This document shows positions 1 through 64,000 of a DNA stretch of 64,000 nt, in pieces. Position 1 is the stretch's first letter; every line of letters begins with the position of its first letter. The position numbers were made by a program, and so were the translations under genes. The notes beneath the pieces are model-generated. The model saw only the letters and a program-made list of their open reading frames with translations. It was not told the DNA's origin and did not search any database. This DNA is from Xanthomonas sp. SI (GTDB taxonomy: Bacteria > Pseudomonadota > Gammaproteobacteria > Xanthomonadales > Xanthomonadaceae): NCBI RefSeq assembly GCF_014236855.1, contig NZ_CP051261.1, positions 4,712,001 through 4,776,000 on the forward strand. The letters are read 5' to 3'.

Positions 1-1338
1 CTGCCGGGTGATGAACAGGCCCAGGTACAGATAGCCCAGCAGCGAGGCCAGCAGCGCCACCACCACCACCACCCGCACCAGCACCCCGACCAGCGCCAGC
101 GCGCCGCCATGCTGTCCGGGCGGCGGCGGTTGGCCGTTTTCCAGCGCCTGCGCCGCGGCCTCGGCGTACTGGCGCCGGCGCAGCCGCGACAGGCTGGTCA
201 GGATCGCCAGGATCAGCACCGCGTAGGCCAGCGCGATCACGCCATCGGCGGCCACCGTGGCCGACGCGCTGGTGTGGCTGGCGCGGTTGATCACCAGCAG
301 CATGCTGCTGACCCAGGCCAACGTCGCGGTGGCCCAGGTGTACTTGCGCAGGCGCCGCGCGGTGGCGTCGTCGATCGGGAACAGCCGCCATGACGGCTGG
401 TTCGGCAGCAGCACGCTGGCGCCCAGCGAGCCCATGAACGCGGCGGCGAAGCTGTACACCACGAAGCCGCGCAGCACGCTCTCCAGCGCGGTCGGCACCG
501 CGCCGATGCTGCGCAGGCTCTCGGCCAGCACCAGCGCGGCCAGGCCGGGGGTCAGCGTGCCCAGCAGCAGGAACCACAACGCCAGCCCGGAGCGGCGCAG
601 GCGGCTGCCTGGCGCGCGCGACATCGCGTAACGCTTGCCCAGCCAGCGCAGCAGGTAGCGCAGCGGGAACAGCAGCACGAACGCGATGGCCAGGCCGATG
701 CCGAGCGCGGCGGTGCCGTTGTCGGCGATCGCGTCGTCCAGCGCCTTTGCGCCCAACTGGTACAGGGCGAGCAGGCGATCGCGGTCGGCGGGGAAATCGC
801 TGGCGATCTGCCGCCACAGCGACGGCGACAACGGCGAGGTCGAACGCAGCGACAGCTCCTGGCTGAAGTGCTCGGCCTGCACGTTTTCGATTTCCTCGCC
901 GAGCTGCTTGGCCTCCACCGCCAGCAGCTTGCCGCGCTTGATTCCCGAATCCAGCGGCGCGCGCTGCTTGGCCAGGTCCCTGCGCTGCGCGGCGATGTCC
1001 TTCGCCTCGCCGTCCGCCGCCGGGCCAAGCTGCTGCAACCGCGCATCGACCTGGGCCAGCTGCGGGGTCAGCGCCGCGACCGCGGCCTCGGCATCGCGCT
1101 GCGCATCGGCCACCTGCCCGATCAGCTTGCGCAGCGCCTCCTGGTCGTCGGCGCTGTCCACGGCGCGCCGCGCGTCCTGCAGGGTCTCCTCGGCGCCGCT
1201 CAGCAAGGCCTGCGGGTCGGGCGCCTGCGGCTCGTCCTGCGGCTGCGCGCTCGCCGCCGCGCTCAGGCAAAGGAACAGCAGCAGCAGCGAACGGCGCAAC
1301 AACGGCAGCAGCACGGCGGAACGGGAAGGCAGGCGCAC
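1..1338 (-). CDS. DUF3772/MscS-family mechanosensitive channel (3' end outside window)
   Basis: The reading frame stays open to the window edge, so only about 446 N-terminal codons are visible. A GTG start at 1338 is followed by a signal peptide (LLLLFLCLSAAASAQ), then a charged, probably coiled-coil periplasmic region (residues about 35-180) rich in K/E/Q, as in the DUF3772 domain that precedes MscS channels. After that come several hydrophobic segments (e.g. IGLAIAFVLLFPLRYLL). Family knowledge: DUF3772 proteins are large inner-membrane small-conductance mechanosensitive channels that release osmolytes on hypo-osmotic shock. The pore-lining MscS domain itself would lie beyond position 1 and is not seen. 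No ATG is available upstream in frame, so the GTG start is an inference. Confidence 0.75.
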   Translation of the reverse strand, partial: MRLPSRSAVLLPLLRRSLLLLFLCLSAAASAQPQDEPQAPDPQALLSGAEETLQDARRAVDSADDQEALRKLIGQVADAQRDAEAAVAALTPQLAQVDARLQQLGPAADGEAKDIAAQRRDLAKQRAPLDSGIKRGKLLAVEAKQLGEEIENVQAEHFSQELSLRSTSPLSPSLWRQIASDFPADRDRLLALYQLGAKALDDAIADNGTAALGIGLAIAFVLLFPLRYLLRWLGKRYAMSRAPGSRLRRSGLALWFLLLGTLTPGLAALVLAESLRSIGAVPTALESVLRGFVVYSFAAAFMGSLGASVLLPNQPSWRLFPIDDATARRLRKYTWATATLAWVSSMLLVINRASHTSASATVAADGVIALAYAVLILAILTSLSRLRRRQYAEAAAQALENGQPPPPGQHGGALALVGVLVRVVVVVALLASLLGYLYLGLFITRQ

Positions 1339-1438
1339 GCGGGGAGACCGGCAAGTGAAGCGCGGACCACCGCGCGTGCGGCGCAATATACGGCGTGGGG
1401 CTTGAACAGGGCCAGCGGCGCGGGGCCGATGGGCATCT

Positions 1439-1499
1439 GTCGCGGCTGAAGCCGCTCCTACAGGAGCTCGCCTGCAGGAGCGGCTTCAGCCGCGACAGG
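1439..1499. repeat. Inverted doublet of the dispersed 26-bp repeat
   Basis: Two copies of the dispersed unit (gtcgcggctgaagccgctcc and its reverse complement) face each other with a short spacer, so the RNA would fold into a long hairpin. It lies between the divergently oriented end of the oxidoreductase gene and the start region of the channel gene. Confidence 0.85.
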
Positions 1500-1502
1500 A
1501 TC

Positions 1503-2534
1503 TCACCGCCCCGCCCCGGCCTGGGTCAGCAGCACGATCTTGCCGATATGCGCGCTGGATTCCATCCGCGCATGCGCCTGCGCCGCCTCGGCCAGCGGGA
1601 AGCAGCGGTCCAGCCGCGGCTTGATCCGGCCCTGTTCGAGCAGCGGCCAGACCTGCTGCTCCAGCTCGCGCGCGATCGCCGCCTTCTCCATCACCGAGCG
1701 CGCGCGCAGGGTCGAGCCGGTGTGGGTCAGGCGCTTGGCCAGCAGCGGCATCAGGTCCAGCTCGCGAACCTTGCCCTGCTGGATGCCGATCTGCACGATG
1801 CGCCCGTCCAGCGCCGCGGCCTGGTAGTTGCGCGGCAGGTAGTCGCCACCGAGCAGGTCCACGATCACGTCGGCGCCGCGGCCGCCGGTCAGGCGCAGGG
1901 TTTCGGCGACGAAATCCTCGTCGCGGTACAGGATCGCCGCCTGCGCACCAAGCGCCAGGCTGGCGGCGCGCTTGTCGGCCGAGCCGACGGTGCTGATCAC
2001 GCGCGCGCCGAACGCGGTGCCGAGCAGCGTGGCGACGCTGCCGATGCCGGAAGTGCCGCCGTGCACCAGCATGGTCTCGCCGGCCTGCAGGCGGCCGCGC
2101 TGGAACACGTTGGCCCACACGGTGAAGAAGGTCTCCGGCAGCGCCGCGGCCTCGGCCAGGCTCAGCGGCGCCGGCACCGGCAGCGCGTTGCGTTCGTGCA
2201 CCACCGCGTATTCGGCATAACCGCCGCCGGCGACCAGCGCACACACCGCATCGCCGAGCCGGTAGCGCTCCACGCCCTCGCCCAGCGCCACCACCTCGCC
2301 GGCGAACTCCAGCCCCGGCAGCGGCGACGCCCCGGGCGGCGGCGGATAGCTGCCGCGGCGCTGCATCACGTCGGGGCGGTTGACCCCGGCCGCAGCCACC
2401 CGCACCAGCAGTTCGCCGCGGCCCGGATGCGGCAGCGGCAGGCGCACCGGCACCAGCACCTCCGGCTCGCCGGGGTGGCGGATCTCGATCGCGGTCATCG
2501 AATCGGGGAGCGAAGCGGCGGACATCGGCGACAT
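1503..2534 (-). CDS. NAD(P)H quinone oxidoreductase, zinc-free MDR family (PIG3/TP53I3 type)
   Basis: A 343-residue medium-chain dehydrogenase/reductase. The N-terminal GroES-like part contains VRVAAAGVNRPDVMQRRGSY and PGLEFAGEVVALG. The Rossmann part contains MLVHGGTSGIGSVATLLG (nucleotide binding) and GGRGADVIVDLLGG. The zinc-ligand cysteines of alcohol dehydrogenases are missing, as expected for quinone oxidoreductases that reduce quinones or enones with NADPH. The ATG at 2534 is preferred because a GAAGG sequence lies eight bases upstream and the protein then begins like its family. The longer open frame to 2726 runs into a dispersed repeat and is rejected. Confidence 0.88.
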   Translation of the reverse strand: MSPMSAASLPDSMTAIEIRHPGEPEVLVPVRLPLPHPGRGELLVRVAAAGVNRPDVMQRRGSYPPPPGASPLPGLEFAGEVVALGEGVERYRLGDAVCALVAGGGYAEYAVVHERNALPVPAPLSLAEAAALPETFFTVWANVFQRGRLQAGETMLVHGGTSGIGSVATLLGTAFGARVISTVGSADKRAASLALGAQAAILYRDEDFVAETLRLTGGRGADVIVDLLGGDYLPRNYQAAALDGRIVQIGIQQGKVRELDLMPLLAKRLTHTGSTLRARSVMEKAAIARELEQQVWPLLEQGRIKPRLDRCFPLAEAAQAHARMESSAHIGKIVLLTQAGAGR

Positions 2535-2691
2535 GGCGGGAACCTTCAAAGACGGCGCAACGCCACGCGGGCGCGCAGCGCGGGAACCGCGATGATCGGC
2601 CTTCGCCGCGTTGCGATCCGTGATGGTGCGCGCAGGGTTCCGTCCGGACCAAACACCGTCCGCTCGGAAATTGAAGGGATGCCGTGAAATC

Positions 2692-2762
2692 CCTGTAGGA
2701 GCGGCTTCAGCCGCGACAGGCATCACCGATAAATCCTGTCGCGGCTGAAGCCGCTCCTACAA
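2692..2762. repeat. Inverted doublet of the dispersed repeat
   Basis: Two facing copies (cctgtaggagcggcttcagc at 2692 and its complement ending near 2762) are separated by about 15 bases. They sit between the phosphatase stop codon (2794) and the oxidoreductase start (2534). Confidence 0.85.
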
Positions 2763-2793
2763 AGTGCGCAACGCGATGCGAGGACTGCGCTAG

Positions 2794-4161
2794 CTAATCG
2801 CCAGCCGCCGCCTGCACCGGCCACGGCGTCAACGCCGGCACGTCGGCCTGCACCTGCTGCGCGTCCAGCCGCGCCTGCAGCGCCGGCAACGCGACCGCCA
2901 ACGGACAGCGCAGACGGCCGCCGCAACCCGGCAACGGCCAGCGCCGCTCGCGCAGCCGGTCGCCGTCGAAGCGGTTGTCGCGCAGCGCCTGCAAGGTTGG
3001 CACCACGCTACGCAGTTGCAGATAGTCGCGGCCGCGCTGCCGCACCAGATCCAGCAGCAGCGCGCCGCCGGGCGGATAGGCATCGGGCTGGCCGCGCACC
3101 GGGCCGGGCACGCCGAGCAGGCCGGCCAGATGCGCCAGGTTGGTGTCGTGGCCGAGCAGCAGCAGCGCGCGGGTGTGCGCCGGCGCCAGCGGCGCCACTG
3201 CCGGGGTCTGTCCGGCTGCGGCCTGCAGCGTCGCCAGCAGGTGCGCGAGCAGGTTGGAGCCACCGGCACGCGCCGCCGGCAGGGCGCGCTTGCTGTGGTC
3301 GAAGGAGGCGTTGTGCAGCCCGATCAGGCGTTGCAGGGCGGGCGCATCGGCGCGGCCCCACGCCACCTGCGGCAGCGGCAGGCCCTGCGCGTATTCCAGC
3401 ATCAGGTTCTCGGCCAGGCTGCCGGCGGTCTTCAGCAGCTTGGCCGCCTGCGCGGGATCGTCCAGCCGCTGCGGATCGTCCAGCCGCGGGGTGTCCTGGC
3501 CAGGCGCTTGCGCGGCGCAGGCGGCGCCCCGGCAGTCGGACAGGACCTGCTGCAGCGCGCGCAGCCGCGCACGCGTGGCCGCATCCGGATGCAGCGGCGC
3601 GGCCACCGCGTCGTCGTCCTTGTCGTCGTTCCTGTCCTTGCCGGCCGCGTAGTGGAACAGCGGATTGTTCTGTGCCGTCGGCAGCGCCAGATACTGGGCG
3701 CGGCAGCCCGGCTGCAGGCCTTCGCCGAAGGCCGCGGCGCTGGCATGGTTGCGCGGCGTGCTGTCGGCGATCAGCACCACCTGCGCGGCAGCGCAGTCCG
3801 GCGCCAGCACGCCTTCGGCCAGCCAGCGCTGCCGGTAGCGCGCGCCCAGCGCCTGCATGCCCGCCGCGCCATGCGCGGTGAGCATGCCCGGTGCCACCGG
3901 CCATTGCGGCCATGGCTGCGCCGCGTACCTGGCCAGCGCTTGCGGATCCTGGGTCGGCGCGCGCACGCCGTGGCGCATCACCACGATGCTCAGGCGCACT
4001 TGCGCTGGCGCGTTCGCGCCGGCGCGCGCCGCGGTGCCCGCCGGCACGCGTGCGGCCACGGCCGGCAATGCCGCCGCGGCCAGCATCAACAGCGCCGCCA
4101 CGCGATGCAGGCGGCGCCGCGCAAGCGCGGCGGTCCTGGGTGCTTGGATGGAGACGTGCAT
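2794..4161 (-). CDS. Periplasmic histidine acid phosphatase (phytase/AppA-like)
   Basis: A 455-residue histidine-type phosphatase. An arginine-rich n-region and hydrophobic segment (VAALLMLAAAALPAVAA) form a signal peptide. The catalytic RHGVRAP motif lies near residue 63 and the proton-donor HD motif (LLGHDTNLAHLAG) in the C-terminal third. Family knowledge: these enzymes form a phospho-histidine intermediate and remove phosphate from phytate, glucose-1-phosphate or similar esters in the periplasm. The gene begins 10 bases after the TonB-dependent transducer gene, so both probably share a transcript, which suggests the phosphatase processes a phosphorylated ligand imported by that receptor. 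The exact substrate (phytate or another ester) cannot be told from sequence. Confidence 0.88.
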   Translation of the reverse strand: MHVSIQAPRTAALARRRLHRVAALLMLAAAALPAVAARVPAGTAARAGANAPAQVRLSIVVMRHGVRAPTQDPQALARYAAQPWPQWPVAPGMLTAHGAAGMQALGARYRQRWLAEGVLAPDCAAAQVVLIADSTPRNHASAAAFGEGLQPGCRAQYLALPTAQNNPLFHYAAGKDRNDDKDDDAVAAPLHPDAATRARLRALQQVLSDCRGAACAAQAPGQDTPRLDDPQRLDDPAQAAKLLKTAGSLAENLMLEYAQGLPLPQVAWGRADAPALQRLIGLHNASFDHSKRALPAARAGGSNLLAHLLATLQAAAGQTPAVAPLAPAHTRALLLLGHDTNLAHLAGLLGVPGPVRGQPDAYPPGGALLLDLVRQRGRDYLQLRSVVPTLQALRDNRFDGDRLRERRWPLPGCGGRLRCPLAVALPALQARLDAQQVQADVPALTPWPVQAAAGD

Positions 4162-4171
4162 GCCCCCGGCC

Positions 4172-6721
4172 TCAGAACTTCAGCGACAGGTCGAGGAACA
4201 CGCCGCGTCCGGCCAGGCCGAAGTACAGCGGCTGGTTGTCGGAGGAGCGCGCGCCGGCATAGCCAATCAACGCATGCCGATCGAGCAGGTTGTTGACGTC
4301 CATGCTGATCGAATAGCCCTTCAGGCCGTAGGGGCCATGCGTGCTGCGATAGCCCAGCGCCGCATCCAGGCTGGCGTAGCCGCCCAGGCGCTGGTCGTTG
4401 CCGAACACGGTGGCGCCGCTGGCGTCCGTGGTGTTGTCCACGCCGTACTGCGCGCCGACCACCTTTTCCATCAACGAGCCGAAGTAGCCGGTGCCGCTGT
4501 TGTAGAGCAGGCCCAATGCCCCGGTCACGTGCGGGGTGCCGGCGACCTGGGTGCTGCTGTGCTTGTAGGTGGCCTCGTTGTAGCTGGCGTTGGCGTACAG
4601 GCTCAGCGTCGGCGTCAGCGCGTAGGTGGCCTCGGCCTCGGCGCCGCGGTACACCGCGCCGCCACCGTTGACGTAGGCGCTCTCGGTGCCGCTGTCGGTG
4701 GCGACCAGGGTCTGGCTGATGTAGTTGCTGAAATCGATGTAGTAGATGTCGGCGCCGAAGGTCAGCCCGCGCGCGGCGTAGCTGGTGCCGAGCTGGTAGT
4801 TGCTGGTCAGCTCCGGCTGCAGGCCGCGCTCGCCGTTGAGTTCGATCACGTCGATCGGCGGCGCCAGGAAGCCGCGCGCGGCCTGCACGTAGCCGCTCCA
4901 GTGGTCGCTGAAGGCGTCGTGCAGGCTCAGCGACGGCAGCGTCGCGTCGTAGTTGGCGCTGGTGTAGGACGGCGCCGGCGGGGTGCTCTTGTTGAGCTGC
5001 GCGTCGAGCTGGCGTTCCACCCGCGAATAGCGCACGCCGGGGCTGAGGGTCAGCGTGTCGCTCAGCTTCCAGTCGTACTGCACGTACGGCTGCAGCGTGT
5101 CGGTGCGGTCGTGCAGCTGGTAGTTGTACAGATAGCCGTACTTGGTGCCGCTGGCCGCGCCGGTGCTCATGTCCACCGGCTGCTGCTCGCGTTCGTCCAG
5201 ACTGCGTTCCGCCCACACGCCGGTCTGCAACTGGCCCGGGCCCAGATCGCGGGCAAGCCGCAGCACGTCGCCGAAGGCATGGAAATCGTTGTCCGACAGC
5301 TTGCCGGGCACGTCGGTGGCCGGCTTGGACAGCTTCTTGCCGGTGCTGGAGTAGAAGGTCACGCCGTTGTCGGCCGCGCTCTCGCTGGTGGGGATGCTGC
5401 TCTTGGCGGCGGTATGGTCGAAGCTGTTGTAGTAGACCTTGTTGTCGAGGTCCCAGTCGCCCAGGCGCGTGCTCAGGCCCAGGTAGCTGAAGCTGGAGTA
5501 GTACGCCGCGCTGTTGTAGCCGGTGTAGTTCTGCAGGGTCGGATCGTTGCCCAGGCCGTAGCGCCAGCCGTGCTGTTCGATCTGCGCGCGGGTGGCGCCC
5601 TGCACGGTGTTCTGGTGTTCCTGGTTGTAGCTGCTGACGAAGGTCAGCGTGGTCGCCTCGCCCAGCTCGGTGACGGTCTTGACGAAGGCGTGCTCGCGGC
5701 GGTCGTCGGTGCCTTTCAGGTAGGTGTCGCTGGCTTCCTTGGACAGGTCGGCGAACACGCGGGTGTTGCCGATGTGCTCGTCGGCGCTGACCCCGGTGGA
5801 CCAGGTGTCCCAGCTGCCGCCGGTGATGTACGCGGTGACGCCATCCACCGCGCTGGGGTTGCGCGTGCGCAGCGCCAGGGTGCCGCCGAAGGTGGCGTTG
5901 CCGATGGTGGCGCCGCCGCCGGGGCCGCGGTCGATCTCGGCCTGGCCGAGCACGTGGTTGTTGAAGTACGCCGACGTGGTGTGGTGCAGGTCGCTGGCGT
6001 CGCCGAACGGGATGCCGTCGAAGGTGGTGTTGAACTGGCCGTCCTGGAAGCCGCGGATGCTGATGCCTTCGTTCTTGCCCAGGCCCGGGCCTTCCGGCGA
6101 AGTGGTGACCACGCTCGGCGCGTACTTGATGATGTCGTCGTAGTTCGCGTTCAGGCGCAGGCCGTCGCGGATGAAGCGTTCGTCGATCACCGAGGTCGGC
6201 TGGCTCGCCTCCAGCGGCGCGGCGCTGGGCGCCAGCGTATCGACGCTGTTGGCGGTGACGTTGATCGGCGCCAGTTCGCGCGGGCCGTCGTCACGGTCTC
6301 CCGGGTCGGCGGCCGGCGTGGCCGCGGCGTGCGGCGCGCGCGGGGCGGCGGCACTGCGTTGCGCCGGGGCGGCGCCGCGCACGATGCTGACCGTGCTCGG
6401 CGTCGGCATGCGGTAGTCAAGGCCGGTGCCGGCCAGCAGTTTCTGCAGCTGCTGCGCCGGCGCCAGGCCGGCCGGCGCACCGTTGCTGCGTTGCCCGGCC
6501 GCCAATGCCGGGTCGTACATCAGTTGCAGGCCGCTGCTGCGGGCGAACAGCTCCAGCGCCTGGTCCAGCGGCATCGGCGCGATCGCCGGCGCGGTGGCGG
6601 CGACGGGGGCCGACCAAGCCGGCAACGAGGAAGTGCTGCCGAGCAGCAGGGCGATGGAAACAACGAGTGTGTTGCGCATGGGGCGTGCTACCGGAGGGGA
6701 GAGGAAGGCCGCCGTGCGCAT
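4172..6721 (-). CDS. TonB-dependent transducer (FecA-like) with N-terminal STN domain
   Basis: An 849-residue outer-membrane receptor. After the signal peptide (MRNTLVVSIALLLGSTSSLP) comes an STN signalling domain (about residues 45-115: PLDQALELFARSSGLQLMYD). A TonB-box-like APINVTAN precedes the plug (SIRGFQDGQFNTTFDGIPFGD), and the beta-barrel ends in the usual terminal phenylalanine (DLSLKF). An STN domain marks receptors that signal through a FecR-like anti-sigma factor, and exactly such genes lie upstream. Neither candidate start has a clear Shine-Dalgarno sequence: the ATG at 6721 gives the longest form, while the ATG at 6679 puts the signal peptide at the very N-terminus and may be the true one. 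The ligand is unknown; the downstream phosphatase suggests a phosphorylated compound or ferric phosphate ester. Confidence 0.92.
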   Translation of the reverse strand: MRTAAFLSPPVARPMRNTLVVSIALLLGSTSSLPAWSAPVAATAPAIAPMPLDQALELFARSSGLQLMYDPALAAGQRSNGAPAGLAPAQQLQKLLAGTGLDYRMPTPSTVSIVRGAAPAQRSAAAPRAPHAAATPAADPGDRDDGPRELAPINVTANSVDTLAPSAAPLEASQPTSVIDERFIRDGLRLNANYDDIIKYAPSVVTTSPEGPGLGKNEGISIRGFQDGQFNTTFDGIPFGDASDLHHTTSAYFNNHVLGQAEIDRGPGGGATIGNATFGGTLALRTRNPSAVDGVTAYITGGSWDTWSTGVSADEHIGNTRVFADLSKEASDTYLKGTDDRREHAFVKTVTELGEATTLTFVSSYNQEHQNTVQGATRAQIEQHGWRYGLGNDPTLQNYTGYNSAAYYSSFSYLGLSTRLGDWDLDNKVYYNSFDHTAAKSSIPTSESAADNGVTFYSSTGKKLSKPATDVPGKLSDNDFHAFGDVLRLARDLGPGQLQTGVWAERSLDEREQQPVDMSTGAASGTKYGYLYNYQLHDRTDTLQPYVQYDWKLSDTLTLSPGVRYSRVERQLDAQLNKSTPPAPSYTSANYDATLPSLSLHDAFSDHWSGYVQAARGFLAPPIDVIELNGERGLQPELTSNYQLGTSYAARGLTFGADIYYIDFSNYISQTLVATDSGTESAYVNGGGAVYRGAEAEATYALTPTLSLYANASYNEATYKHSSTQVAGTPHVTGALGLLYNSGTGYFGSLMEKVVGAQYGVDNTTDASGATVFGNDQRLGGYASLDAALGYRSTHGPYGLKGYSISMDVNNLLDRHALIGYAGARSSDNQPLYFGLAGRGVFLDLSLKF

Positions 6722-6796
6722 CCAGCGCGACGGCCATGCCTACCTAGGAGTGCCGCACAGCGCCGCGCGGCTACCGGTAATTGCATGAATTTTTTC

Positions 6797-7879
6797 TTAC
6801 ATCGGCGCCGGCGCGCTGCGGATCGTCACCGCCTGCGCGTCGCGGTGCACCTGCACGTTCGGCAGGCTGCCCAGGTAGGCGACGAAGGCTTCCGGATCGC
6901 GCAGGTGGAACACGCCGCTGATGCGGCGCGCGGCCAGCGCCGGATCGGCGATGCGCAGCGGCTGCGTGGTGTAGGCGTTGAACAGCCGCGCTACCTCGCC
7001 CACGCTGCGGTCGTGCACGCCGACCTGTGCCGGCAGCCAGGCGGTGGCGCCGGCGATGTCGGCATGCGCGTCCATTCCCAGCAACCGGCCGCGCGCATCC
7101 AGCCGCGCCTGCTGGCCGCCGCCCAGGTCCGCCAGCTGCGCGCCCTCGCTGGGCAGCGCGCTGCGCCGCCACCACGGATGCGCGCCGCGCAGCACGTGCA
7201 CGCGCCCCTGCAGCACGGTGACGCGGGTGGCGCCGTCGTGCTGGTCGACGCCGAACACGGTGCCGATATCGCGCAGCACCAGCGTGCCGACGCTGACCCG
7301 CAGCGGCCGCGCCGGATCGTGGCCGAGGTCGAACAGCGCCTTGCCGCGCAGCAGCGCGATGTCGCGGCGCTGCGCACCGTAGCGCACGGCGATGGCGCTG
7401 CCGCGGTCCAGGCGCACCACGCTGCCGTCGGACAGCGCCACCTCGCGCCCGGCATCGGTGCCGGCGGCATAGACCGTCGCCGCGACCGTGTCCGGGACCG
7501 CCAGCTGCGTGGCCACGCCGATCGCCGACAGCGCGAGGACGGCGGCCAGGCCCAAGGCCCAGCGCCTGCTGCGCTTGCGCGCGGTCGGTGCCGCGCGCGA
7601 TCGCGGCACGGCGCTGCGGCCGAGTTCGGGCCGCAACGGCACCACCACCGCGCCGCTGTGGCGCGCATGCGCGCATAGCTGTTCGCTGCTGGCCTGCTGC
7701 GAGTACGCCGCGGCCTGCAGGTCCTGATGCAGGTGCGCGATGCCCAGGTATTCGGCCACGTGCGCGGGCGATTGCCGCAGCCAGGCCAGGAATTCGGCCT
7801 GCTGCACCGGCGCCAGCGGCGCCTCGCGCTGCGCCAGGTACCAGGCCGCGGCCGCCGCGGCGATCGGCGACTCACGCAT
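6797..7879 (-). CDS. FecR-family anti-sigma factor/signal transducer
   Basis: A 360-residue protein with a cytoplasmic N-terminal DUF4880-type helix region (FLAWLRQSPAHVAEYLGIAHL), one transmembrane segment (about residues 107-125, ALGLAAVLALSAIGVATQL) and a periplasmic FecR domain (GREVALSDGSVVRLDRGSAI; DIGTVFGVDQHDGATRVTVLQGRVHV). Family knowledge: FecR contacts the STN domain of the receptor in the periplasm and controls the ECF sigma factor in the cytoplasm. The ATG at 7879 overlaps the end of the sigma-factor gene by eight bases, indicating translational coupling. The receptor gene starts about 75-120 bases downstream. Confidence 0.92.
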   Translation of the reverse strand: MRESPIAAAAAAWYLAQREAPLAPVQQAEFLAWLRQSPAHVAEYLGIAHLHQDLQAAAYSQQASSEQLCAHARHSGAVVVPLRPELGRSAVPRSRAAPTARKRSRRWALGLAAVLALSAIGVATQLAVPDTVAATVYAAGTDAGREVALSDGSVVRLDRGSAIAVRYGAQRRDIALLRGKALFDLGHDPARPLRVSVGTLVLRDIGTVFGVDQHDGATRVTVLQGRVHVLRGAHPWWRRSALPSEGAQLADLGGGQQARLDARGRLLGMDAHADIAGATAWLPAQVGVHDRSVGEVARLFNAYTTQPLRIADPALAARRISGVFHLRDPEAFVAYLGSLPNVQVHRDAQAVTIRSAPAPM

Positions 7880-8387
7880 AGCGCGCCATGCCCTGCCGGC
7901 ACACCGCCAGGCACTTGATGATGTATTTCTTGACCATGTGGCTGGAGATCTGCAACTGCTCGGCGATGTCCTGGTAGCCGAGTTCGTCGCGGTAGCGCAG
8001 CACCATCGCCGCGCGGCATTTCGGCGGCAGCCGCGCCATCAGCTCGGCCAGGCGCCGCCGGCGTTGCTCGCGGTGCACCTGCGCATCGGCTTCGCACGGC
8101 ACCGCCAGCCGCTCCAGCACCTCGTCCAGGCAGGTGTCGCGCTGCGTGCTGCGCTGATTGAGCAGCGCGTGCTCGCGCATCAGGTTGGCGGCAATGGTGA
8201 ACAGGTAGGCTTCCGGATTGGCGATCTCCGGCACGTGCGCCTCGCTGCGCTGCAGGCGCAGCCATACTTCCTGCACCAGGTCCTCGGCGTCCCACGCCGC
8301 AGCGCGGCGGCGCAGGAAATAACGGCTCAGCGACGGCCGCCACTGCAGGAACAGCCGCGACAGGGCCGGCAAGGGTTCGGGACGCAC
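7872..8387 (-). CDS. ECF RNA polymerase sigma factor, FecI-like
   Basis: Region 2 is clear (DAEDLVQEVWLRLQ, followed by NPEAYLFTIAANLMREHAL) and so is region 4 (LMARLPPKCRAAMVLRYRDELGYQDIAEQLQISSHMVKKYI). This is the standard two-domain ECF architecture of about 170 residues. The open frame extends to 8654, but the upstream part is arginine-rich and unlike the family. The GTG at 8387 gives a normal N-terminus (VRPEPLPALSRLFLQWRPSLSRY), although its ribosome binding site is poor, so the start is uncertain. Together with FecR and the STN receptor it forms a cell-surface signalling cascade expected to transcribe the receptor and phosphatase genes. Confidence 0.85.
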   Translation of the reverse strand: MRPEPLPALSRLFLQWRPSLSRYFLRRRAAAWDAEDLVQEVWLRLQRSEAHVPEIANPEAYLFTIAANLMREHALLNQRSTQRDTCLDEVLERLAVPCEADAQVHREQRRRRLAELMARLPPKCRAAMVLRYRDELGYQDIAEQLQISSHMVKKYIIKCLAVCRQGMARYA

Positions 8388-8716
8388 CAGGCGCTCGCAG
8401 GGTCGGAAAGGCCTGCGATGCTGGTCGCGGCAGATGACAGTCCAATGACGCGCGGGCAGTGCGGGCGCGGAGGGCCGGCTGCGCCCCAGCCGGCATTCAG
8501 TTGCGCGCCGATGCCGGCCTCGTTCGCTCGGCCGGCGGCGGCGCGCGGCCAGTACCAGTGCCTGCCCCATGGCCCTGTATGCGGCGGCGGCACGTCCAGC
8601 GTTTCCCGTGCAGGACAGGATGTCCTTCGGAGCGGCCTTCCGTTCCATCGGCATCGCCCCATATCGGAAGAGTTGCCGCCTCCATCTCGGGCGGCGTTCG
8701 CATGAAGGATCTCTCC
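8388..8716. promoter_or_regulatory. Divergent intergenic region, sigma factor / pirin
   Basis: About 330 bases separate the divergent sigma-factor and pirin genes and must hold promoters for both. No convincing Fur box, palindrome or -35/-10 pair could be picked out by eye. An AAGGA ribosome binding site sits at 8705-8709, before the pirin start. Confidence 0.4.
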
Positions 8717-9796
8717 ATGACCGACCCTGTCGTCCAGATCAAGCCGCTTGGCTTCCCCTGGGAAACGATCGACCCGTTCCTGTTCTGCGTCTATCACGAC
8801 GATGCCTACCCCGCCGGCAACGGTGCGATGGGGCCGGCGGCGTCGCTGGCAGGCCGCGCCATCGGCCAGGACTTCAGCCGCAAGGACGGCTGGAGCATGT
8901 ACCACGGCGAGGAGGTCCCCGGCTTTCCCGGCCACCCGCACCGCGGCTTCGAGACCGTGACCATCGTGCGCCAGGGCCTGATCGACCATTCCGACTCGCT
9001 CGGCGCGGTGGCGCGCTTCGGCGCCGGCGATGTGCAATGGCTGACGGCCGGCGCGGGCATCGTCCATTCGGAGATGTTCCCGCTGCTCGACACCACCGCC
9101 CCCAACCCGCTGGAACTGTTCCAGATCTGGCTCAACCTGCCGGCACGCAACAAGATGGTGGCGCCGCACTTCACCATGTTCTGGGCGCAGGACCTGCCGC
9201 GTTTCACCGCCAGCGACGACGCCGGCCGCACCACCGACGTGGCCTGCGTGGCGGGTCGCATCGGTCCCGTCGATGCCGCGCCCGGCAGCGCCGGCGGCCC
9301 GCTGGCGCCGCCACCGGATTCGTGGGCCGCGCAGGACGATGCCGACGTGGCCATCTGGACGATCCGCATGGCGCCCGGCGCACGCTGGACCCTGCCCGCC
9401 GCGCAAGGCCGCGGCACCCGCCGCAGCCTGTACTTCTTCAAGGGCGCAGCGGTGACCGTGGCTGGGCGCGAAGTGACCAGCCACGCCGCCATCGAGTTGC
9501 GCGCCGACCAGGCGGTCGAGCTGATCAACGGCGATGGCGAGGCGAGCGAGTTCCTGGTGCTGCAGGGCCGACCGATCGCCGAACCGGTGGCCCAACACGG
9601 CCCGTTCGTGATGAACACCCAGGCCGAGATCGCCCAGGCCATGGCCGACTACCGCCGCACCCAATTCGGTGGCTGGCCGTGGAAAGACGAAGCGCCGGTG
9701 CACGGCAGCGATCCCACCCACTTCGCGCGGCACCCGGATGGGCGCGAGGAGCGGCCGGCACTGCAAGCGGCAGCTGCGGATATCGCGAACGTCTAG
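8717..9796 (+). CDS. Pirin family protein
   Basis: A 359-residue bicupin. The metal-binding motifs of pirins are present: HPHRGFETVTIVRQG and GAGIVHSEM (histidines and glutamate that bind iron). The C-terminal cupin follows from about residue 215. Known pirins are either iron-dependent transcription cofactors or quercetinases; sequence alone does not decide which applies here. The ATG at 8717 is chosen over the ATG at 8702 because AAGGA lies seven bases upstream of it. The gene stands alone and is followed by a tandem-repeat region. Confidence 0.9.
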   Translation: MTDPVVQIKPLGFPWETIDPFLFCVYHDDAYPAGNGAMGPAASLAGRAIGQDFSRKDGWSMYHGEEVPGFPGHPHRGFETVTIVRQGLIDHSDSLGAVARFGAGDVQWLTAGAGIVHSEMFPLLDTTAPNPLELFQIWLNLPARNKMVAPHFTMFWAQDLPRFTASDDAGRTTDVACVAGRIGPVDAAPGSAGGPLAPPPDSWAAQDDADVAIWTIRMAPGARWTLPAAQGRGTRRSLYFFKGAAVTVAGREVTSHAAIELRADQAVELINGDGEASEFLVLQGRPIAEPVAQHGPFVMNTQAEIAQAMADYRRTQFGGWPWKDEAPVHGSDPTHFARHPDGREERPALQAAAADIANV

Positions 9797-9860
9797 CGGT
9801 GGTTCTTGGCGAATGGCTGCGGAAATGCAGTGCGCCTTGCTGGCTTCGCGTATCCGAATC

Positions 9861-10202
9861 AGCGAGACGCTTTCGCGCCGTACCCTCACCCCAACCCCTC
9901 TCCCGATGGGAGAGGGGCTAGCAGCTGTTCTCTTCTCCCCTCGGGAGAAGGTGCCCCGCAGGGGCGGATGAGGGTACGGGCGCAGCCTCGTGCACCCAAC
10001 TCCGCGAGACGCTTCGCGCCGGACCCTCACCCCAACCCCTCTCCCGAGGGGAGAGGGGCTAGCAGCTGTTCCCTTCTCCCCTCGGGAGAAGGTGCCCCGC
10101 AGGGGCGGATGAGGGTACGGGCGAAGCCTCGTGCACCCAAACCTGCGAGTCGCTTTCGCGCCGTACCCTCACCCCAACCCCTCTCCCGGGGGGAGAGGGG
10201 CT
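9861..10202. repeat. Tandem ~139-bp repeat, 2.5 copies, each holding short hairpins
   Basis: Three consecutive copies begin at about 9868, 10004 and 10145 (cgagacgctttcgcgcc, cgagacgcttcgcgccgg, cgagtcgctttcgcgcc). Each continues with ccctcaccccaacccctctc and gggagaggggc. The first two also carry tctcccctcgggagaaggtg and ggggcggatgagggtacggg; the third is cut off after the agaggggct block. The internal ctctccc/gggagag and ccctca/tgaggg pairs are self-complementary. The same ccctcaccccaacccctctc block recurs near 27310 and 27490. No gene is seen from 9797 to 10272. Confidence 0.85.
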
Positions 10203-10272
10203 ATGTACTGTGTCGCCGCTAGCACCGCAGCCGGTTCGCGACAGACAGCAACAACAACGCGACAAAGCACCC

Positions 10273-10875
10273 TCAGTAGCGCGCCGACGCCAACGCCTGC
10301 GCGCGTTCCAGTTGCTCGGCGATGCGCTTGCGCGCCTGCTGCAGTTCCTGCTTGGTCGCGTCCTGTTGCGCCGCCGGCACCAGTTCGGCATCGATCACCG
10401 CCAGCGCATCGGAATAGCTGCGCACCATCGTCGCCATGTAGGCGTTCATGTACGCCGAATCGTCCTTCTCTTGATCCAGCGCCTGCAACTGCGCCTTGCC
10501 CTTGGCTGCCTGCGCGGCGATCTTCTCCGCATCGCCGGGACCGCCCTTGCCGGCATCCGCCGCCGCGGCGCCATGGTGAGCGGCGACCACTTCGCGGGCG
10601 AAGTCGGCGACGCTGCCGCTGACGTTGCGCGACAGCGCCTGCTGCGACAGCGCCACCGCGTTGCCTTCCAGCACCTGCAGCATCGCCTTGGCCGAGGCGT
10701 CGCCGCTGATCGGCGCGCGTCCGCTTTCGCCACCGACCGGGGCGGCGGTCGGCGCCGGCGAGGTCGCCGGTGCGGTGCGCGAGGTCTGGTCGCCCGGCTT
10801 GCCGCAGCCGCTCAGCGCCACGGCGGCCAGCGCCGCGAGAATCGAAAGCCGGGTCGTGATGAGCCTCGGGGTCAT
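10273..10875 (-). CDS. DUF4142 family lipoprotein
   Basis: A 200-residue protein starting MTPRLITTRLSILAALAAVALSGC, with an LSGC lipobox, so probably lipid-anchored. A Ser/Thr/Pro-rich linker leads to an alpha-helical region (AKAMLQVLEGNAVALSQQALSRNVSGSVADFAREVVAAHHGA; QQARKRIAEQLERAQALASARY) matching DUF4142, a ferritin-like four-helix fold of unknown function often found in putative outer-membrane lipoproteins. The ATG at 10875 is used because the upstream extension lacks any signal-peptide character. Confidence 0.82.
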   Translation of the reverse strand: MTPRLITTRLSILAALAAVALSGCGKPGDQTSRTAPATSPAPTAAPVGGESGRAPISGDASAKAMLQVLEGNAVALSQQALSRNVSGSVADFAREVVAAHHGAAAADAGKGGPGDAEKIAAQAAKGKAQLQALDQEKDDSAYMNAYMATMVRSYSDALAVIDAELVPAAQQDATKQELQQARKRIAEQLERAQALASARY

Positions 10876-11121
10876 GGGATGCTCCTGATGTGCCAGCCGC
10901 CACCTTGCCCGGGCCGCGCGCAAACCCGTGTGAATCGCCGCGCTTTGCCGCGACACGACATCGACGCGGCCAGGCGAATGCACGCGCAGGCGATGCGATG
11001 CTGCCATTCGGTCCGGGCAGCAGCGCGCACCTCGCGTCGCAGGAGGCCATCGGGTACCGACGCTTCGACACGGCCCGAAGCATTTCCGGCAGAAGGCGGC
11101 CTATAGTCCGGCCGCCACTCG

Positions 11122-12516
11122 ATGAAGGAAGAACACGCAGGCATGCAACCCGCCACCCGCGGCCAACGACAGGTGCTGATCGCGACCAGCCTCAGTTACG
11201 TGGTCGTCATCCTCGACACCTCCATCGTCAACGTGGCACTGGAATCCGTTTCGCACACGCTCGGCTCGGACATCTCCGGGCTGCAATGGGTGATCAACGC
11301 GTATACGCTGACCTTTGCCAGTTTGCTGCTGACTGGCGGCGTGTTGGGCGATCGCTTCGGTGCGAAAAGGATCTACATGGCCGGCCTGTGCCTGTTCGCG
11401 CTGGCATCCGCATCGTGCGGCCTGGCCACCGGCCTGCCTGCGTTGGTGGGCGCACGGGTATTGCAGGGATCGGGGGCCGCACTGTTGGTGCCTTGCTCCT
11501 TGATGTTGATCAACACGGCGTATCCGCAGACCCACCAGCGTGCCAGCGCCATCGGGGTATGGGCGGGCTGCGGCGGGATCGCCATGGCAGCCGGGCCATT
11601 GGTCGGCGGGGTGCTGATCGAACTGTTGGGTTGGCGCAGCATTTTCCTGATCAACGTGCCGATTGCCCTGATCGGCGTGTGGCTGACGTCGCGCATCCCG
11701 TCTTCGGCGCCGCTGGCGCCCGCCCGGCACCTGGACGTCGGCGGGCAAGTCGCCGCGATCGTCGCGCTGGCGACGTCCGTGGCGGTGTTGATCGAAGGCG
11801 CGAAGCTGGGATGGAACTCCGCATGGGTGTACGTCGGCGTACTCGTGGCGTGCATCGCCTGGTGCGTGTTCCTGATGACGGAAAGCCGGCAACAGGACCC
11901 GATGTTGCCGCTTCGCTATTTCCGCAACGTGGCGTTCTCGGGGGCGACGTTCCTGTCGCTGATCTCGGCCCTGGTGTTCTACGGCCTGTTTTTCCTGCTG
12001 AGCCTGTATTTCCAGTCGGACCGCAACTGGTCCGCCCTGGAAACGGGGCTCGCGTTTCTGCCGTTGACCGCCATGGTCACCCTGGGCAGCTTCGCCTGCG
12101 GCCGGCTGACCCGAGCGTACGGCGCCCGCGCCGTGCTGATTGCCGGGTTCGGCCTGTACGCCCTGGGATTTGTCGGCCTGCTCGCGTTGGCCGGCGACGC
12201 GCCATACTGGCGTATCGCCGTGTGTTACCCGGCGGTGGGGTTCGGCGCGGGAATCATTACCCCGGCCGCCACCTCGGTGCTCATGAGCGGGGTCGACCGT
12301 GCCAAGGCCGGAGTGGCGGCCGGCACGCTCAATGCCGGCCGCCAAAGCGGTTCCGCCTTCGGCGTGGCGATCTTCGGCGCTTTGCTGGCGTCGATCCACC
12401 CTCTGAACGCTGCGATCCACGTCGCCGTCAGCATCGCGATCGGCTTGTCCATGCTTGCCATGCTGCTCTCGGCCCTGGTGTTGAAAGCGCCAGCGGCGCA
12501 CCCGGTGGAATGCTGA
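11122..12516 (+). CDS. DHA2-family (EmrB/QacA-like) major facilitator, probable drug efflux pump
   Basis: A 464-residue, probably 14-helix transporter. The first helix contains the DHA2 motif LDTSIVNVAL and is followed by LQWVINAYTLTFASLLLTGGVLGDRFGAKR (motif A). Motif C-like GPLVGGVLIELLGWRSIFLINVPI lies at about residues 155-185. Family knowledge: these are proton-driven multidrug exporters. No adjacent membrane-fusion partner or TetR regulator is seen, so the substrate is unknown. Starts at 11122 and 11143 are both possible; GGAAG lies upstream of the second, but with long spacing. Confidence 0.88.
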   Translation: MKEEHAGMQPATRGQRQVLIATSLSYVVVILDTSIVNVALESVSHTLGSDISGLQWVINAYTLTFASLLLTGGVLGDRFGAKRIYMAGLCLFALASASCGLATGLPALVGARVLQGSGAALLVPCSLMLINTAYPQTHQRASAIGVWAGCGGIAMAAGPLVGGVLIELLGWRSIFLINVPIALIGVWLTSRIPSSAPLAPARHLDVGGQVAAIVALATSVAVLIEGAKLGWNSAWVYVGVLVACIAWCVFLMTESRQQDPMLPLRYFRNVAFSGATFLSLISALVFYGLFFLLSLYFQSDRNWSALETGLAFLPLTAMVTLGSFACGRLTRAYGARAVLIAGFGLYALGFVGLLALAGDAPYWRIAVCYPAVGFGAGIITPAATSVLMSGVDRAKAGVAAGTLNAGRQSGSAFGVAIFGALLASIHPLNAAIHVAVSIAIGLSMLAMLLSALVLKAPAAHPVEC

Positions 12517-12729
12517 AGCGCCTCCATCGGCAAGGTCATTGTCCGGTACGCAGTCGTGGAAGTCGCAAGGCGCTGCTGCGCCTGCAAGCCATCGGCGCTG
12601 TCGCGACTCCCGCACAAGAAGCGAGTGGAATAGGCGGCGCCGGCGGAAATGCCGCGGCGCCGGCACATCCCGCAGGCCGCTAGAATGGCCGTATCGCCAG
12701 CACCGGCTCCAGAGCGTTTCGATCCGCCG

Positions 12730-13470
12730 ATGACCCTCGCACCCGACACCCGCGCGCCGCGCAAGCGCGTGGCGCTGTACGAAGACGTGGCCGAGCGGCT
12801 GCGGCAGAAGATCTACGACTACGTGCTGCCGCCGGGCGAGTGGATCGACGAACCGGCACTGGTCGCCGAACTGGGCATCAGCCGCACCCCGCTGCGCGAG
12901 AGCCTGAAACTGCTCGCGGCCGAAGGCCTGGTGCAGATCGAACCGGGCCGCGGCGCGCGCGTGACCCGGCTGAACCTGGAAGACCTCAACGAGCTGTTCC
13001 CGGTAATGGCGCTGCTGGAAGGCCGCTGCGCCTACGAAGCGGTGCGCAAGGTCGACGCCGCCGGCCTGGCGCGGCTGGAAACGCTGCACGCGCGCATGGA
13101 GCAGGCCGCCGACGAAGGCGACCTGGCCGAGTACTACCGGCAGAACTACCTGATCCACGAATCGGTGCAGGAATTCGCCGGCAACCCGTGGCTGATCCGC
13201 GTCACCCACGACCTGCACCGCATCCTCAAGATGCACCGCGGCCGCCAGCTGCTGGCGCCCGGACGCATGCAGCAATCGCTGTCCGAACACCGCGAACTGA
13301 TGGACTGCTTCCGCCGCGGCGACGCCGAAGGCGCCGAGCGCACGATGAACCGGCACCTGCAAAGCCAGGGCAATGCCCTGGCGATGTACGTGGCCGCCGG
13401 CGGAAAGTTGAATGTGCCGGCGCCATTGCCTAACGGCCGGGAATGGGGAATGGGGAATGGGGAATCGTAG
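12730..13470 (+). CDS. GntR/FadR-family transcriptional regulator, probable malonate-locus repressor
   Basis: A 246-residue regulator. The N-terminal winged helix (LYEDVAERLRQKIYDYVLPPGEWIDEPALVAELGISRTPLRESLKLLAAEGLV) is followed by an FCD ligand-binding domain (MALLEGRCAYEAVRK; HESVQEFAGNPWLIRVTHDLHRILKMHRG; SEHRELMDCFRRGDAEGAERTMNRHL). It is convergent with the malonate permease gene, and regulators of this family (MdcY type) control malonate decarboxylase operons, so that role is inferred. The last residues (NGREWGMGNGES) are encoded by a ggggaat tandem repeat, so the C-terminus differs from a typical family member. The ATG at 12730 gives a normal N-terminus. Confidence 0.85.
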   Translation: MTLAPDTRAPRKRVALYEDVAERLRQKIYDYVLPPGEWIDEPALVAELGISRTPLRESLKLLAAEGLVQIEPGRGARVTRLNLEDLNELFPVMALLEGRCAYEAVRKVDAAGLARLETLHARMEQAADEGDLAEYYRQNYLIHESVQEFAGNPWLIRVTHDLHRILKMHRGRQLLAPGRMQQSLSEHRELMDCFRRGDAEGAERTMNRHLQSQGNALAMYVAAGGKLNVPAPLPNGREWGMGNGES

Positions 13471-13622
13471 AAGCAGGTCTGCGCGATCGATCGGCGCCAC
13501 ATAGCTTCTGCAAAAAAGCATCGGCCCCGAAGGGCCGACGCTGCAGCAACGAAACCAATAACGCATCGGCTCGCGGGAACTGCTTCACCCCATTCCCGAT
13601 TCTCGTTTCCCAATTCCCAGCT
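13438..13622. repeat. GGGAATG/GGGAATC short tandem repeats with inverted counterpart
   Basis: Copies of gggaatg stand at 13440-13467 and the inverted form (cattcccgattctcgtttcc) at about 13589-13615, around the stop codons of the convergent regulator and permease genes. The facing arms could fold into a long transcript hairpin and act as a bidirectional terminator. This is an inference. Confidence 0.7.
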
Positions 13623-14978
13623 TCACAGCCACCCCGGCACCACCAGCAGCAGCCACGCCAGCAGCGGGCCGAACAGGACCACCAGGCCGCTGTAGATCAG
13701 GAAGCGCTTGTACAGCGACTCGCGTTCGTCCGGGGCGGCCGAGGCCACCACCAGCGCGCCGTTGGTCGAGAACGGGCTCACGTCCACCACCGTGGAGGAG
13801 ATCGCCAGCGCGCAGATCACCCCGGCCGCACCGAGGTGGCCCTGCAGCAGGAATGGCACCGCCAGCGGGATGGTCGCGCCCAGCACCGCCGCCGACGAGG
13901 CGAACGCGGAGACGATGCCGCCGACGTAGCACACCAGCAGCGCGCCGAGCAGCGGGATGCCGATGTCGGACACGCCGTTGCCGATGTAGTCCACCGCCCC
14001 GCTCTCCTGCAGTACCGCCACGTAGGTGACCACGCCGCTGATCAGCAGCACAGTGGACCAGCTGATGCCGTCCACCGCGCCCTTCTGCGCCTTCGGCGAC
14101 AGCAGCGCCAGCACCACCGCCACGGTCATCGATACCAGGCCGACGTTGAGGTTGTAGATCAGCGAGGCGATGCCCAGGCCGAGCAGGCCGAACAGGGTCA
14201 GCACGCGATCGCGATTCAAGCTCACCGCCTCCAGCGCCGCCGGATCGGTGGACAAGGTGCCGCCGCCGGCCGCCAGCAGCGCGCCATGGCCTTCGATCGC
14301 GAACTGGCGGTGCGAGGACTGATCGCCCACCGGCACGTACTCGGCCGTGGCCAGCGACGGCGCCTGTCCGCGCCGCAGCAGGGCCAGGCCGCCGAAGGCG
14401 AAGAAGCAGATCAGCGCCATCAGGAAGTTGAAGCCGAGGCTGGTCAGGAACACCGCCATCTCGGTCACGTCCAGCCCGGCCTTCTCCACCACCTTGTTGG
14501 TGATGCCGCCGTACACGCTGATCGGCGAGAAACCGCCGGCCTGCGCGCCGTGGATCACCAGCAAGCCCATCAGCAACGGATTGATCCTGTACTGCTTGGC
14601 GAAGCGCAGCGCGACCGGACCGATGATCGCCACCGCCGCCGGGCCGAGCGCGCCGAACGCGGTCAGCACCGCGGTGACCACGAACATCACCCACGGGATC
14701 GCCACGATCTTGCCGCGGACCGCGCGTACCGCCCAATGCACCAATAGATCGATGGTGCCGTTGTTGCGCGCGATCGCGAACAGGTAAGTGATGCCGACCA
14801 GGGTCAGGAACAGGTCGCCGGGAAACCCGGCCAAGACCTCCTTCCCGTCCATGCCGACCCAGACGCCACCGATGATGAAGGCCAACGCGAACGCGACCGC
14901 GCCCATGTTGACCGGCAACGCCGTGGCCACGATGAACATGACGATCAAGCCGATGATCGTCGCGATTTGTGGACTCAT
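13623..14978 (-). CDS. MatC-like/SLC13 dicarboxylate permease, probable malonate transporter
   Basis: A 451-residue polytopic membrane protein. The N-terminal MatC-type region (TIIGLIVMFIVATALPVNMGAVAFALAFIIGG) is followed by the hairpin segments typical of the ion-transporter superfamily (GALGPAAVAIIGPVALRFAKQYRINPLLMGLLVIHGAQAGGFSPISVYG; AISSTVVDVSPFSTNGALVVASA). MatC carriers take up malonate or related dicarboxylates. The gene lies downstream of mdcH in the same orientation, which supports malonate import for the decarboxylase. The ATG at 14978 has GGGAGG four bases upstream. The gap to mdcH is about 140 bases. Confidence 0.85.
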   Translation of the reverse strand: MSPQIATIIGLIVMFIVATALPVNMGAVAFALAFIIGGVWVGMDGKEVLAGFPGDLFLTLVGITYLFAIARNNGTIDLLVHWAVRAVRGKIVAIPWVMFVVTAVLTAFGALGPAAVAIIGPVALRFAKQYRINPLLMGLLVIHGAQAGGFSPISVYGGITNKVVEKAGLDVTEMAVFLTSLGFNFLMALICFFAFGGLALLRRGQAPSLATAEYVPVGDQSSHRQFAIEGHGALLAAGGGTLSTDPAALEAVSLNRDRVLTLFGLLGLGIASLIYNLNVGLVSMTVAVVLALLSPKAQKGAVDGISWSTVLLISGVVTYVAVLQESGAVDYIGNGVSDIGIPLLGALLVCYVGGIVSAFASSAAVLGATIPLAVPFLLQGHLGAAGVICALAISSTVVDVSPFSTNGALVVASAAPDERESLYKRFLIYSGLVVLFGPLLAWLLLVVPGWL

Positions 14979-15119
14979 GCGCCCTCCCGAGCTTGCTGGA
15001 TCCGTACCACTACCACTGCCGCGAATGGCCACCCGCCATCCTGGGTCGATCGCTCACTGCCAACTGCCGTGGCGCCGCGACGGCTGCCATCGCCGCCCCC
15101 TCCCGCCGCCGCGGCTGCA

Positions 15120-16040
15120 TCACTGCATGCGTTGCTCCGCCTGCCGCACCCACGCCGCTGCCGCGGCCAGGCTGCCGAACTCCTCCACCGAGCGTGCCTG
15201 GCACTCCGGCAACAGCTCGCGCGCGATGCGCGCCAGCGCACCGCCCGGTCCCAGTTCCAGGAACACGCGCGCGCCGCGTTCGGCGGCCTGGCGCAGCGTT
15301 CCCGCCCAATCCAGCGTCGTCGCCAGCTGCGCCGACAAGGCGCCGATGGCGTCGTCGCGGTCGCCGATCCGGTGTCCGTCGATGCCGGCCAGCACCGCGG
15401 CGCGCGGCGCCGCCAATGGCGCGGCACGCAGATCGGCGGCGAACGCCTGCGCCGCGCTCGCCAGCAACGGCGTGTGCGCGGCCACCGCCACCGGCAGGCG
15501 CGTGACCCGCGCGCGCTGCGCACGCGCCTGCCGCTCGCCGTGCGCCAGCGCATCAGCATGGCCGCCTAGAATCAGATGGTCGTCGCCATTGACGATGGCC
15601 AGGTGCAGGCCGGTCTGCGCGCACAGCGTCTCGGCCTGCTCGCGCAGCAGGCCCTGCACCGCGATCAGGCCGTCGCCATTGCGGCTGGCCGCATCCATGC
15701 GCTGCGCGCGCTGCACCGCCAGTGCCAGGCAGGCGGACGCCTCCATGCCGCCGGCCAACGCATGCGCGGCCAGCTCGCCGATGCTGTAGCCGAGCAGCAA
15801 CGCCGGCGTCGGCAGTTGCGGCAACAGCGCCGCGGCATTGGCCAGCACCGCGGTGCAGACCAGCGGCTGCGCGATGGCGTTGTCGTAGCGTGCGTCGTCG
15901 CCGGCCAGCGCCCGCGGATCGGCGCCGAGCACCTGCGCCGCCGCGGTCAGCACCGCCTCGGCCGCCGGCTCGCCGACGCTGTAGTCGAACATCGCCGGAT
16001 GTTGCGCGCCCTGTCCCGGGCACAGCAGCGCCAGGCTCAT
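15120..16040 (-). CDS. mdcH: Malonate decarboxylase subunit epsilon, malonyl-CoA:ACP transacylase
   Basis: A 306-residue acyltransferase. PGQGAQHPAM near the N-terminus and the nucleophile motif LLGYSIGELAAHALAGG (about residue 90) are typical of FabD-type malonyl transferases. In the malonate decarboxylase system MdcH primes the acyl carrier MdcC with malonyl from malonyl-CoA. The start codon overlaps the mdcB stop in an ATGA arrangement, so translation is coupled. It is the last mdc gene before the permease. Confidence 0.92.
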   Translation of the reverse strand: MSLALLCPGQGAQHPAMFDYSVGEPAAEAVLTAAAQVLGADPRALAGDDARYDNAIAQPLVCTAVLANAAALLPQLPTPALLLGYSIGELAAHALAGGMEASACLALAVQRAQRMDAASRNGDGLIAVQGLLREQAETLCAQTGLHLAIVNGDDHLILGGHADALAHGERQARAQRARVTRLPVAVAAHTPLLASAAQAFAADLRAAPLAAPRAAVLAGIDGHRIGDRDDAIGALSAQLATTLDWAGTLRQAAERGARVFLELGPGGALARIARELLPECQARSVEEFGSLAAAAAWVRQAEQRMQ

Positions 16041-17668
16041 ACGCCCTCCTGGCGCTGCAGGAAGCAGGCGCAGGCGAGCAAGTCGGCGCTACCGCCCGGG
16101 CTGAGCCGGCGCGCGACGAAGGCGTCGCCGAGGCGCGACAGCTGCTGGCGCCAATCCGGCTGCGCCACGCCGCCGGCCTCGAGGAACGCACGCGCGCTGC
16201 GTTGCGCGAAGCGCAGCCCGTCGCGGCCGCCGCGGTGCAGCAGATTCAGATCGTCGGTCTGCGCGATCAGCTGCAGCAGGGTCTGCGCCAGCGTCGCCTC
16301 CTGCGCCAGGCCTGCACGCATCGCCGCGCGCAGGCTCGGCAGCGCTACGTCGCGCAGCAGCGGGAACCCGGCTGCCGCCTGTTCGCGCACGCCGGCCACG
16401 CCATGCAGGCGACGCATGCGCTGGCCGTGGCTGTATGGGTCCAGCGGTGCGTCGAGCAGCGCCTCGCGCCAGAGGCCCACGGCATTGCAGACCGCCACGC
16501 CATCCGGCGTCGCGTGATGCTGGCTGCGCAACCGCGCCGCCGCGGCGACCAGCAGGCCCAGGCTGAAGATCGCGCCGCGGTGCGTGTTGACGCCGCCGGT
16601 GGCGCGCAGCATCGCGCGCTCGGCGCCGATGCCGAGTTCGCGCAGCGTGGGGAACGCCGCATCGGCCGCGCCGGCGGTGGCGATCGCGACGAAGTAGCCG
16701 CGCAACGCGAACAGGCTGCGCAGGAACGTGGAAGCGTCCATATCGTCGTGGCTGCCGCGATCGAACGGCGTGACCAGACCCGGCTTCGGCGCGCAGGCCA
16801 GCTCGGCATGCAGGCTGGCGACGGCGAGACGGCCGAGGCGGTGCGGCATGGACAGGCGGTGTGGAGCGATCGCCGCTGCCTTGGCTGCGGCCACAGTCGC
16901 TCGCGGATGGCGGGCGAATTGTACCGTCGCTGCTCGGGCTTCGATCGTCGCGACTGAAGTCGCTCCCACAAGGGATGCCATGCCTGCGACAAGTCCTGTG
17001 GGAGGGGCTTTGGTCCCGACCGCTTCCGGTGTTGGCAAGACCGCGACTTCGTTCGTCGCGGCTGAAGCCGCTCCTACAGGAACTAGCGGATGGTCGGCTA
17101 CCCGTACTGTGGGAGGGACTTCAGTCACGACGCGGTCGGGCCGCAGCACCTCCATTGCTTCACTCGTCGCGACTGAAGTCGCTCCCACAAGGGTCTTGTG
17201 GCTTTCTTGCAAGGTGCCCTGTAGGAGCGGCTTCAGCCGCGACAGACAAGCAAAACCACCAGGGTTTCTAACTTCGCTCGTCGCGACTGAAGCCGCTCCT
17301 ACAGGAACTTGCGGACTATTCGCCGGGCGCACTGTGGGAGGAACTTCAGTCCCGGCGGCTTCCGACATTGGAAAGATCGCCGCTCCGTTCGTCGCGGCTG
17401 AAGCCGCTCCTACAGAGGCTTGCGGACGGCCGACTACCTGCACTGTGGGAGATACTTCAGTCCCGACGGCTGCCGAAGCCGGAAGGTTTGAGGCTGCGTT
17501 AGTTGTGATCGAAGCCGCTCCTGCAGGAGCCCGCGAATGTGCTGCTGGGGCCAATGTAGGAGGGGCTTCAGCCCCGACCGCTTCTGGCGCCGGCCCGTCC
17601 ACGGCTGCGGCCGCCGGCGATGCCGAGAAACAACCGTCTTCCACGCCGCGCACCGCCTGCAATTCCAT
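16037..17668 (-). CDS. mdcB: Triphosphoribosyl-dephospho-CoA synthase MdcB with a large in-frame repeat insertion
   Basis: The C-terminal ~270 residues are a normal MdcB/CitG-type enzyme (RLGRLAVASLHAELACAPKPGLVTPFDRGSHDDMDASTFLRSL; GGVNTHRGAIFSLGLLVAAA; GGRDGLRFAQRSARAFLEAGG). It makes the prosthetic-group precursor from ATP and dephospho-CoA. The ATG at 17668 shares a base with the mdcG stop (TGATG), the same junction as mdcD/mdcE, which argues that it is the ancestral start. Between them about 270 residues are translated from an array of about 12 dispersed repeats, giving recurring VGAASAATNE and GTEVPPTV segments. The whole frame is 543 residues against about 270-300 for the family. An internal ATG at 16849 would give a normal-sized protein but lacks a clear ribosome binding site. 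Confidence 0.85.
   Translation of the reverse strand: MELQAVRGVEDGCFSASPAAAAVDGPAPEAVGAEAPPTLAPAAHSRAPAGAASITTNAASNLPASAAVGTEVSPTVQVVGRPQASVGAASAATNGAAIFPMSEAAGTEVPPTVRPANSPQVPVGAASVATSEVRNPGGFACLSRLKPLLQGTLQESHKTLVGATSVATSEAMEVLRPDRVVTEVPPTVRVADHPLVPVGAASAATNEVAVLPTPEAVGTKAPPTGLVAGMASLVGATSVATIEARAATVQFARHPRATVAAAKAAAIAPHRLSMPHRLGRLAVASLHAELACAPKPGLVTPFDRGSHDDMDASTFLRSLFALRGYFVAIATAGAADAAFPTLRELGIGAERAMLRATGGVNTHRGAIFSLGLLVAAAARLRSQHHATPDGVAVCNAVGLWREALLDAPLDPYSHGQRMRRLHGVAGVREQAAAGFPLLRDVALPSLRAAMRAGLAQEATLAQTLLQLIAQTDDLNLLHRGGRDGLRFAQRSARAFLEAGGVAQPDWRQQLSRLGDAFVARRLSPGGSADLLACACFLQRQEGV
16945..17590. repeat. Array of ~12 alternating-orientation dispersed repeats inside mdcB
   Basis: Copies of the ~26-bp unit lie near 16950, 17000, 17053, 17109, 17165, 17217, 17279, 17331, 17390, 17443, 17505 and 17555, mostly in alternating orientation. 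They make a higher-order period close to 111 bases, which is divisible by three, so the mdcB frame stays open. Spacers between units are diverged, so this is not a CRISPR array. Confidence 0.9.
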
Positions 17669-18321
17669 CACGCCCCCCATGCCTGCAGCAGCTCGGCGCG
17701 CGGCTGCAGCCGGCAGTCGCGCAGCGCCTTGACCAGCAGTTGCGCGCTGTCGCCGGCCAGTTCGCGCCAGCTCACCGCGTTGCCGTCGGGCAGCAGCACT
17801 TCGCCATCCACGCGATGCCCGTGACGCTGCTCCCAGCGCGCAAGGTCGGCGAGCAGCGCGGGTGCCTGCGCCGGCGACGGCACCGTCCACAGCAAATCGA
17901 TGTCCGAGCCGGCCTGCACGTAGGGCAAGCCGGTCAGCGCCTGCCAGGCGAAGGCGCCGAATACGCGCGGAGTCAGACCATGCGTGGCGGCCAGCGCCTG
18001 CAATTCGCGCAGCGGCACTTGCCACTGCGGCACGGCCGGCACCTGCGCGCAGACCTCGTCCAGCGTCGGCGGCGCGCGCTGCCGCAACACCGCATCACGC
18101 TCGGCCGACAGCGACAGGCGCTGCTTGCCTTCGGCCGGCGGCAACGGCACGCCGAGACGCAACAGCTGCGCATCGTCGCTGCGATCGCCGCGCGCGACGA
18201 TCGCCGGATGGCCGGCAGCGAACCAGTCGCGCAGGCGCGCCTGCGCACCCGGCGTGCGCGCCTGCCACGGCGCATCGGCCGCGAGCCAGACCAGGTCGTG
18301 CCGGGCGAGCGGCTCATGCAT
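17668..18321 (-). CDS. mdcG: Malonate decarboxylase holo-ACP synthase (phosphoribosyl-dephospho-CoA transferase)
   Basis: A 217-residue MdcG. Diagnostic segments are RHDLVWLAADAPW at the N-terminus and YVQAGSDIDLLWTVPS, a nucleotidyltransferase-type GS-x-DxD motif, in the second half. It attaches the 2'-(5''-phosphoribosyl)-3'-dephospho-CoA group to a serine of MdcC. The start (18321) overlaps the mdcE stop by eight bases and its stop overlaps the mdcB start, so it sits inside a tightly coupled operon. Confidence 0.92.
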   Translation of the reverse strand: MHEPLARHDLVWLAADAPWQARTPGAQARLRDWFAAGHPAIVARGDRSDDAQLLRLGVPLPPAEGKQRLSLSAERDAVLRQRAPPTLDEVCAQVPAVPQWQVPLRELQALAATHGLTPRVFGAFAWQALTGLPYVQAGSDIDLLWTVPSPAQAPALLADLARWEQRHGHRVDGEVLLPDGNAVSWRELAGDSAQLLVKALRDCRLQPRAELLQAWGA

Positions 18322-19018
18322 GGCCGGCAGCGACCTCCGCGGCGATCGGCGCGGCCAGCAGGCGGCCGTTGCGCTCGGTGCCGCGTTGCGCGCGTACGTC
18401 GCCCTGCAGCGGCGCCTGCAACGCGGCGACCAGCGCTTGCGCCAGATCGCCCTGCCACACCGCTTCCACCGCACCCATCGCCACGTAGTTCTCCACGCCC
18501 GGCGCGAACACCGGCGAGCTTTTGCTCAAGGCCTGCAGCTTCTCCAGCGGCTGCTTGGTGACCCGCGCCATCGCGCGCAGATCCATCACTCGCACCTGCG
18601 CTTCGGGCAACGCGTAGATCGCGTCGGCCATCAGCCCGAAGGCGAGGAAGCCGCCGCTCACCGATTCGCCGTAGACCAGCGTCAGCAGCCGCGCCCCGCG
18701 CCGCCGCGCCAGGTCCAGGCATTGCGCCAGATGGCCGAAATAGCCGTTGATGCCGAGCAGTTCGTCCTTGCGCGACGGGCGCTGGCCGGCGGTATCGACC
18801 AGCATCACGATCGGCCGCTGCGGATGCGCGCGGGTGCTGTCCAGCACCGCGGCGGCCAAGGCCAGCGCATGCTCCACGCCCACTTCCAGCTTGTCGGCGC
18901 TGCCGATCACGGTGACCTCGCCCAGCGCGGTGCTGGCGCTGCCGCCGATCACCCCGTCGCGGACCTCGACCCGGTGGCCGAGCGGGAACAGTGCTTCCAG
19001 CAAAGGCTTCAGTTCCAT
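18314..19018 (-). CDS. mdcE: Malonate decarboxylase subunit gamma
   Basis: A 234-residue carboxyltransferase-like subunit. Crotonase-fold features include MLVDTAGQRPSRKDELLGINGYFGHLAQCLDLARRRG and LLTLVYGESVSGGFLAFGLMADAIYALP, in which a GESVSGG oxyanion-hole-like motif is visible. With MdcD it decarboxylates malonyl-S-MdcC to acetyl-S-MdcC. The ATG at 19018 overlaps the mdcD stop (TGATG). The longer frame up to 19324 is an overlap shadow of mdcD. Confidence 0.92.
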   Translation of the reverse strand: MELKPLLEALFPLGHRVEVRDGVIGGSASTALGEVTVIGSADKLEVGVEHALALAAAVLDSTRAHPQRPIVMLVDTAGQRPSRKDELLGINGYFGHLAQCLDLARRRGARLLTLVYGESVSGGFLAFGLMADAIYALPEAQVRVMDLRAMARVTKQPLEKLQALSKSSPVFAPGVENYVAMGAVEAVWQGDLAQALVAALQAPLQGDVRAQRGTERNGRLLAAPIAAEVAAGHA

Positions 19019-19932
19019 CACGGGCTCCGATCGGCGACGGCGGCAAGGAAGGCGGCGGTATCCAGCAACGGCAGCGCTTCGGGATCGGCGATGCCCTGGC
19101 GGCGCCAGATGTCCACGCCGTCGCGGCAGTCGCCGTAGGTTTCCAGGCGTTGGCGCAGCGCGGCGTGTTCGGCGGCGATGCGCGCCAGGCCATCGTCGTC
19201 TGCGGCCGGCGGTGGCGCCGCCAGCGCGGCGATCGCCGCAGCGCGGAAGTCCTCTATGGCGTCGGCGACCAGGGCCTGCGCCTCGCCAAGCAGATAGCGG
19301 TGCTTGCCGCCGGTCACGCGCCACACCAGGGCGCGATCGCGCGAATCGAACTCGTCCACGCCGCGCACCGTCTCGATCACTTCCGGACCCGACAGGCCCA
19401 GCCGTCCTTCCTCGGACATGACGATGCGCGTGCAGCAGCGGCTGACGATGCCCATGCCGCCGAAGCAGCCGTTGCCGCTGCCGATCAGCGCCAACACCGG
19501 CACGCCGGCGGCGCGCGCGTCCAGGGTGGCGCGCATGATTTCGGAGATCGCGATCAGACCGGCGTTGGCCTCGTGCAGGCGCACGCCGCCGGTGTCGGGC
19601 AGCAGCAGCACCGCCGCCGGCCTAGTCGCCGCGGCACGCTGCAGCAGCCCGGTGAGTTTGGCGCCGTGCACCTCGCCGACCGCACCGCCCATGAACTGGC
19701 CTTGTTGCGCGGCGATCAGCACCGTGCGCCCGTCGAGCCGGCCCTCGCCGACGACGATGCCGTCGTCGAACGCACCGGGCTGATCCAGTTGGGCCAGATG
19801 CGGACTCATCGCGCGCTGGCGCGGGCCGACGAACTCGCGGAACGAGCCGGGATCGAGCATGCCGGTGATGCGCTCGCGCGCGTCGGCTTCATAGAAACTG
19901 CGCGGACGGCGGTTGTTCGGGATCGCGCTCAT
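19018..19932 (-). CDS. mdcD: Malonate decarboxylase subunit beta
   Basis: A 304-residue biotin-independent malonate decarboxylase beta subunit. Conserved segments are RSFYEADARERITGMLDPGSFREFVGP, GRTVLIAAQQGQFMGGAVGEVHGAKLTGLL, LLLPDTGGVRLHEANAGL and IGSGNGCFGGMGI. It pairs with MdcE to form the decarboxylase active site on malonyl-S-MdcC. It is separated from mdcC by about 285 bases that hold dispersed repeats, an unusual gap in an otherwise overlapping operon. Confidence 0.93.
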   Translation of the reverse strand: MSAIPNNRRPRSFYEADARERITGMLDPGSFREFVGPRQRAMSPHLAQLDQPGAFDDGIVVGEGRLDGRTVLIAAQQGQFMGGAVGEVHGAKLTGLLQRAAATRPAAVLLLPDTGGVRLHEANAGLIAISEIMRATLDARAAGVPVLALIGSGNGCFGGMGIVSRCCTRIVMSEEGRLGLSGPEVIETVRGVDEFDSRDRALVWRVTGGKHRYLLGEAQALVADAIEDFRAAAIAALAAPPPAADDDGLARIAAEHAALRQRLETYGDCRDGVDIWRRQGIADPEALPLLDTAAFLAAVADRSP

Positions 19933-20046
19933 GCGCAGCTCCGGTGTGGGCGGCGGACTCGCCGAATAGGTAGAGCGGGACGATCGTTCATTGCAGCAGG
20001 CGTCTGGATCGCGGCCGGTGCCATCCAGGCGCTGCCGGAGGATCGC

Positions 20047-20184
20047 ATCGGGGCTGAAGCCCCTCCCACAACAGGGCTACTCGCAGGCACGGCGTCCCTT
20101 GTAGGAGCGGCTTCAACCGCGACGAACGGAACCGAACTATCACCGGCTCCGGACAACGTCGCGGCCGAAGCCGCTCCTACAGGG
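20047..20184. repeat. Dispersed repeats between mdcC and mdcD
   Basis: Three copies of the unit lie at about 20050-20072, 20098-20124 and 20156-20184, in mixed orientation, within the 286-base gap between mdcC and mdcD. Nothing else is seen in this gap. Confidence 0.85.
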
Positions 20185-20218
20185 AGCATGGCGATCGCGG
20201 ATGTCCGGATTGAACGCA

Positions 20219-20533
20219 TCACGCATCCTCCTGCAACGCTTCCACCGCCTGGTCCAGGCGCAAGCCGACCACCGCCGGCGTGGCGCCGACATCGTTGATC
20301 GAGATGCGCACGTCGCGCAGCGGATGGCGCGCGGCGAAATCGTCGAGCACCGCCTGCCAGATCGAGCCGAAGCCGTCGGCGGCGGTGACGATCTCGATCT
20401 GCATCGCCCCGCCCAGTTCCTGCGGTTCGATCAGCACTTCCAGATTGCCGGAGGACACCACGCCGACCAGCACCTGGTCGAGCCGGCCGTTCGGCGCCAG
20501 GCGTCCGTCGTAGCGATAGCGAAGGGTTTCCAT
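20219..20533 (-). CDS. mdcC: Malonate decarboxylase acyl carrier protein (delta subunit)
   Basis: A 104-residue acyl carrier protein. The segment VGVVSSGNLEVLIEP holds the serine (about residue 27-28) that carries the phosphoribosyl-dephospho-CoA group in this family. The rest (QIEIVTAADGFGSIWQAVLDDF; ISINDVGATPAVVGLRLDQAVEAL) is typical of MdcC/CitD-like carriers. Two starts are possible: the ATG at 20533, with AAGG seven bases upstream, is preferred over the ATG at 20539. It follows mdcA with only a few bases between. Confidence 0.9.
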   Translation of the reverse strand: METLRYRYDGRLAPNGRLDQVLVGVVSSGNLEVLIEPQELGGAMQIEIVTAADGFGSIWQAVLDDFAARHPLRDVRISINDVGATPAVVGLRLDQAVEALQEDA

Positions 20534-20542
20534 CGACATCCC

Positions 20543-22186
20543 TTACCAGTTGCGGAAACGTTGCGGCGGCGCGTACAGGCCGCCGGACCAGCGCACCAGA
20601 TCCTTGACGCTGCGCGCGGCCAGCAGGTCGCGGCTGGCGTCGCGCAGGCGGATGCCCAGGTCCTCGGGGCGGCGGATCACCCCGCGGTCGCGCAGGTTCT
20701 CGACCATGCGCCTGTCGCGGCCCAGGCCCACCGCGGTGTAGCCGGCCACGCCGCGGATCGCCTGTTCGCGTTCCTCCGGCGTACGGCACAGCAGCAGGTT
20801 GGCGATGCCTTCTTCGGTCAGCACGTGGCTGACGTCGTCGCCGTAGATCATCACCGGCGGCAGCGGCATGTTGGCGCGCTCGGCCAGTTCCCAGGCGTCG
20901 AGCCGGTCGACGAAGGCAGGCGCCATGTGTTCGCGGAAGGTCTCCACCATCTGCACCACCAGCTTGCGCCCGCGCGGCATCTCGCCCGGGCGCGCGGCCT
21001 CGCGCCCGGCCTTGAGCCAAGCCTCGCTGCCGTGGCGGCGGCCGCGTGCGTCCGAGCCCATGTTCGGCGCACCACCGAAGCCGGCGATGCGGTCGCGGGT
21101 GGCGGTGGAACTGTTGCCCTGCAGATCGATCTGCAGCGTGGAGCCGATGAACATGTCGCAGGCGTACAGGCCGGCGGTCTGCGAGAACGCGCGGTTGGAA
21201 CGCATCGAGCCGTCGGGGCCGGCGAAGAACACGTCGGCGCGCGCGGCGATGTACTTCTCCATGCCCAGTTCCGAGCCGAACGAATGCACGGATTTGACGA
21301 AGCCCGACTCGATCGCCGGAATCAGCGCCGGATGCGGATTCAGCGCCCAATGCCGGCAGATCTTGCCGCGCAGGCCGAGCGACTCGGCGTAGGTCGGCAG
21401 CAGCAGCTCGATCGCCGCGGTGTCGAAGCCGATGCCGTGATTGAGCCGGTCCACGCCGTACTCGGCGTAGATGCCCTTGATCGCCATCATCGCCATCAGC
21501 ACCTGGATCTCGGAGATCTGCGCCGGGTCGCGGGTGAACAGCGGTTCGATGTAGTGCGGGCGCGGCGCCTGCACCACGTAGCCGATCCAGTCGGCGGGGA
21601 TGTCCACGCGCGGCAGCGTGTCCACGATTTCGTTGACCTGGGCGATGACGATGCCGCCCTTGAACGCGGTGGCCTCGGCGATCACCGGCGTGTCCTCGGT
21701 GTTCGGCCCGGTGTAGAGATTGCCGTGGCGATCGGCGGCCTGCGCGGCGACCAGCGCCACGCGCGGGGTCAGGTCGACGAAGTAGCGGCCGAACAGTTCC
21801 AGATAGGTGTGGATCGCGCCGATCTCGATGCGCTTGTCGGCGACCAGCCGCGCCAGGCGCAATGCCTGCGGCCCGGAGAAGGAGAAGTCCAGGCGCTGCG
21901 CGATGCCGCGTTCGAACACGTCCAAATGCGAGGGCAGCGCCAGCACCGACTGCAGCATGTGCAGCCCGTGCACCCGCGCCGGATCGACCTCGGTCAGGCA
22001 CTGCGAGAGGAAATCGGCCTGCTTCTGGTTGTTGCCTTCCACGCACACGCGGTCGCCCGGCTCGATCACCGCCTCCAGCAACGCCACCGCGTCCTTGGCC
22101 TCCACCAAGCGCCCGCGCGCCAGCCCTTCGGCGCGCTGCAGGCGTTGCCGGCGATTGTCGGCGAGCGTGTTCCAGTCCTGAGGCAT
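20543..22186 (-). CDS. mdcA: Malonate decarboxylase subunit alpha (acetyl-S-ACP:malonate ACP transferase)
   Basis: A 547-residue MdcA, first gene of the decarboxylase operon. Family segments include GDRVCVEGNNQKQADFLSQCL, AQAADRHGNLYTGPNTEDTPVIAEATAFKGGIVIAQVNEIVDTLPRVDIPADWIGYVV, STATRDRIAGFGGAPNMGSDARGRRHGSEAWLKAG and GYTAVGLGRDRRMVENLRDRGVIRRPEDLGI. It exchanges acetyl for malonyl on MdcC, releasing acetate. The length equals the family norm, and a GGAA sequence precedes the ATG at 22186. Confidence 0.95.
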   Translation of the reverse strand: MPQDWNTLADNRRQRLQRAEGLARGRLVEAKDAVALLEAVIEPGDRVCVEGNNQKQADFLSQCLTEVDPARVHGLHMLQSVLALPSHLDVFERGIAQRLDFSFSGPQALRLARLVADKRIEIGAIHTYLELFGRYFVDLTPRVALVAAQAADRHGNLYTGPNTEDTPVIAEATAFKGGIVIAQVNEIVDTLPRVDIPADWIGYVVQAPRPHYIEPLFTRDPAQISEIQVLMAMMAIKGIYAEYGVDRLNHGIGFDTAAIELLLPTYAESLGLRGKICRHWALNPHPALIPAIESGFVKSVHSFGSELGMEKYIAARADVFFAGPDGSMRSNRAFSQTAGLYACDMFIGSTLQIDLQGNSSTATRDRIAGFGGAPNMGSDARGRRHGSEAWLKAGREAARPGEMPRGRKLVVQMVETFREHMAPAFVDRLDAWELAERANMPLPPVMIYGDDVSHVLTEEGIANLLLCRTPEEREQAIRGVAGYTAVGLGRDRRMVENLRDRGVIRRPEDLGIRLRDASRDLLAARSVKDLVRWSGGLYAPPQRFRNW

Positions 22187-22240
22187 AAGGCTTTCCGTCG
22201 GCGAATGGAGGGCGGCAGCGCCTGGCGGCGGGGCCGGCCG

Positions 22241-22269
22241 AAATTGTAATTACGATATAATTATGAAAC
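22241..22269. promoter_or_regulatory. AT-rich promoter/operator candidate upstream of mdcA
   Basis: An AT-rich stretch in GC-rich surroundings contains two TAATTA boxes (22247-22252 and 22258-22263) separated by CGATA, about 55 bases before the mdcA start. The position and symmetry fit a binding site for the GntR-type regulator and/or a promoter element. Inferred only. Confidence 0.5.
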
Positions 22270-22389
22270 CGTGACCAATGCACGCTGCGGTGCAACAGGC
22301 GGCTATCGGCCTATAGCACCGGATCCGGGACCACCACGATTCAGCCGTCCGCCGCGTGCATGGCCGCGTCGTTACCGGCATTGCCAGGC

Positions 22390-22836
22390 CTAGTCGAGCG
22401 TCTCGCCGAACGCGCTTCGATAAGCCACGCGATCGAAGCGCAGCACCGCGCGCGCACGTTGCTCGGTCAGCGGACGCAGCACCCAGCGCACGTCCACACC
22501 ACTGCGGCACGTGCTGACCGTCGGGATCGCCAGGAACCAGCGCGCACCGGGCCCACTGCAATACCAGAACGCGTTGCTGCCGTTCATGGCTTCGCTATCG
22601 AACATGAAGGACGCATCGTAATTGGCGTCCATGAATTGCTGCACCTTCTTCACCACGACCAGATCCGCACCGGTGAGAAGCACGCCATCGCTGGTCAGGG
22701 AAACGCGCCGGAAGGATTCCTCCACCGCTCGCTCCAGCCAATGATCGCGACGGCGCTGAAGCCAAATAAGCCACGCCATGAAAGCAACGACCACGACGAT
22801 GGCAGCGACGGTGACGGCGCCCTCCCAGGTAAACAC
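22390..22836 (-). CDS. Hypothetical single-pass membrane protein
   Basis: A 148-residue protein of unknown function. An N-terminal transmembrane helix (GAVTVAAIVVVVAFMAWLIWLQRRRDHW) is followed by a soluble region (VEESFRRVSLTSDGVLLTGADLVVVKKVQQFMDANYDASFMFDSEAMNGSNAFWYC). A GTG at 22836 is chosen because GGGGGAG lies six to eight bases upstream; a GTG five codons earlier is possible. It lies between the mdc promoter and the fucose regulator and shows no link to either. Confidence 0.65.
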   Translation of the reverse strand: MFTWEGAVTVAAIVVVVAFMAWLIWLQRRRDHWLERAVEESFRRVSLTSDGVLLTGADLVVVKKVQQFMDANYDASFMFDSEAMNGSNAFWYCSGPGARWFLAIPTVSTCRSGVDVRWVLRPLTEQRARAVLRFDRVAYRSAFGETLD

Positions 22837-22936
22837 GGGCTCTCCCCCCACCTATGTCGCTGTCGTCATGCTGATGCCGGGCTTGCCACCTGCGCAACCG
22901 CAGCCTGGCAGCGTGTCCTGCGTACCGCGCGACAGG

Positions 22937-23692
22937 CTACCCACCCAACGCCGCACTGATCTCCGCCGCAGCCGCGCACACCGCCTGCATCGCCGCCTGC
23001 GCGTCGATCTGCTGCGGGCGGCGTTCGATGAAGGGCACGGTCAGCGTGTAGATGGCGCTGCCGTGCTGCAGGATCGGCGCGGTCAGGTCGATCACGCCGA
23101 CCACCGCTTCGCTGGGGTGGATGCTGTAGCCCAGCGCGCGCACCTGCGCGGCGGCGGCGAGGAACGCGTCGCGATCGTAGCCCACGTCGCTGGCGTCCAG
23201 GCGCTGCAGCAACCGCGCCTGCGCGTCTTCGTGCTGGAACGCGAACAGCACCAGGCCGGAAGTGGAATGCGCGAGCGGGCGGCGGTGGCCCGGGCGCACC
23301 ACCATGCCCAGGTCGCTGGGCACGTCCATCTGCGCGATGACCACGATCTGGTCGTCCGACGGCGCCACCAGGTGGCAGGGCTGGCGGATCGCATCGGCTA
23401 GCCGGCGCATCACCGGCAGCGCCGCCTCGGTGACGTTCTGCACCTGCGGCTGCTGCATGCCGAGCATGAACAGGCGGTTCGTCAGCACGTAGCCGCCCTC
23501 GCCCGGCCCCTTGGTCAGGTAGCCGCGCTCTTCCAGCACCTGCAGCATGCGGAAGATCTCGCCGCGCGAACGGCCGATGCCCTGCGAGATCTCGCTCATG
23601 GTCATCGGCCGCGCGTCGCGCGCCAGCAGTTCCAGGATATCCAGGCCCTTGTCCAGGGCGGGAGCGCGGTACTTGGGCGGGGGCGTGGTCAT
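22937..23692 (-). CDS. IclR-family transcriptional regulator of the L-fucose cluster
   Basis: A 251-residue IclR protein. The N-terminal winged helix (LDKGLDILELLARDARPMTMSEISQGIGRSRGEIFRMLQVLEERGYL) precedes a GAF-like effector domain (LPVMRRLADAIRQPCHLVAPSDDQIVVIAQMDVPSDLGM; GYSIHPSEAVVGVIDLTAPI). The ATG at 23692 places the helix-turn-helix at the usual distance from the N-terminus. It is transcribed divergently from fucP across an intergenic region with a perfect inverted repeat, so it probably controls the fucose genes in response to fucose or a catabolite. Confidence 0.9.
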   Translation of the reverse strand: MTTPPPKYRAPALDKGLDILELLARDARPMTMSEISQGIGRSRGEIFRMLQVLEERGYLTKGPGEGGYVLTNRLFMLGMQQPQVQNVTEAALPVMRRLADAIRQPCHLVAPSDDQIVVIAQMDVPSDLGMVVRPGHRRPLAHSTSGLVLFAFQHEDAQARLLQRLDASDVGYDRDAFLAAAAQVRALGYSIHPSEAVVGVIDLTAPILQHGSAIYTLTVPFIERRPQQIDAQAAMQAVCAAAAEISAALGG

Positions 23693-23887
23693 TCCGTCGA
23701 GGCCAGGCGGGGGGTGGAAGGGCGCTAGGGTACAGGGAATGTCCGTGGACAGAAGCGCGGCGAAACCAGCCTGCGCCTGGCGCACGGATGTTCAGATGGA
23801 CTGCAAGGTCCGACGCGTGCACTCCGATGCCGGCGCTTGCGAGGACCGCCCGCGCCAGGGTTCGGACACGACGCAGGCCATGGCACT

Positions 23888-23924
23888 CCATGCAAATATA
23901 AACACGGATTTTATATTTGCATGG
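23888..23924. promoter_or_regulatory. Perfect 15-bp inverted repeat between iclR and fucP
   Basis: The arm CCATGCAAATATAAA (23888-23902) and its exact complement (23910-23924) flank a seven-base loop. It is very AT-rich in a GC-rich genome and lies in the 303-base divergent intergenic region, about 70 bases before the fucP start. This is the likely operator for the IclR regulator. A hairpin in the fucP leader is the alternative. Confidence 0.75.
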
Positions 23925-23995
23925 CGACAGCGACCGCAGTACGCTCCGGCCACAACTTCAACGCCACGCGGCACATCCTGGGAGGGGTAGGCGGC

Positions 23996-25309
23996 ATGCA
24001 CTACAGCAGCGACACCGCAACAGCGGCGCCCGGCAGCCTGGCGCGCACCGCCATCGTGCCCTTGGTCCTGATCGTCAGCCTGTTCTTTCTGTGGGGCATG
24101 GCGAACAACCTCAACGACATCCTGATCAAGCAGTTCAAGAAGGCGTTCGAGCTGTCCGACCTGCAGGCCGGGCTGGTGCAGAGCGCGTTCTATCTGGGCT
24201 ACTTCGTGTTCGCGATCCCGGCGGCGATGTTCATGCGCCGCTTCAGCTACAAGGCGGCGGTGGTGCTCGGCCTGCTGCTGTACGCGACCGGCGCGTTCCT
24301 GTTCTACCCGGCCGCGCAGGAGCACACCTACGGCTTGTTCCTGCTGGCGCTGTTCGTGATCGCCAGCGGCCTGGCGTTCCTGGAAACCACCGCCAATCCG
24401 CTGGTCACCGTGCTCGGCCCGGCCGAAGGCGCGGCGCGGCGGCTGAACCTGGCGCAGGCGTTCAATCCGCTCGGTTCGATTACCGGGGTGATGATCGGCC
24501 AGCACTTCATCCTCTCTGGCGTGGAGCACACGCCGCAGCAACTGGCGGCGATGGCGCCGGCCGCGCGCGCCAGCTTTTTCGCCGCCGAATCGGCGGCGGT
24601 GCAGACCCCGTATCTGATCATCGGCGCGGTGGTGGTGCTGTGGGCCCTGCTGATCGGGCTGACTCGCTTCCCGGTCACCCGCGACAGCGGCGCCGCGGCC
24701 AGCGGCGGCAGGGCCTATTTCGGCCCGCTGCTGCGCAACCGCCGCTTCGTGTTCGCGGTGGTCGCGCAGTTCTTCTACGTCGGCGCCCAGGTCGGCATCT
24801 GGAGCTACCTGATCCGCTATCTGCAGGACGCGGTGCCGGGCACCCCGGAAAAGACCGCGGCCAGCTTCCTCACCGTCTCGCTGGTGCTGTTCATGGCCGG
24901 CCGCTTCATCGGCACCGCGTTGCTGCGCTTCGTGTCGCCGGCGGTGTTGCTGGGCGCGTTCGCGCTGCTCAACCTGCTGCTGTGCGGCGTGGCGATCGCG
25001 TTGCCGGGCTGGACCGGGCTGTATGCGCTGGTGGCCAGCAGCGCGTTCATGTCGGTGATGTTCCCGACCATCTTCGCGCTGGGCCTGGACGGCTTGAACG
25101 ACGACGCGCGCAAGCTCGGCTCGTCGCTGATCGTGATGTCGATCATCGGTGGCGCGGTGCTGACCGCGCTGATGGGCGCGCTGTCAGACCGCGCCGGCAT
25201 CCACTGGGCGATGACTGTGCCGGCGCTGTGCTTCGCGGTGATCCTGGTGTTCGCGTCCTATGCGCGCGAGCGCGCGGCCACGACTCGCGCCACCGTTGCT
25301 GGAGCCTGA
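23996..25309 (+). CDS. fucP: L-fucose:H+ symporter
   Basis: A 437-residue MFS sugar transporter of the FucP family. Diagnostic segments are FFLWGMANNLNDILIKQFKKAFELSDLQAGLVQSAFYLGYFVFAIPAA near the N-terminus, FLETTANPLVTVLGP, and AQFFYVGAQVGIWSYLIRYLQ. Twelve hydrophobic helices can be traced. It imports L-fucose with a proton for the pathway encoded alongside. The ATG at 23996 has GGGAGG upstream; upstream in-frame ATGs lie in the intergenic inverted repeat and are rejected. Confidence 0.93.
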   Translation: MHYSSDTATAAPGSLARTAIVPLVLIVSLFFLWGMANNLNDILIKQFKKAFELSDLQAGLVQSAFYLGYFVFAIPAAMFMRRFSYKAAVVLGLLLYATGAFLFYPAAQEHTYGLFLLALFVIASGLAFLETTANPLVTVLGPAEGAARRLNLAQAFNPLGSITGVMIGQHFILSGVEHTPQQLAAMAPAARASFFAAESAAVQTPYLIIGAVVVLWALLIGLTRFPVTRDSGAAASGGRAYFGPLLRNRRFVFAVVAQFFYVGAQVGIWSYLIRYLQDAVPGTPEKTAASFLTVSLVLFMAGRFIGTALLRFVSPAVLLGAFALLNLLLCGVAIALPGWTGLYALVASSAFMSVMFPTIFALGLDGLNDDARKLGSSLIVMSIIGGAVLTALMGALSDRAGIHWAMTVPALCFAVILVFASYARERAATTRATVAGA

Positions 25310-25310
25310 G

Positions 25311-25676
25311 ATGCCGCGCCACTGCTATCTGCTCGACCTGCACGACGACCCGGCGCTGATCGCCGAATACGAGCGCTGGCATCGCCCCGACACGGTGTGG
25401 CCGGAGATCGTCGCCTCGCTGCGCAACGCCGGCATCCGCGAACTGGACATCCACCGCTGCGGCGACCGCCTGGTGATGCTGATGGAGGTGGACGACGACT
25501 ATTCGCCCGCGGCCAAGGCCGCCGCGGATGCCGCCGACCCGCGCGTGCAGGCCTGGGAAGAGCTGATGTGGCGCTTCCAGAAGCAGCTGCCGGGTTCGGC
25601 GCCGGGCGAGAAATGGCGCGAGGCGCTGCAGATTTTTTCGCTGCAGGCGGCGATGGCGGAGCAGGCGCGGGACTGA
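25311..25676 (+). CDS. L-rhamnose/L-fucose mutarotase family protein
   Basis: A 121-residue RhaM/YiiL-like protein (DUF718 fold). The sequence HCYLLDLHDDPALIAEYERWHRPDTVWPEIVASLRNAGIRELDIHRCGDRLVMLMEVDDDYSP shows the conserved N-terminal strand, catalytic-type histidine and R-WH segment. It interconverts sugar anomers; given the neighbours the substrate is presumably L-fucose. It starts just after the fucP stop with GGAG upstream, so the two are co-transcribed. Confidence 0.88.
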   Translation: MPRHCYLLDLHDDPALIAEYERWHRPDTVWPEIVASLRNAGIRELDIHRCGDRLVMLMEVDDDYSPAAKAAADAADPRVQAWEELMWRFQKQLPGSAPGEKWREALQIFSLQAAMAEQARD

Positions 25677-25719
25677 GATCTCTTGGTAAGGACTGCGCTC
25701 CTGCCATGCCGAAAAACCA

Positions 25720-25901
25720 CCCTGTAGGAGCGGCTTCAGCCGCGACAGACTGCATCGGTAGAGCGCGTCGCGGCTGAAGCCGCTCCTACAGAATCGTGCG
25801 CGATGCAGGCAATGACGCTGCGAAAGCATTTCAGTCCCGATGCTTGCGAAGCCGTCAGGACCACTACTTCGTTCGTCGCGGCTGAAGCCGCTCCTACAGG
25901 G
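25720..25901. repeat. Dispersed repeat doublet plus a third copy
   Basis: An inverted doublet occupies 25720-25792 and one further copy 25873-25901. They lie between the convergent mutarotase and fuconate dehydratase genes, where the hairpin could end transcription from both sides. Confidence 0.85.
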
Positions 25902-25938
25902 GCGCGTGCGCGGCGTGGGGCCGCGCACGCATCTCGCG

Positions 25939-27258
25939 CTATACCTGCTGCGCGGCCAGGTCCGCGCTCCAGAACGGGCCATCCGGATACAGGTACTGGG
26001 TGACCGACTGCGCGTGCATCTCGGCCGAGAAGCCCGGCAGCGTCGGCGCCAGGTAGCGGCCGTGTTCGATGCGTACCGGGTCGACGAAGTGCTGGTGCAG
26101 ATGATCGACGAATTCGATCGCGCGGTCTTCCATCTTGCCGGTGATGGCGACGAAGTCGGCCATCGCCAGGTGCTGCACCAGCTCGCACAGGCCGACGCCG
26201 CCGGCATGCGGAAACACGCGCACGCCGAACTTCGCCGCCAGCAGCAGGATCGCCAGGTTCTCGTTGACCCCGCCCACGCGCGCGGCGTCGATCTGGATCA
26301 GGTCCACCGCACCGGCCTGCAGCAGTTGCTTGAACACAACGCGGTTCTGCGTGTGCTCGCCGGTGGACACCGGCACCGGCGCGATGCCCTGGCGGATCGC
26401 GGCGTGGCCGAGCACGTCGTCGGGGCTGGTCGGCTCCTCGATCCAGGCGATGTCGAACTCGGCCAGCTGGCGCATCCAGGCGATCGCCGGGCCCACGTCC
26501 CAGCGCTGGTTGGCGTCCACCGCCATCGCGATGTCCGGACCGATCGCTGCGCGCGCCAGGCGGCAACGGCGGATGTCGTCCTGCACATTGGCGCCGACCT
26601 TGAGCTTGATGGTGCGGAAGCCGTCGGCCACCGCTTCCTTGGCCAGGCGCACCAGCTTCTCGTCGGAGTAGCCGAGCCAGCCGGGCGAGGTGGTGTAGGC
26701 CGGGTAGCCCTGTTCGAGCAGCGTCTGCAGGCGTTCGGCGCGCAGCGGTTCGGCCGCGCGCAGCATGGCCAGCGCCTCGTCCGAGGTCAGCGCGTCGCTG
26801 AGATAACGGAAGTCGATGGTGGCCACCAGCTGTTCCGGCGACAGCTCGGCGATGTAGCGCCACAGCGGCTTGCCGGCGCGGCGCGCGGCCATGTCCCAGG
26901 CGGCGTTGATGACGCCGCCGATGGCCATGTGCATCACGCCCTTCTCCGGGCCCAGCCAGCGCAGCTGCGAATCGTCGGTGAGGCTGCGCGCGAAACCGCC
27001 CAGGTCGCCGATGACGTCTTCCACGTCGCGCCCGACCACATGATGCGACAGCGCCGCGATCGCCGCGCTCTGCACGTCGTTGCCGCGGCCAATGGTGAAC
27101 ACCAGGCCGTAACCGGCGAGGCCGTCGTTGGCATCGGTGCGCAGGCGCAGGTAGGCGGCCGAGTAGTCCGGATCCGGATTCATCGCATCGGAACCGTCCA
27201 GTTCGCGCGAAGTGGGGAAACGCACGTCGAAGGTCTCGAGGGCGACGATTTTGCTCAT
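25939..27258 (-). CDS. L-fuconate dehydratase (enolase superfamily)
   Basis: A 439-residue enolase-superfamily enzyme of the mandelate racemase subgroup. The active-site signature is complete: KLKVGAN (KxK lysine), AVDANQRW (metal Asp), WIEEP (Glu), STGEHTQNR (Glu) and [11 protein letters not shown] (catalytic His). It dehydrates L-fuconate to 2-keto-3-deoxy-L-fuconate; the Xanthomonas campestris enzyme of this family is characterised and the gene context here is the same. The start at 27258 has AGGA upstream; the longer frame crosses a dispersed repeat. Confidence 0.95.
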
Positions 27259-27308
27259 GGGGATCCTGGTCGGTGAGGCGGTAGAGAAAAAGAAAAATGC
27301 GATGGACA

Positions 27309-27519
27309 AGCCCCTCTCCCCCCGGGAGAGGGGTTGGGGTGAGGGTGCGGGAGTGCACAACTGCCGCCGCCCATCCAGAACACGAACGAAGCAAAAGCAC
27401 GCAGCCCTGTCCCACACGTGGGATGTGGTGGCGCGAGCGAAGACCGCATCCGGATGGATGGCGAGGTGGCTTCGCCCCGTACCCTCACCCCAACCCCTCT
27501 CCCGGGGGGAGAGGGGCTT
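27309..27519. repeat. Two inverted copies of the CCCTCACCCCAACCCCTCTCCC repeat class
   Basis: A copy at 27309-27350 and its complement at about 27474-27519 flank unique sequence in the gap between the fuconate dehydratase and hydrolase genes. The same element forms the tandem array near 9861-10202. Confidence 0.8.
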
Positions 27520-27526
27520 TAAGGCT

Positions 27527-28384
27527 TTACTGCGCGTCGCGCGGATGGGCGACCACGGCCTGGCGCTGTTCGCCCAGGCCTTCGATGCCCAGCGCCATCA
27601 CGTCGCCCGGTTTCAGGTAGATCGGCGGCTTCTGGCCCAGGCCCACGCCCGGCGGCGTGCCGGTGCTGATCACGTCGCCCGGCATCAGCGTCATGTAGCG
27701 GCTGATGTGGCTGACCAGTTCGGCCACGCCGAACACCATCGTGCGCGTGTTGCCGTTCTGGTAGCGGTGGCCGTTGACTTCCAGCCACATCGACAGGTTC
27801 TGCGGGTCGGCCACTTCGTCGCGGGTGACCAGCCACGGGCCGAGCGGGCCGAAGCCGTCGCAGCTCTTGCCCTTGACCCACTGGCCGCCGTGCTCGAGCT
27901 GGAACTCGCGTTCGGACAGGTCGTTGATCACCGCGTAGCCGGCGACGTGCTTGAGCGCGTCTTCCAGCGACACATCGCGGGCGACATCGCCGATCACCAC
28001 GCCCAGTTCCACTTCCCAGTCGCTCTTCTTCGAGCCGCGCGGAATCGTCACGGTGTCGTTGGGGCCGCTGATCGCGGTGGTGGCCTTCATGAACAGCACC
28101 GGCATCTCCGGCACCGCCATGCCCGACTCGGCGGCGTGGTCGGCGTAGTTCAGGCCGACGCAGATGAACTTGCCGACGCGGCCCACGGCCGGCCCGTAGC
28201 GCACCTCGCCTTCCACCTTGGGCAGCGTGGCCGGATCGAGCGCGCGCAGCTTGTCCAGGCCGGCGCCGGTGAGATGCTCGCCGGCGACGTCGTCGATGAT
28301 CGCGGACAGGTCGCGCAGATGGCCAGCGGCGTCGAGCAGGGCAGGACGTTCGTGGCCGGGTTCGCCGTAGCGCAGCAGTTTCAT
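27527..28384 (-). CDS. Fumarylacetoacetate hydrolase-family 2,4-diketo-3-deoxy-L-fuconate hydrolase
   Basis: A 285-residue FAH-family protein. Conserved features are [16 protein letters not shown], the metal-binding [11 protein letters not shown], and [17 protein letters not shown]. In the non-phosphorylative fucose pathway this enzyme cleaves 2,4-diketo-3-deoxy-L-fuconate to pyruvate and L-lactate, giving the end products. It lies between the dehydrogenase and dehydratase genes on the same strand, and the assignment rests on that context plus the family motifs. Confidence 0.9.
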
Positions 28385-28418
28385 GGGATGTCCTCTTGGA
28401 AGTGGAAGGCAGGCGCGG

Positions 28419-29165
28419 TCAGTTCGACCAGCCGCCGTCGATGATGTGGGTCTGGCCGGTGGTGAACGAGGCGTCGTCCGAAGCCAGGTACACCACCAGC
28501 TGCGCGATCTCGCGCGGGTCGCCGAGGCGGCCCATCGGCTGGCGGTCGGTGAAGCTCTTCCACACCGCCTGCTCGTCGCCGCCCAGCGCCTTGACCCGCT
28601 GGCCCAGCGACGGCGTCTTGATCGTGCCCGGGCAGATCGCGTTGCAGCGGATGCCCTTGGCCACGTAGTCGGCAGCGATGGCCTTGCTCAGCCCGATCAC
28701 CGCGGCCTTGGTCACGCCGTAGGCGAAGCGATTCGGCACGCCCTTGATGCTGGAGGCCACCGAGGACATGTTGACGATGCTGCCGCGGCCCTGCTCCAGC
28801 ATGCCCGGCAACACCGCCTGGCACAGGTAGTACATCGCATCGACATTGATCGCGAACGAGCGCCGCCACGCCGGCTCGTCGCAGTCGAGAATGCTGCCCT
28901 GGTGCACGTAGCCGGCGCAGTTGAACAGCACGTCGAACGGCGCGTTTGCCGCGACCAGCGCCTGGATCGCCGCGGCGTCGGTGACGTCCAACGTCTGGGT
29001 GACGATCGCATCGGATTCGGTGGCCAGCGCCTGCAACGCGGCGGCATCGATGTCGGTGGCCAGCACCTGCGCGCCTTCGCGCGCGCAGGCCAGCGCGCTC
29101 TCGCGGCCGATGCCAGCGCCGGCGGCGGTGATCAGGCAGCGCTTGCCTTGCAGTCGGCCGCTCAT
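28419..29165 (-). CDS. 2-keto-3-deoxy-L-fuconate dehydrogenase (SDR)
   Basis: A 248-residue short-chain dehydrogenase. The cofactor motif AAGAGIGRE, the NCAG segment, the catalytic serine (VNMSSVAS) and YGVTK (YxxxK) are all visible. It oxidises 2-keto-3-deoxy-L-fuconate to the 2,4-diketo acid with NAD+. The ATG at 29165 follows GGAG. It is flanked by the hydrolase and fuconolactonase genes, as in the characterised Xanthomonas fucose cluster. Confidence 0.92.
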   Translation of the reverse strand: MSGRLQGKRCLITAAGAGIGRESALACAREGAQVLATDIDAAALQALATESDAIVTQTLDVTDAAAIQALVAANAPFDVLFNCAGYVHQGSILDCDEPAWRRSFAINVDAMYYLCQAVLPGMLEQGRGSIVNMSSVASSIKGVPNRFAYGVTKAAVIGLSKAIAADYVAKGIRCNAICPGTIKTPSLGQRVKALGGDEQAVWKSFTDRQPMGRLGDPREIAQLVVYLASDDASFTTGQTHIIDGGWSN

Positions 29166-29216
29166 GCGCGGCTCCGGGGATGGAATGCGGACGTGGTCAT
29201 GGTGGGGCACTCTCGA

Positions 29217-30071
29217 TCAGGGGGAAGGAATCGGCTCGGGCAAACGGTAGAAACGGCGTGCGCTGCCGGCGAACACGTCGGCGGCGTGGCCGGCGGCATG
29301 CCGCGCGACCAGCGCCTGCGCCAGCGCGAGCCAGTCGCCGTAGCCGGCGCGCTGGGTCAGCACCGGCCAGTCGCTGCCCCACAGCACACGCTGCGCGCCG
29401 AAGCAGGCGAACACCTGCGCCACGTACGGCTCGATCGCCGCCACGTCGGCATCGGCAGGCAGTTCGGTGAGCAGGCCGGACAGCTTGCACAGCACGTTCG
29501 GATGCCGCGCCAGCTGCGCCAGGCCGTCGGCCCAGGCGGCGAAACCGTCGCCGCCGATCGCCGGCTTGGCGGCATGGTCGAGCACCACGCGCAACGCCGG
29601 ATGGCGCCGCAGCCGCGCCTGCAACGCGGGCAGGTGCAGCGGCTTGACCAGCGCGTCGAACGCCAGGTCGTGCCGCAGCATCGCATCGAATGCGGGGTCC
29701 AGCTGTGGCCGCGCCAGCCACTGCGGATCGGCCAGGTCCTGCACCATCGGCCGCAGGCCCTTGAGCAGCCCGTCGCCCTCGGCGCACAGCGCGGCGATGC
29801 GCACGGCCGCGTCGGCGGCCTCGAAATCGATCCAGCCGACCACGCCGGCGATGCGCGGCTGCGCGCGGGCGAGCTGCAACAGGTAGCGGGTCTCCGCTTC
29901 GGTCTGCGCCGCCTGCACCGCGACGATCGCGTCCACGCCGTGCGCATCGAGCATGGCGATCAGGTCTTCGGGCACGAAGTCGCGGTACAGCGCGGCGAGG
30001 TCGGGCGTCAGCCAGTCGTAGTCGCCGCGCGCCAGCTGCCAGAAGTGCACGTGCGCATCGACCACGTTCAC
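29217..30071 (-). CDS. L-fuconolactonase (amidohydrolase-2 family)
   Basis: A 284-residue metal-dependent hydrolase. The metal-binding VDAHVHFW motif stands at the N-terminus, with RVVLDHAAKP and LWGSDWPV further on, typical of COG3618 lactonases. It opens L-fucono-lactone to L-fuconate. A GTG start at 30071 overlaps the stop of the upstream aldo-keto reductase gene (GTGA), showing tight coupling. Upstream in-frame extensions are overlap shadows of the reductase. Confidence 0.9.
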   Translation of the reverse strand: MNVVDAHVHFWQLARGDYDWLTPDLAALYRDFVPEDLIAMLDAHGVDAIVAVQAAQTEAETRYLLQLARAQPRIAGVVGWIDFEAADAAVRIAALCAEGDGLLKGLRPMVQDLADPQWLARPQLDPAFDAMLRHDLAFDALVKPLHLPALQARLRRHPALRVVLDHAAKPAIGGDGFAAWADGLAQLARHPNVLCKLSGLLTELPADADVAAIEPYVAQVFACFGAQRVLWGSDWPVLTQRAGYGDWLALAQALVARHAAGHAADVFAGSARRFYRLPEPIPSP

Positions 30072-31105
30072 GGCGTCGGCACCTGCGCCTGCAGCAGGCC
30101 CTGGTTGCGCAGGTCGCGCCACAGCGCGGGCGGAATCGGCGCCTGCAGGCGCGTGGCGGCGCTGGCCACCTCCGCCGGCGTGCGCATGCCGGCGACCACG
30201 GCGGCGACCGCCGGGTGCGCGAGCGGGAACTGCAGCGCGGCCGCGCCCACGTCCACGCCCTGCGCCGCGCAGGCCGCGAACAGCTGCTGCGCGTGCTTGA
30301 GCGTGGCTGCATCCACCGGCGCATAGTTGTAGGTGTCGCCGGGGCCGCGCGCGTCGCTGAGCAGGCCCGAGCTGTACGGGCCGGCGACCAGGATGCCGAT
30401 CTGATGCTGCAGCGCCTGCGCCATGATCCGCTGCGCCGCGTGCTGTTCGAGCAAGGTGTAACGGCCGGCCAGCATCACGCAATCCAGCGGGAACAGCGGC
30501 ATCAGTTCCAGCGCGATGTCTTCCTCGTTGACGCCGATGCCGATCGCGCGGCAGGCGCCGCTGGCCTTGAGATCGGCCATCGCCGGCAAGGCCTCGTCCA
30601 GCGCCTGGCGCAGCATCGCCGGGTGGCGTTCGCCGTGGGTGAGGCGGCCGATGTCGTGCAGCAGCAGCACGTCCACGTGATCGGTGCCGAGCCGCTGCAG
30701 GCTGGCCTCGAATTCACGCAGCACGCCGTCGCGGCTGTAGTCGAACGCGGCGCCGCGCCCGGCCACGGCGAAACCGTCGCGCCCCGGCGCGGCGCCGGCC
30801 TCGTCGTAGACGCGGCGTCCGACCTTGGTCGACAGCGTGTAGCTGGCGCGCGGCAGCCCGCGCAGGCCCCGCCCGAGCCGGCGCTCGCTCAGCCCATAGC
30901 CGTAATACGGCGCGGTGTCGAAATGGCGGATGCCGGCGGCATGGGCATCGGCGACCGCGGCCAGCGCCACCGCATCGTCCACTTCCGCATACAGATTGCC
31001 GATCGGCGCGGCGCCGAAGCCCAGCGTGGCGATGCGCACCTCGCTGCGGCCCAGCGGGCGCTGCGCGATTGGGCCGGGCTCGACGGCGGCGACCGCAGCG
31101 TTCAC
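30068..31105 (-). CDS. Aldo/keto reductase, probable L-fucose dehydrogenase
   Basis: A 345-residue AKR. The catalytic tetrad is visible: Asp in RHFDTAPYYGYGLSERRLG, Tyr in the same segment, Lys in LSTKVGRRV, and His in DVLLLHDIGR. It should oxidise L-fucose to L-fuconolactone, the first step of the pathway encoded downstream. The start is uncertain: a GTG at 31105 has GAGG nine bases upstream, and another GTG lies two codons earlier. The open frame continues to 31297 without family-like sequence. Confidence 0.87.
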   Translation of the reverse strand: MNAAVAAVEPGPIAQRPLGRSEVRIATLGFGAAPIGNLYAEVDDAVALAAVADAHAAGIRHFDTAPYYGYGLSERRLGRGLRGLPRASYTLSTKVGRRVYDEAGAAPGRDGFAVAGRGAAFDYSRDGVLREFEASLQRLGTDHVDVLLLHDIGRLTHGERHPAMLRQALDEALPAMADLKASGACRAIGIGVNEEDIALELMPLFPLDCVMLAGRYTLLEQHAAQRIMAQALQHQIGILVAGPYSSGLLSDARGPGDTYNYAPVDAATLKHAQQLFAACAAQGVDVGAAALQFPLAHPAVAAVVAGMRTPAEVASAATRLQAPIPPALWRDLRNQGLLQAQVPTP

Positions 31106-31461
31106 TGGCACTGGCCTCGACCGTTTGCCGACACAAGGCGCCCGCTCGACCTGCAGGATCGGGGACCGCTGGAATTGCGCATGCCACGCCTCCGCCCACC
31201 TGGGGCCAGATCGGATGATGGCCGGATCGCGTCGCCTTGGCCGCTGGCGCCGCTTGCCGGCTGTTCGTATATGAATATAGCAATCATAAGTGAACAATCA
31301 ACGCCGCGGTGCAGCATGGGGCTGGGAATCGGGAATGGGGAATCGGGAATGGGGAATCGGGAATGGGTAGAAGCGGCACCCGGCGCGGAGGGATTGCGAG
31401 CAGGTAGGGAACGACGGCGGGGCGGGAATCGGGAGCTGGGTCGCGGGCGCAGCTCGCTGGA
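31106..31461. promoter_or_regulatory. Upstream region of the fucose dehydrogenase operon with GGGAATC repeats
   Basis: An AT-rich stretch with TATATGAATATA at about 31266-31277 lies some 160 bases before the reductase start and is a candidate promoter or regulator site. Alternating gggaatc/gggaatg units fill about 31324-31368. No gene is seen in this 356-base stretch. Confidence 0.5.
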
Positions 31462-32106
31462 TCAGGCTGGGATCGGCAGGCCCAGCCGGTCCCAGACGTC
31501 CGCCGGGCGCTGCAGCAGCGGCAGCGGCGTGTGCGGCTGCAGCGCGGCCGGCAAGGTGTAGCCCCAGCCGACGCCGGCGAAGGCGATGCCGGCCTGGCGC
31601 GCGGCGTCGGCGTCGCGGATCTCGTCGCCCACACAGAGTGCACGTGCGGCCGGTACCCGGCACGCCTTGAGCGCTGCGCGTAGCTTGCGGCGCTTGCCCA
31701 GCACCGCGGCGCCGCAGCCGATGTGGCGGAAGCGCGCGGTCAGTTCGGTGCCGAGCACGCGCTCGACGTTGTCGCGGCTGTTGGAGGTCACCAGGGCCAG
31801 CTGCACGCCGGCCCGCGCGAGCGCGTCCAGCAATTCGGTCACCCCGTCGAACAGGGCGATGCGCTCGATCTGCGCGGCCATCAGCGCGCGCATGCGCCGC
31901 GCCACCGCCGGCACCCGCCACCAGCGGATGCCGCTGCGCGCCATCAATTCGCGCGCGCTCAGGCTGCGGATTTCCTGCAGCCGCTCCGGCTCGAAGCGAC
32001 GGAAGCCGAACTCGTCGGCGACGTCGTTGATGGTGTCCAGGAACCAGGCGAAGGAATCGGCCAGGGTGCCATCGAAATCGAAGATGATCAGGTCGTAGCG
32101 GCGCAT
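31462..32106 (-). CDS. HAD-superfamily phosphatase (phosphoglycolate phosphatase-like)
   Basis: A 214-residue HAD hydrolase. Motif I is FDFDGTLADSF, motif II LALVTSNSRDNV, the motif III lysine region GKRRKLRAAL, and motif IV CVGDEIRDADAARQAGIAFAGVGWGY. The helical cap between motifs I and II marks it as a class C1 phosphatase such as Gph. The physiological substrate cannot be named. Start MRRYDLIIFDFDG at 32106. Confidence 0.88.
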   Translation of the reverse strand: MRRYDLIIFDFDGTLADSFAWFLDTINDVADEFGFRRFEPERLQEIRSLSARELMARSGIRWWRVPAVARRMRALMAAQIERIALFDGVTELLDALARAGVQLALVTSNSRDNVERVLGTELTARFRHIGCGAAVLGKRRKLRAALKACRVPAARALCVGDEIRDADAARQAGIAFAGVGWGYTLPAALQPHTPLPLLQRPADVWDRLGLPIPA

Positions 32107-32210
32107 GCGGCCGCAGCATGCCGCAGCACCGGCCGCGTCGCCAGCACCGCCGCGCCCCGCGCCTGCACACGGTTAAGCCGGAGCCGGCCGCGGCCGGCCC
32201 CGGCGCTGGC

Positions 32211-32426
32211 TCAACCGCAGCAGTAGCAGACCAGCGGCTTGCCGGGACCGCCCGGCCCCAACTCGCCGCCGAACGGCGCGCACTCCTGCTGACACGCCCA
32301 GGCGCTACACGATGCATCCTTCTCGATTCCGTCGCCGGCGGTCGCCTGCACCGCGCCGAAGCCCATGCAGGCCAGGAACACGGCCGCGGCCATGCCGTTA
32401 CGCAACGCTGTCCAACGCTGTTTCAT
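32211..32426 (-). CDS. Small secreted cysteine-rich protein
   Basis: A 71-residue protein with a signal peptide (RNGMAAAVFLACMGFGAVQATAG) and a mature part of about 43 residues holding six cysteines (CSAWACQQEC, CYCCG at the C-terminus). It starts four bases after the stop of a membrane-anchored thioredoxin-like gene and has GAGGAG upstream, so the two form an operon. The pairing suggests that disulfide or metal chemistry of this peptide depends on the thioredoxin protein. No known family is recognised. Confidence 0.75.
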   Translation of the reverse strand: MKQRWTALRNGMAAAVFLACMGFGAVQATAGDGIEKDASCSAWACQQECAPFGGELGPGGPGKPLVCYCCG

Positions 32427-32430
32427 GTCG

Positions 32431-33018
32431 TCACTCCTCGAGAGTTGCCAAGGCCGCCGGCGCCTCCGTGCGTCGCACTGCGGCCACCAGGTCCTGCACC
32501 CGCTCCGTGGTATCGAAGACGCCGACGCGTGCGTAACGCACCCGCCCATCGCGGTCCAGCGCCAGCATCGATGGCACGTTGCGCGCGCGAAACAGCATCA
32601 GCGCGCGGCGATCGGTGAGCGTGGTCACCGGAAAGGGAAAGCGGTGCTCGATGGCATAGCGACGCGCCTGGTCGGGACTGCACTGGCACACTCCCAGCAC
32701 CTGCACGCGGCCGCCCTGCTCGGCCAGGCGCTGCGCCGCCTGCACCACCGTCGGCGCCGAGCGCTTGCAATAGGGGCAGGTGGTGGTGAAGAAGAACAGC
32801 ACCTGCGTGTCCCCCGCCGGCACGCCCAGGGTCAGCACCAAACCGTCCAACGCGGTCGCAGCGATCTTCGGCACATACATGCCCAAATACGGTTCGGTGG
32901 TGCGGGTCACGAACCAGCGCCGCTCTTCGCGCAGCTGGCGGTTCTGCCAGGCCAGCACCATCAGCAGCGCGCAGGCCGCGAGCAAGGCCAGCCAACTCCA
33001 GGGAAAACGACGTGCCAT
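32431..33018 (-). CDS. Membrane-anchored thioredoxin-like protein (TlpA/ResA type)
   Basis: A 195-residue protein with an N-terminal transmembrane anchor (PWSWLALLAACALLMVLAWQ) and a periplasmic thioredoxin fold holding a CPYC active site (LFFFTTTCPYCKRSAPTVVQAAQRL). The cis-proline region reads ARNVPSMLALDRDG. An extra CQC pair (VLGVCQCSPDQARR) follows the second strand and is unusual. It probably acts in thiol-disulfide exchange outside the cytoplasmic membrane, with the cysteine-rich peptide downstream as the obvious partner. Confidence 0.83.
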   Translation of the reverse strand: MARRFPWSWLALLAACALLMVLAWQNRQLREERRWFVTRTTEPYLGMYVPKIAATALDGLVLTLGVPAGDTQVLFFFTTTCPYCKRSAPTVVQAAQRLAEQGGRVQVLGVCQCSPDQARRYAIEHRFPFPVTTLTDRRALMLFRARNVPSMLALDRDGRVRYARVGVFDTTERVQDLVAAVRRTEAPAALATLEE

Positions 33019-33333
33019 GCGCTGTGCATCCCGTGCGGTGTCGCTTGCAGGCTGCGCAGCTGGCCGGGTTCGGTCAACGCCTGGCGTGCGGTTTTTGCGG
33101 CCGCGTGGCGATGCTGGGGAGGCAATCACGCTTTGCCGCAGCTGCGCATTCCAGTGGCGTGCGCCGCGCTGCGCGCAAGCGCACGGCCTGCACGCCGCGT
33201 TTCTCCAAATCATGGAGCACCGTCTGCAACGATAAGCGCTGGCGCGCCTTCATCCGCCCTTGCCTTCCGCTTCACACGCTGCGTTCGCGGCGGCGCGCAC
33301 GGTGCAGCCTGGTTTCCGAAGCATGAGGCGCAT
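33019..33333. other. Intergenic region, no gene recognised
   Basis: This 315-base stretch lies between the divergent thioredoxin-like and proline-rich genes and should hold promoters for both. I see no RNA gene, operator or dispersed repeat in it. Confidence 0.4.
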
Positions 33334-33552
33334 ATGCAGATGCAGAATCCCAACCCCGGCCAGGATCCGCAGCAGCCACCGAACGAGGTGCCCGGTCAGG
33401 TTCCGAATCCGGGCGTGGATCCGATCCCGGATCGGCCGGCGGATCCGATCCCGGACCAGCCGATCGACCCGACCATCCCGCCGATCAGTGATCCGGTCGG
33501 CGACGTCGATGCCCCGGTGCCGGGGCCGCGCGGGCCGACGCAGTACGTCTAG
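33334..33552 (+). CDS. Small proline-rich protein of unknown function
   Basis: A 72-residue, highly acidic and proline-rich protein (PGQDPQQPPNEVPGQ, DPIPDRPADPIPDQPIDP) with short DPIPDxP-type repeats and no signal peptide. GAGG lies five bases before the ATG at 33334. Codon use matches coding sequence, and the frame ends just before a repeat doublet. It is probably disordered; no function is claimed. Confidence 0.6.
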   Translation: MQMQNPNPGQDPQQPPNEVPGQVPNPGVDPIPDRPADPIPDQPIDPTIPPISDPVGDVDAPVPGPRGPTQYV

Positions 33553-33569
33553 CGTCCGGCCCAGAAAAC

Positions 33570-33643
33570 TCCTGTAGGAGCGGCTTCAGCCGCGACCGGG
33601 TCTTACCGGGACGCCGGTCGCGGCTGAAGCCGCTCCTACAGAG
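33570..33643. repeat. Inverted doublet of the dispersed repeat
   Basis: Facing copies (cctgtaggagcggcttcagc and complement) with a cgggtcttaccggg spacer lie between the convergent proline-rich gene and glpK. Confidence 0.85.
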
Positions 33644-33661
33644 ATACAGCGTTAGCGATGG

Positions 33662-36075
<2,414 letters not shown>

Positions 36076-36255
36076 GCGCGCTGCTCCCGCACTGCTGTCG
36101 TCGTCTTGCCGGTCATGCCGGTCGTCGTCTTGCACATGCCTGCCACCCTCCACGGTCGTTCCCAGGTTCGCGCGCGGCGGCGGATGCCGATGCGCGCGGC
36201 GATTGCGCACGCGCGGCCGGCGCCCGGGACGGGCACGCCGGCCGCGGTGCTTGCC

Positions 36256-37770
36256 TCATGCGGGCGCGGCGGCCACCGCGGCCGGCGCCTGTTGCAGATA
36301 GTCGATCAGCCGCTGGCGGCCGGCCGCATCGATGCGCAGGCCGAGCTTGCTGCGGCGCCACAGCAGATCGTCGGCCTGGGTCACCCACTCGTGTTCGCGC
36401 AGGTAGTCCACTTCGGCCTGGTACAGATCGGCGCCGAAATGCTCACCCAGCTGCTGCAGCGATGCCGCGTCGCCCAGCAGTTGCACCGCACGGGTGCCGT
36501 AGTTGCGCGCCAGCCGCCATGCGGTCGCCTCGCTCAGCCATGGCCGCGCCGCGCGCAGTTCCTGCGCCAGCACGCGGATGTCGCGGCGCTCGCCGCCGGG
36601 CAGCGGCGCGCCGCGCGCGGTCCACGCCGGCGCCTTGCGCCCGGCATGCGCGACCAGCCGGTCCACCGCTTCCTCGGCCAGCTTGCGGTAGGTAGTGAGC
36701 TTGCCGCCGAACACGTTGAGCAGCGCCGCGCCGTCGTCCGCGTCCACTTCCAGCAGGTAGTCGCGGGTGACCTCGGCGGCGTTGTCCTCCTCGTCGTCGA
36801 GCAGCGGGCGCACGCCGCTGTAGCTCCATACCACGTCGCTGGGCGCGATCTGCTTGAGGAAATAGCGGTTGGCCGCCTCGCACAGGTAGCGCGTCTCCTC
36901 GGCATCGATCTTCGGCGCGGACGGATCGGCGCGGTAGTCCACGTCGGTGGTGCCGATCAAGGTGAAGTCGTGCTCGTAGGGAATCGCGAACACGATACGC
37001 CGGTCGGGCTGCTGGAAGATGTAGGCGTGGTCGTGCTCGAACAGCCGCGGCACCACGATGTGGCTGCCCTTGACCAGGCGCAGCGCGTGGTCGTGGCCGA
37101 CCTTGGCCACGTCGTCCAGGAACTGCACCGCCCACGGCCCGGCGGCATTGACCAGCGCGCGCGCCTGCAGGTCCTGGCGGCGGCCGTCGGCGTGCTCCAG
37201 CTGCACCTGCCATATGCCGCCGACGCGGCGCGCCGCGACGCAGCGGGTGCGGGTCAGGATCCGCGCCCCGCGCTGCGCCGCGTCCATCGCGTTGAGCACC
37301 ACCAGCCGCGCATCCTGCACCCAGGCATCGGAATAGACGAAGCCGGTGCGGAACTCTTCGCGCAGCGGCGCGCCGACCGGATCCGAGCGCAGCGCCATGC
37401 GCTTGGAACCCGGCAGGGTGCGGCGGCCGCGGCCGAGATGGTCGTACAGGAACAGGCCGGTGCGGATCATCCACGCCGGGCGCAGGTGCGGCTGGTGCGG
37501 CAGCAGGAAGCGCAGCGGCCAGATGATGTGCGGGGCCAGGCGCAGCAGCACTTCGCGCTCGGCCAGCGCCTTGCCGACCAGCGCGAACTCGTACTGCTCC
37601 AGGTAGCGCAGCCCGCCGTGGATCAGCTTGGTGCTGGCGCTGGAGGTATGCGAGGCCAGATCGTCGCGCTCGCACAGGCACACCGACAGGCCGCGGCCCA
37701 CCGCATCGCGGGCGATGCCCACCCCGTTGATGCCGCCACCGACCACCAGCACATCGTAGATCTCGCGCAT
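36256..37770 (-). CDS. glpD: Aerobic glycerol-3-phosphate dehydrogenase
   Basis: A 504-residue FAD-dependent membrane-associated dehydrogenase. The FAD motif YDVLVVGGGINGVGIARDAVGRG stands at the N-terminus, followed by SSASTKLIHGGLRYLEQYEF and GSHIVVPRLF, with GVRPLLDDEE and NVFGGKLTTYRKLAEEAV in the C-terminal half. It oxidises glycerol-3-phosphate to dihydroxyacetone phosphate and feeds electrons to quinone. The ATG at 37770 gives the family N-terminus. Two sets of CGAAC-type repeats upstream suggest GlpR control. Confidence 0.96.
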   Translation of the reverse strand: MREIYDVLVVGGGINGVGIARDAVGRGLSVCLCERDDLASHTSSASTKLIHGGLRYLEQYEFALVGKALAEREVLLRLAPHIIWPLRFLLPHQPHLRPAWMIRTGLFLYDHLGRGRRTLPGSKRMALRSDPVGAPLREEFRTGFVYSDAWVQDARLVVLNAMDAAQRGARILTRTRCVAARRVGGIWQVQLEHADGRRQDLQARALVNAAGPWAVQFLDDVAKVGHDHALRLVKGSHIVVPRLFEHDHAYIFQQPDRRIVFAIPYEHDFTLIGTTDVDYRADPSAPKIDAEETRYLCEAANRYFLKQIAPSDVVWSYSGVRPLLDDEEDNAAEVTRDYLLEVDADDGAALLNVFGGKLTTYRKLAEEAVDRLVAHAGRKAPAWTARGAPLPGGERRDIRVLAQELRAARPWLSEATAWRLARNYGTRAVQLLGDAASLQQLGEHFGADLYQAEVDYLREHEWVTQADDLLWRRSKLGLRIDAAGRQRLIDYLQQAPAAVAAAPA

Positions 37771-37840
37771 TGCCTGACTCCGGAAGCGTCGTGTCACCGG
37801 GCAAACCCCTGGGTCGACGACGAAGGACGAAAAGATCGTA

Positions 37841-37860
37841 AACGAACATTTTCGAACATA
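37841..37860. promoter_or_regulatory. GlpR operator candidate, proximal
   Basis: AACGAACATTTTCGAACATA contains two CGAACA boxes with a 10-base period, about 70 bases before the glpD start. Repeats of this type are bound by DeoR-family repressors such as GlpR, whose gene lies directly upstream. Confidence 0.7.
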
Positions 37861-37990
37861 GCACGCTGCAGTGCAGCGTAGAGTCAACGCAGAGCCTTGC
37901 TATTGGCAGCGGATGTACATGGCGACCGCTTCATTTCCGGCAGGCGGCTCCCGCCGATAGCGACTCCCGGCTGGGTTTAACGTCATAATA

Positions 37991-38013
37991 ACGAAACAAT
38001 ACGAACATAAACG
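37991..38013. promoter_or_regulatory. GlpR operator candidate, distal
   Basis: ACGAAACAATACGAACATAA shows CGAAAC and CGAACA boxes with the same 10-base period, 150 bases from the proximal site. The 345 bases between glpR and glpD hold no gene. Confidence 0.6.
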
Positions 38014-38115
38014 CACACGAAATGCGTGGTCGTCTACTCCCAGCGCCGTTCGCTGCGCCGGGCATCTGCCCGCATGCCGGTTTGCCTCACCCACGCACGT
38101 CGCGTGCGGCGCAGT

Positions 38116-38970
38116 TCAGTCCGGATCGGCCTGGCTGCCGGCCACCGCTTCCACCTCGGCCTCGCCGTCGGCGCCACCCTCGGCGACGAACACGCGAGTG
38201 CCGGCCTCGGCCAGCACCGCGGCCAGTTCCGGCGGCGGCGCGCGGTCGGTGAACCAGGCCTGGACTCGCGTGATCGGCCCGAGCCGGACCATGGCGTTGC
38301 GGCCGAGCTTGCTGTGGTCGGCGGCCAGGAACACCTGCCGCGAGTGCTCGATGATGGCCTGCGCCACCCGCACCTCGTGGAAATCGAAATCCAGCAAGGT
38401 GCCGTCCGGATCGATGCCGGAAATGCCGATCACGCCGAAATCCACCTTGAACTGGCGGATCAGTTCGATCGTGGCCTCGCCGGTGACGCCCTGGTCGCGG
38501 CCGCGCACGCGCCCGCCGGCCACCATCACCTCGAAGCTCGGATTGGCGCTCATCATCACCGCCACGTTGAGATTGTTGGTGATCACCCGCAGCCCGCTGT
38601 GCCCCATCAGCGCGCGCGCCACGTCCTCGTTGGTGGTACCGATGTTGATGAACAGCGACGCGTCGTCGGGGATGTGCTGCGCCAGCAGCGTGGCGATGCG
38701 CCGCTTCTCCTGCGCCTGCAGCGACTTGCGCGCCGTGTAGGCCAGGTTCTCCACGCTCGACGGCAGGCTGACCCCGCCGTGGTAGCGGCGCAGCAGGCCG
38801 GCCTCGCACAGCAGCGCCACGTCGCGGCGGATGGTCTGCGGCGTCACCTCGAAACGCGTGGCCAGCCCTTCCACTTCGGCATAACCCTGCTGCCGCACCA
38901 GCGTCACCAGCTGTTCCTGGCGCGGATTGAGCGCGGGCACCGCGCTCGGCTTGGGAATCGTGTTGTCCAT
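38116..38970 (-). CDS. glpR: DeoR-family glycerol-3-phosphate regulon repressor
   Basis: A 284-residue DeoR protein. The N-terminal helix-turn-helix (NPRQEQLVTLVRQQGYAEVEGLATRFEVTPQTIRRDVALLCEAGLLRRYHGG) precedes the sugar-phosphate sensor domain (FINIGTTNEDVARALMGHSGLRVITNNLNVAVMMSANPSFEVMVAGG; GISGIDPDGTLLDFDFHEVRVAQAII). It lies immediately upstream of glpD on the same strand, and operator-like repeats stand in between, supporting glycerol-3-phosphate-responsive repression of glpDFK. The ATG at 38970 is chosen over longer arginine-rich extensions. Confidence 0.92.
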   Translation of the reverse strand: MDNTIPKPSAVPALNPRQEQLVTLVRQQGYAEVEGLATRFEVTPQTIRRDVALLCEAGLLRRYHGGVSLPSSVENLAYTARKSLQAQEKRRIATLLAQHIPDDASLFINIGTTNEDVARALMGHSGLRVITNNLNVAVMMSANPSFEVMVAGGRVRGRDQGVTGEATIELIRQFKVDFGVIGISGIDPDGTLLDFDFHEVRVAQAIIEHSRQVFLAADHSKLGRNAMVRLGPITRVQAWFTDRAPPPELAAVLAEAGTRVFVAEGGADGEAEVEAVAGSQADPD

Positions 38971-39135
38971 GCGCCGATGATGGGGCGCATGCGCGCGCGG
39001 ATGCAAACGCCGCCATCGCGATCGCACGGCGCCGTGGCGACCGGCGCGCCTCGACGCGACGCGCCTACCCCCCATGCGGGACACGGCCTAGACTACGCAC
39101 CCCGCCGGACGCCCACCGGCAGCACCGGACCGGCC

Positions 39136-39609
39136 ATGATCAACAACGACGTACTGCGCTCCATCCGCTACATGCTCGACCTGAGCGACCAGATGATCGT
39201 GGACACGGTCCACCTCGCCGATCCCGCCTTCCCGATCGACAAGAGCGAAGTGCCGGCCTACCTGAAGAAGGAGGACGAGGACGGCTTCGTCGAATGCAGC
39301 GACCTGGTGCTGGCGCACTTCCTCGACGGGCTGGTGTTCCACTACCGCGGCCGCGACGACAGCCTGCCGGCGCGTCCGGTGGAAACCCGGGTCACCAACA
39401 ACGTGGTGCTGAAGAAGCTGCGCGTGGCGTTCCAGCTGAAGGACGTGGACATGCACCAGATCTTCGCCGACGCCGGCTTCCCGGTGTCCAAGCCAGAGCT
39501 GTCGGCGCTGTTCCGCCAGCCCGAGCACAAGAACTTCCGCCTGTGCGGCGACCAGCTGCTGCGCAACTTCCTCAAGGGCCTGACCCTGCGGATGCGCGCG
39601 GCGGGGTGA
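39136..39609 (+). CDS. DUF1456 (YehS-like) protein
   Basis: A 157-residue protein with the two internal repeats of DUF1456: NNDVLRSIRYMLDLSDQMIVDTVHLADPAFPIDKSEVPAYLKKEDEDGF and TNNVVLKKLRVAFQLKDVDMHQIFADAGFPVSKPELSALFRQPEHKNF, each followed by a helix (LVLAHFLDGLVFHYRG; QLLRNFLKGLTLRMR). Function is unknown. It is transcribed away from glpR and stands alone. Confidence 0.9.
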   Translation: MINNDVLRSIRYMLDLSDQMIVDTVHLADPAFPIDKSEVPAYLKKEDEDGFVECSDLVLAHFLDGLVFHYRGRDDSLPARPVETRVTNNVVLKKLRVAFQLKDVDMHQIFADAGFPVSKPELSALFRQPEHKNFRLCGDQLLRNFLKGLTLRMRAAG

Positions 39610-39649
39610 GGCGTAGTGCGCGATGCGTACGCTGGGCGGGCTTGTTGCT

Positions 39650-39829
39650 GAGGAGGAGCGCTTCAGCCTCGACGGTAGCCGAAGCCGTCGTCTTGCCGAG
39701 GCCTTGGGTCGCGGTTGAAACCGCTCCTACAGGAGCCGCAGTCCGTGGCAATGCGATGCTGTCCCGACGCTATCCAAAGTCGTCAGGCTCTCCGCTGCGT
39801 TCGTCGCGACTGAAGTCGCTCCCACAGGA
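39650..39829. repeat. Three dispersed-repeat copies between DUF1456 and a secreted hypothetical
   Basis: Copies at about 39650-39675, 39708-39733 and 39801-39829, the first one degenerate, occupy the convergent intergenic region. Confidence 0.75.
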
Positions 39830-39835
39830 AGCGAG

Positions 39836-40330
39836 TCAGCGGATCCGGTAGACCCGCGCCTTCGGCAGGTCTTCGTCCACCTGCAGGAACCAGCGTCCGG
39901 CGATGCCGGGCACGACCTTGATCGCCGGCGAGGCCAGCGCGGTGCGCAGGGTCATGCTGCCCTTGAGCACCTTCCACTGCTGGCCGTTGTCCAGCACGAA
40001 CACGGTGCCCGGCGCCCAGCCGGCGACCTCGCCCTGCACGCGGGCACTGATCGGGCCGTCGTCCAGGCCGATCATCATGCCCTGCCCGGCCTCGGCATCG
40101 CCGGCGACGGCCGCTGCGGGTGCAGACGCGGGCCGCGCCGGGGCCTGTGCCGCCTCGCGCGTCTCGGCGTCGCGCAGCAGGCGATTGAGCGTGGACAGCT
40201 GGGTCGGGGTCAGGCCGACCTCGCGCAACTGCTCGGCGCTCAGCTTGTGCTCGATCTCCACATACCCCGACTGCGCCTGCGCCATCGGCGCCGCCAGGGC
40301 GCATGCCAGCGCCAGCACTATGTATTTCAT
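39836..40330 (-). CDS. Secreted hypothetical protein
   Basis: A 164-residue protein with a clean signal peptide (MKYIVLALACALAAPMAQA, cleavage near AQA-QS). A short helical region (EHKLSAEQLREVGLTPTQLSTLNRLLRDAE) and an Ala/Pro linker lead to a C-terminal beta-rich part (ISARVQGEVAGWAPGTVFVLDNGQQWKVLKGSMTLRTAL). The second half resembles small SH3-like or OB-like periplasmic domains, but no family is assigned. Confidence 0.75.
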   Translation of the reverse strand: MKYIVLALACALAAPMAQAQSGYVEIEHKLSAEQLREVGLTPTQLSTLNRLLRDAETREAAQAPARPASAPAAAVAGDAEAGQGMMIGLDDGPISARVQGEVAGWAPGTVFVLDNGQQWKVLKGSMTLRTALASPAIKVVPGIAGRWFLQVDEDLPKARVYRIR

Positions 40331-40985
40331 CGTTCGATCCTGCCGCGTTCGCGGATAAGAAAGGCCGCACGGTCGATGGGACCGGCTCCCCAGTTCGGCG
40401 AGTTTGGGTCAATCCGGTGACACTTGGATGACGCGCCGCATCAGGGGCCATCGCGGACAGCTTGCTCGACAGCGAACGATGCGGCCGGCCGCCGCCCCTC
40501 GGCGCATCGCCGCAACGGCCCGCCGCGGCGATCGCATTGCAGCGCTGCCGGCGTTCACGCTCGCGCAAGCCCGGCGCCCCACGGCACTCTGGCACGTCCT
40601 GCGCGCCGCGACGGGTACGGCACACCGCCACAGGGATCCCCGAACAACGACGCACGCGGTCCTGCACGGGCGGGCACGCGCTCGATCAGCACGCGACGTG
40701 CATCTTTCGGTCCAGGCGTCGACGGTCGCCGCTCTCGGTCGCAGTGGCTTGCATCGGAAACACCTGTCGCGACCGATGGCCGAGGCGACCCCACGCCGTA
40801 CCCGCAACGTGTTGTCCACACACCGCGCGGCATGTCCAGCCGGCGCCATCAGGACGGACCATACCCTCAGGTGTGCACGCCGCCCGCCGCGATTCGGTCT
40901 ACGATGCGCGGGGTCGCCACCCATGGCGGGCGCCGCCCACTCCCTGCGCCGGCGGTGTCCCTTCCCGTTCCGTTTTGAGGTCCCC
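40331..40985. other. 655-base stretch without a convincing gene
   Basis: Short open frames exist on both strands but none shows a plausible start, ribosome binding site or recognisable protein. No dispersed repeat, hairpin or RNA gene was recognised. It may simply hold the promoters of the secreted hypothetical and the HDOD gene. Confidence 0.4.
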
Positions 40986-41804
40986 ATGAAACTAGAGGTG
41001 CTGTTCGACCAGTTGCACACCCTGCCGACCATCCCCAAGGTGGCGCAGGAGCTGATCCTGCAATTCGACAATCCCACGACCAGCCTGGACAGCGTGGCGC
41101 GCAGCATCGAGCGCGACCCGGTGATCGCGGCCAAGGTGCTGCGCCTGGCCAATTCGGCGCGGTTCCGCGGCGCGCGCGATTCGACCAGCGTCGAGGACGC
41201 GGCGTTGCGCCTGGGCTTCAACACGCTGCGCACGTTGGTGCTGGCTTCGTCGATGACCGACGCGTTCCATGCGCCCGCCCATTTCGACCTGCGCGCGTTC
41301 TGGCTGCACAGCTTCGAGGTCGCCGGCATCTGCCGGCTGCTGGCCAAGCAGAAGGGCCTGGATCCGGAGACCGCGTTCACCTGCGGGATGATGCACAACA
41401 TCGGCGAATTGCTGATCCAGACCGGCGCGCCGGACTATGCGGCGCAGCTGCATCCGGATGCGTCCTCCAGCGGCCGCGCCGCCGACGAGACCGTGCAGTT
41501 GGGCTTCGGCTACCCGGAAGTTGGCGCCGAGCTGGCGCGGCGCTGGCACCTGCCGGAGGTGATCCAGACCGCGATCGCCTTCCAGGCACGACCGCTCCAG
41601 TCGCCGGAAGGCCAGCCGATGCCGCGCGTGGTGGCACAGGCGGCGCTGGTCGCCGATGCGCTGGAGCGCTGCGGCGGGGCCACCCCGGAAGCGCGGCAGG
41701 CGGTCAGCGGCCCGCTGCTGGACGACGTGGACCTGGACGCGCTGTTCGCCGTGCTGCCGGACGTGATCGAGGCCGACCGCGCATTCACCGAGATGCTGCG
41801 CTGA
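40986..41804 (+). CDS. HDOD domain signalling protein
   Basis: A 272-residue single-domain HDOD protein. HDOD features include LPTIPKVAQELILQFDNPTTSLDSVARSIERDPVIAAKVLRLANSARF and AFTCGMMHNIGELLI, in which the HD residues of a true phosphohydrolase are replaced by HN. Such proteins usually regulate rather than hydrolyse, often in second-messenger or chemotaxis-linked pathways. It is a single gene between divergent and convergent neighbours, so context gives no specific role. Confidence 0.88.
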   Translation: MKLEVLFDQLHTLPTIPKVAQELILQFDNPTTSLDSVARSIERDPVIAAKVLRLANSARFRGARDSTSVEDAALRLGFNTLRTLVLASSMTDAFHAPAHFDLRAFWLHSFEVAGICRLLAKQKGLDPETAFTCGMMHNIGELLIQTGAPDYAAQLHPDASSSGRAADETVQLGFGYPEVGAELARRWHLPEVIQTAIAFQARPLQSPEGQPMPRVVAQAALVADALERCGGATPEARQAVSGPLLDDVDLDALFAVLPDVIEADRAFTEMLR

Positions 41805-41835
41805 GCCGCTTCTCGCCGCAGGCGATCGGAAACCA

Positions 41836-41907
41836 CTGTAGGAGCGGCTTCAGCCGCGACCGGGCGTTACCGGTAATGCCCGGTCGCGGCTGAAGCCGCT
41901 CCTACAT
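41836..41907. repeat. Inverted doublet of the dispersed repeat
   Basis: Facing copies joined by cgggcgttaccggtaatgcc form a near-perfect long hairpin between the convergent HDOD and flavoprotein genes. Confidence 0.87.
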
Positions 41908-41927
41908 TTTTGATGGCGTGCACTGCG

Positions 41928-43316
41928 CTAATCGCTGGCCGCCTCCGCCCGCAGCGCGCCGACAACGCTCGGCCATAGCTCGGATACCGTCGGATGGATC
42001 GGCACTGCCCACTGCAGGGTCTCGAACGGCTGCTCGGCATTGATCAGATCGAGCACGCCGTGGATGGCCTCGTCGCCGTTGATGCCGAGGATCGCCGCGC
42101 CGAGGATGCGGTGGGTCTGCGCATCGGCCACCAGTTTCATGAAGCCGGCGGTCTCGCCGTTCTCGCGCGCGCGCCCGACCTGGGTCATCGGCCGCTTGGC
42201 GAACAGCAGCGGGCGGCCGCTGGCGCGCGCCTGCGCCTCGGTCATGCCGACCCGGCCCAACGGCGGGTCGGTGTACAGCGCATAGCCGGGCACGCGCTGC
42301 GACACCCGCCGCTGGCCACCGTCGAGCAGGTTGGCGGCGACGATCTCGTAGTCGTTGTAGGCGGTGTGGGTGAACGCGCCGCGGCCGTTGCAGTCGCCCA
42401 GCGCCCACACGCCGGCGGCGCTGGTCGCCAGTTGCTCGTCGACGACGATGTAGCCGCGCGCGTCGGTGGCGATGCCGGCGTGTTCCAGGCCCAGATCGTC
42501 GGTATTGGGCTGCCGCCCCATCGCCAGCAGCACATGGCTGGCGACCACTTCCGGCGCGCCTTCGTGGCAATCCACCTGCACCGCCACGCCCTGCGCATGC
42601 GGCGCGAAGGCGATGCACTGCGCGTGGGTGCGCACCGCCACGCCCTCGCCTTCCAGCACGCTGCGGATGCAGTCGGACACGTCCTCGTCCTCGCGCGCGA
42701 TCAGCCGCGGCTGCTGCTCGACGACCGTCACCTGCGCACCGAGGCGGCGGAAGATCTGCGCGAATTCCAGGCCGATGTAGCTGCCGCCGATCACCGCCAG
42801 GTGCCGCGGCACTTCCTGCAGCTGCAGGATCGAGGTATTGGTCAGGTAGTCGATCCGTTCCACCCCCGGCAGCGCCGGCACATGCGCGCGACCGCCGACG
42901 TTGAGGAAGATCTTCGGCGCACTGATGCATTCTTCGCCCACGCGCAGCCGCTGCGGCGCCTCGAAGCGGGCATGGCCGCGCAACACGGTGAGCCCGGACA
43001 TGCCGCCCAGCCACTGCTCCAGGTTGTCGCGCGCGCTGTGCGTCACCGCATGCGCGCGCGCCATCACCCGCGCGATGTCGATGCCGACCTCGCCCTGCAG
43101 CTGCACCCCGTAATCGGCGGCGCGCCGCGCCAGGTGCGCCACGCGCGCGCTGGCGACCAGGGTCTTGGTCGGCATGCAGCCGGTGTTGACGCAGGTGCCG
43201 CCGACCAACTGCCGCTCGACCAGCGCCACCTGCATGCCGGCGGCGACCAGCCGGCCGGCCAGGGAGGGTCCGGCCTGGCCGGCGCCGACCACGATCGCGT
43301 CGAAGCCGCGGCTCAT
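41928..43316 (-). CDS. Pyridine nucleotide-disulfide oxidoreductase (mercuric reductase-like)
   Basis: A 462-residue class I flavoprotein. An FAD motif (FDAIVVGAGQAGPSLAGRL) and the redox-active disulfide GGTCVNTGCMPTKTL are followed by an NAD(P) motif (LAVIGGSYIGLEFAQIFRRLG), the second FAD motif (GVWALGDCNGRGAFTHTAYND), and a C-terminal dimerisation domain. The N-terminal heavy-metal-associated domain and C-terminal cysteine pair of true MerA are absent, so mercury reduction is not supported; the substrate is unknown. The start overlaps the stop of the DUF4126 gene by four bases. Confidence 0.88.
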   Translation of the reverse strand: MSRGFDAIVVGAGQAGPSLAGRLVAAGMQVALVERQLVGGTCVNTGCMPTKTLVASARVAHLARRAADYGVQLQGEVGIDIARVMARAHAVTHSARDNLEQWLGGMSGLTVLRGHARFEAPQRLRVGEECISAPKIFLNVGGRAHVPALPGVERIDYLTNTSILQLQEVPRHLAVIGGSYIGLEFAQIFRRLGAQVTVVEQQPRLIAREDEDVSDCIRSVLEGEGVAVRTHAQCIAFAPHAQGVAVQVDCHEGAPEVVASHVLLAMGRQPNTDDLGLEHAGIATDARGYIVVDEQLATSAAGVWALGDCNGRGAFTHTAYNDYEIVAANLLDGGQRRVSQRVPGYALYTDPPLGRVGMTEAQARASGRPLLFAKRPMTQVGRARENGETAGFMKLVADAQTHRILGAAILGINGDEAIHGVLDLINAEQPFETLQWAVPIHPTVSELWPSVVGALRAEAASD

Positions 43317-43777
43317 CGCAGCAGCGCCATCGCCAGGACGCCCAGGCCGATCGCCGCCGCGTCTTCGAGCAGCGCGGCCGGCAGATCGCGACCGAAATGC
43401 CGCGCCATCGCCGCGCGCGCCGCGGCACCGCCGTAGGTCCCCAGCACCGCGCCCAGCGCACCGGCGACCATCGCCGCCACCCACAGCCCGCCGCCCATGC
43501 CCACCGCCGCGCCGCACAGGCCGCCCATCACGATGCGCGTGCCGAACTGCACCGGCACCTTGCGGCTGGGCGTGCCCGGCAACTGGTCGGTGACCAGCTC
43601 GCCGACGGCCAGCAGCGAGACGATCCACGGCGTGAAGCGCCAACCCAGGAACGCCAGCGGCGTGCCGACCAGCGGCAACACGCCCAGGCTGGCGGCCCAG
43701 CTGACCACGGCCGGCGCGGTCATTGCGCGCAGGCCAGCGACGATCCCGATCAACAGCGCGACGACGAGCAGGCTCAT
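43313..43777 (-). CDS. DUF4126 family membrane protein
   Basis: A 154-residue inner-membrane protein with four or five hydrophobic segments (LLVVALLIGIVAGLRAMTAPAVVSWAA; GTRIVMGGLCGAAVGMGGGLWVAAMVAGALGAVLGTYGG). The pattern GLRAMTAPA...SRKVPVQFGTRIVMGGLCGAA matches DUF4126. Function is unknown. The ATG at 43777 has GGAG upstream, and its stop overlaps the flavoprotein start, indicating an operon. Confidence 0.85.
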   Translation of the reverse strand: MSLLVVALLIGIVAGLRAMTAPAVVSWAASLGVLPLVGTPLAFLGWRFTPWIVSLLAVGELVTDQLPGTPSRKVPVQFGTRIVMGGLCGAAVGMGGGLWVAAMVAGALGAVLGTYGGAAARAAMARHFGRDLPAALLEDAAAIGLGVLAMALLR

Positions 43778-43928
43778 GGCGGCGACTCCGGCAGGTGGAG
43801 AAAGAAATCCCGAACAACCTGGCAAGCGCGGCGTACCGCACGGCAGGCGGCAGCGGCCCTTGAGTATAGGCAGCCCTGCACGGCGCCCGCCATGCAGGAC
43901 CGATTTGCGCACGCGCATGCAATGCGGG

Positions 43929-44303
43929 TCAGGGCGTTCGGGTTGGCTTTGTTGGCTTTGTTGGCTTTGTTGGCTTTGCTGCCTTCGCTGCCTTCGCTGG
44001 TTTCCCTGGTTTTGCTGGTTTTGCTGGTTTCGCGGGCCTGGCCTGCTTGGCGGGTTTGAACGTCTTGCCGGCCTTGGGCGACTGCAATAGCGTGGCTGCA
44101 CCAGTCGGCTTGCCCACCTTCGCTGCCTTGGTGGTCTTGGTGGTCTTGGTCGCCACCGGTAGCTCATGCTGTTTGTCGGTTTTCCCGGTTTTCCCGGTTT
44201 TCGTCGGCTTGGCCGGCCTCGCCGCCTTTTCGGCCTTCGCAGGCCTGCCCGTTTTCGCATGGCCGGTGGCCTTGCCGGCCGGCCGGCGCGGCGACGCTGC
44301 CAC
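43929..44303 (-). pseudogene. Out-of-frame lysine-rich (H1-like) tail of exonuclease III
   Basis: A 124-codon frame rich in K, P, A and T (GHAKTGRPAKAEKAARP; TKTGKTGKTDK; AKPAKPAKPGKPAKAAKAAK) ends in four PTK repeats. It resembles histone H1-like or AlgP-like DNA-binding tails. It overlaps the end of the exonuclease III gene in the +1 frame, and its only start is a GTG with no ribosome binding site. Removing one CCGG unit from the (CCGG)3 tract at 44275-44286 joins the two frames into one protein of about 385 residues. It is therefore more likely a frameshifted tail than a separate gene. Confidence 0.65.
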
Positions 44304-45093
44304 GCTTCGTGGCGGCTTTCAGCGCGATCCAGGTCGGCGCATGATCGCTGGCATGCGGCAGGTCGCGCACCCAACGGTCCACCCCGGCGTCGTGCAGGCG
44401 CGCGGCCAGCGGCGGGTTCAGCAGAAGGTGATCGATACGCAAGCCGGCATCGCGCTGCCAGTGCTGGCGGAAGTAGTCCCAGAACGTGTAGATCCGGCGC
44501 TCGCCATGCACCTTGCGCAGGCTGTCGGTCCAGCCTTGCGCGAGCAGGTCCGCGTAGGCCTGGCGGCTTTCCGGCTGCAACAGCGCATCGCGGCGCCACG
44601 ACGCCGGGTTGTAGATGTCATCGTCAGTCGGCACTACGTTGAAGTCGCCGATCAGCGCCACCGGATGCGGCAGCGCGACCAGATGCCGCGCATGCCGTTG
44701 CAGCCGCGCGAACCAGTCCAGCTTGTAGTCGAACTTCGGCCCCGGGCGCGGATTGCCGTTGGGCAGGTACAGGCAGCCGACCAGCACCCCATGCGCCATC
44801 GCCTCCAGGTAGCGGCTCTGCGGATCGCGCGGGTCGCCCGGCAAACCGCGCCGGCTCTCCACCGGATCGCTGCCCTTGGCCAGCACCGCCACCCCGTTCC
44901 AGGCCGACTGCCCCAGCCACAGCGCGCCGTAGCCGGCGGCATGGATCTCGGCGATCGGAAAGCCCGCATCCACGCTCTTGAGTTCCTGCAGCCCGACGAT
45001 GTCCGGCGCCTCGCGCCGCAACCATTCCAGCAGTTGCGGCAGGCGGCTGCGGATGCCGTTGACGTTGTAGGTGGCGATCTTGAGCGTCTTCAT
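44164..45093 (-). CDS. xth: Exodeoxyribonuclease III
   Basis: A 309-residue AP endonuclease/exonuclease of the XthA family. Catalytic motifs are ATYNVNGIRSRL, VGLQELKSVD (metal Glu), LIGDFNVVPTDDD (Asp/Asn), RIYTFWDYF, LRIDHLLLNP and the terminal ASDHAPTW (catalytic His). It repairs abasic sites in DNA. The enzyme proper ends near residue 265. The last ~45 residues (e.g. RQGHRPCENGQACEGRKGG) are unlike the family and result from a frame change at a CCGG repeat; the alternative frame there encodes a lysine-rich tail. Confidence 0.92.
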   Translation of the reverse strand: MKTLKIATYNVNGIRSRLPQLLEWLRREAPDIVGLQELKSVDAGFPIAEIHAAGYGALWLGQSAWNGVAVLAKGSDPVESRRGLPGDPRDPQSRYLEAMAHGVLVGCLYLPNGNPRPGPKFDYKLDWFARLQRHARHLVALPHPVALIGDFNVVPTDDDIYNPASWRRDALLQPESRQAYADLLAQGWTDSLRKVHGERRIYTFWDYFRQHWQRDAGLRIDHLLLNPPLAARLHDAGVDRWVRDLPHASDHAPTWIALKAATKRGSVAAPAGRQGHRPCENGQACEGRKGGEAGQADENRENRENRQTA

Positions 45094-45169
45094 CGCATGC
45101 GCCGTTGCAGAACCGGCCATCACCTTGGCCCAGCTACGCTCGGCGCATCGTGAAAACCGGAAAGCACCC

Positions 45170-45364
45170 ATGACCCCGCTCGACAAACCGCTGCGCCGCG
45201 AACTGGAGATCGATGGCAGGCTGTATACGCTGACCGTCGACCCGGACGGCCTGAAACTCACCGAGAAAGGCCGCCGCAAGGGCCTGGCGTTGCGCTGGAG
45301 CGACCTGGTCAACGGCGACGCCGCGCTGGCCACCGCGCTGCAGGCCTCGCTCGCGCCGACGTGA
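45170..45364 (+). CDS. Small conserved hypothetical protein
   Basis: A 64-residue protein (MTPLDKPLRRELEIDGRLYT...DPDGLKLTEKGRRKGLALRWSDLVNGD). The RELEIDGRLYTLTVDPDGLKLTEKGRRKG segment looks like a small beta-sheet domain. It is divergent from xth across 76 bases. No function is known to me. Confidence 0.65.
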   Translation: MTPLDKPLRRELEIDGRLYTLTVDPDGLKLTEKGRRKGLALRWSDLVNGDAALATALQASLAPT

Positions 45365-45485
45365 CGCGCGGCGCGCGGTCCGGCCGCGTGTGGCGTAGAC
45401 AATTCGCGCCTCGCGCTCATCGCTGCGCCGCTGGCACACGCCGATGGTATTTTTGTCCGATCGGCCATCGGCAAGGAGCGGACGC

Positions 45486-45971
45486 ATGCAGTCGAACCAT
45501 CGCAGCAATCATGCAGCAGGCATTGGCCAGCCGCCGAAAAGGCTGGTCAGCATCGCCGTGCTGGCGCTGGCCGCACTGGCCGGTAGCGCGAGCGCGCAGC
45601 AGGAGGCGTTGCGGATCGTGACCAAGACCGTCTATGCGAAGGACACGCCGGAGTGGCGCCAGATCCGCGAGTGGCTGGTGCAACACCCCTCGACGATCGA
45701 AGGCAAGCGCCTGGGCGATCCCGACCAGCTCAGCGCGGTGAGCCTGGACTACAGCGTGAGCATGCCGGCCGCCACCCGCGCGGTGCCGCGACCGCTGCCC
45801 TTGCCTGCCACCGGTACGCCCGGCGACAGCATTGCCATCGCATCGTGCGCGGAAGGTTACCTGCAGTCGTGGCACTACGTGCCGGACGATAGCCCGCAGC
45901 ACCGCTGGGACCTGCAGTCCTACTCGCTGAAGCTGACCGCCGCGTGCCCAGGTGGCGCCGGCCAGAACTGA
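45486..45971 (+). CDS. Secreted hypothetical protein
   Basis: A 161-residue protein with a signal peptide (LVSIAVLALAALAGSASAQQ). AAGGAG lies seven to twelve bases before the ATG at 45486. The mature part (VYAKDTPEWRQIREWLVQHPSTIEGKRLGDPDQLSAVSLDYSVSMPA; YLQSWHYVPDDSPQHRWDLQSYSLKLTAACP) has two cysteines and no recognised domain. Confidence 0.7.
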   Translation: MQSNHRSNHAAGIGQPPKRLVSIAVLALAALAGSASAQQEALRIVTKTVYAKDTPEWRQIREWLVQHPSTIEGKRLGDPDQLSAVSLDYSVSMPAATRAVPRPLPLPATGTPGDSIAIASCAEGYLQSWHYVPDDSPQHRWDLQSYSLKLTAACPGGAGQN

Positions 45972-46529
45972 CATGCAGCGCTGCGCGGAAATAACGGACC
46001 GGGTGCGGATAAGCGCGTTTCCATCTGCCTTTCGCTCCCTGTAGGAGCGGTTTCAACCGCGACCGGCGAAGCAGCGCAACCACTGCGCCGACGATGCGTC
46101 GGGGCCGATGGCCCCAGGCCACCCAGAGCGCCTCCTGCAGCACCCCAGCGGAGAGTCCTTGTAGGAGCGACTTCAGTCGCGACAGGCGTTACCGGTAACG
46201 CCCGTCGCGACTGAAGTCGCTCCCACAGATGATGTCCTGCGGATCGCAGTCGCTCTAACCGGATCGATCGCTGGCCTGGCATGCGAAGCGGCCCGAGTGC
46301 TTCCCATCGTAATTCCAGTCCGGTCCGCCATCCGCGCATCGCGGCCGCTCGCCATCAAAGCAGCACCCGCGCTACCAGCGAACCGCATCCATCGCGACAT
46401 CGTGCGTGGCCGGTCCGCCCGGCTTCGCGCGTTCGATAGAAGGACGCCACTGCGCCAGGCACGCCGCCGGCGCTCTCCCGCATTCATGCAACCGCTCGCG
46501 CGGCGTCCGCGAGCGCGCACGCAACACCC
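45972..46529. repeat. 558-base gene-free stretch with three dispersed-repeat copies
   Basis: A single copy lies at 46037-46064 and an inverted doublet at 46158-46229, joined by a ggcgttaccggtaacgcc linker. The rest, up to the SGRPNP-motif gene, shows no convincing frame or RNA. Confidence 0.75.
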
Positions 46530-47462
46530 ATGGAGAAGCACATGCTAAGGATCGAAATCGCGATGTTTTCCGGCCGCCCCAATCCGGTCTGGTACGTCAC
46601 CGACAGCGCCGAGGCCGAACGCCTGCTCGGCGAGGTGAGCGGCAATCAGGGCGTGATCGCCCGCCCCGGGACCGGCTTCGACGGACTCGGCTTCCGCGAG
46701 GTGCGCGTCGAATTCCTCGAAGACGCACCCGCCAAGAGCAAAGGCATTCCGCGCCAGTTCGCGCTGGCCTCCACCGCCAGCCGCGACTTCAAGGCCTCCG
46801 GTGCGCTCGCGCAACGCCTGATCGAAGCCATGCCGCTGCGTTCCAAGGTGCAGTTGCTGGAACACGCGTTGACCCCGCTGGACGCCAAGCTGCGCGACAG
46901 CGTGCTCGAACGCCTGCAGCGCTATCTCGCCGATCCGCCGCGGCGCACGCCGGCGCCGCCGGCACCGCCGCGCAGTTCGCTGCGCACCACCATCAAGGAC
47001 GAAGCCTGCGGCAAGTGCGAATACGAAGTGAGCCAGTACAACCCCGGCTTCTGGAACGGCGCCGGCGTGGTCGGCCACAACAACTGCTACAACTATGCGC
47101 GCAACTGGCGCACCAACACCTTCGCCCAACCCGGGCGCGCGCACGGCGCCCAGACCTCGACCATGGCCTGCAACACCGTCACCGCCGCGGCCATGGCCGA
47201 CGGCCTGCGCAAGCGTTGCGACTGCCTCAGCGAGAAGGAATACCCGCGCCGGCTGATGGCGCTGGTCATCGACGCCGGTCACGACTACCACTGGTACCGG
47301 CACCAGCGCGGCGGCTTCTGGGGCCACAAGCCCGGCGGCACCCCCGCGCGCAACTACGACAACAGCGGCCAGCTGATCCTGAATCCGGAAACCTGCGACC
47401 GTGGCGGCTACGAGCAGTTCTGCGGCTACTTCTACGCCGGGCGCTCGGTGGTCATCAACTGA
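46530..47462 (+). CDS. Uncharacterised protein with SGRPNP motif and Cys/His-rich C-terminal domain
   Basis: A 310-residue cytoplasmic-looking protein. The N-terminal ~115 residues begin LRIEIAMFSGRPNPVWYVTD. A Pro-rich hinge (DPPRRTPAPPAPPRSS) leads to a C-terminal domain with NNCYNYARNWRTNTFAQPG, DYHWYRHQRGGFWGHKPGG and NYDNSGQLILNPETCDRGGYEQFCGYFY. A conserved-looking Cys (NNCYNYA) followed by His (HDYHWYR) and Asn/Asp residues is compatible with a papain-like hydrolase, but this is inference. GGAG precedes the start; MEKHM allows ATG at 46530 or 46542. The next gene shares the N-terminal motif. Confidence 0.75.
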   Translation: MEKHMLRIEIAMFSGRPNPVWYVTDSAEAERLLGEVSGNQGVIARPGTGFDGLGFREVRVEFLEDAPAKSKGIPRQFALASTASRDFKASGALAQRLIEAMPLRSKVQLLEHALTPLDAKLRDSVLERLQRYLADPPRRTPAPPAPPRSSLRTTIKDEACGKCEYEVSQYNPGFWNGAGVVGHNNCYNYARNWRTNTFAQPGRAHGAQTSTMACNTVTAAAMADGLRKRCDCLSEKEYPRRLMALVIDAGHDYHWYRHQRGGFWGHKPGGTPARNYDNSGQLILNPETCDRGGYEQFCGYFYAGRSVVIN

Positions 47463-47472
47463 CGCAAGGCCG

Positions 47473-47814
47473 ATGCGCGTCGAGCTCGACATCTACAGCG
47501 GCCAGCCGAATCCGTGCTGGGACCTTGACGCCATCGCCGTGCGCGGGCTGCGCCAACACTGCGAACGCCTGCCACGCGTGCCCGGGCCGGCCGCCGCGCC
47601 GCCGGCGCTGGGCTATCGCGGCTTCCGCTGGCAGGACGGCGCGGCGAACTGGCGCGCGCATGCCGGCGAGGTGAGCGTCGGCGCTGCCGTCTACCGCGAT
47701 ACCGAGCGCAGCGTGGAGCGCTATCTGCTGGCGACACTGCCGCCGCCCTACGCGCCGCTGCAAGAGCGGGTGCAGGCGGCGATCGAACGCGGCGAGCGTT
47801 CCGGGCCGGCGTGA
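47473..47814 (+). CDS. Small protein sharing the SGxPNPxW motif with its neighbour
   Basis: A 113-residue protein beginning MRVELDIYSGQPNPCWDLD, directly comparable to LRIEIAMFSGRPNPVWYVT in the upstream gene, which ends 10 bases before. The remainder (LGYRGFRWQDGAANWRAHAGEVSVGAAVYRDTERSVERYLLATLPPPYAPLQERVQAAI) also parallels the N-terminal domain of that protein (TGFDGLGFREVRVEF; LLEHALTPLDAKLRDSVLERLQ). The two probably arose by duplication of one domain and may act together. No function is known. Confidence 0.7.
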   Translation: MRVELDIYSGQPNPCWDLDAIAVRGLRQHCERLPRVPGPAAAPPALGYRGFRWQDGAANWRAHAGEVSVGAAVYRDTERSVERYLLATLPPPYAPLQERVQAAIERGERSGPA

Positions 47815-48105
47815 TCGCGCGACGCATCCGCTCGCGTGCATCGCGGGGCCTTCGGTCCATGCCGCCGACTGACCCAGCGAGCCGGTAGCGGCGATCCGGT
47901 GGCCAGCTGCCTCGTGCACATCATGCACAGCGCGCGCGACGTCAGGCAGGCGCATTCATGGTCCCGTCCATCGCGCGGCTTCACGTGGCCGCAGTCCCGC
48001 GACGGACAAGATCTCCCTCTCGGCAATCGCGTGTCGATTTCCCGCCTTCTTGCACGTCGTATGCAACAAGGCGCCCGTCCCGGCGCGCCGCACCCGGAGG
48101 TTTGC

Positions 48106-48462
48106 ATGTCGTATGTCGATGGTTTCGTGCTGGCCGTGCCCACGGCCAACAAGGAGAAGTTCCTCGAACACGCCCGCATCGATTCGGTGTTCATCGAATT
48201 CGGCGCGCTACGCGTGCTCGAATGCTGGGGCGACGACGTGTCGCGCGGCCAGCAGACCGACTTCTTCCGCGCGGTGGACGCCAAGGACGACGAAACGGTG
48301 GTGTTCTCGTGGATCGAATGGCCGGACAAGGCCACCCGCGATGCCGGCATGAAGAAGATGATGGAAGACCCGCGCATGGATCCGGCGGCCAATCCGATGC
48401 CGTTCGACGGCAAGCGCATGATCTACGGCGGCTTCGTGCCGGTGCTGGAATTGAACAAATAG
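48106..48462 (+). CDS. DUF1428 family protein
   Basis: A 118-residue protein with the DUF1428 pattern: MSYVDGFVLAVPTANKEKFLEHARIDSVFIEFGALRVLECWGDDVSRGQQTDF, then FSWIEWPDKATRDAGMKKMMEDPRMD and PFDGKRMIYGGFVPVLEL. The fold is a dimeric alpha+beta barrel like that of antibiotic monooxygenases; the function is unknown. GGAGG lies six bases before the start. Confidence 0.9.
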   Translation: MSYVDGFVLAVPTANKEKFLEHARIDSVFIEFGALRVLECWGDDVSRGQQTDFFRAVDAKDDETVVFSWIEWPDKATRDAGMKKMMEDPRMDPAANPMPFDGKRMIYGGFVPVLELNK

Positions 48463-48568
48463 GCGCGCCAGCGGCCGACATGCGACGCGCTTTGCGCCGC
48501 CACCGCGGCATGCCATCCGTGCATGCCGCTTCATGCCGCGCTGCGACGACGGCGCAGCGCGGGGCCGC

Positions 48569-50722
48569 TCAGAACCTGTAGCTGAAGCTCAGCGTCGCAT
48601 TGCGTCCGGCGGCGTAGTACAGGTTGCTGTATTCGTCCAGCACGAAGTACTTGCGATCCAGCAGGTTGTTCGCGTTGAACTGCAGCGACGCCTGCGGATT
48701 GAACGCGTAGCGCGCCATCGCGCTGAGCAGGGTCACCGAGGCCTGGTCCACGCGCTGCGGGCCGTTGGGGCCATCCACCGTGGCATGGCTGGCGGACTGC
48801 CAGTTGGCGCCGCCGCCCACGCTGAGCCGGTTCCAGCTACCCGGTAGCCGGTAGGTGGTGAACAGGCGCACCAGCGTGCGCGGCAGCGCGGTGCGCAGGT
48901 CGGCGCCGTCCGGGCCCTCCAGTTCGAAATGCGACCAGCCGAACGACGCGCTCCAGTCTTCGCTCAGCTCGCCCGACGCTTCCAGTTCGAAGCCGCGCGA
49001 GCGCGTGCCGTCCACCGCCACGTAGGCCTGGGTCAGGCCGTCGGGCAGAGTCTTGCCGACATCGGCCTCGGCCACGTTGTCCTGGCGGGTATCGAACAGC
49101 ACCAGCGCGGTGTTGAGGCGGCCGTCGAGATGGCGGCCCTTGAGGCCGATCTCGCGGCTGCTGCCGAGTACCGGATCGAGGAAGCTGCCGTCGCTGCGGC
49201 GGTTGTCCTGCGGGTCGAAGATCTCGGTATAGCTGACGAACGCCGAATACACCGGGGTGATCGCGTAGATCAGCCCGGCGTAGGGCACGGTCTTGCGGTG
49301 GTCGTGGTGGAACACGCCGCTGTAGAGGTCGTCGGTGTCGTTCTTCCAGCGGCTGTAGCGGGCGCCGGCGACCAGCGTCAACGGCTCGGCCAGCGACAGG
49401 CGCGCGGCGGCATACGCGCCCTGCTGGTCGGTGCGGATGTCGGTGACCTCGTCGGCGCTGGCCGCGAACTGCGGAAACGGATAGTCGCCGTTCCACTGCA
49501 GGAAATCGCCGATCGGCGCCAGCGCCTCGGTGGCGTTGACCCACGACCGCTTGGCGTAGCGCGAACCGCTCAGGCCCAACACCAGCTCGTGCTCGCGGCC
49601 CCAGGCCTGGAACGGCCCGGACGCGTACACGTCGAGCATGTTCTGGCGACCGCGGTCGCGGCTGCGGTAGGCGGACGGCTCAAGCGTCTCGCCGGTGACG
49701 CGGTTCGGGAAGCCATAGACGTAGAACAGCGCCATGTCGCCGTCGGTGGCGCGGTGGCTGGCCAGCGCCCGCAGCATCCAGCCATTGCCGAACTGATGCT
49801 TGAGATCGGCGAAGGCGGTGGCGGTGGTGGTGTTCCAGTAGGTCCAGTCCGCGGCGCTGCTGAAACCGCGCGGCCACTCCAGGAAACTGCCGTCATCGTA
49901 GAACACCGGGTAGGTGCCCCAGGTCACGCCCTTGGGCCGGTTCTTCTGGTAGTCGTAGCCCACGCTCAGCGTGGTGGCGGCGCCGAGGTCGGCATCGACC
50001 ACGCCGTACAGCACGGTCTTCTTCTTGCTGTAGCGGTCCAGGTAGGAATCGCCCTGCTCGTAAGCGCCGACCAGGCGGCCGCGCACGCTGCCGTCGGCGG
50101 CCAGCGGCGCGGCGACATCGGCGGTGCCGCGCAGCGTGTTCCACGAGCCCGCGCTCAGCGATGCGTCGGCCTGCAGGGTGCGGCTGTCGGCGCGCTTGCG
50201 CACGAAGTTGATCGTCGCCGACGGGCTGCCGGCGCCGGTGAGCAGCCCGCTGGCCCCACGCAGCACCTCGATGCGTTCGTAGATGGCCGTGTCCAGGCTG
50301 GCATCGGCGGACCCGGAGTTGACCCCCGGCGCGACCGGCACGCCGTCGTAGGCCATGTTCTCGACCGGGAAGCCGCGCGCATAGAACAGCACCCGCTCGG
50401 TGTCGTACGCATTGGAGGACACGCCGGTGACGTTGTCGAGCACGTCGCGCACCGAGGTCAGGTGCTGGTCCTCGATCCGCTGCGCGGTGACGATGCTGAC
50501 CGACTGCGGCGTCTGCTGCGGGGTCAGCGCCAGGCGCGTCGCCGCCGCGGTCTGTTCGACCGTGTAGGAACGCGCGCGTTCGGCCTTGACGTTGATGGCG
50601 TCGAGCGTGGTCGGGTCATCGGCGGCCGCACCCGGCTGCGCCGCGGCCGACAGTGCGACGGACAAGCCGACGGACAGCACGCTCAAGCGCACGGCAGCGG
50701 TACGAAGAGGAAAAGCGGACAT
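48569..50722 (-). CDS. TonB-dependent siderophore receptor
   Basis: A 717-residue outer-membrane receptor. The signal peptide (LSVLSVGLSVALSAAAQ) is followed by the plug (TPQQTPQSVSIVTAQRIEDQHLTSVRDVLDNVTGV; FYARGFPVENMAYDGVPV; ERIEVLRGASGLLTGAGSPSATINFVRKR) and a 22-strand type barrel ending ATLSFSYRF. The plug pattern is that of the ferric hydroxamate/coprogen group (FhuE/FoxA-like). AGGGG lies seven bases before the ATG at 50722. No FecIR pair or siderophore genes are adjacent. The ligand is inferred to be a ferric siderophore. Confidence 0.92.
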   Translation of the reverse strand: MSAFPLRTAAVRLSVLSVGLSVALSAAAQPGAAADDPTTLDAINVKAERARSYTVEQTAAATRLALTPQQTPQSVSIVTAQRIEDQHLTSVRDVLDNVTGVSSNAYDTERVLFYARGFPVENMAYDGVPVAPGVNSGSADASLDTAIYERIEVLRGASGLLTGAGSPSATINFVRKRADSRTLQADASLSAGSWNTLRGTADVAAPLAADGSVRGRLVGAYEQGDSYLDRYSKKKTVLYGVVDADLGAATTLSVGYDYQKNRPKGVTWGTYPVFYDDGSFLEWPRGFSSAADWTYWNTTTATAFADLKHQFGNGWMLRALASHRATDGDMALFYVYGFPNRVTGETLEPSAYRSRDRGRQNMLDVYASGPFQAWGREHELVLGLSGSRYAKRSWVNATEALAPIGDFLQWNGDYPFPQFAASADEVTDIRTDQQGAYAAARLSLAEPLTLVAGARYSRWKNDTDDLYSGVFHHDHRKTVPYAGLIYAITPVYSAFVSYTEIFDPQDNRRSDGSFLDPVLGSSREIGLKGRHLDGRLNTALVLFDTRQDNVAEADVGKTLPDGLTQAYVAVDGTRSRGFELEASGELSEDWSASFGWSHFELEGPDGADLRTALPRTLVRLFTTYRLPGSWNRLSVGGGANWQSASHATVDGPNGPQRVDQASVTLLSAMARYAFNPQASLQFNANNLLDRKYFVLDEYSNLYYAAGRNATLSFSYRF

Positions 50723-50961
50723 GGAAAACCCCTGAATGAAGTGAGCCACAGGCAGGCGGCCTGTGCGGATTCTCACGACTGGGGCTGGCAGGAACAGGGC
50801 TTGCGCGTCGTCAAGTCACCGTAGTTTATCCGAGCGTGGCCGCCGGGACGAGTGCGCCGCGCGCCCGGCGCAAGCGTCGGCTGCGAATGCGCATGGGCGT
50901 CTGTGCAAAAAGGCATCGGCGCGGGCAACTGCAGCGCTTGCCACCGAGGGTCGCCCAACGC

Positions 50962-50988
50962 AGCGTGCCCGGTCGGACCGGGCACGCT
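50962..50988 (-). terminator. Perfect 12-bp hairpin downstream of the ribonuclease gene
   Basis: AGCGTGCCCGGT, a three-base loop and the exact complement lie 26 bases after the ribonuclease stop codon. The stem is strong but no long T-run follows, so it is a probable rather than certain terminator. Confidence 0.65.
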
Positions 50989-51013
50989 GTCTGGCATCGC
51001 TGCAGTCAGTCGC

Positions 51014-51403
51014 TCAGGGAATCGCGCAGAAGGTGACGTAGTGATCGGCCGAGTAATAGCGCTTGTCGACGACCGACTTTTTGGCCCCGTCGGTGACCAG
51101 GTACACCAACCGATAGGTGCCCGCAGGGCCGCCGGGATCGCGCCGCGCCTTGCCCTCGTAATAGGTCTGGCCGCGGCCGGCCCGGGGCAAGCGTCCTTCG
51201 GCATTGCCGAAGACCTGCACATCGACGGCTCCGGCGCCGCAGGCGACGATCGGGTTGGGCATGGTGATGCAAGCGGCCACATCGCGCATGGCCTCGCGCA
51301 CATAGCTGGGCAGCGCGCCGCAGCTCGGGGCCTTCTGTGCCTGCGCCTGCGCAGCCGACAGGGCGAGGACGGCCAGCAGCGTGACTCTGATCGAGGGATA
51401 CAT
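51014..51403 (-). CDS. Secreted ribonuclease of the RNase Sa/T1/barnase superfamily
   Basis: A 129-residue protein with a signal peptide (VTLLAVLALSAAQAQAQ). The C-terminal half follows the microbial ribonuclease pattern: FGNAEGRLPRAGRGQTYYEGKA (general-base Glu), TYRLVYLVTDG (Arg) and YYSADHYVTFCAI (catalytic His in DHYxTF). These correspond to the Glu-Arg-His triad of guanyl-preferring bacterial RNases such as RNase Sa. Four cysteines are present, suggesting disulfides. No barstar-like inhibitor gene is next to it, which an exported RNase need not have. The ATG at 51403 is chosen because GGAGT precedes it. Confidence 0.8.
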   Translation of the reverse strand: MYPSIRVTLLAVLALSAAQAQAQKAPSCGALPSYVREAMRDVAACITMPNPIVACGAGAVDVQVFGNAEGRLPRAGRGQTYYEGKARRDPGGPAGTYRLVYLVTDGAKKSVVDKRYYSADHYVTFCAIP

Positions 51404-51698
51404 GGGTGACTCCTTGGGAACGGATGGAGGGATTGCCGCCGATGCGAACAGCACGCAGGCCGCGCACCGGACTATGAGAAGAAACGCCTGCGCCGCCTAT
51501 CCGTGAATACCTGATCTCCCGGTGCGGCGATCGCCGGCGCGTTCGCTGCGAGCAAATGGGCCGTCAGCACGCCACAGGCGCGACAACACTGCCGGCAGGT
51601 GCCGGACGCCACAGCGTCGGCTACCATCGGCGGCGCGCCGAAGCCGGCGCTCGTCTTTCTGCGCACACGCCTGCCTCCCGACGCCCCATCCGCCGCCC

Positions 51699-52532
51699 AT
51701 GAACCACGCCGCTCCGTCCCGCCCTGTCGCGGGCACTGCCCTCGCTGCGCTGCGCGTGGCCGCCAAGCTCGCCGCATTCGTCCTGATCAGCGTGCCGCTG
51801 CTGCCGCTGCAATGGCTGCTGATGCGCTTCGCCCGCGGACGCGGCGCCTTCGTGCTGCCCCGACTGTGGTTCGCCTGCCTGCGCAAGGCGATGGGCATCC
51901 GCGTCGAGGTGGTGGGCACGCCGCGCGGCGGCGGCGGCGGCACACTGTTCGTCGGCAACCACATCTCGCACTTCGACATCGTGGTGCTGGGCAGCCTGCT
52001 GCACGCGCGCTTCATCGCCAAGAACGACATGGAACGCTGGCCGGGCATGCGCCGGCTCGGCGCCCTGGCGCAGACCCTGTTCATCAGCCGCCGGCGGATC
52101 GACGCGGCCAACGTGGCAGCGGCCGTCGCCGCGCAGATCCGCCCCGACCACGACGTGGTGCTGTTCGCCGAAGGCACCACCTCGTCCGGCGAGCGCGTCG
52201 CCCCGTTCAAGTCCAGCCTGTTCTCGCTGTTCCTCGGCGGCGACGCCAACGCCCGGCCATGGACGCTGCAACCGTTCACCATGGACATCCTGTCCGTCGA
52301 TGGCCGCCGCCTGGCGCACGGCGGCGAGCGCGACGCCTACGCGTTCTACGGCGGCATGCAGGCCGGCGCCCACATCCTGCGCTTCCTGCGCTCGTCCGGC
52401 GCCGTGGTCAGGGCGACCTTCCACGCACCGCTCGCGATCGCGCCCGGCACTGACCGCAAGGCGCTGGCGCAGCAGGTGCATGGCATCGTGGCGTCGGCAT
52501 TGGCCGCACAGCCGCACGACGGGGCGCGATAG
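51699..52532 (+). CDS. 1-acyl-sn-glycerol-3-phosphate acyltransferase (PlsC-like)
   Basis: A 277-residue acyltransferase. The catalytic NHISHFD motif lies in LFVGNHISHFDIVVLGSLL, with FAEGTTSSGERVAPFKSSLF as the substrate-binding motif. An N-terminal hydrophobic segment (LAAFVLISVPLLPLQWLLM) anchors it in the membrane. It probably acylates lysophosphatidate or a related lipid. It is not part of a visible operon. Confidence 0.9.
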   Translation: MNHAAPSRPVAGTALAALRVAAKLAAFVLISVPLLPLQWLLMRFARGRGAFVLPRLWFACLRKAMGIRVEVVGTPRGGGGGTLFVGNHISHFDIVVLGSLLHARFIAKNDMERWPGMRRLGALAQTLFISRRRIDAANVAAAVAAQIRPDHDVVLFAEGTTSSGERVAPFKSSLFSLFLGGDANARPWTLQPFTMDILSVDGRRLAHGGERDAYAFYGGMQAGAHILRFLRSSGAVVRATFHAPLAIAPGTDRKALAQQVHGIVASALAAQPHDGAR

Positions 52533-52597
52533 GCCTACGCCGTATCGCCGCCGCACAGCATGGCGCAAGGCGGCATGCGTCTCGCCTGCCGCGGCCT

Positions 52598-53020
52598 CTA
52601 GGACTCGATGGGCTGGCTGCGCGAACAGGTGGCGATGAAATAGGGAACGCCGCTGGCCTCGGCGTAGTTGAAGAACAGCACCCAGCGCTTGCGCACGCGT
52701 CCGTTATGGTTGCTGGCGCTCAGCGGGCTGGCCACTTGCATGCCGCACATGGCGGGAAACAGCGCAACCCGGGTTTCGAACGTCTGCGCGGGCGCCAAGG
52801 GGCCACGCATGGAACGCGTCACCTTCCAGCGCACCACCTCGACCATGCCTGCAGGACCCATGGCCGACGGCGATTGCTCGCGCCGCAGCGACAGCATCTC
52901 CGCTTCCACCGCGACCGCGGCGCGCGCCTGCGCGTCCTCGACACTGTCGTACATGGCGCAACTGCATGCCGATCCGGCAAACGGAACCAGGCTCAGCAGT
53001 ACTATCAACACCCTCCTCAT
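52598..53020 (-). CDS. Secreted hypothetical protein with CSC N-terminus (NTR/TIMP-like?)
   Basis: A 140-residue protein with a signal peptide (MRRVLIVLLSLVPFAGSA). The mature chain starts CSCAMYDSVEDAQARAAVAVEAEML, reminiscent of the CxC start of NTR/TIMP-like OB-fold proteins found in many secreted bacterial hypotheticals. The core (VEVVRWKVTRSMRGPL) and two later cysteines (MCGM, ATCSR) fit a small disulfide-bonded domain. The assignment is tentative. Confidence 0.65.
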   Translation of the reverse strand: MRRVLIVLLSLVPFAGSACSCAMYDSVEDAQARAAVAVEAEMLSLRREQSPSAMGPAGMVEVVRWKVTRSMRGPLAPAQTFETRVALFPAMCGMQVASPLSASNHNGRVRKRWVLFFNYAEASGVPYFIATCSRSQPIES

Positions 53021-53096
53021 CTTCGCGCCCTCAAAGCCTGGTCAGCATGTGGCGCCGAGACGCCGGCAGTGTCGTGCAGCCGCGACCCGGGCGACA

Positions 53097-53945
53097 TCAC
53101 GACGCGACGTCCGGTACCAGCGGCGCGGCCGGCGCATCGGGCGGACGTACCACCACGTACTGCTTGCGGAACTCAAGCCCCGGATGCGCCGGCCAAGTCG
53201 CGGCATAGCGACGCAGGCACTCAGCGCCCTCGGCGAAATCGACGCCGTTGATCCGACAATCCGCCGCGACCTCGCCTTCCGCATCGCGCGAGGCGAACAG
53301 GCGGATTCCCAGCATCCGCGCATCGTTTTCCAGCACCGGCATGAAGGCCTCCAGGCTTTGCGTGAACAGGCAGCACGGACAGAACGCATGCCCAGCCTCA
53401 TCCACATCGCCGACATCGCAGGCGGCGGCCTGCGCGGCACCGCCCAGGTGGGCGACCGGTCCAAGCACGACCTCGCGCCGATGCGCGGCAGGCGGCGGAA
53501 ATCCCAATTGCAGGGTCATGCAATGGCGCTCCTGCTGCGCAGCGGACACCGCCTCGGACAGCGCAACCAGATCGGTGCGCGCCCAGGTCGCAAACCCCGA
53601 CACCAGGCTCTGCTCGATGTCCGAGCCCCATGCGTGCTGAAACTCGGCGATGCCGTCGGGGAACAGCGTTCGATGGTGGACCTGGATGGTAGTGGCGGTA
53701 CGGATGCCGTCGGGCGGCAGCTCGACCACGTCCAAAAGTTCGACGAAAACCTGCAGGCCATTGCCGAGGACGAGGTGGCCTTCCTGCAGCACCGGCGCCA
53801 GGCCTTCGCTTTCCAGCACCTGCGCCAGCAATGCGAGCAGGCCACGATCGCGGACGGGTGGCGCATCGGCCGGCTCCGCGGCATTGGTGCTGACCGGCTG
53901 GGGCGGCCGCTTGTCGACAAAGAAGCGCAGCAGTCGTTTGAACAT
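53097..53945 (-). CDS. Hypothetical protein (possibly DUF6348-like)
   Basis: A 282-residue soluble protein without signal peptide. Recognisable features are HHRTLFPDGIAEFQHAWGSDIEQSLVSGFATWARTDLVAL, a CPCC motif (HAFCPCCLFTQSLEAF) and a C-terminal segment (NGVDFAEGAECLRRYAATWPAHPGLEFRKQYVVVRP). The CPCC motif could bind metal. The overall pattern recalls the DUF6348 family, but I am not sure. It is divergent from the peptide/DUF692 genes; a link to them is not shown. Confidence 0.65.
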   Translation of the reverse strand: MFKRLLRFFVDKRPPQPVSTNAAEPADAPPVRDRGLLALLAQVLESEGLAPVLQEGHLVLGNGLQVFVELLDVVELPPDGIRTATTIQVHHRTLFPDGIAEFQHAWGSDIEQSLVSGFATWARTDLVALSEAVSAAQQERHCMTLQLGFPPPAAHRREVVLGPVAHLGGAAQAAACDVGDVDEAGHAFCPCCLFTQSLEAFMPVLENDARMLGIRLFASRDAEGEVAADCRINGVDFAEGAECLRRYAATWPAHPGLEFRKQYVVVRPPDAPAAPLVPDVAS

Positions 53946-54304
53946 CCATGATCCGATGGCAGGCGAGTGGGTCGTCGCGCGACGGATTATAGATTCCGCG
54001 ATCGGAGGATCGGCGACAGCGCTCCTGGGCGGCCGGCATCCACGGATCTAACGGGCGCACCGATCGGATGGCCGGCCCAGCCGATCGTCCCTTTCCGCTC
54101 GCTAGAGCGCCCGCGCGGCCGTGTTCGCGTGAGCGTGGCCGCTATGCGGCACTCCCCGCGTTGTTATCGGCAGGCAACAGCGACCGGCGCGGATCTTCCC
54201 GACCCGCACAGGATTTCCGGCGCGGCTGCCTGCCTGTCGCAGCGCGCGTCCCCATACGGACGGCGTCCGCGCAGGTCCATCCCAACAGTTCATGGAGAAC
54301 GCAA
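53946..54304. promoter_or_regulatory. Divergent region upstream of the DUF692 peptide gene
   Basis: About 360 bases separate the divergent hypothetical gene and the peptide gene. Apart from GGAG at 54294-54297, which serves the peptide gene, no operator, hairpin or repeat is evident. Confidence 0.4.
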
Positions 54305-54541
54305 ATGAAGAGCGCAAGGGCAGTATCGTCGTTCCGGTCCCCGCACGCGGTCACCGTTGCGGTGCCGGTGGAGGTCGGCAACGACATCGAGAAGATGCAC
54401 AAGGTCACCCGGGAAATCCTCGGCCGGCTGGGCTGCGCGGCCTGCCATTCCGGCTTCGACCTCCGCTTCGTGATCGAACGCGACTTCCGGGTCAATCCGG
54501 CGCTGGAGATCGAGGGCTTCGCGCCGCGGATCGGCCCCTGA
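54305..54541 (+). CDS. Probable RiPP precursor peptide paired with a DUF692 enzyme
   Basis: A 78-residue peptide without signal peptide. The N-terminal part (SARAVSSFRSPHAVTVAVPVEVGND) could be a leader, followed by DIEKMHKVTREILGRLG and the core-like CAACHSGFDLRFVIERDF. Two cysteines and a histidine in CAACH are candidate modification sites, since DUF692 enzymes act on cysteine or neighbouring residues of peptides. GGAGAACGCAA precedes the ATG, giving ideal spacing. The DUF692 gene starts 15 bases downstream, so both are translated from one message. The role as a precursor is inferred from size and context; the peptide could also be a small accessory or metal-binding protein. Confidence 0.75.
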   Translation: MKSARAVSSFRSPHAVTVAVPVEVGNDIEKMHKVTREILGRLGCAACHSGFDLRFVIERDFRVNPALEIEGFAPRIGP

Positions 54542-54556
54542 CCGGCGGCATCGGCG

Positions 54557-55999
54557 ATGCATGCCCTGCCCGATCTCGGCGTCGGCCTGGTGCTGTGGCC
54601 GGAGTTGATGCCGGTGCTGGCCGAGGACGACGGCGCGATCGGGGTGGTCGAGATCGAGCCGGAATTCTTCTGGTTCGAGACCGGCAACGCGCAGGCGCCG
54701 ATGCGCATCGACACCGGCATGGTGCGGCAGCTCGCCGAGCTGCCGCAGCACAAACTCGTGCACGGCGTGGCCTCGCCGGTGGGCGGTTCGCTGGCGCCCG
54801 ATCCGCAACGCCTGCAGTTGATGCGCGACGTGGTGCAGGCGCTGGACGCACCGTGGGCCAGCGAACATCTGAGCTTCAATGCGGTACCGGTGGCCGGCGG
54901 CCCGGTCGATTCCGGTTTCCTGCTGCCGCCGCTGCAGACCGTGGCGAGCGCGCGACAGGCGGCGGCCAATATCCGCGCGATGGCGCAGGGCCTGCAGGTG
55001 CCGTTCGCGGTGGAGAACAACGTCAATTATCTGCGCCCGGTCGCTGGCGAGCTCAGCGACGGCGCGTTCATCGCCGAAGTGGCGACCCAGGCCGACTGCG
55101 GCATCCTGCTCGACCTGCACAACCTGTGGACCAACCAGAAGAACGGCCGCCAGCCGGTACGCGAGGCGCTCGCCGCGCTGCCGCTCGAACGCGTCTGCGA
55201 ACTGCACCTGGCCGGCGGCTTCGCGCACCGCGGCTACTGGCTCGATGCGCATTCCGGACTCGTCGATGAAGAATTGATGCGACTAGCCGCCGAGCTGATG
55301 CCCGCGCTGCCCAACCTGCACGCGATCGTGTTCGAGATGCTGCCGACCGCCCTGGCCCATGTCGGTATCGCCGATGTGCGCAGGCAGATCGACAGGCTGC
55401 ACACGCTATGGGCGCTGCGCCGGCCCGGCGCACGCGCGCCGCAGGCGGCAGCGGGCCTCGCGCGCAGCGATGGCGGCGCCGTACCGTCGCCCGCCGACTG
55501 GGAACGGACGCTGGGCGCCCTGGTCCGCGGCGACGCGCCGGGCGCGCATCCCGTCACCGCACTGCTGGCGGATCCCGGCGTCGCCCTGCTGCAGGAACTG
55601 GCCAGCAATGCACGCGCCGGACAGATCGCCAGCGCGGCGCGGCTGACCACGCGCATGCTGCTGGCGCATGGTGGCGAAGCGGCCTTCCGCAGCGTGTTCG
55701 AGGACTACGCCGCCGCGCAGCCGCCGCGCCAGTTCGCCAGCAGCGAGGCGCTGGGCTTTCTGGAGCACGTGCAACTCGCGGCGCCGGCGATTCCGCAGCT
55801 GGCGCAGGTGGCGATGTTCGAAAGCGCGGTGATCCACTCCGCGCTGCAGGGCGACGCGCGCGTCGTCGCCTTCGATAGCGACCCGGTGCCGCTGCTGACC
55901 GCGCTGGCCGAACGGCGTGCCCCGCCAGCGACGCAAGCGCCCGGCAGGTTTGCGATCGAGCTGCAGGGCGGCGCTGTCACCGCTATCCGCGCACGTTAA
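54557..55999 (+). CDS. DUF692 multinuclear iron enzyme (MNIO) with C-terminal partner-like domain
   Basis: A 480-residue protein. The first ~285 residues are a DUF692 TIM barrel: LGVGLVLWPELMPVL, EIEPEFFWFE, HGVASPVGG, WASEHLSFNAVP, VENNVNYL, CGILLDLHNLWTNQKNG, ELHLAGGFAHRGYWLDAHSGLVDEELM. The His, Glu, Asp and Asn positions match the iron ligands of MbnB/TglH-type enzymes, which oxidise peptide cysteines. Residues about 310-480 are an added helical domain (WERTLGALVRGDAPGAHPV; FEDYAAAQPPRQFASSEALGFLEHVQLA) resembling the separate DUF2063/partner proteins that recognise precursors in other systems. So this seems to be a fused enzyme plus recognition partner. The preceding gene encodes the likely substrate. 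Confidence 0.88.
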   Translation: MHALPDLGVGLVLWPELMPVLAEDDGAIGVVEIEPEFFWFETGNAQAPMRIDTGMVRQLAELPQHKLVHGVASPVGGSLAPDPQRLQLMRDVVQALDAPWASEHLSFNAVPVAGGPVDSGFLLPPLQTVASARQAAANIRAMAQGLQVPFAVENNVNYLRPVAGELSDGAFIAEVATQADCGILLDLHNLWTNQKNGRQPVREALAALPLERVCELHLAGGFAHRGYWLDAHSGLVDEELMRLAAELMPALPNLHAIVFEMLPTALAHVGIADVRRQIDRLHTLWALRRPGARAPQAAAGLARSDGGAVPSPADWERTLGALVRGDAPGAHPVTALLADPGVALLQELASNARAGQIASAARLTTRMLLAHGGEAAFRSVFEDYAAAQPPRQFASSEALGFLEHVQLAAPAIPQLAQVAMFESAVIHSALQGDARVVAFDSDPVPLLTALAERRAPPATQAPGRFAIELQGGAVTAIRAR

Positions 56000-56138
56000 C
56001 GTCTGTCTCTTCCAACAGCTGGAAGAATTGCATGCCATCGGTGCGGGCGGCTGCATGTCACGCAGATGACATCGCGACTTCCTAGCCTGCCCCCAGGGCT
56101 GGCGGCCGGCGCCGCCAAGGACTGTCGCCATCGAACTC

Positions 56139-56561
56139 TTGCTGTGGACCGTGTTCGCCGTGGTGATGAGCGCCGTTCTGCTGCTGGGCGTCTCGGTGGT
56201 GATCGTCGCCACCCGCGAGAATGGCCTCTACTCCGCCGAAGAGAAAACCTGGCAACGCCTGATGCACGGCGGCATCCCTGCCGAGGCGGAGATCCGCGCG
56301 CTCAAGCGTTCCGAGCACGGGCTGTCGCGCGGCGGCAGCCAGGGCCAGACCGTGCACGCGGTCGAACTGACGCTGGACGTCTTCGACGGCGCGGGCGGCG
56401 TATTCACCGCAACGCTGCGCACGCTGATCGACGAAGCACTGTTGCCGCAGTTCTGTATCGCCGGCACCCGTGTGCATGTGCTGCGCGATCCGGACGACGC
56501 CTCGATCCTGGCAATGGACCGCGTGCGGACGCCGCTGGAGATTCCGCGCGCAGGCGGTTGA
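56139..56561 (+). CDS. Hypothetical membrane-anchored protein
   Basis: A 140-residue protein. One transmembrane helix (FAVVMSAVLLLGVSVVIVAT) is followed by a soluble domain (MHGGIPAEAEIRALKRSEHGLSRGGSQGQTVHAVELTLDVFDGAGGVFTATLRTLIDEALLPQFCIAGTRVHVLRDPDDASILAMDR), which looks like a small beta-barrel of the YrrS/DUF3592 kind. Its start is odd: no ATG is available. AAGGA at 56117-56121 is well spaced from an in-frame ATC at 56130, while the TTG at 56139 is the first conventional alternative. It lies 140 bases after the DUF692 gene; relation unknown. Confidence 0.65.
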   Translation: MLWTVFAVVMSAVLLLGVSVVIVATRENGLYSAEEKTWQRLMHGGIPAEAEIRALKRSEHGLSRGGSQGQTVHAVELTLDVFDGAGGVFTATLRTLIDEALLPQFCIAGTRVHVLRDPDDASILAMDRVRTPLEIPRAGG

Positions 56562-56603
56562 TGGCGGCCTGCGCAGGATGCAGGATTTCCCTGGTATGCC
56601 GCT

Positions 56604-56784
56604 CCCTGTAGGAGGGGCTTCAGCCCCGACAGTATCCGAAGCCGGAACACTCACTGCTCCGCTCGTCGCGGCTGAAGCCGCTCCTACAGGGACTTGCGGC
56701 TAGCTTGCCGGGTGCACTGTAGGAGGGGCTTCAGCCCCGACAGTATTCGAAGCCGGAACGCTCACCGCTTCGCTCGTCGCGGCT
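56604..56784. repeat. Dispersed-repeat array with ~113-bp higher-order period, cut by an IS
   Basis: Copies at 56604-56630, 56664-56690 and 56717-56742 are followed by a half copy at 56774-56784. The missing half (gaagtcgctcatacaggg) resumes at 58011 beyond the insertion sequence, and a further copy lies at 58051-58079. Confidence 0.85.
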
Positions 56785-58010
56785 TCAGGGCACCTCTAAA
56801 AACCTCCTTCTTTGGCATCATATGGTCAGAAGAGAGAGCCGAGGCCCCGCGATGATCAGCCTGTTTGCCGGACACGAACGCGAAGCCAAGCGCCAGCAGA
56901 TAGGCGACCCGCTGGCGGTGTTGTCTCGCCATATTGATTTCGCAGCGATTGCCCAAGCCGTCGATGCGAAGTTGTCCTTGGGCACCGGTACGCGCGGGGG
57001 CCGTCCGGCCTGGCCGACGGTGGTGATGGTCAAACTGCTGCTGTTGCAGCAGCTATACAACCTCTCTGACGATGCGCGGGAGTACCAGGTGCTGGATCGG
57101 CGCAGTTTCCAGCAGTTCCTTGGACTGGAACACAGCGGCAAGGTGCCTGACGCCAAGACGATCTGGGTGTGGCGCGAGCGGCTCAAGGCGCAGGATGTGA
57201 TGGGCGACATCAGCGCAGCGGTCGGCGTGCAATTGCAGCGGGCGGGATTCATCGCGCGTGGCGGTCAGATCATCGATGCGAGCATCGTCAGCGCCCCGAT
57301 CCAACGCAACACGCGCGAGGAGAACGCACAGATCAAGCAGGGTGGCGAGGTAGGCCAAGACTGGAGCGACGCTAAGCGCGCGCAGAAGGATGTGCAAGCC
57401 CGCTGGACCCGCAAGCACGGCAAGGCGCATTACGGCTACAAGCTGCACGCCAGCACGGATCGGCGTTGGGGCTTCATCCGCCGCCATGCGGTGAGCGCAG
57501 CCAACGTGCATGACAGCCGACACTTCGAGGAGGTGCTGGACCCCAGCAATCGCGGACGCACGGTGTGGGCCGACAGTGGCTATGCCGACGCATCGCGGGA
57601 GGCCGATCTGACGCAACGCGGCTATCGGGCGGCCATTCAGCACCAGGGCCAGGCGCGCAAGCCGCTAAGCGCGGCCGAACAGCGCCGCAACCGCCGGCTT
57701 GCCAAGGACCGGGTGTTCGGCGAACACCCGTTCGCGCGGCTGGCGCAGCAGGGCGGTAAATGCCTGCGCACCATCGGGTTGGCACGGGCCACGGTGGTGA
57801 TCGGGTTGAAGGTCGCCAGTCACAACCTGATGCGGCTGGCGCGGCTGCAGCATCCGGCCATGGTGCCCGCGTGAGCGGGTGAGGCGGCCAATCCGGCCGC
57901 TCTTCCTACATCCAGGACCCCTGCGAAGCACGTCGGCTTCCTCGAACAGACGCAGCGGCAGCGCCTTTGCAGCCCACTTCAGTGAAATGACGGGTTGTTC
58001 GAGGTGCCCT
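56785..58010 (+). mobile_element. IS5-family insertion sequence
   Basis: About 1.23 kb long. Imperfect terminal inverted repeats AGGGCACCTCTAAAAACC (from 56787) and, complemented at the right end, AGGGCACCTCGAACAACC (57993-58010) bound one transposase gene. Joining the flanks cgtcgcggct and gaagtcgctc rebuilds an intact dispersed-repeat copy, giving the insertion point precisely. No clear target duplication is visible; the exact ends are uncertain by a few bases because TTCAGGGCACCTC could extend the repeat. Confidence 0.88.
56852..57874 (+). CDS. IS5-family transposase
   Basis: A 340-residue transposase, apparently intact. The N-terminal DUF772-like region (RPAWPTVVMVKLLLLQQLYNLSDDAREYQVLDRRSFQQFLGL) precedes the DDE domain: QIIDASIVSAP (first Asp), RTVWADSGYAD (second Asp) and the R-rich RNRRLAKDRVFGEHPFARL (Glu). 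The ATG at 56852 has GAGG seven bases upstream; the ATG at 56822 is possible. One frame only, no frameshift. Confidence 0.95.
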   Translation: MISLFAGHEREAKRQQIGDPLAVLSRHIDFAAIAQAVDAKLSLGTGTRGGRPAWPTVVMVKLLLLQQLYNLSDDAREYQVLDRRSFQQFLGLEHSGKVPDAKTIWVWRERLKAQDVMGDISAAVGVQLQRAGFIARGGQIIDASIVSAPIQRNTREENAQIKQGGEVGQDWSDAKRAQKDVQARWTRKHGKAHYGYKLHASTDRRWGFIRRHAVSAANVHDSRHFEEVLDPSNRGRTVWADSGYADASREADLTQRGYRAAIQHQGQARKPLSAAEQRRNRRLAKDRVFGEHPFARLAQQGGKCLRTIGLARATVVIGLKVASHNLMRLARLQHPAMVPA

Positions 58011-58143
58011 GAAGTCGCTCATACAGGGACTTGCGGCTAGCTTGCTGGGTGCACTGTGGGAGGGGCTTCAGCCCCGACGGTATCCGGAGCCGAAACACAC
58101 CACGCTGCATTCGGCGCGACTATGCCCGCTCCCACACTCGCCG

Positions 58144-58878
58144 CTACGGCTTCGCCGCCTCGCACAGCTTGCGGTTGAACCAGGTGGACTTGGCGATCGG
58201 CAGATAGCTGTCCCAATCGGTCGGCGGCAGCATGCTGCCGTTCTTGTCCAGTTCCTCCTGGAGCGAGTCCTCGTCGCGACTGCCGGCGGCGATGGTGGTA
58301 TCCAGCACGGCCAGGCACTCCTTCGGATGGCCCAGGCGCAGCAGGGTGATGGCGCGGTCGTTGGCGAAGCGGTCGCGCTCCAGCCAGTGGAAGAACGTGC
58401 CGCATTCCTTGTCGAACGCGTCCATCCCCGCGAGCGCGGCCGCATAGCGCTTGCCGCGATAATCGGCCAGGTACGCCGCGCGCCGCCGCGTGCTCGCCGC
58501 GGCGGTGCAGCCCGCCGGCAACGCCAGGTACTCGCCCTCGAAGCCGGCGCGCGCGCCGCAATAGTCGCGGCAGCTCTCCTCGGTCAGCGCCTTCACCTCG
58601 AACCCGCCGGGCGTGCGCTTGAACGACACGCGGCACGGCGTGTCGCTGCCTTCGGTGGCCTCGGCGATCTCGCCGCGCAGCGTGCCGGACAGCCCGCAGC
58701 TGTGGCCGTTGGCGCCCATCGCGTCGATCGTGAACTGGCGCACGTCACCCTGCCCGCTGATCCGCAGGCTGCCCCAGCCCTCCTTGGTGCCGTACTCGAC
58801 GGGCGCCGGCGCAGCCGCGGCGGCAGCGAACGCCGCACCGCACACCAGCAGCGCACTCCAACTCCATCGTCCTGACAT
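58144..58878 (-). CDS. Secreted hypothetical protein
   Basis: A 244-residue protein with a signal peptide (WSWSALLVCGAAFAAAAAAPA). The first half (LRISGQGDVRQFTIDAMGANGHSCGLSGTLRGEIAEATEGSDTPCRVSFKRT) resembles a lipid-binding or inhibitor beta-barrel found in several secreted Xanthomonas proteins. The second half is helical with several cysteines (ESCRDYCG; DKECGTFFHWLE). No known family is assigned. Confidence 0.72.
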   Translation of the reverse strand: MSGRWSWSALLVCGAAFAAAAAAPAPVEYGTKEGWGSLRISGQGDVRQFTIDAMGANGHSCGLSGTLRGEIAEATEGSDTPCRVSFKRTPGGFEVKALTEESCRDYCGARAGFEGEYLALPAGCTAAASTRRRAAYLADYRGKRYAAALAGMDAFDKECGTFFHWLERDRFANDRAITLLRLGHPKECLAVLDTTIAAGSRDEDSLQEELDKNGSMLPPTDWDSYLPIAKSTWFNRKLCEAAKP

Positions 58879-59099
58879 GGCGGTTCCAAATTCGGCAAGG
58901 GAGTGGAATTTTCCTCCATCTTGCGGGCGGTCGACCAGTGCGGCAGACATCTTTCGCAGCCGATGCTCCGGTGCTGCATGAGAGTCGCGAAGCCGGCTCC
59001 GCGCGCCTGGACGCGCCATGCGCAGCGCCAGCGAGGCACGCGCGGTCCCGAACCGCAATTGCACTACCCGCCAGCCAGCATCCGGGGCAGAATCAGCCC

Positions 59100-59819
59100 A
59101 TGACGCCACTCGCCTTCTCGCTCGCCGCCATGCTGGCCGGCGTCGCCGCAACCGCCCCGGCGCCGGAGCGCATGCTGATCTTCAGCAAGACCGCCGGCTT
59201 CCGTCACGAGTCGATCCCCACTGCGGTGGCGACGCTGCGCCAGTTGGCGACCGAGGAAGGCCTGGCCGCGGACCACAGCGAAGACGCGAGCGACTTCACT
59301 GCCGACAACCTGGCCCGCTACCGCGTGGTGGTATTCGCCAGCACCACCGGCGAGATCCTCGATCCCGCGCAGCAACAGGCATTCGAAGGCTTCGTGCGCA
59401 ACGGCGGCGGCTTCGTCGGCGTGCATTCGGCGGCCGACACCGGCTACGCCTGGCCGTGGTACGGACGCCTGGTCGGCGCCTGGTTCCAGGGCCATCCGCC
59501 CGGGCTGCAATCCACCCACGTGCAGCCCGAACGCGACGGGCGGCCCAGCGGCACGCCCTGGCCGATCCACGACGAGATCTACAACTACCGCAGCAATCCA
59601 CGCGCGCAAGTGCAGGTCATCGCCACCGTGGACGAAACGCGCTACACCGGTGGCACCATGGGCGCGGACCACCCGATCGCCTGGTGCCACGCTTTCGACG
59701 GCGGCCGCGCGTGGTACACCGGCCTGGGCCACGACGCGGCGGTCTATGCCGATCCGCAGTTCCTGGCGCAACTGCGTGCAGGCGTGCGCTATGCGGCGAA
59801 GCGGCAGGAGCGGTGCTGA
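59100..59819 (+). CDS. ThuA-domain protein
   Basis: A 239-residue protein of the glutamine amidotransferase-like ThuA family. The N-terminal signal peptide-like segment (LAFSLAAMLAGVAATAPA) is followed by the ThuA signatures RMLIFSKTAGFRHESIPTA, GGGFVGVHSAADTGYAWPWYGRLVGAWFQGHP, HPIAWCHAFDGGRAWYTGLGHDAAVY. Members act on sugars such as trehalose in some bacteria, but secreted forms are uncharacterised. The ATG at 59100 is preceded by GGGGCAG. Confidence 0.9.
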   Translation: MTPLAFSLAAMLAGVAATAPAPERMLIFSKTAGFRHESIPTAVATLRQLATEEGLAADHSEDASDFTADNLARYRVVVFASTTGEILDPAQQQAFEGFVRNGGGFVGVHSAADTGYAWPWYGRLVGAWFQGHPPGLQSTHVQPERDGRPSGTPWPIHDEIYNYRSNPRAQVQVIATVDETRYTGGTMGADHPIAWCHAFDGGRAWYTGLGHDAAVYADPQFLAQLRAGVRYAAKRQERC

Positions 59820-60041
59820 ACGGGTGAGGGAGCTGTGGCTGCAGCCCTCCCTGAAAGCCTCTGCGTGCGGCGCTGCGTGTCGGCTCCGGGCACACCAGCC
59901 CCATCGGCAACGCCAGTAATCCGCCCCGTCAGCAGGCTCTGAACTGCCGGGCGCGTCCGCCGATCGGCACGCGCATGCCAGCCTCCGCACCAAGTCATCG
60001 CTAGCTCCGGACGCATGCTGAATCCCCCATTCAGTTACCAT

Positions 60042-60059
60042 ATGCGATTAAATCTCATT
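60042..60059 (+). promoter_or_regulatory. Fur-box-like sequence before a TonB receptor
   Basis: The complement of atgcgattaaatctcatt reads AATGAGATTTAATCGCAT, close to the AATGAGAATnATTCGCAT-like Fur boxes of Xanthomonas, 13 bases before the receptor start. Iron-dependent repression is inferred. Confidence 0.5.
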
Positions 60060-60071
60060 CCGGAATCGATC

Positions 60072-62162
60072 ATGTCCTTGCGTCCCCGTCCCAGCTGCCT
60101 GCCCGTCGCCGTCGCCCTTGCCTTGGGCCTGGCGGGCCAGTCGGCCGCCGCGCAGGACGCGGGAAGCGATGCCGTCACGCTGGACCGGATCGCCGTCTAT
60201 GGACGCGTGACCAACGAGACGACGCTGGACATTCCGCAGACCGTGGACGTGATCGATCGCGCGATGATCGAGGCGACGGGGAGCGAGACCGTGGGCGATG
60301 CGCTGCGCTTCATCCCGGGCGCGTCGCGCGATGGCTCCACGCTCGATGCGTTCGGCGACACCTACCTGATCCGCGGGTTCGCGGCGAATCAGACCGTCAA
60401 CGGCATGACCGCCAATCCCCTGCGCCAGGCGCGCGATGCGGTCGCCATCGAGCGCATCGAGGTGCTCAAGGGACCGGCCTCGGTCCTGTACGGGCAGCTG
60501 CAGCCGGGCGCGGTCGTCAACGTCGTCACCAAACAGCCGGAGAGCGTGTGGGGCTTCGAAGGCACCGTGAAGTACGCACGCTTCGACGACTGGCGCGGCA
60601 CCCTGGATCTCACCGGCCCGCTGGCCGCCGACGGCGCGGTGCGATTCCGCCTGACCGGCGCTGTCGACGACAGCAAGTCGTTCGTGGATTTCTGGAGCCG
60701 GGAACACCAGTTCATTGCGCCGTCGCTCGCCATCGACCTGAGCGAGCGCACCACGTTGACGCTGGAAGCGTTCTATACCCGCAACCGCATCGAAGGATTC
60801 TTCAACGGCGTGCCGGCCGAAGGCACGGTGCTTCCCAACGCGAACGGCCCGCTGCCGCGCTCGCTCAGCCTGGTCGATCCCACCTTCGATCCTTCCGTGC
60901 GCAGCAACACCGACGTCAGCGCGCGCCTGGAGCATCGCTTCAGCGACAGCCTCCGCTATCGCGCGGCCGTTTCCTGGACGCGGGAAGAGGTGGACGAAGA
61001 AAACATTTTCGGCGTGCTCGGCTGGGACGAGCCGCAGCACACGCTGACCCGCGCGGTGCTCGATGGGCACGCGCGCGGCGAGGCGTGGTCGGCGCACAAC
61101 GACCTCGCATGGCAGACCAGCACCGGCGCCATCACCCACGAATTGGTGGCCGGCGGCGATTACACCCGGTTCAAACGCCACACCACCAGCGGCACCGGGC
61201 TGGCCAGCAGCCTGGACCTCTACGCGCCCATCTACCAGTTCGAGCGCAGGCCCGAGGTGTCCCCGATTCCGTCGCGCAGCAGAACCAGCGACGAAGCGTT
61301 CCGCACCCTCGGCCTGTTCGCGCAGGATCGCATCGGCCTGACCGAACGGCTGCGGGCGGTGGTCGGCGCGCGCTGGTCCACGTACCGGCAGGACACCGCC
61401 TCGCTATCCGGCGGGGGCGTCGGCAGCAGCTTTAAGCAGAAGCAGGACGCCTGGACGAGCCAGTTGGGCCTGCTCTACACGCCGCGCGAGGACCTCGCCC
61501 TGTTCGCCAACCGCACCACCTCGTTCCTGCCGGTGTCCGGCCTGACCGCGCGCGGCACGCCGCTGGAGCCGGAAACCGGCGTGCAGTACGAAGTCGGCGC
61601 GAAGTCCTCCTTCTGGAATGGGCGACTGCTGGCGACAGGCGCGCTGTTCCGGCTGGAGCGGCAGAACGTGGCGGTCTCCGATCGCGACAATCCCAGTTCG
61701 CTCGCCGCCATCGGCAAACAGCGCTCGGAAGGCGTGGACGTCTCCGCGCGGCTGGGCATGCAGGGCTGGACCGTGCAGACCGGCTACGCCTACACGCGCG
61801 CCAAGACGGTGGAGGACACCAACACCGACCTGATGGGCGCGCCCATCCGCAACGTGCCACGGCACAGCTTCGTGCTGCAGACCGACTACCGCTTCAGCGA
61901 GGGCGTCCTGAGCGGCCTGCGCCTCGGTGCGTCCTCCACCTACATCGGCACCCGCACCGGCGACGTGGAGGGCAGCTTCGAACTGCCGTCGTACTGGCGC
62001 ACGGACCTGTCGATGGACTACGAAATCAGCCGCCAGCTCACGATGGGGATGCGCATCGACAACGTGGCCGACAAGCGCGGCTACACCCACGCCTTCAGCA
62101 CCTTCGAAGTGTGGCCGGACATCCCGCGCACGGCGAGCTTCACGGTGTCCTACCGCTACTAG
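60072..62162 (+). CDS. TonB-dependent siderophore receptor
   Basis: A 696-residue receptor with a signal peptide (CLPVAVALALGLAGQSAAAQ). The plug reads TLDIPQTVDVIDRAMIEATGSETVGDALRFIPGAS and TYLIRGFAANQTVNGMTANPLRQARDAVAIERIEVLKGPASVLYGQLQPGAVVNVVTKQP. A full barrel ends ASFTVSYRY. The pattern is that of siderophore receptors. The ATG at 60072 is preferred over upstream ATGs because it starts the signal peptide. A Fur-box-like site and a truncated PepSY gene flank it, fitting an iron-uptake role. Confidence 0.92.
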   Translation: MSLRPRPSCLPVAVALALGLAGQSAAAQDAGSDAVTLDRIAVYGRVTNETTLDIPQTVDVIDRAMIEATGSETVGDALRFIPGASRDGSTLDAFGDTYLIRGFAANQTVNGMTANPLRQARDAVAIERIEVLKGPASVLYGQLQPGAVVNVVTKQPESVWGFEGTVKYARFDDWRGTLDLTGPLAADGAVRFRLTGAVDDSKSFVDFWSREHQFIAPSLAIDLSERTTLTLEAFYTRNRIEGFFNGVPAEGTVLPNANGPLPRSLSLVDPTFDPSVRSNTDVSARLEHRFSDSLRYRAAVSWTREEVDEENIFGVLGWDEPQHTLTRAVLDGHARGEAWSAHNDLAWQTSTGAITHELVAGGDYTRFKRHTTSGTGLASSLDLYAPIYQFERRPEVSPIPSRSRTSDEAFRTLGLFAQDRIGLTERLRAVVGARWSTYRQDTASLSGGGVGSSFKQKQDAWTSQLGLLYTPREDLALFANRTTSFLPVSGLTARGTPLEPETGVQYEVGAKSSFWNGRLLATGALFRLERQNVAVSDRDNPSSLAAIGKQRSEGVDVSARLGMQGWTVQTGYAYTRAKTVEDTNTDLMGAPIRNVPRHSFVLQTDYRFSEGVLSGLRLGASSTYIGTRTGDVEGSFELPSYWRTDLSMDYEISRQLTMGMRIDNVADKRGYTHAFSTFEVWPDIPRTASFTVSYRY

Positions 62163-62170
62163 GCCGCGGC

Positions 62171-62335
62171 GTGCGCCTTCTGCTGGTCCGGCTGCATCGC
62201 CATGCCGGCCTGGCGCTTGCGGGCGTGCTGTTCGTTGCCGGCGTGACCCGCAGCCTTATCGCGTTCCAGGAAGAAGCCGACCGCTGGTTGAGCGCGGACC
62301 TGTGGTGGCGCAAGCGCGGCGTGCGGCGCAGCTAG
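62171..62335 (+). pseudogene. Truncated PepSY-associated transmembrane protein
   Basis: A 54-codon frame (GTG start, eight bases after the receptor stop) begins VRLLLVRLHRHAGLALAGVLFVAGVTRSLIAFQEEADRWLSADLW. This is the first helix of the PepSY-TM iron-uptake proteins that often follow siderophore receptors, normally about 370-500 residues. The frame stops after RKRGVRRS and no later part of the protein is found downstream, so it is an N-terminal remnant of a deleted gene. Confidence 0.75.
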
Positions 62336-62493
62336 ATGACTGCCGAAGACGCGATGCAGCGCAACGGACCGGTCCAGTTGCATAGTTCTGATCGCCGACG
62401 CGAAAAGCGCCCAACCGTCCCCCCTACCTTAGGCACGTTGCCGGCAGCGCCCGAAGCTGCGAGTGTGCGGCTTCGACACGACAAGGCTTGACC

Positions 62494-63819
62494 ATGCTGG
62501 CGTTCCTGACCGCGACGCTCGTCGCCGCCGCGCTTTCCGCGTCCGCGCCACTGGATGCCGTCCCGCAGACCCGCCTGGATGCCGACCTGCGCTGTCTGCT
62601 TGGGGTGTATGCGCTGCCTGAGGGGCAGTCGGTGACCATCACCGGCGACGGCGGGAAGCAGCGCGACCTCCACTACACCCTGTCGAACGGCCGGTTCGGC
62701 CGCCTGCAGCTGGACGCCAGTGGCGGATACGGCGCAGACGCCGTGTACATCCGTTTCGCCCCCTGCCGTGCCGGCACGCTGCAACTGACCCAGGGCGAGG
62801 CCACCGAGACCGGCACCCGCCTGCGCCTGGTCGAAAAGGAAACCACCTTCAGCAGCGATGGCATCGCGCTGCACGGCAAGCTCGTATTGCCCGCCACTGG
62901 CCGAGCGACATCGGCGGCGGTATGGGTCGAAGGTTCGAACAACGACCCCACTACCGACGATACCGTCTGGCAATACGAACTCGCGCGCAGAGGCATCGCC
63001 GTCTTCGTCTACGACAAGCGCGGAACCGGCGCCTCCGCCGGCGCACTCTCCTCCGATTTCCATGCGCGCGCACGCGACACCGCGGCCGCGGTCAAGGAAA
63101 CCCGGCGGCTCGCCCCAGGCTTGCGCCGGGTCGGCGTGATCGGCGGCAGCCAGGGCGGCTGGGTCGCGCCGCTGACCGCTACGCTGGTGCCGCTGGATTT
63201 CGTCGTGGCCGCCTTCGCGATGGCGGAAGGGCCGATCGCGCAAGACCGCGAGTTGGTGGAGCAACAGCTGCAGCGCGCAGGGTTCGACGAGACCGCGCTG
63301 GCCGAAGCCAGGGAACTGACCGCCATCACCGAACGCATCGTGCGTTCCAACATGCGCGACGGCTTCGCCGAGCTGGACGCCTTCAAGTCCAGCCATGCCG
63401 ACGCGCCGTGGCTGGCCGCCATCCAGCCCCGCTCCTACACCGGCCTGTTCCTGAAATTCTCGAGCGCCGAACTCCAGGCCAACGGCCCTGCCCTCGCGCA
63501 GGGGTTGAGCTTCGACTACGAGCCGCGGCCGGTGATCGAGGCAATCAAGCCGCACCAACTGTGGCTGCTGGGCGGCAGCGACCGCCAGGCCCCGAACGCC
63601 GCTACCCAAGCAATTCTTCGGCAGCTCCAGCAACGCCGGACGGACCTCGCCGTGGTGGTGTTCCCGAACGCGGACCATGGCCTGATCGAGTCGATCAAAA
63701 CCGCCGACGGCGTGGCAAAGACCCATTCGGCGCACCTGTTCGACGTGACTGCGGATTGGATCGACGACCGCAAGCTTCCGGCGGCAGGGAAGTTCATCGT
63801 GATGCCGGTGGCGGACTGA
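62494..63819 (+). CDS. Secreted alpha/beta hydrolase
   Basis: A 441-residue hydrolase with a signal peptide (LAFLTATLVAAALSASAP). After a ~110-residue N-terminal beta-rich region come the alpha/beta core elements: oxyanion/acid region AVFVYDKRGTGASAGALSSDFHARARDTAAAV, nucleophile elbow GVIGGSQGGWVAP, and the catalytic histidine in VVVFPNADHGLIES. It belongs to the dienelactone hydrolase/peptidase-S9-like group with an added N-terminal domain; the substrate is unknown. AAGG lies eight bases before the ATG at 62494. Confidence 0.88.
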   Translation: MLAFLTATLVAAALSASAPLDAVPQTRLDADLRCLLGVYALPEGQSVTITGDGGKQRDLHYTLSNGRFGRLQLDASGGYGADAVYIRFAPCRAGTLQLTQGEATETGTRLRLVEKETTFSSDGIALHGKLVLPATGRATSAAVWVEGSNNDPTTDDTVWQYELARRGIAVFVYDKRGTGASAGALSSDFHARARDTAAAVKETRRLAPGLRRVGVIGGSQGGWVAPLTATLVPLDFVVAAFAMAEGPIAQDRELVEQQLQRAGFDETALAEARELTAITERIVRSNMRDGFAELDAFKSSHADAPWLAAIQPRSYTGLFLKFSSAELQANGPALAQGLSFDYEPRPVIEAIKPHQLWLLGGSDRQAPNAATQAILRQLQQRRTDLAVVVFPNADHGLIESIKTADGVAKTHSAHLFDVTADWIDDRKLPAAGKFIVMPVAD

Positions 63820-64000
63820 TTGCCCAAACCGATTACCTGCCAGGGCGTCTCTGCAAGTAGCGATCTCCCTGCGCTCTGTCTGCTACGTGATCGGGACAGA
63901 TGTTTTGGCGCGGCGCATTGAGCGCCATGTTTTTCAATCAAACACGTTATGCATAAGCCATCAGCGCAAGTAGGTCCATCAACCCATGCGCGATGATGGC
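63820..64000. other. Right window edge, no gene recognised
   Basis: No coding frame or RNA could be supported in the last 181 bases. The base composition becomes more AT-rich after 63900, compatible with a promoter region. Confidence 0.35.

Follow-up and report, generated by a model that had tools for sequence, protein, structure and literature searches.

The window analysed here, a 64,000-nucleotide stretch of Xanthomonas sp. SI, comprises bases 4712001–4776000 of a 5.2-Mb one-contig genome and holds a two-gene unit on its forward strand. The first ORF (54305–54541, +) encodes a putative precursor peptide of 78 residues without a signal peptide, and its stop codon is followed, after a gap of 15 bases, by the ATG (54557) of a gene for a 480-residue enzyme (54557–55999, +), described below as a fusion of a multinuclear iron oxygenase (MNIO) to a partner domain. 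A GGAG located 7 bases 5′ of the peptide ATG (54294–54297, +) probably serves as the ribosome-binding site for the peptide, and is identical in G134 (L006) and in Xanthomonas bonasiae (L009), the closest named relative found, with an enzyme identity of 96% and flanking DNA identities of 91–95%. In these three loci the region 5′ of the peptide gene (54130–54304) is also strongly conserved, more so than the DNA further upstream, and it may represent a promoter or leader element.

Comparison of the window with G134 gives in-frame dN/dS values of 0.37 for the peptide and 0.25 for the enzyme, against 1.1 to 4.7 in both shifted frames of the two ORFs; this purifying selection argues that the ORFs are not there by chance. 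With Luteimonas salinisoli the enzyme value is 0.35, while that of the peptide is only 0.57, a figure that counts against the interpretation preferred below. The original prediction of a 78-residue peptide with a DUF692 enzyme within 15 bases is therefore confirmed: both ORFs have been located, the enzyme matches Pfam PF05114, selection acts in frame, and the unit is found at eight distinct intact loci.

Membership of the enzyme in the DUF692 family, which had been proposed from the sequence, is borne out by an HMM search in which residues 9–254 match PF05114 (MbnB_TglH_ChrH) with an E-value of 3.5e-39 and 135 bits (cut-off, 25). Nothing else was found in the Pfam scan of the enzyme at E ≤ 1, and the DUF2063 model gives no match to the partner domain. 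The MNIO domain (about residues 1–288; 54557–55420, +) has the TIM-barrel fold of TglH and MbnB, and the nine iron-ligand residues of TglH (H69, H104, E153, D186, N189, H217, D230, H232, and E260 in the window) are kept in all seven fused enzymes aligned. On the other hand, the position of the catalytic Asn73 of TglH (PMC10880893) is occupied by Val71, and the Asp that acts as general base, two positions past the Glu ligand, is absent, with E-M-L in the window versus E-x-D in four of four bufferin MNIOs (the Glu being matched by eye). The E-x-D base is also missing from the MNIOs of the split systems described below. The barrel is followed by a variable, low-confidence linker (about residues 289–310; 55421–55486, +), with pLDDT below 50 at residues 295–306 and a dN/dS of 1.1 based on few sites. 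Neither the peptide nor the enzyme has a match in PHROGs. A tblastn search of plasmids with the enzyme returned partial matches only, none of the 249 records covering 80% of it, and one of the two peptides of G328, the only peptide tried on plasmids, had no match there.

The C-terminal part of the enzyme (about residues 311–480; 55487–55996, +) consists of TglI/DUF2063-like helices and a shortened RRE. The original prediction of a fused, 170-residue helical domain holds as far as the presence of an extra, fused domain is concerned, but in the predicted structure only the first part is helical, and the end adopts a strand-helix-strand-strand arrangement. As a fold search with the full-length protein returned barrels only, the tail was modelled by itself, and TglI then ranks first; with Foldseek alone, however, the match to TglI has an E-value of only 0.046, which counts against the preferred interpretation. 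The RRE part stops where TglI runs on for some 50 residues. In the genome searches at family, class, and phylum level, tail profiles match bufferin partner proteins. Against the PDB, a tail profile of twelve rows found no partner protein; 9qkx_A, with an E-value of 0.058 using a six-row profile, was lost with twelve rows and was consequently left unused.

The peptide core (residues 43–54, GCAACHSGFDLR; 54431–54466, +) is defined by an alignment of 13 peptides from fused and split systems, all of which share D27, G43, C44, C47, S49, G50, D52, and R54, with CAACHSGFDLRF at residues 44–55 of the window peptide. These peptides contain only two or three cysteines each. The maximal 12-residue Kyte-Doolittle hydropathy of the window peptide is 1.27, versus 2.0–2.2 in three bufferin precursors, so that no signal-like hydrophobic stretch is present; the lack of the signal peptide of bufferin-type precursors, as originally proposed, is thus upheld in comparison with two bufferin precursors from the same genome.

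Peptide searches identified four of 198 genomes in the family, with a single sequence as query, two of 369 in the class, and four of 20 in the genus; the two matches among 398 genomes of the phylum are the window's own genome and a chance antisense frame. The tail search returned 13 of the 198 family genomes (the same four, five with split systems, one decayed copy in G097, and three with bufferin-type partners), three of the 369 class genomes (the same two and one bufferin partner), and three of the 398 phylum genomes (the window's own and two with bufferin partners), peptide and fused tail co-occurring in those same four family and two class genomes. Eight distinct intact fused loci are distinguished, namely those of the window, G134, G942, X. 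bonasiae, L. salinisoli, G160, G109, and G328; G939 looks the same as X. bonasiae, and both are counted as one. G328, which belongs to another family of the same class, carries two tandem peptides. At all eight loci the enzyme gene directly follows the peptide. The single peptide match lacking a DUF692 gene (G672, E 6.9e-4) turned out to be an antisense frame within an efflux-pump gene and was rejected, which leaves the proposed pairing intact.

Luteimonas endophytica holds a frame-broken, 5′-truncated copy of the fused enzyme (L011:4900–6232), adjoining an upstream gene that it has in common with the L. salinisoli locus, and the decayed copy of G097 (L026) matches its sequence. No peptide was found in the bases before the L011 copy and, given its broken enzyme, both genes seem to be decaying jointly. 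Neither L011 nor L026 was counted as intact or used in the alignments and the tree. The alignments and the tree also lack G942 (L039), and L009 is included in alignment A7 and absent from A4.

A three-gene version of the system is found in five genomes of the same family (L027–L031, in G019, G176, G119, G089, and G093). These loci encode a peptide of 69–80 residues with the motif GCRPCLSGLDR(F/L), an MNIO of 305–318 residues, and a separate partner of 193–225 residues whose gene overlaps or abuts that of the MNIO. The one split MNIO scanned, that of L027, exceeds the PF05114 cut-off, and the free partner of L030 has a sub-threshold match to DUF2063 (E 0.041). In a tree of 16 MNIO sequences, the seven fused enzymes form one group (supports 100/99), separate from the five split (90/93) and the four bufferin enzymes (100/100). 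This tree is unrooted, drawn from its midpoint, and subject to a long-branch warning between the bufferin and fused groups; as partners are separate genes in the other groups, we infer fusion rather than fission as the direction of change.

The fold search headed by TglI, the profile matches to bufferin partners, the split systems in which these parts are encoded separately, and the occurrence of peptide and tail in the same genomes support an MNIO with a fused recognition or partner domain beside its likely substrate, in agreement with the original proposal that a recognition domain is fused to the enzyme.

The neighbours scanned in the window encode a TonB receptor, a barnase-type ribonuclease (PF00545; 51014–51454, −), an acyltransferase, a DUF6348 protein, an IS5-family transposase, and a ThuA protein, and three further scanned ORFs have no match; no transporter or leader protease was noticed in this scanned part of the ORFs. 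Comparison of loci L010, L016, L018, and L019 revealed no common genes except peptide and enzyme. The Xanthomonas loci share flanks with one another, as do the two Luteimonas loci, and a gene located about 6 kb ahead of the unit matches between the window and L018. Further matches involve a bufferin MNIO inside L016, one L016–L017 pair, and 465 bases adjoining the L019 unit, which correspond to window positions 39134–39598, 15 kb off the unit and inside another ORF. In G328 (L016:7350–13407), a bufferin-type MNIO-DUF2063 pair precedes the two tandem CxxC peptides and the fused enzyme, and an FTR1-cytochrome iron-permease gene on the opposite strand abuts the unit. The Xanthomonas sp. SI genome has three other MNIO matches (L001, L002, and L003; G000:C1:110185–113465 and 1987797–1988582), among which L001 and L003 are neighbouring bufferin-type operons with adjacent DUF2063 partner genes. 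The IS5-family transposase gene (56822–57874) lies between repeats at 56606–56784 and 58009–58136; X. bonasiae (L009) has no IS at that site, and several tandem copies of the repeat instead. Overlapping matches of 69–75% to this L009 array at 16937–17609 suggest that the window contains a further one.

Among the known systems, TglH/TglI, involved in 3-thiaglutamate synthesis (PDB 8hci, 8hi7), consists of two proteins, in contrast with the single chain found here, and its substrate TglA undergoes modification at a Cys that is appended to the C-terminus post-translationally (PMC10880893), whereas the CxxC of window-type peptides is internal and they do not end in Cys. Antoine et al. (2025) define PME-type 2 partners and the putative precursors adjamnio-7 (PMC12452194). 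Like PME-type 2 (TglI-like) partners, the tail has a TglI/NGO1945-type fold without the DUF2063 Pfam signature; however, those partners have a gene of their own, as in L027–L031, while this one lies within the enzyme ORF. The adjamnio-7 precursors of MNIO network cluster 7, with WP_078758616 as a reference sequence, are described as signal-less CxxC peptides, exemplified by one from Novilysobacter, a member of the same bacterial family as the window genome. Compared by description only, the window peptide fits them, as it has no signal peptide, a CxxC, and a gene located before that of the MNIO; nonetheless, the passages on adjamnio-7 mention no MNIO-partner fusion, and the split systems fit equally well, so that adjamnio-7 may correspond to the fused family or to its split sister. 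PflD likewise joins an MNIO to another domain, with no partner protein named in the relevant passages, but this domain is a nitroreductase, a second enzyme rather than a partner or recognition domain (PMC12636437). It is the only MNIO fusion to another domain met in the literature examined, and neither an MNIO-partner fusion nor MNIO work on Xanthomonas or Lysobacter was recognised by title or abstract among the open-licence PMC papers that the searches returned.

Our computations show homology for each of the two domains, one clade of fused enzymes within the sample, conserved iron ligands, and linkage between peptide and enzyme. In our judgement the unit is probably a minimal RiPP-type maturation system, made up of a peptide substrate and a single-chain MNIO-partner holoenzyme. 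We infer the events of binding and oxidation, and their order, as follows. In the 78-residue substrate, residues about 14–42 would constitute the recognition segment and GCxxCxSG-D-R the core; the enzyme would combine a TIM barrel bearing a three-iron-type site with its own partner domain through a loose linker. The partner domain would bind the recognition segment and present the core to the irons, where one core residue would be oxidised using dioxygen, the candidates being Cys44 or Cys47, or Asp52 by hydroxylation. Absence of the MbnB-type Asp base speaks against formation of an oxazolone or 5-thiooxazole. As the precursor has no signal peptide, and neither a transporter nor a protease was noticed among the scanned neighbours, the product may remain cytoplasmic.

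A target other than Cys is quite conceivable, if not the favoured option. Besides Cys, the targets of known MNIOs include Asp (ApyHI, PesHI, and PflD), Phe (PbsCD), and homocitrulline (StdDE), with PesH and PflD hydroxylating Asp, and ApyA has a conserved Cys that is reported to be indispensable but to stay unmodified (PMC10635010). The CxxC cysteines could likewise keep the peptide in place, possibly close to the irons, with oxidation at a different core residue, for instance the invariant Asp52. This option, about as probable as a non-Cys target in general, suits an enzyme lacking both the MbnB Asp and the TglH Asn, and it is a variant of the holoenzyme model rather than a true alternative. 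Nevertheless, C44 and C47 are just as invariant in the 13 peptides, and Cys is the residue changed in most of the MNIO substrates described to date (PMC12452194).

Bufferins and captophorins (BufB, PME-type 1) have in common with this unit the MNIO superfamily, a Cys-containing precursor encoded first, and a homologous partner (PMC12452194, PMC12668002). A copper buffer of their kind, with cysteines converted into copper-binding 5-thiooxazoles, would accord with the shared superfamily and with the position of the G328 unit between a bufferin-type pair and an FTR1 gene. BufB is also the best NCBIfam model for the enzyme, yet at 107 of the 310 bits required. This function is improbable, since those systems, as described in the same sources, have precursors with their own signal peptide and more cysteines, a separate DUF2063-RRE partner, and an E-x-D base, whereas the window enzyme lies outside the four bufferin MNIOs in the tree and its partner domain is not matched by the DUF2063 model. 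The genome does offer bufferin-type partners beside two of its three other MNIO matches, and the RRE part of the tail is short, so the extra domain could be an inactive leftover replaced by a borrowed partner. We consider this slightly less probable still, as the domain is about as constrained as the barrel between the window and G134 (dN/dS 0.215 and 0.209), is kept at all eight distinct intact loci, and holds residues that are invariant between fused tails and free partners. Finally, the CAACH of the window peptide coincides with the c-type haem motif CxxCH, and weak matches to a rubber-dioxygenase model (E 0.036) and, as the only hit of the peptide profile in the PDB, to a cytochrome (E 0.022) are compatible with a small haem- or metal-binding protein with an incidental MNIO neighbour. 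This is very unlikely, because the His is found in just four of the 13 aligned peptides, so that CxxCH is not conserved, an export signal is absent, and the enzyme directly follows the peptide at all eight distinct intact loci. The haem-protein and the bufferin readings were rejected, each on the grounds given for it here.

Many MNIOs require a second, substrate-holding protein, which makes reconstitution and structural work harder. A natural single-chain MNIO-partner enzyme would suit enzymology and engineering and, compared with its two-protein sisters, whose peptides are homologous, would make the contribution of the partner directly testable. The core motif common to both versions, together with the missing catalytic residues, points to chemistry outside current assignments. 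More tentatively, and with some doubt, the enzyme may be a self-sufficient MNIO that dispenses with the MbnB Asp and the TglH Asn to install an undescribed modification on GCxxCxSG-D-R, and the fused and split systems may together represent a cytoplasmic, possibly metal-linked class of RiPPs.
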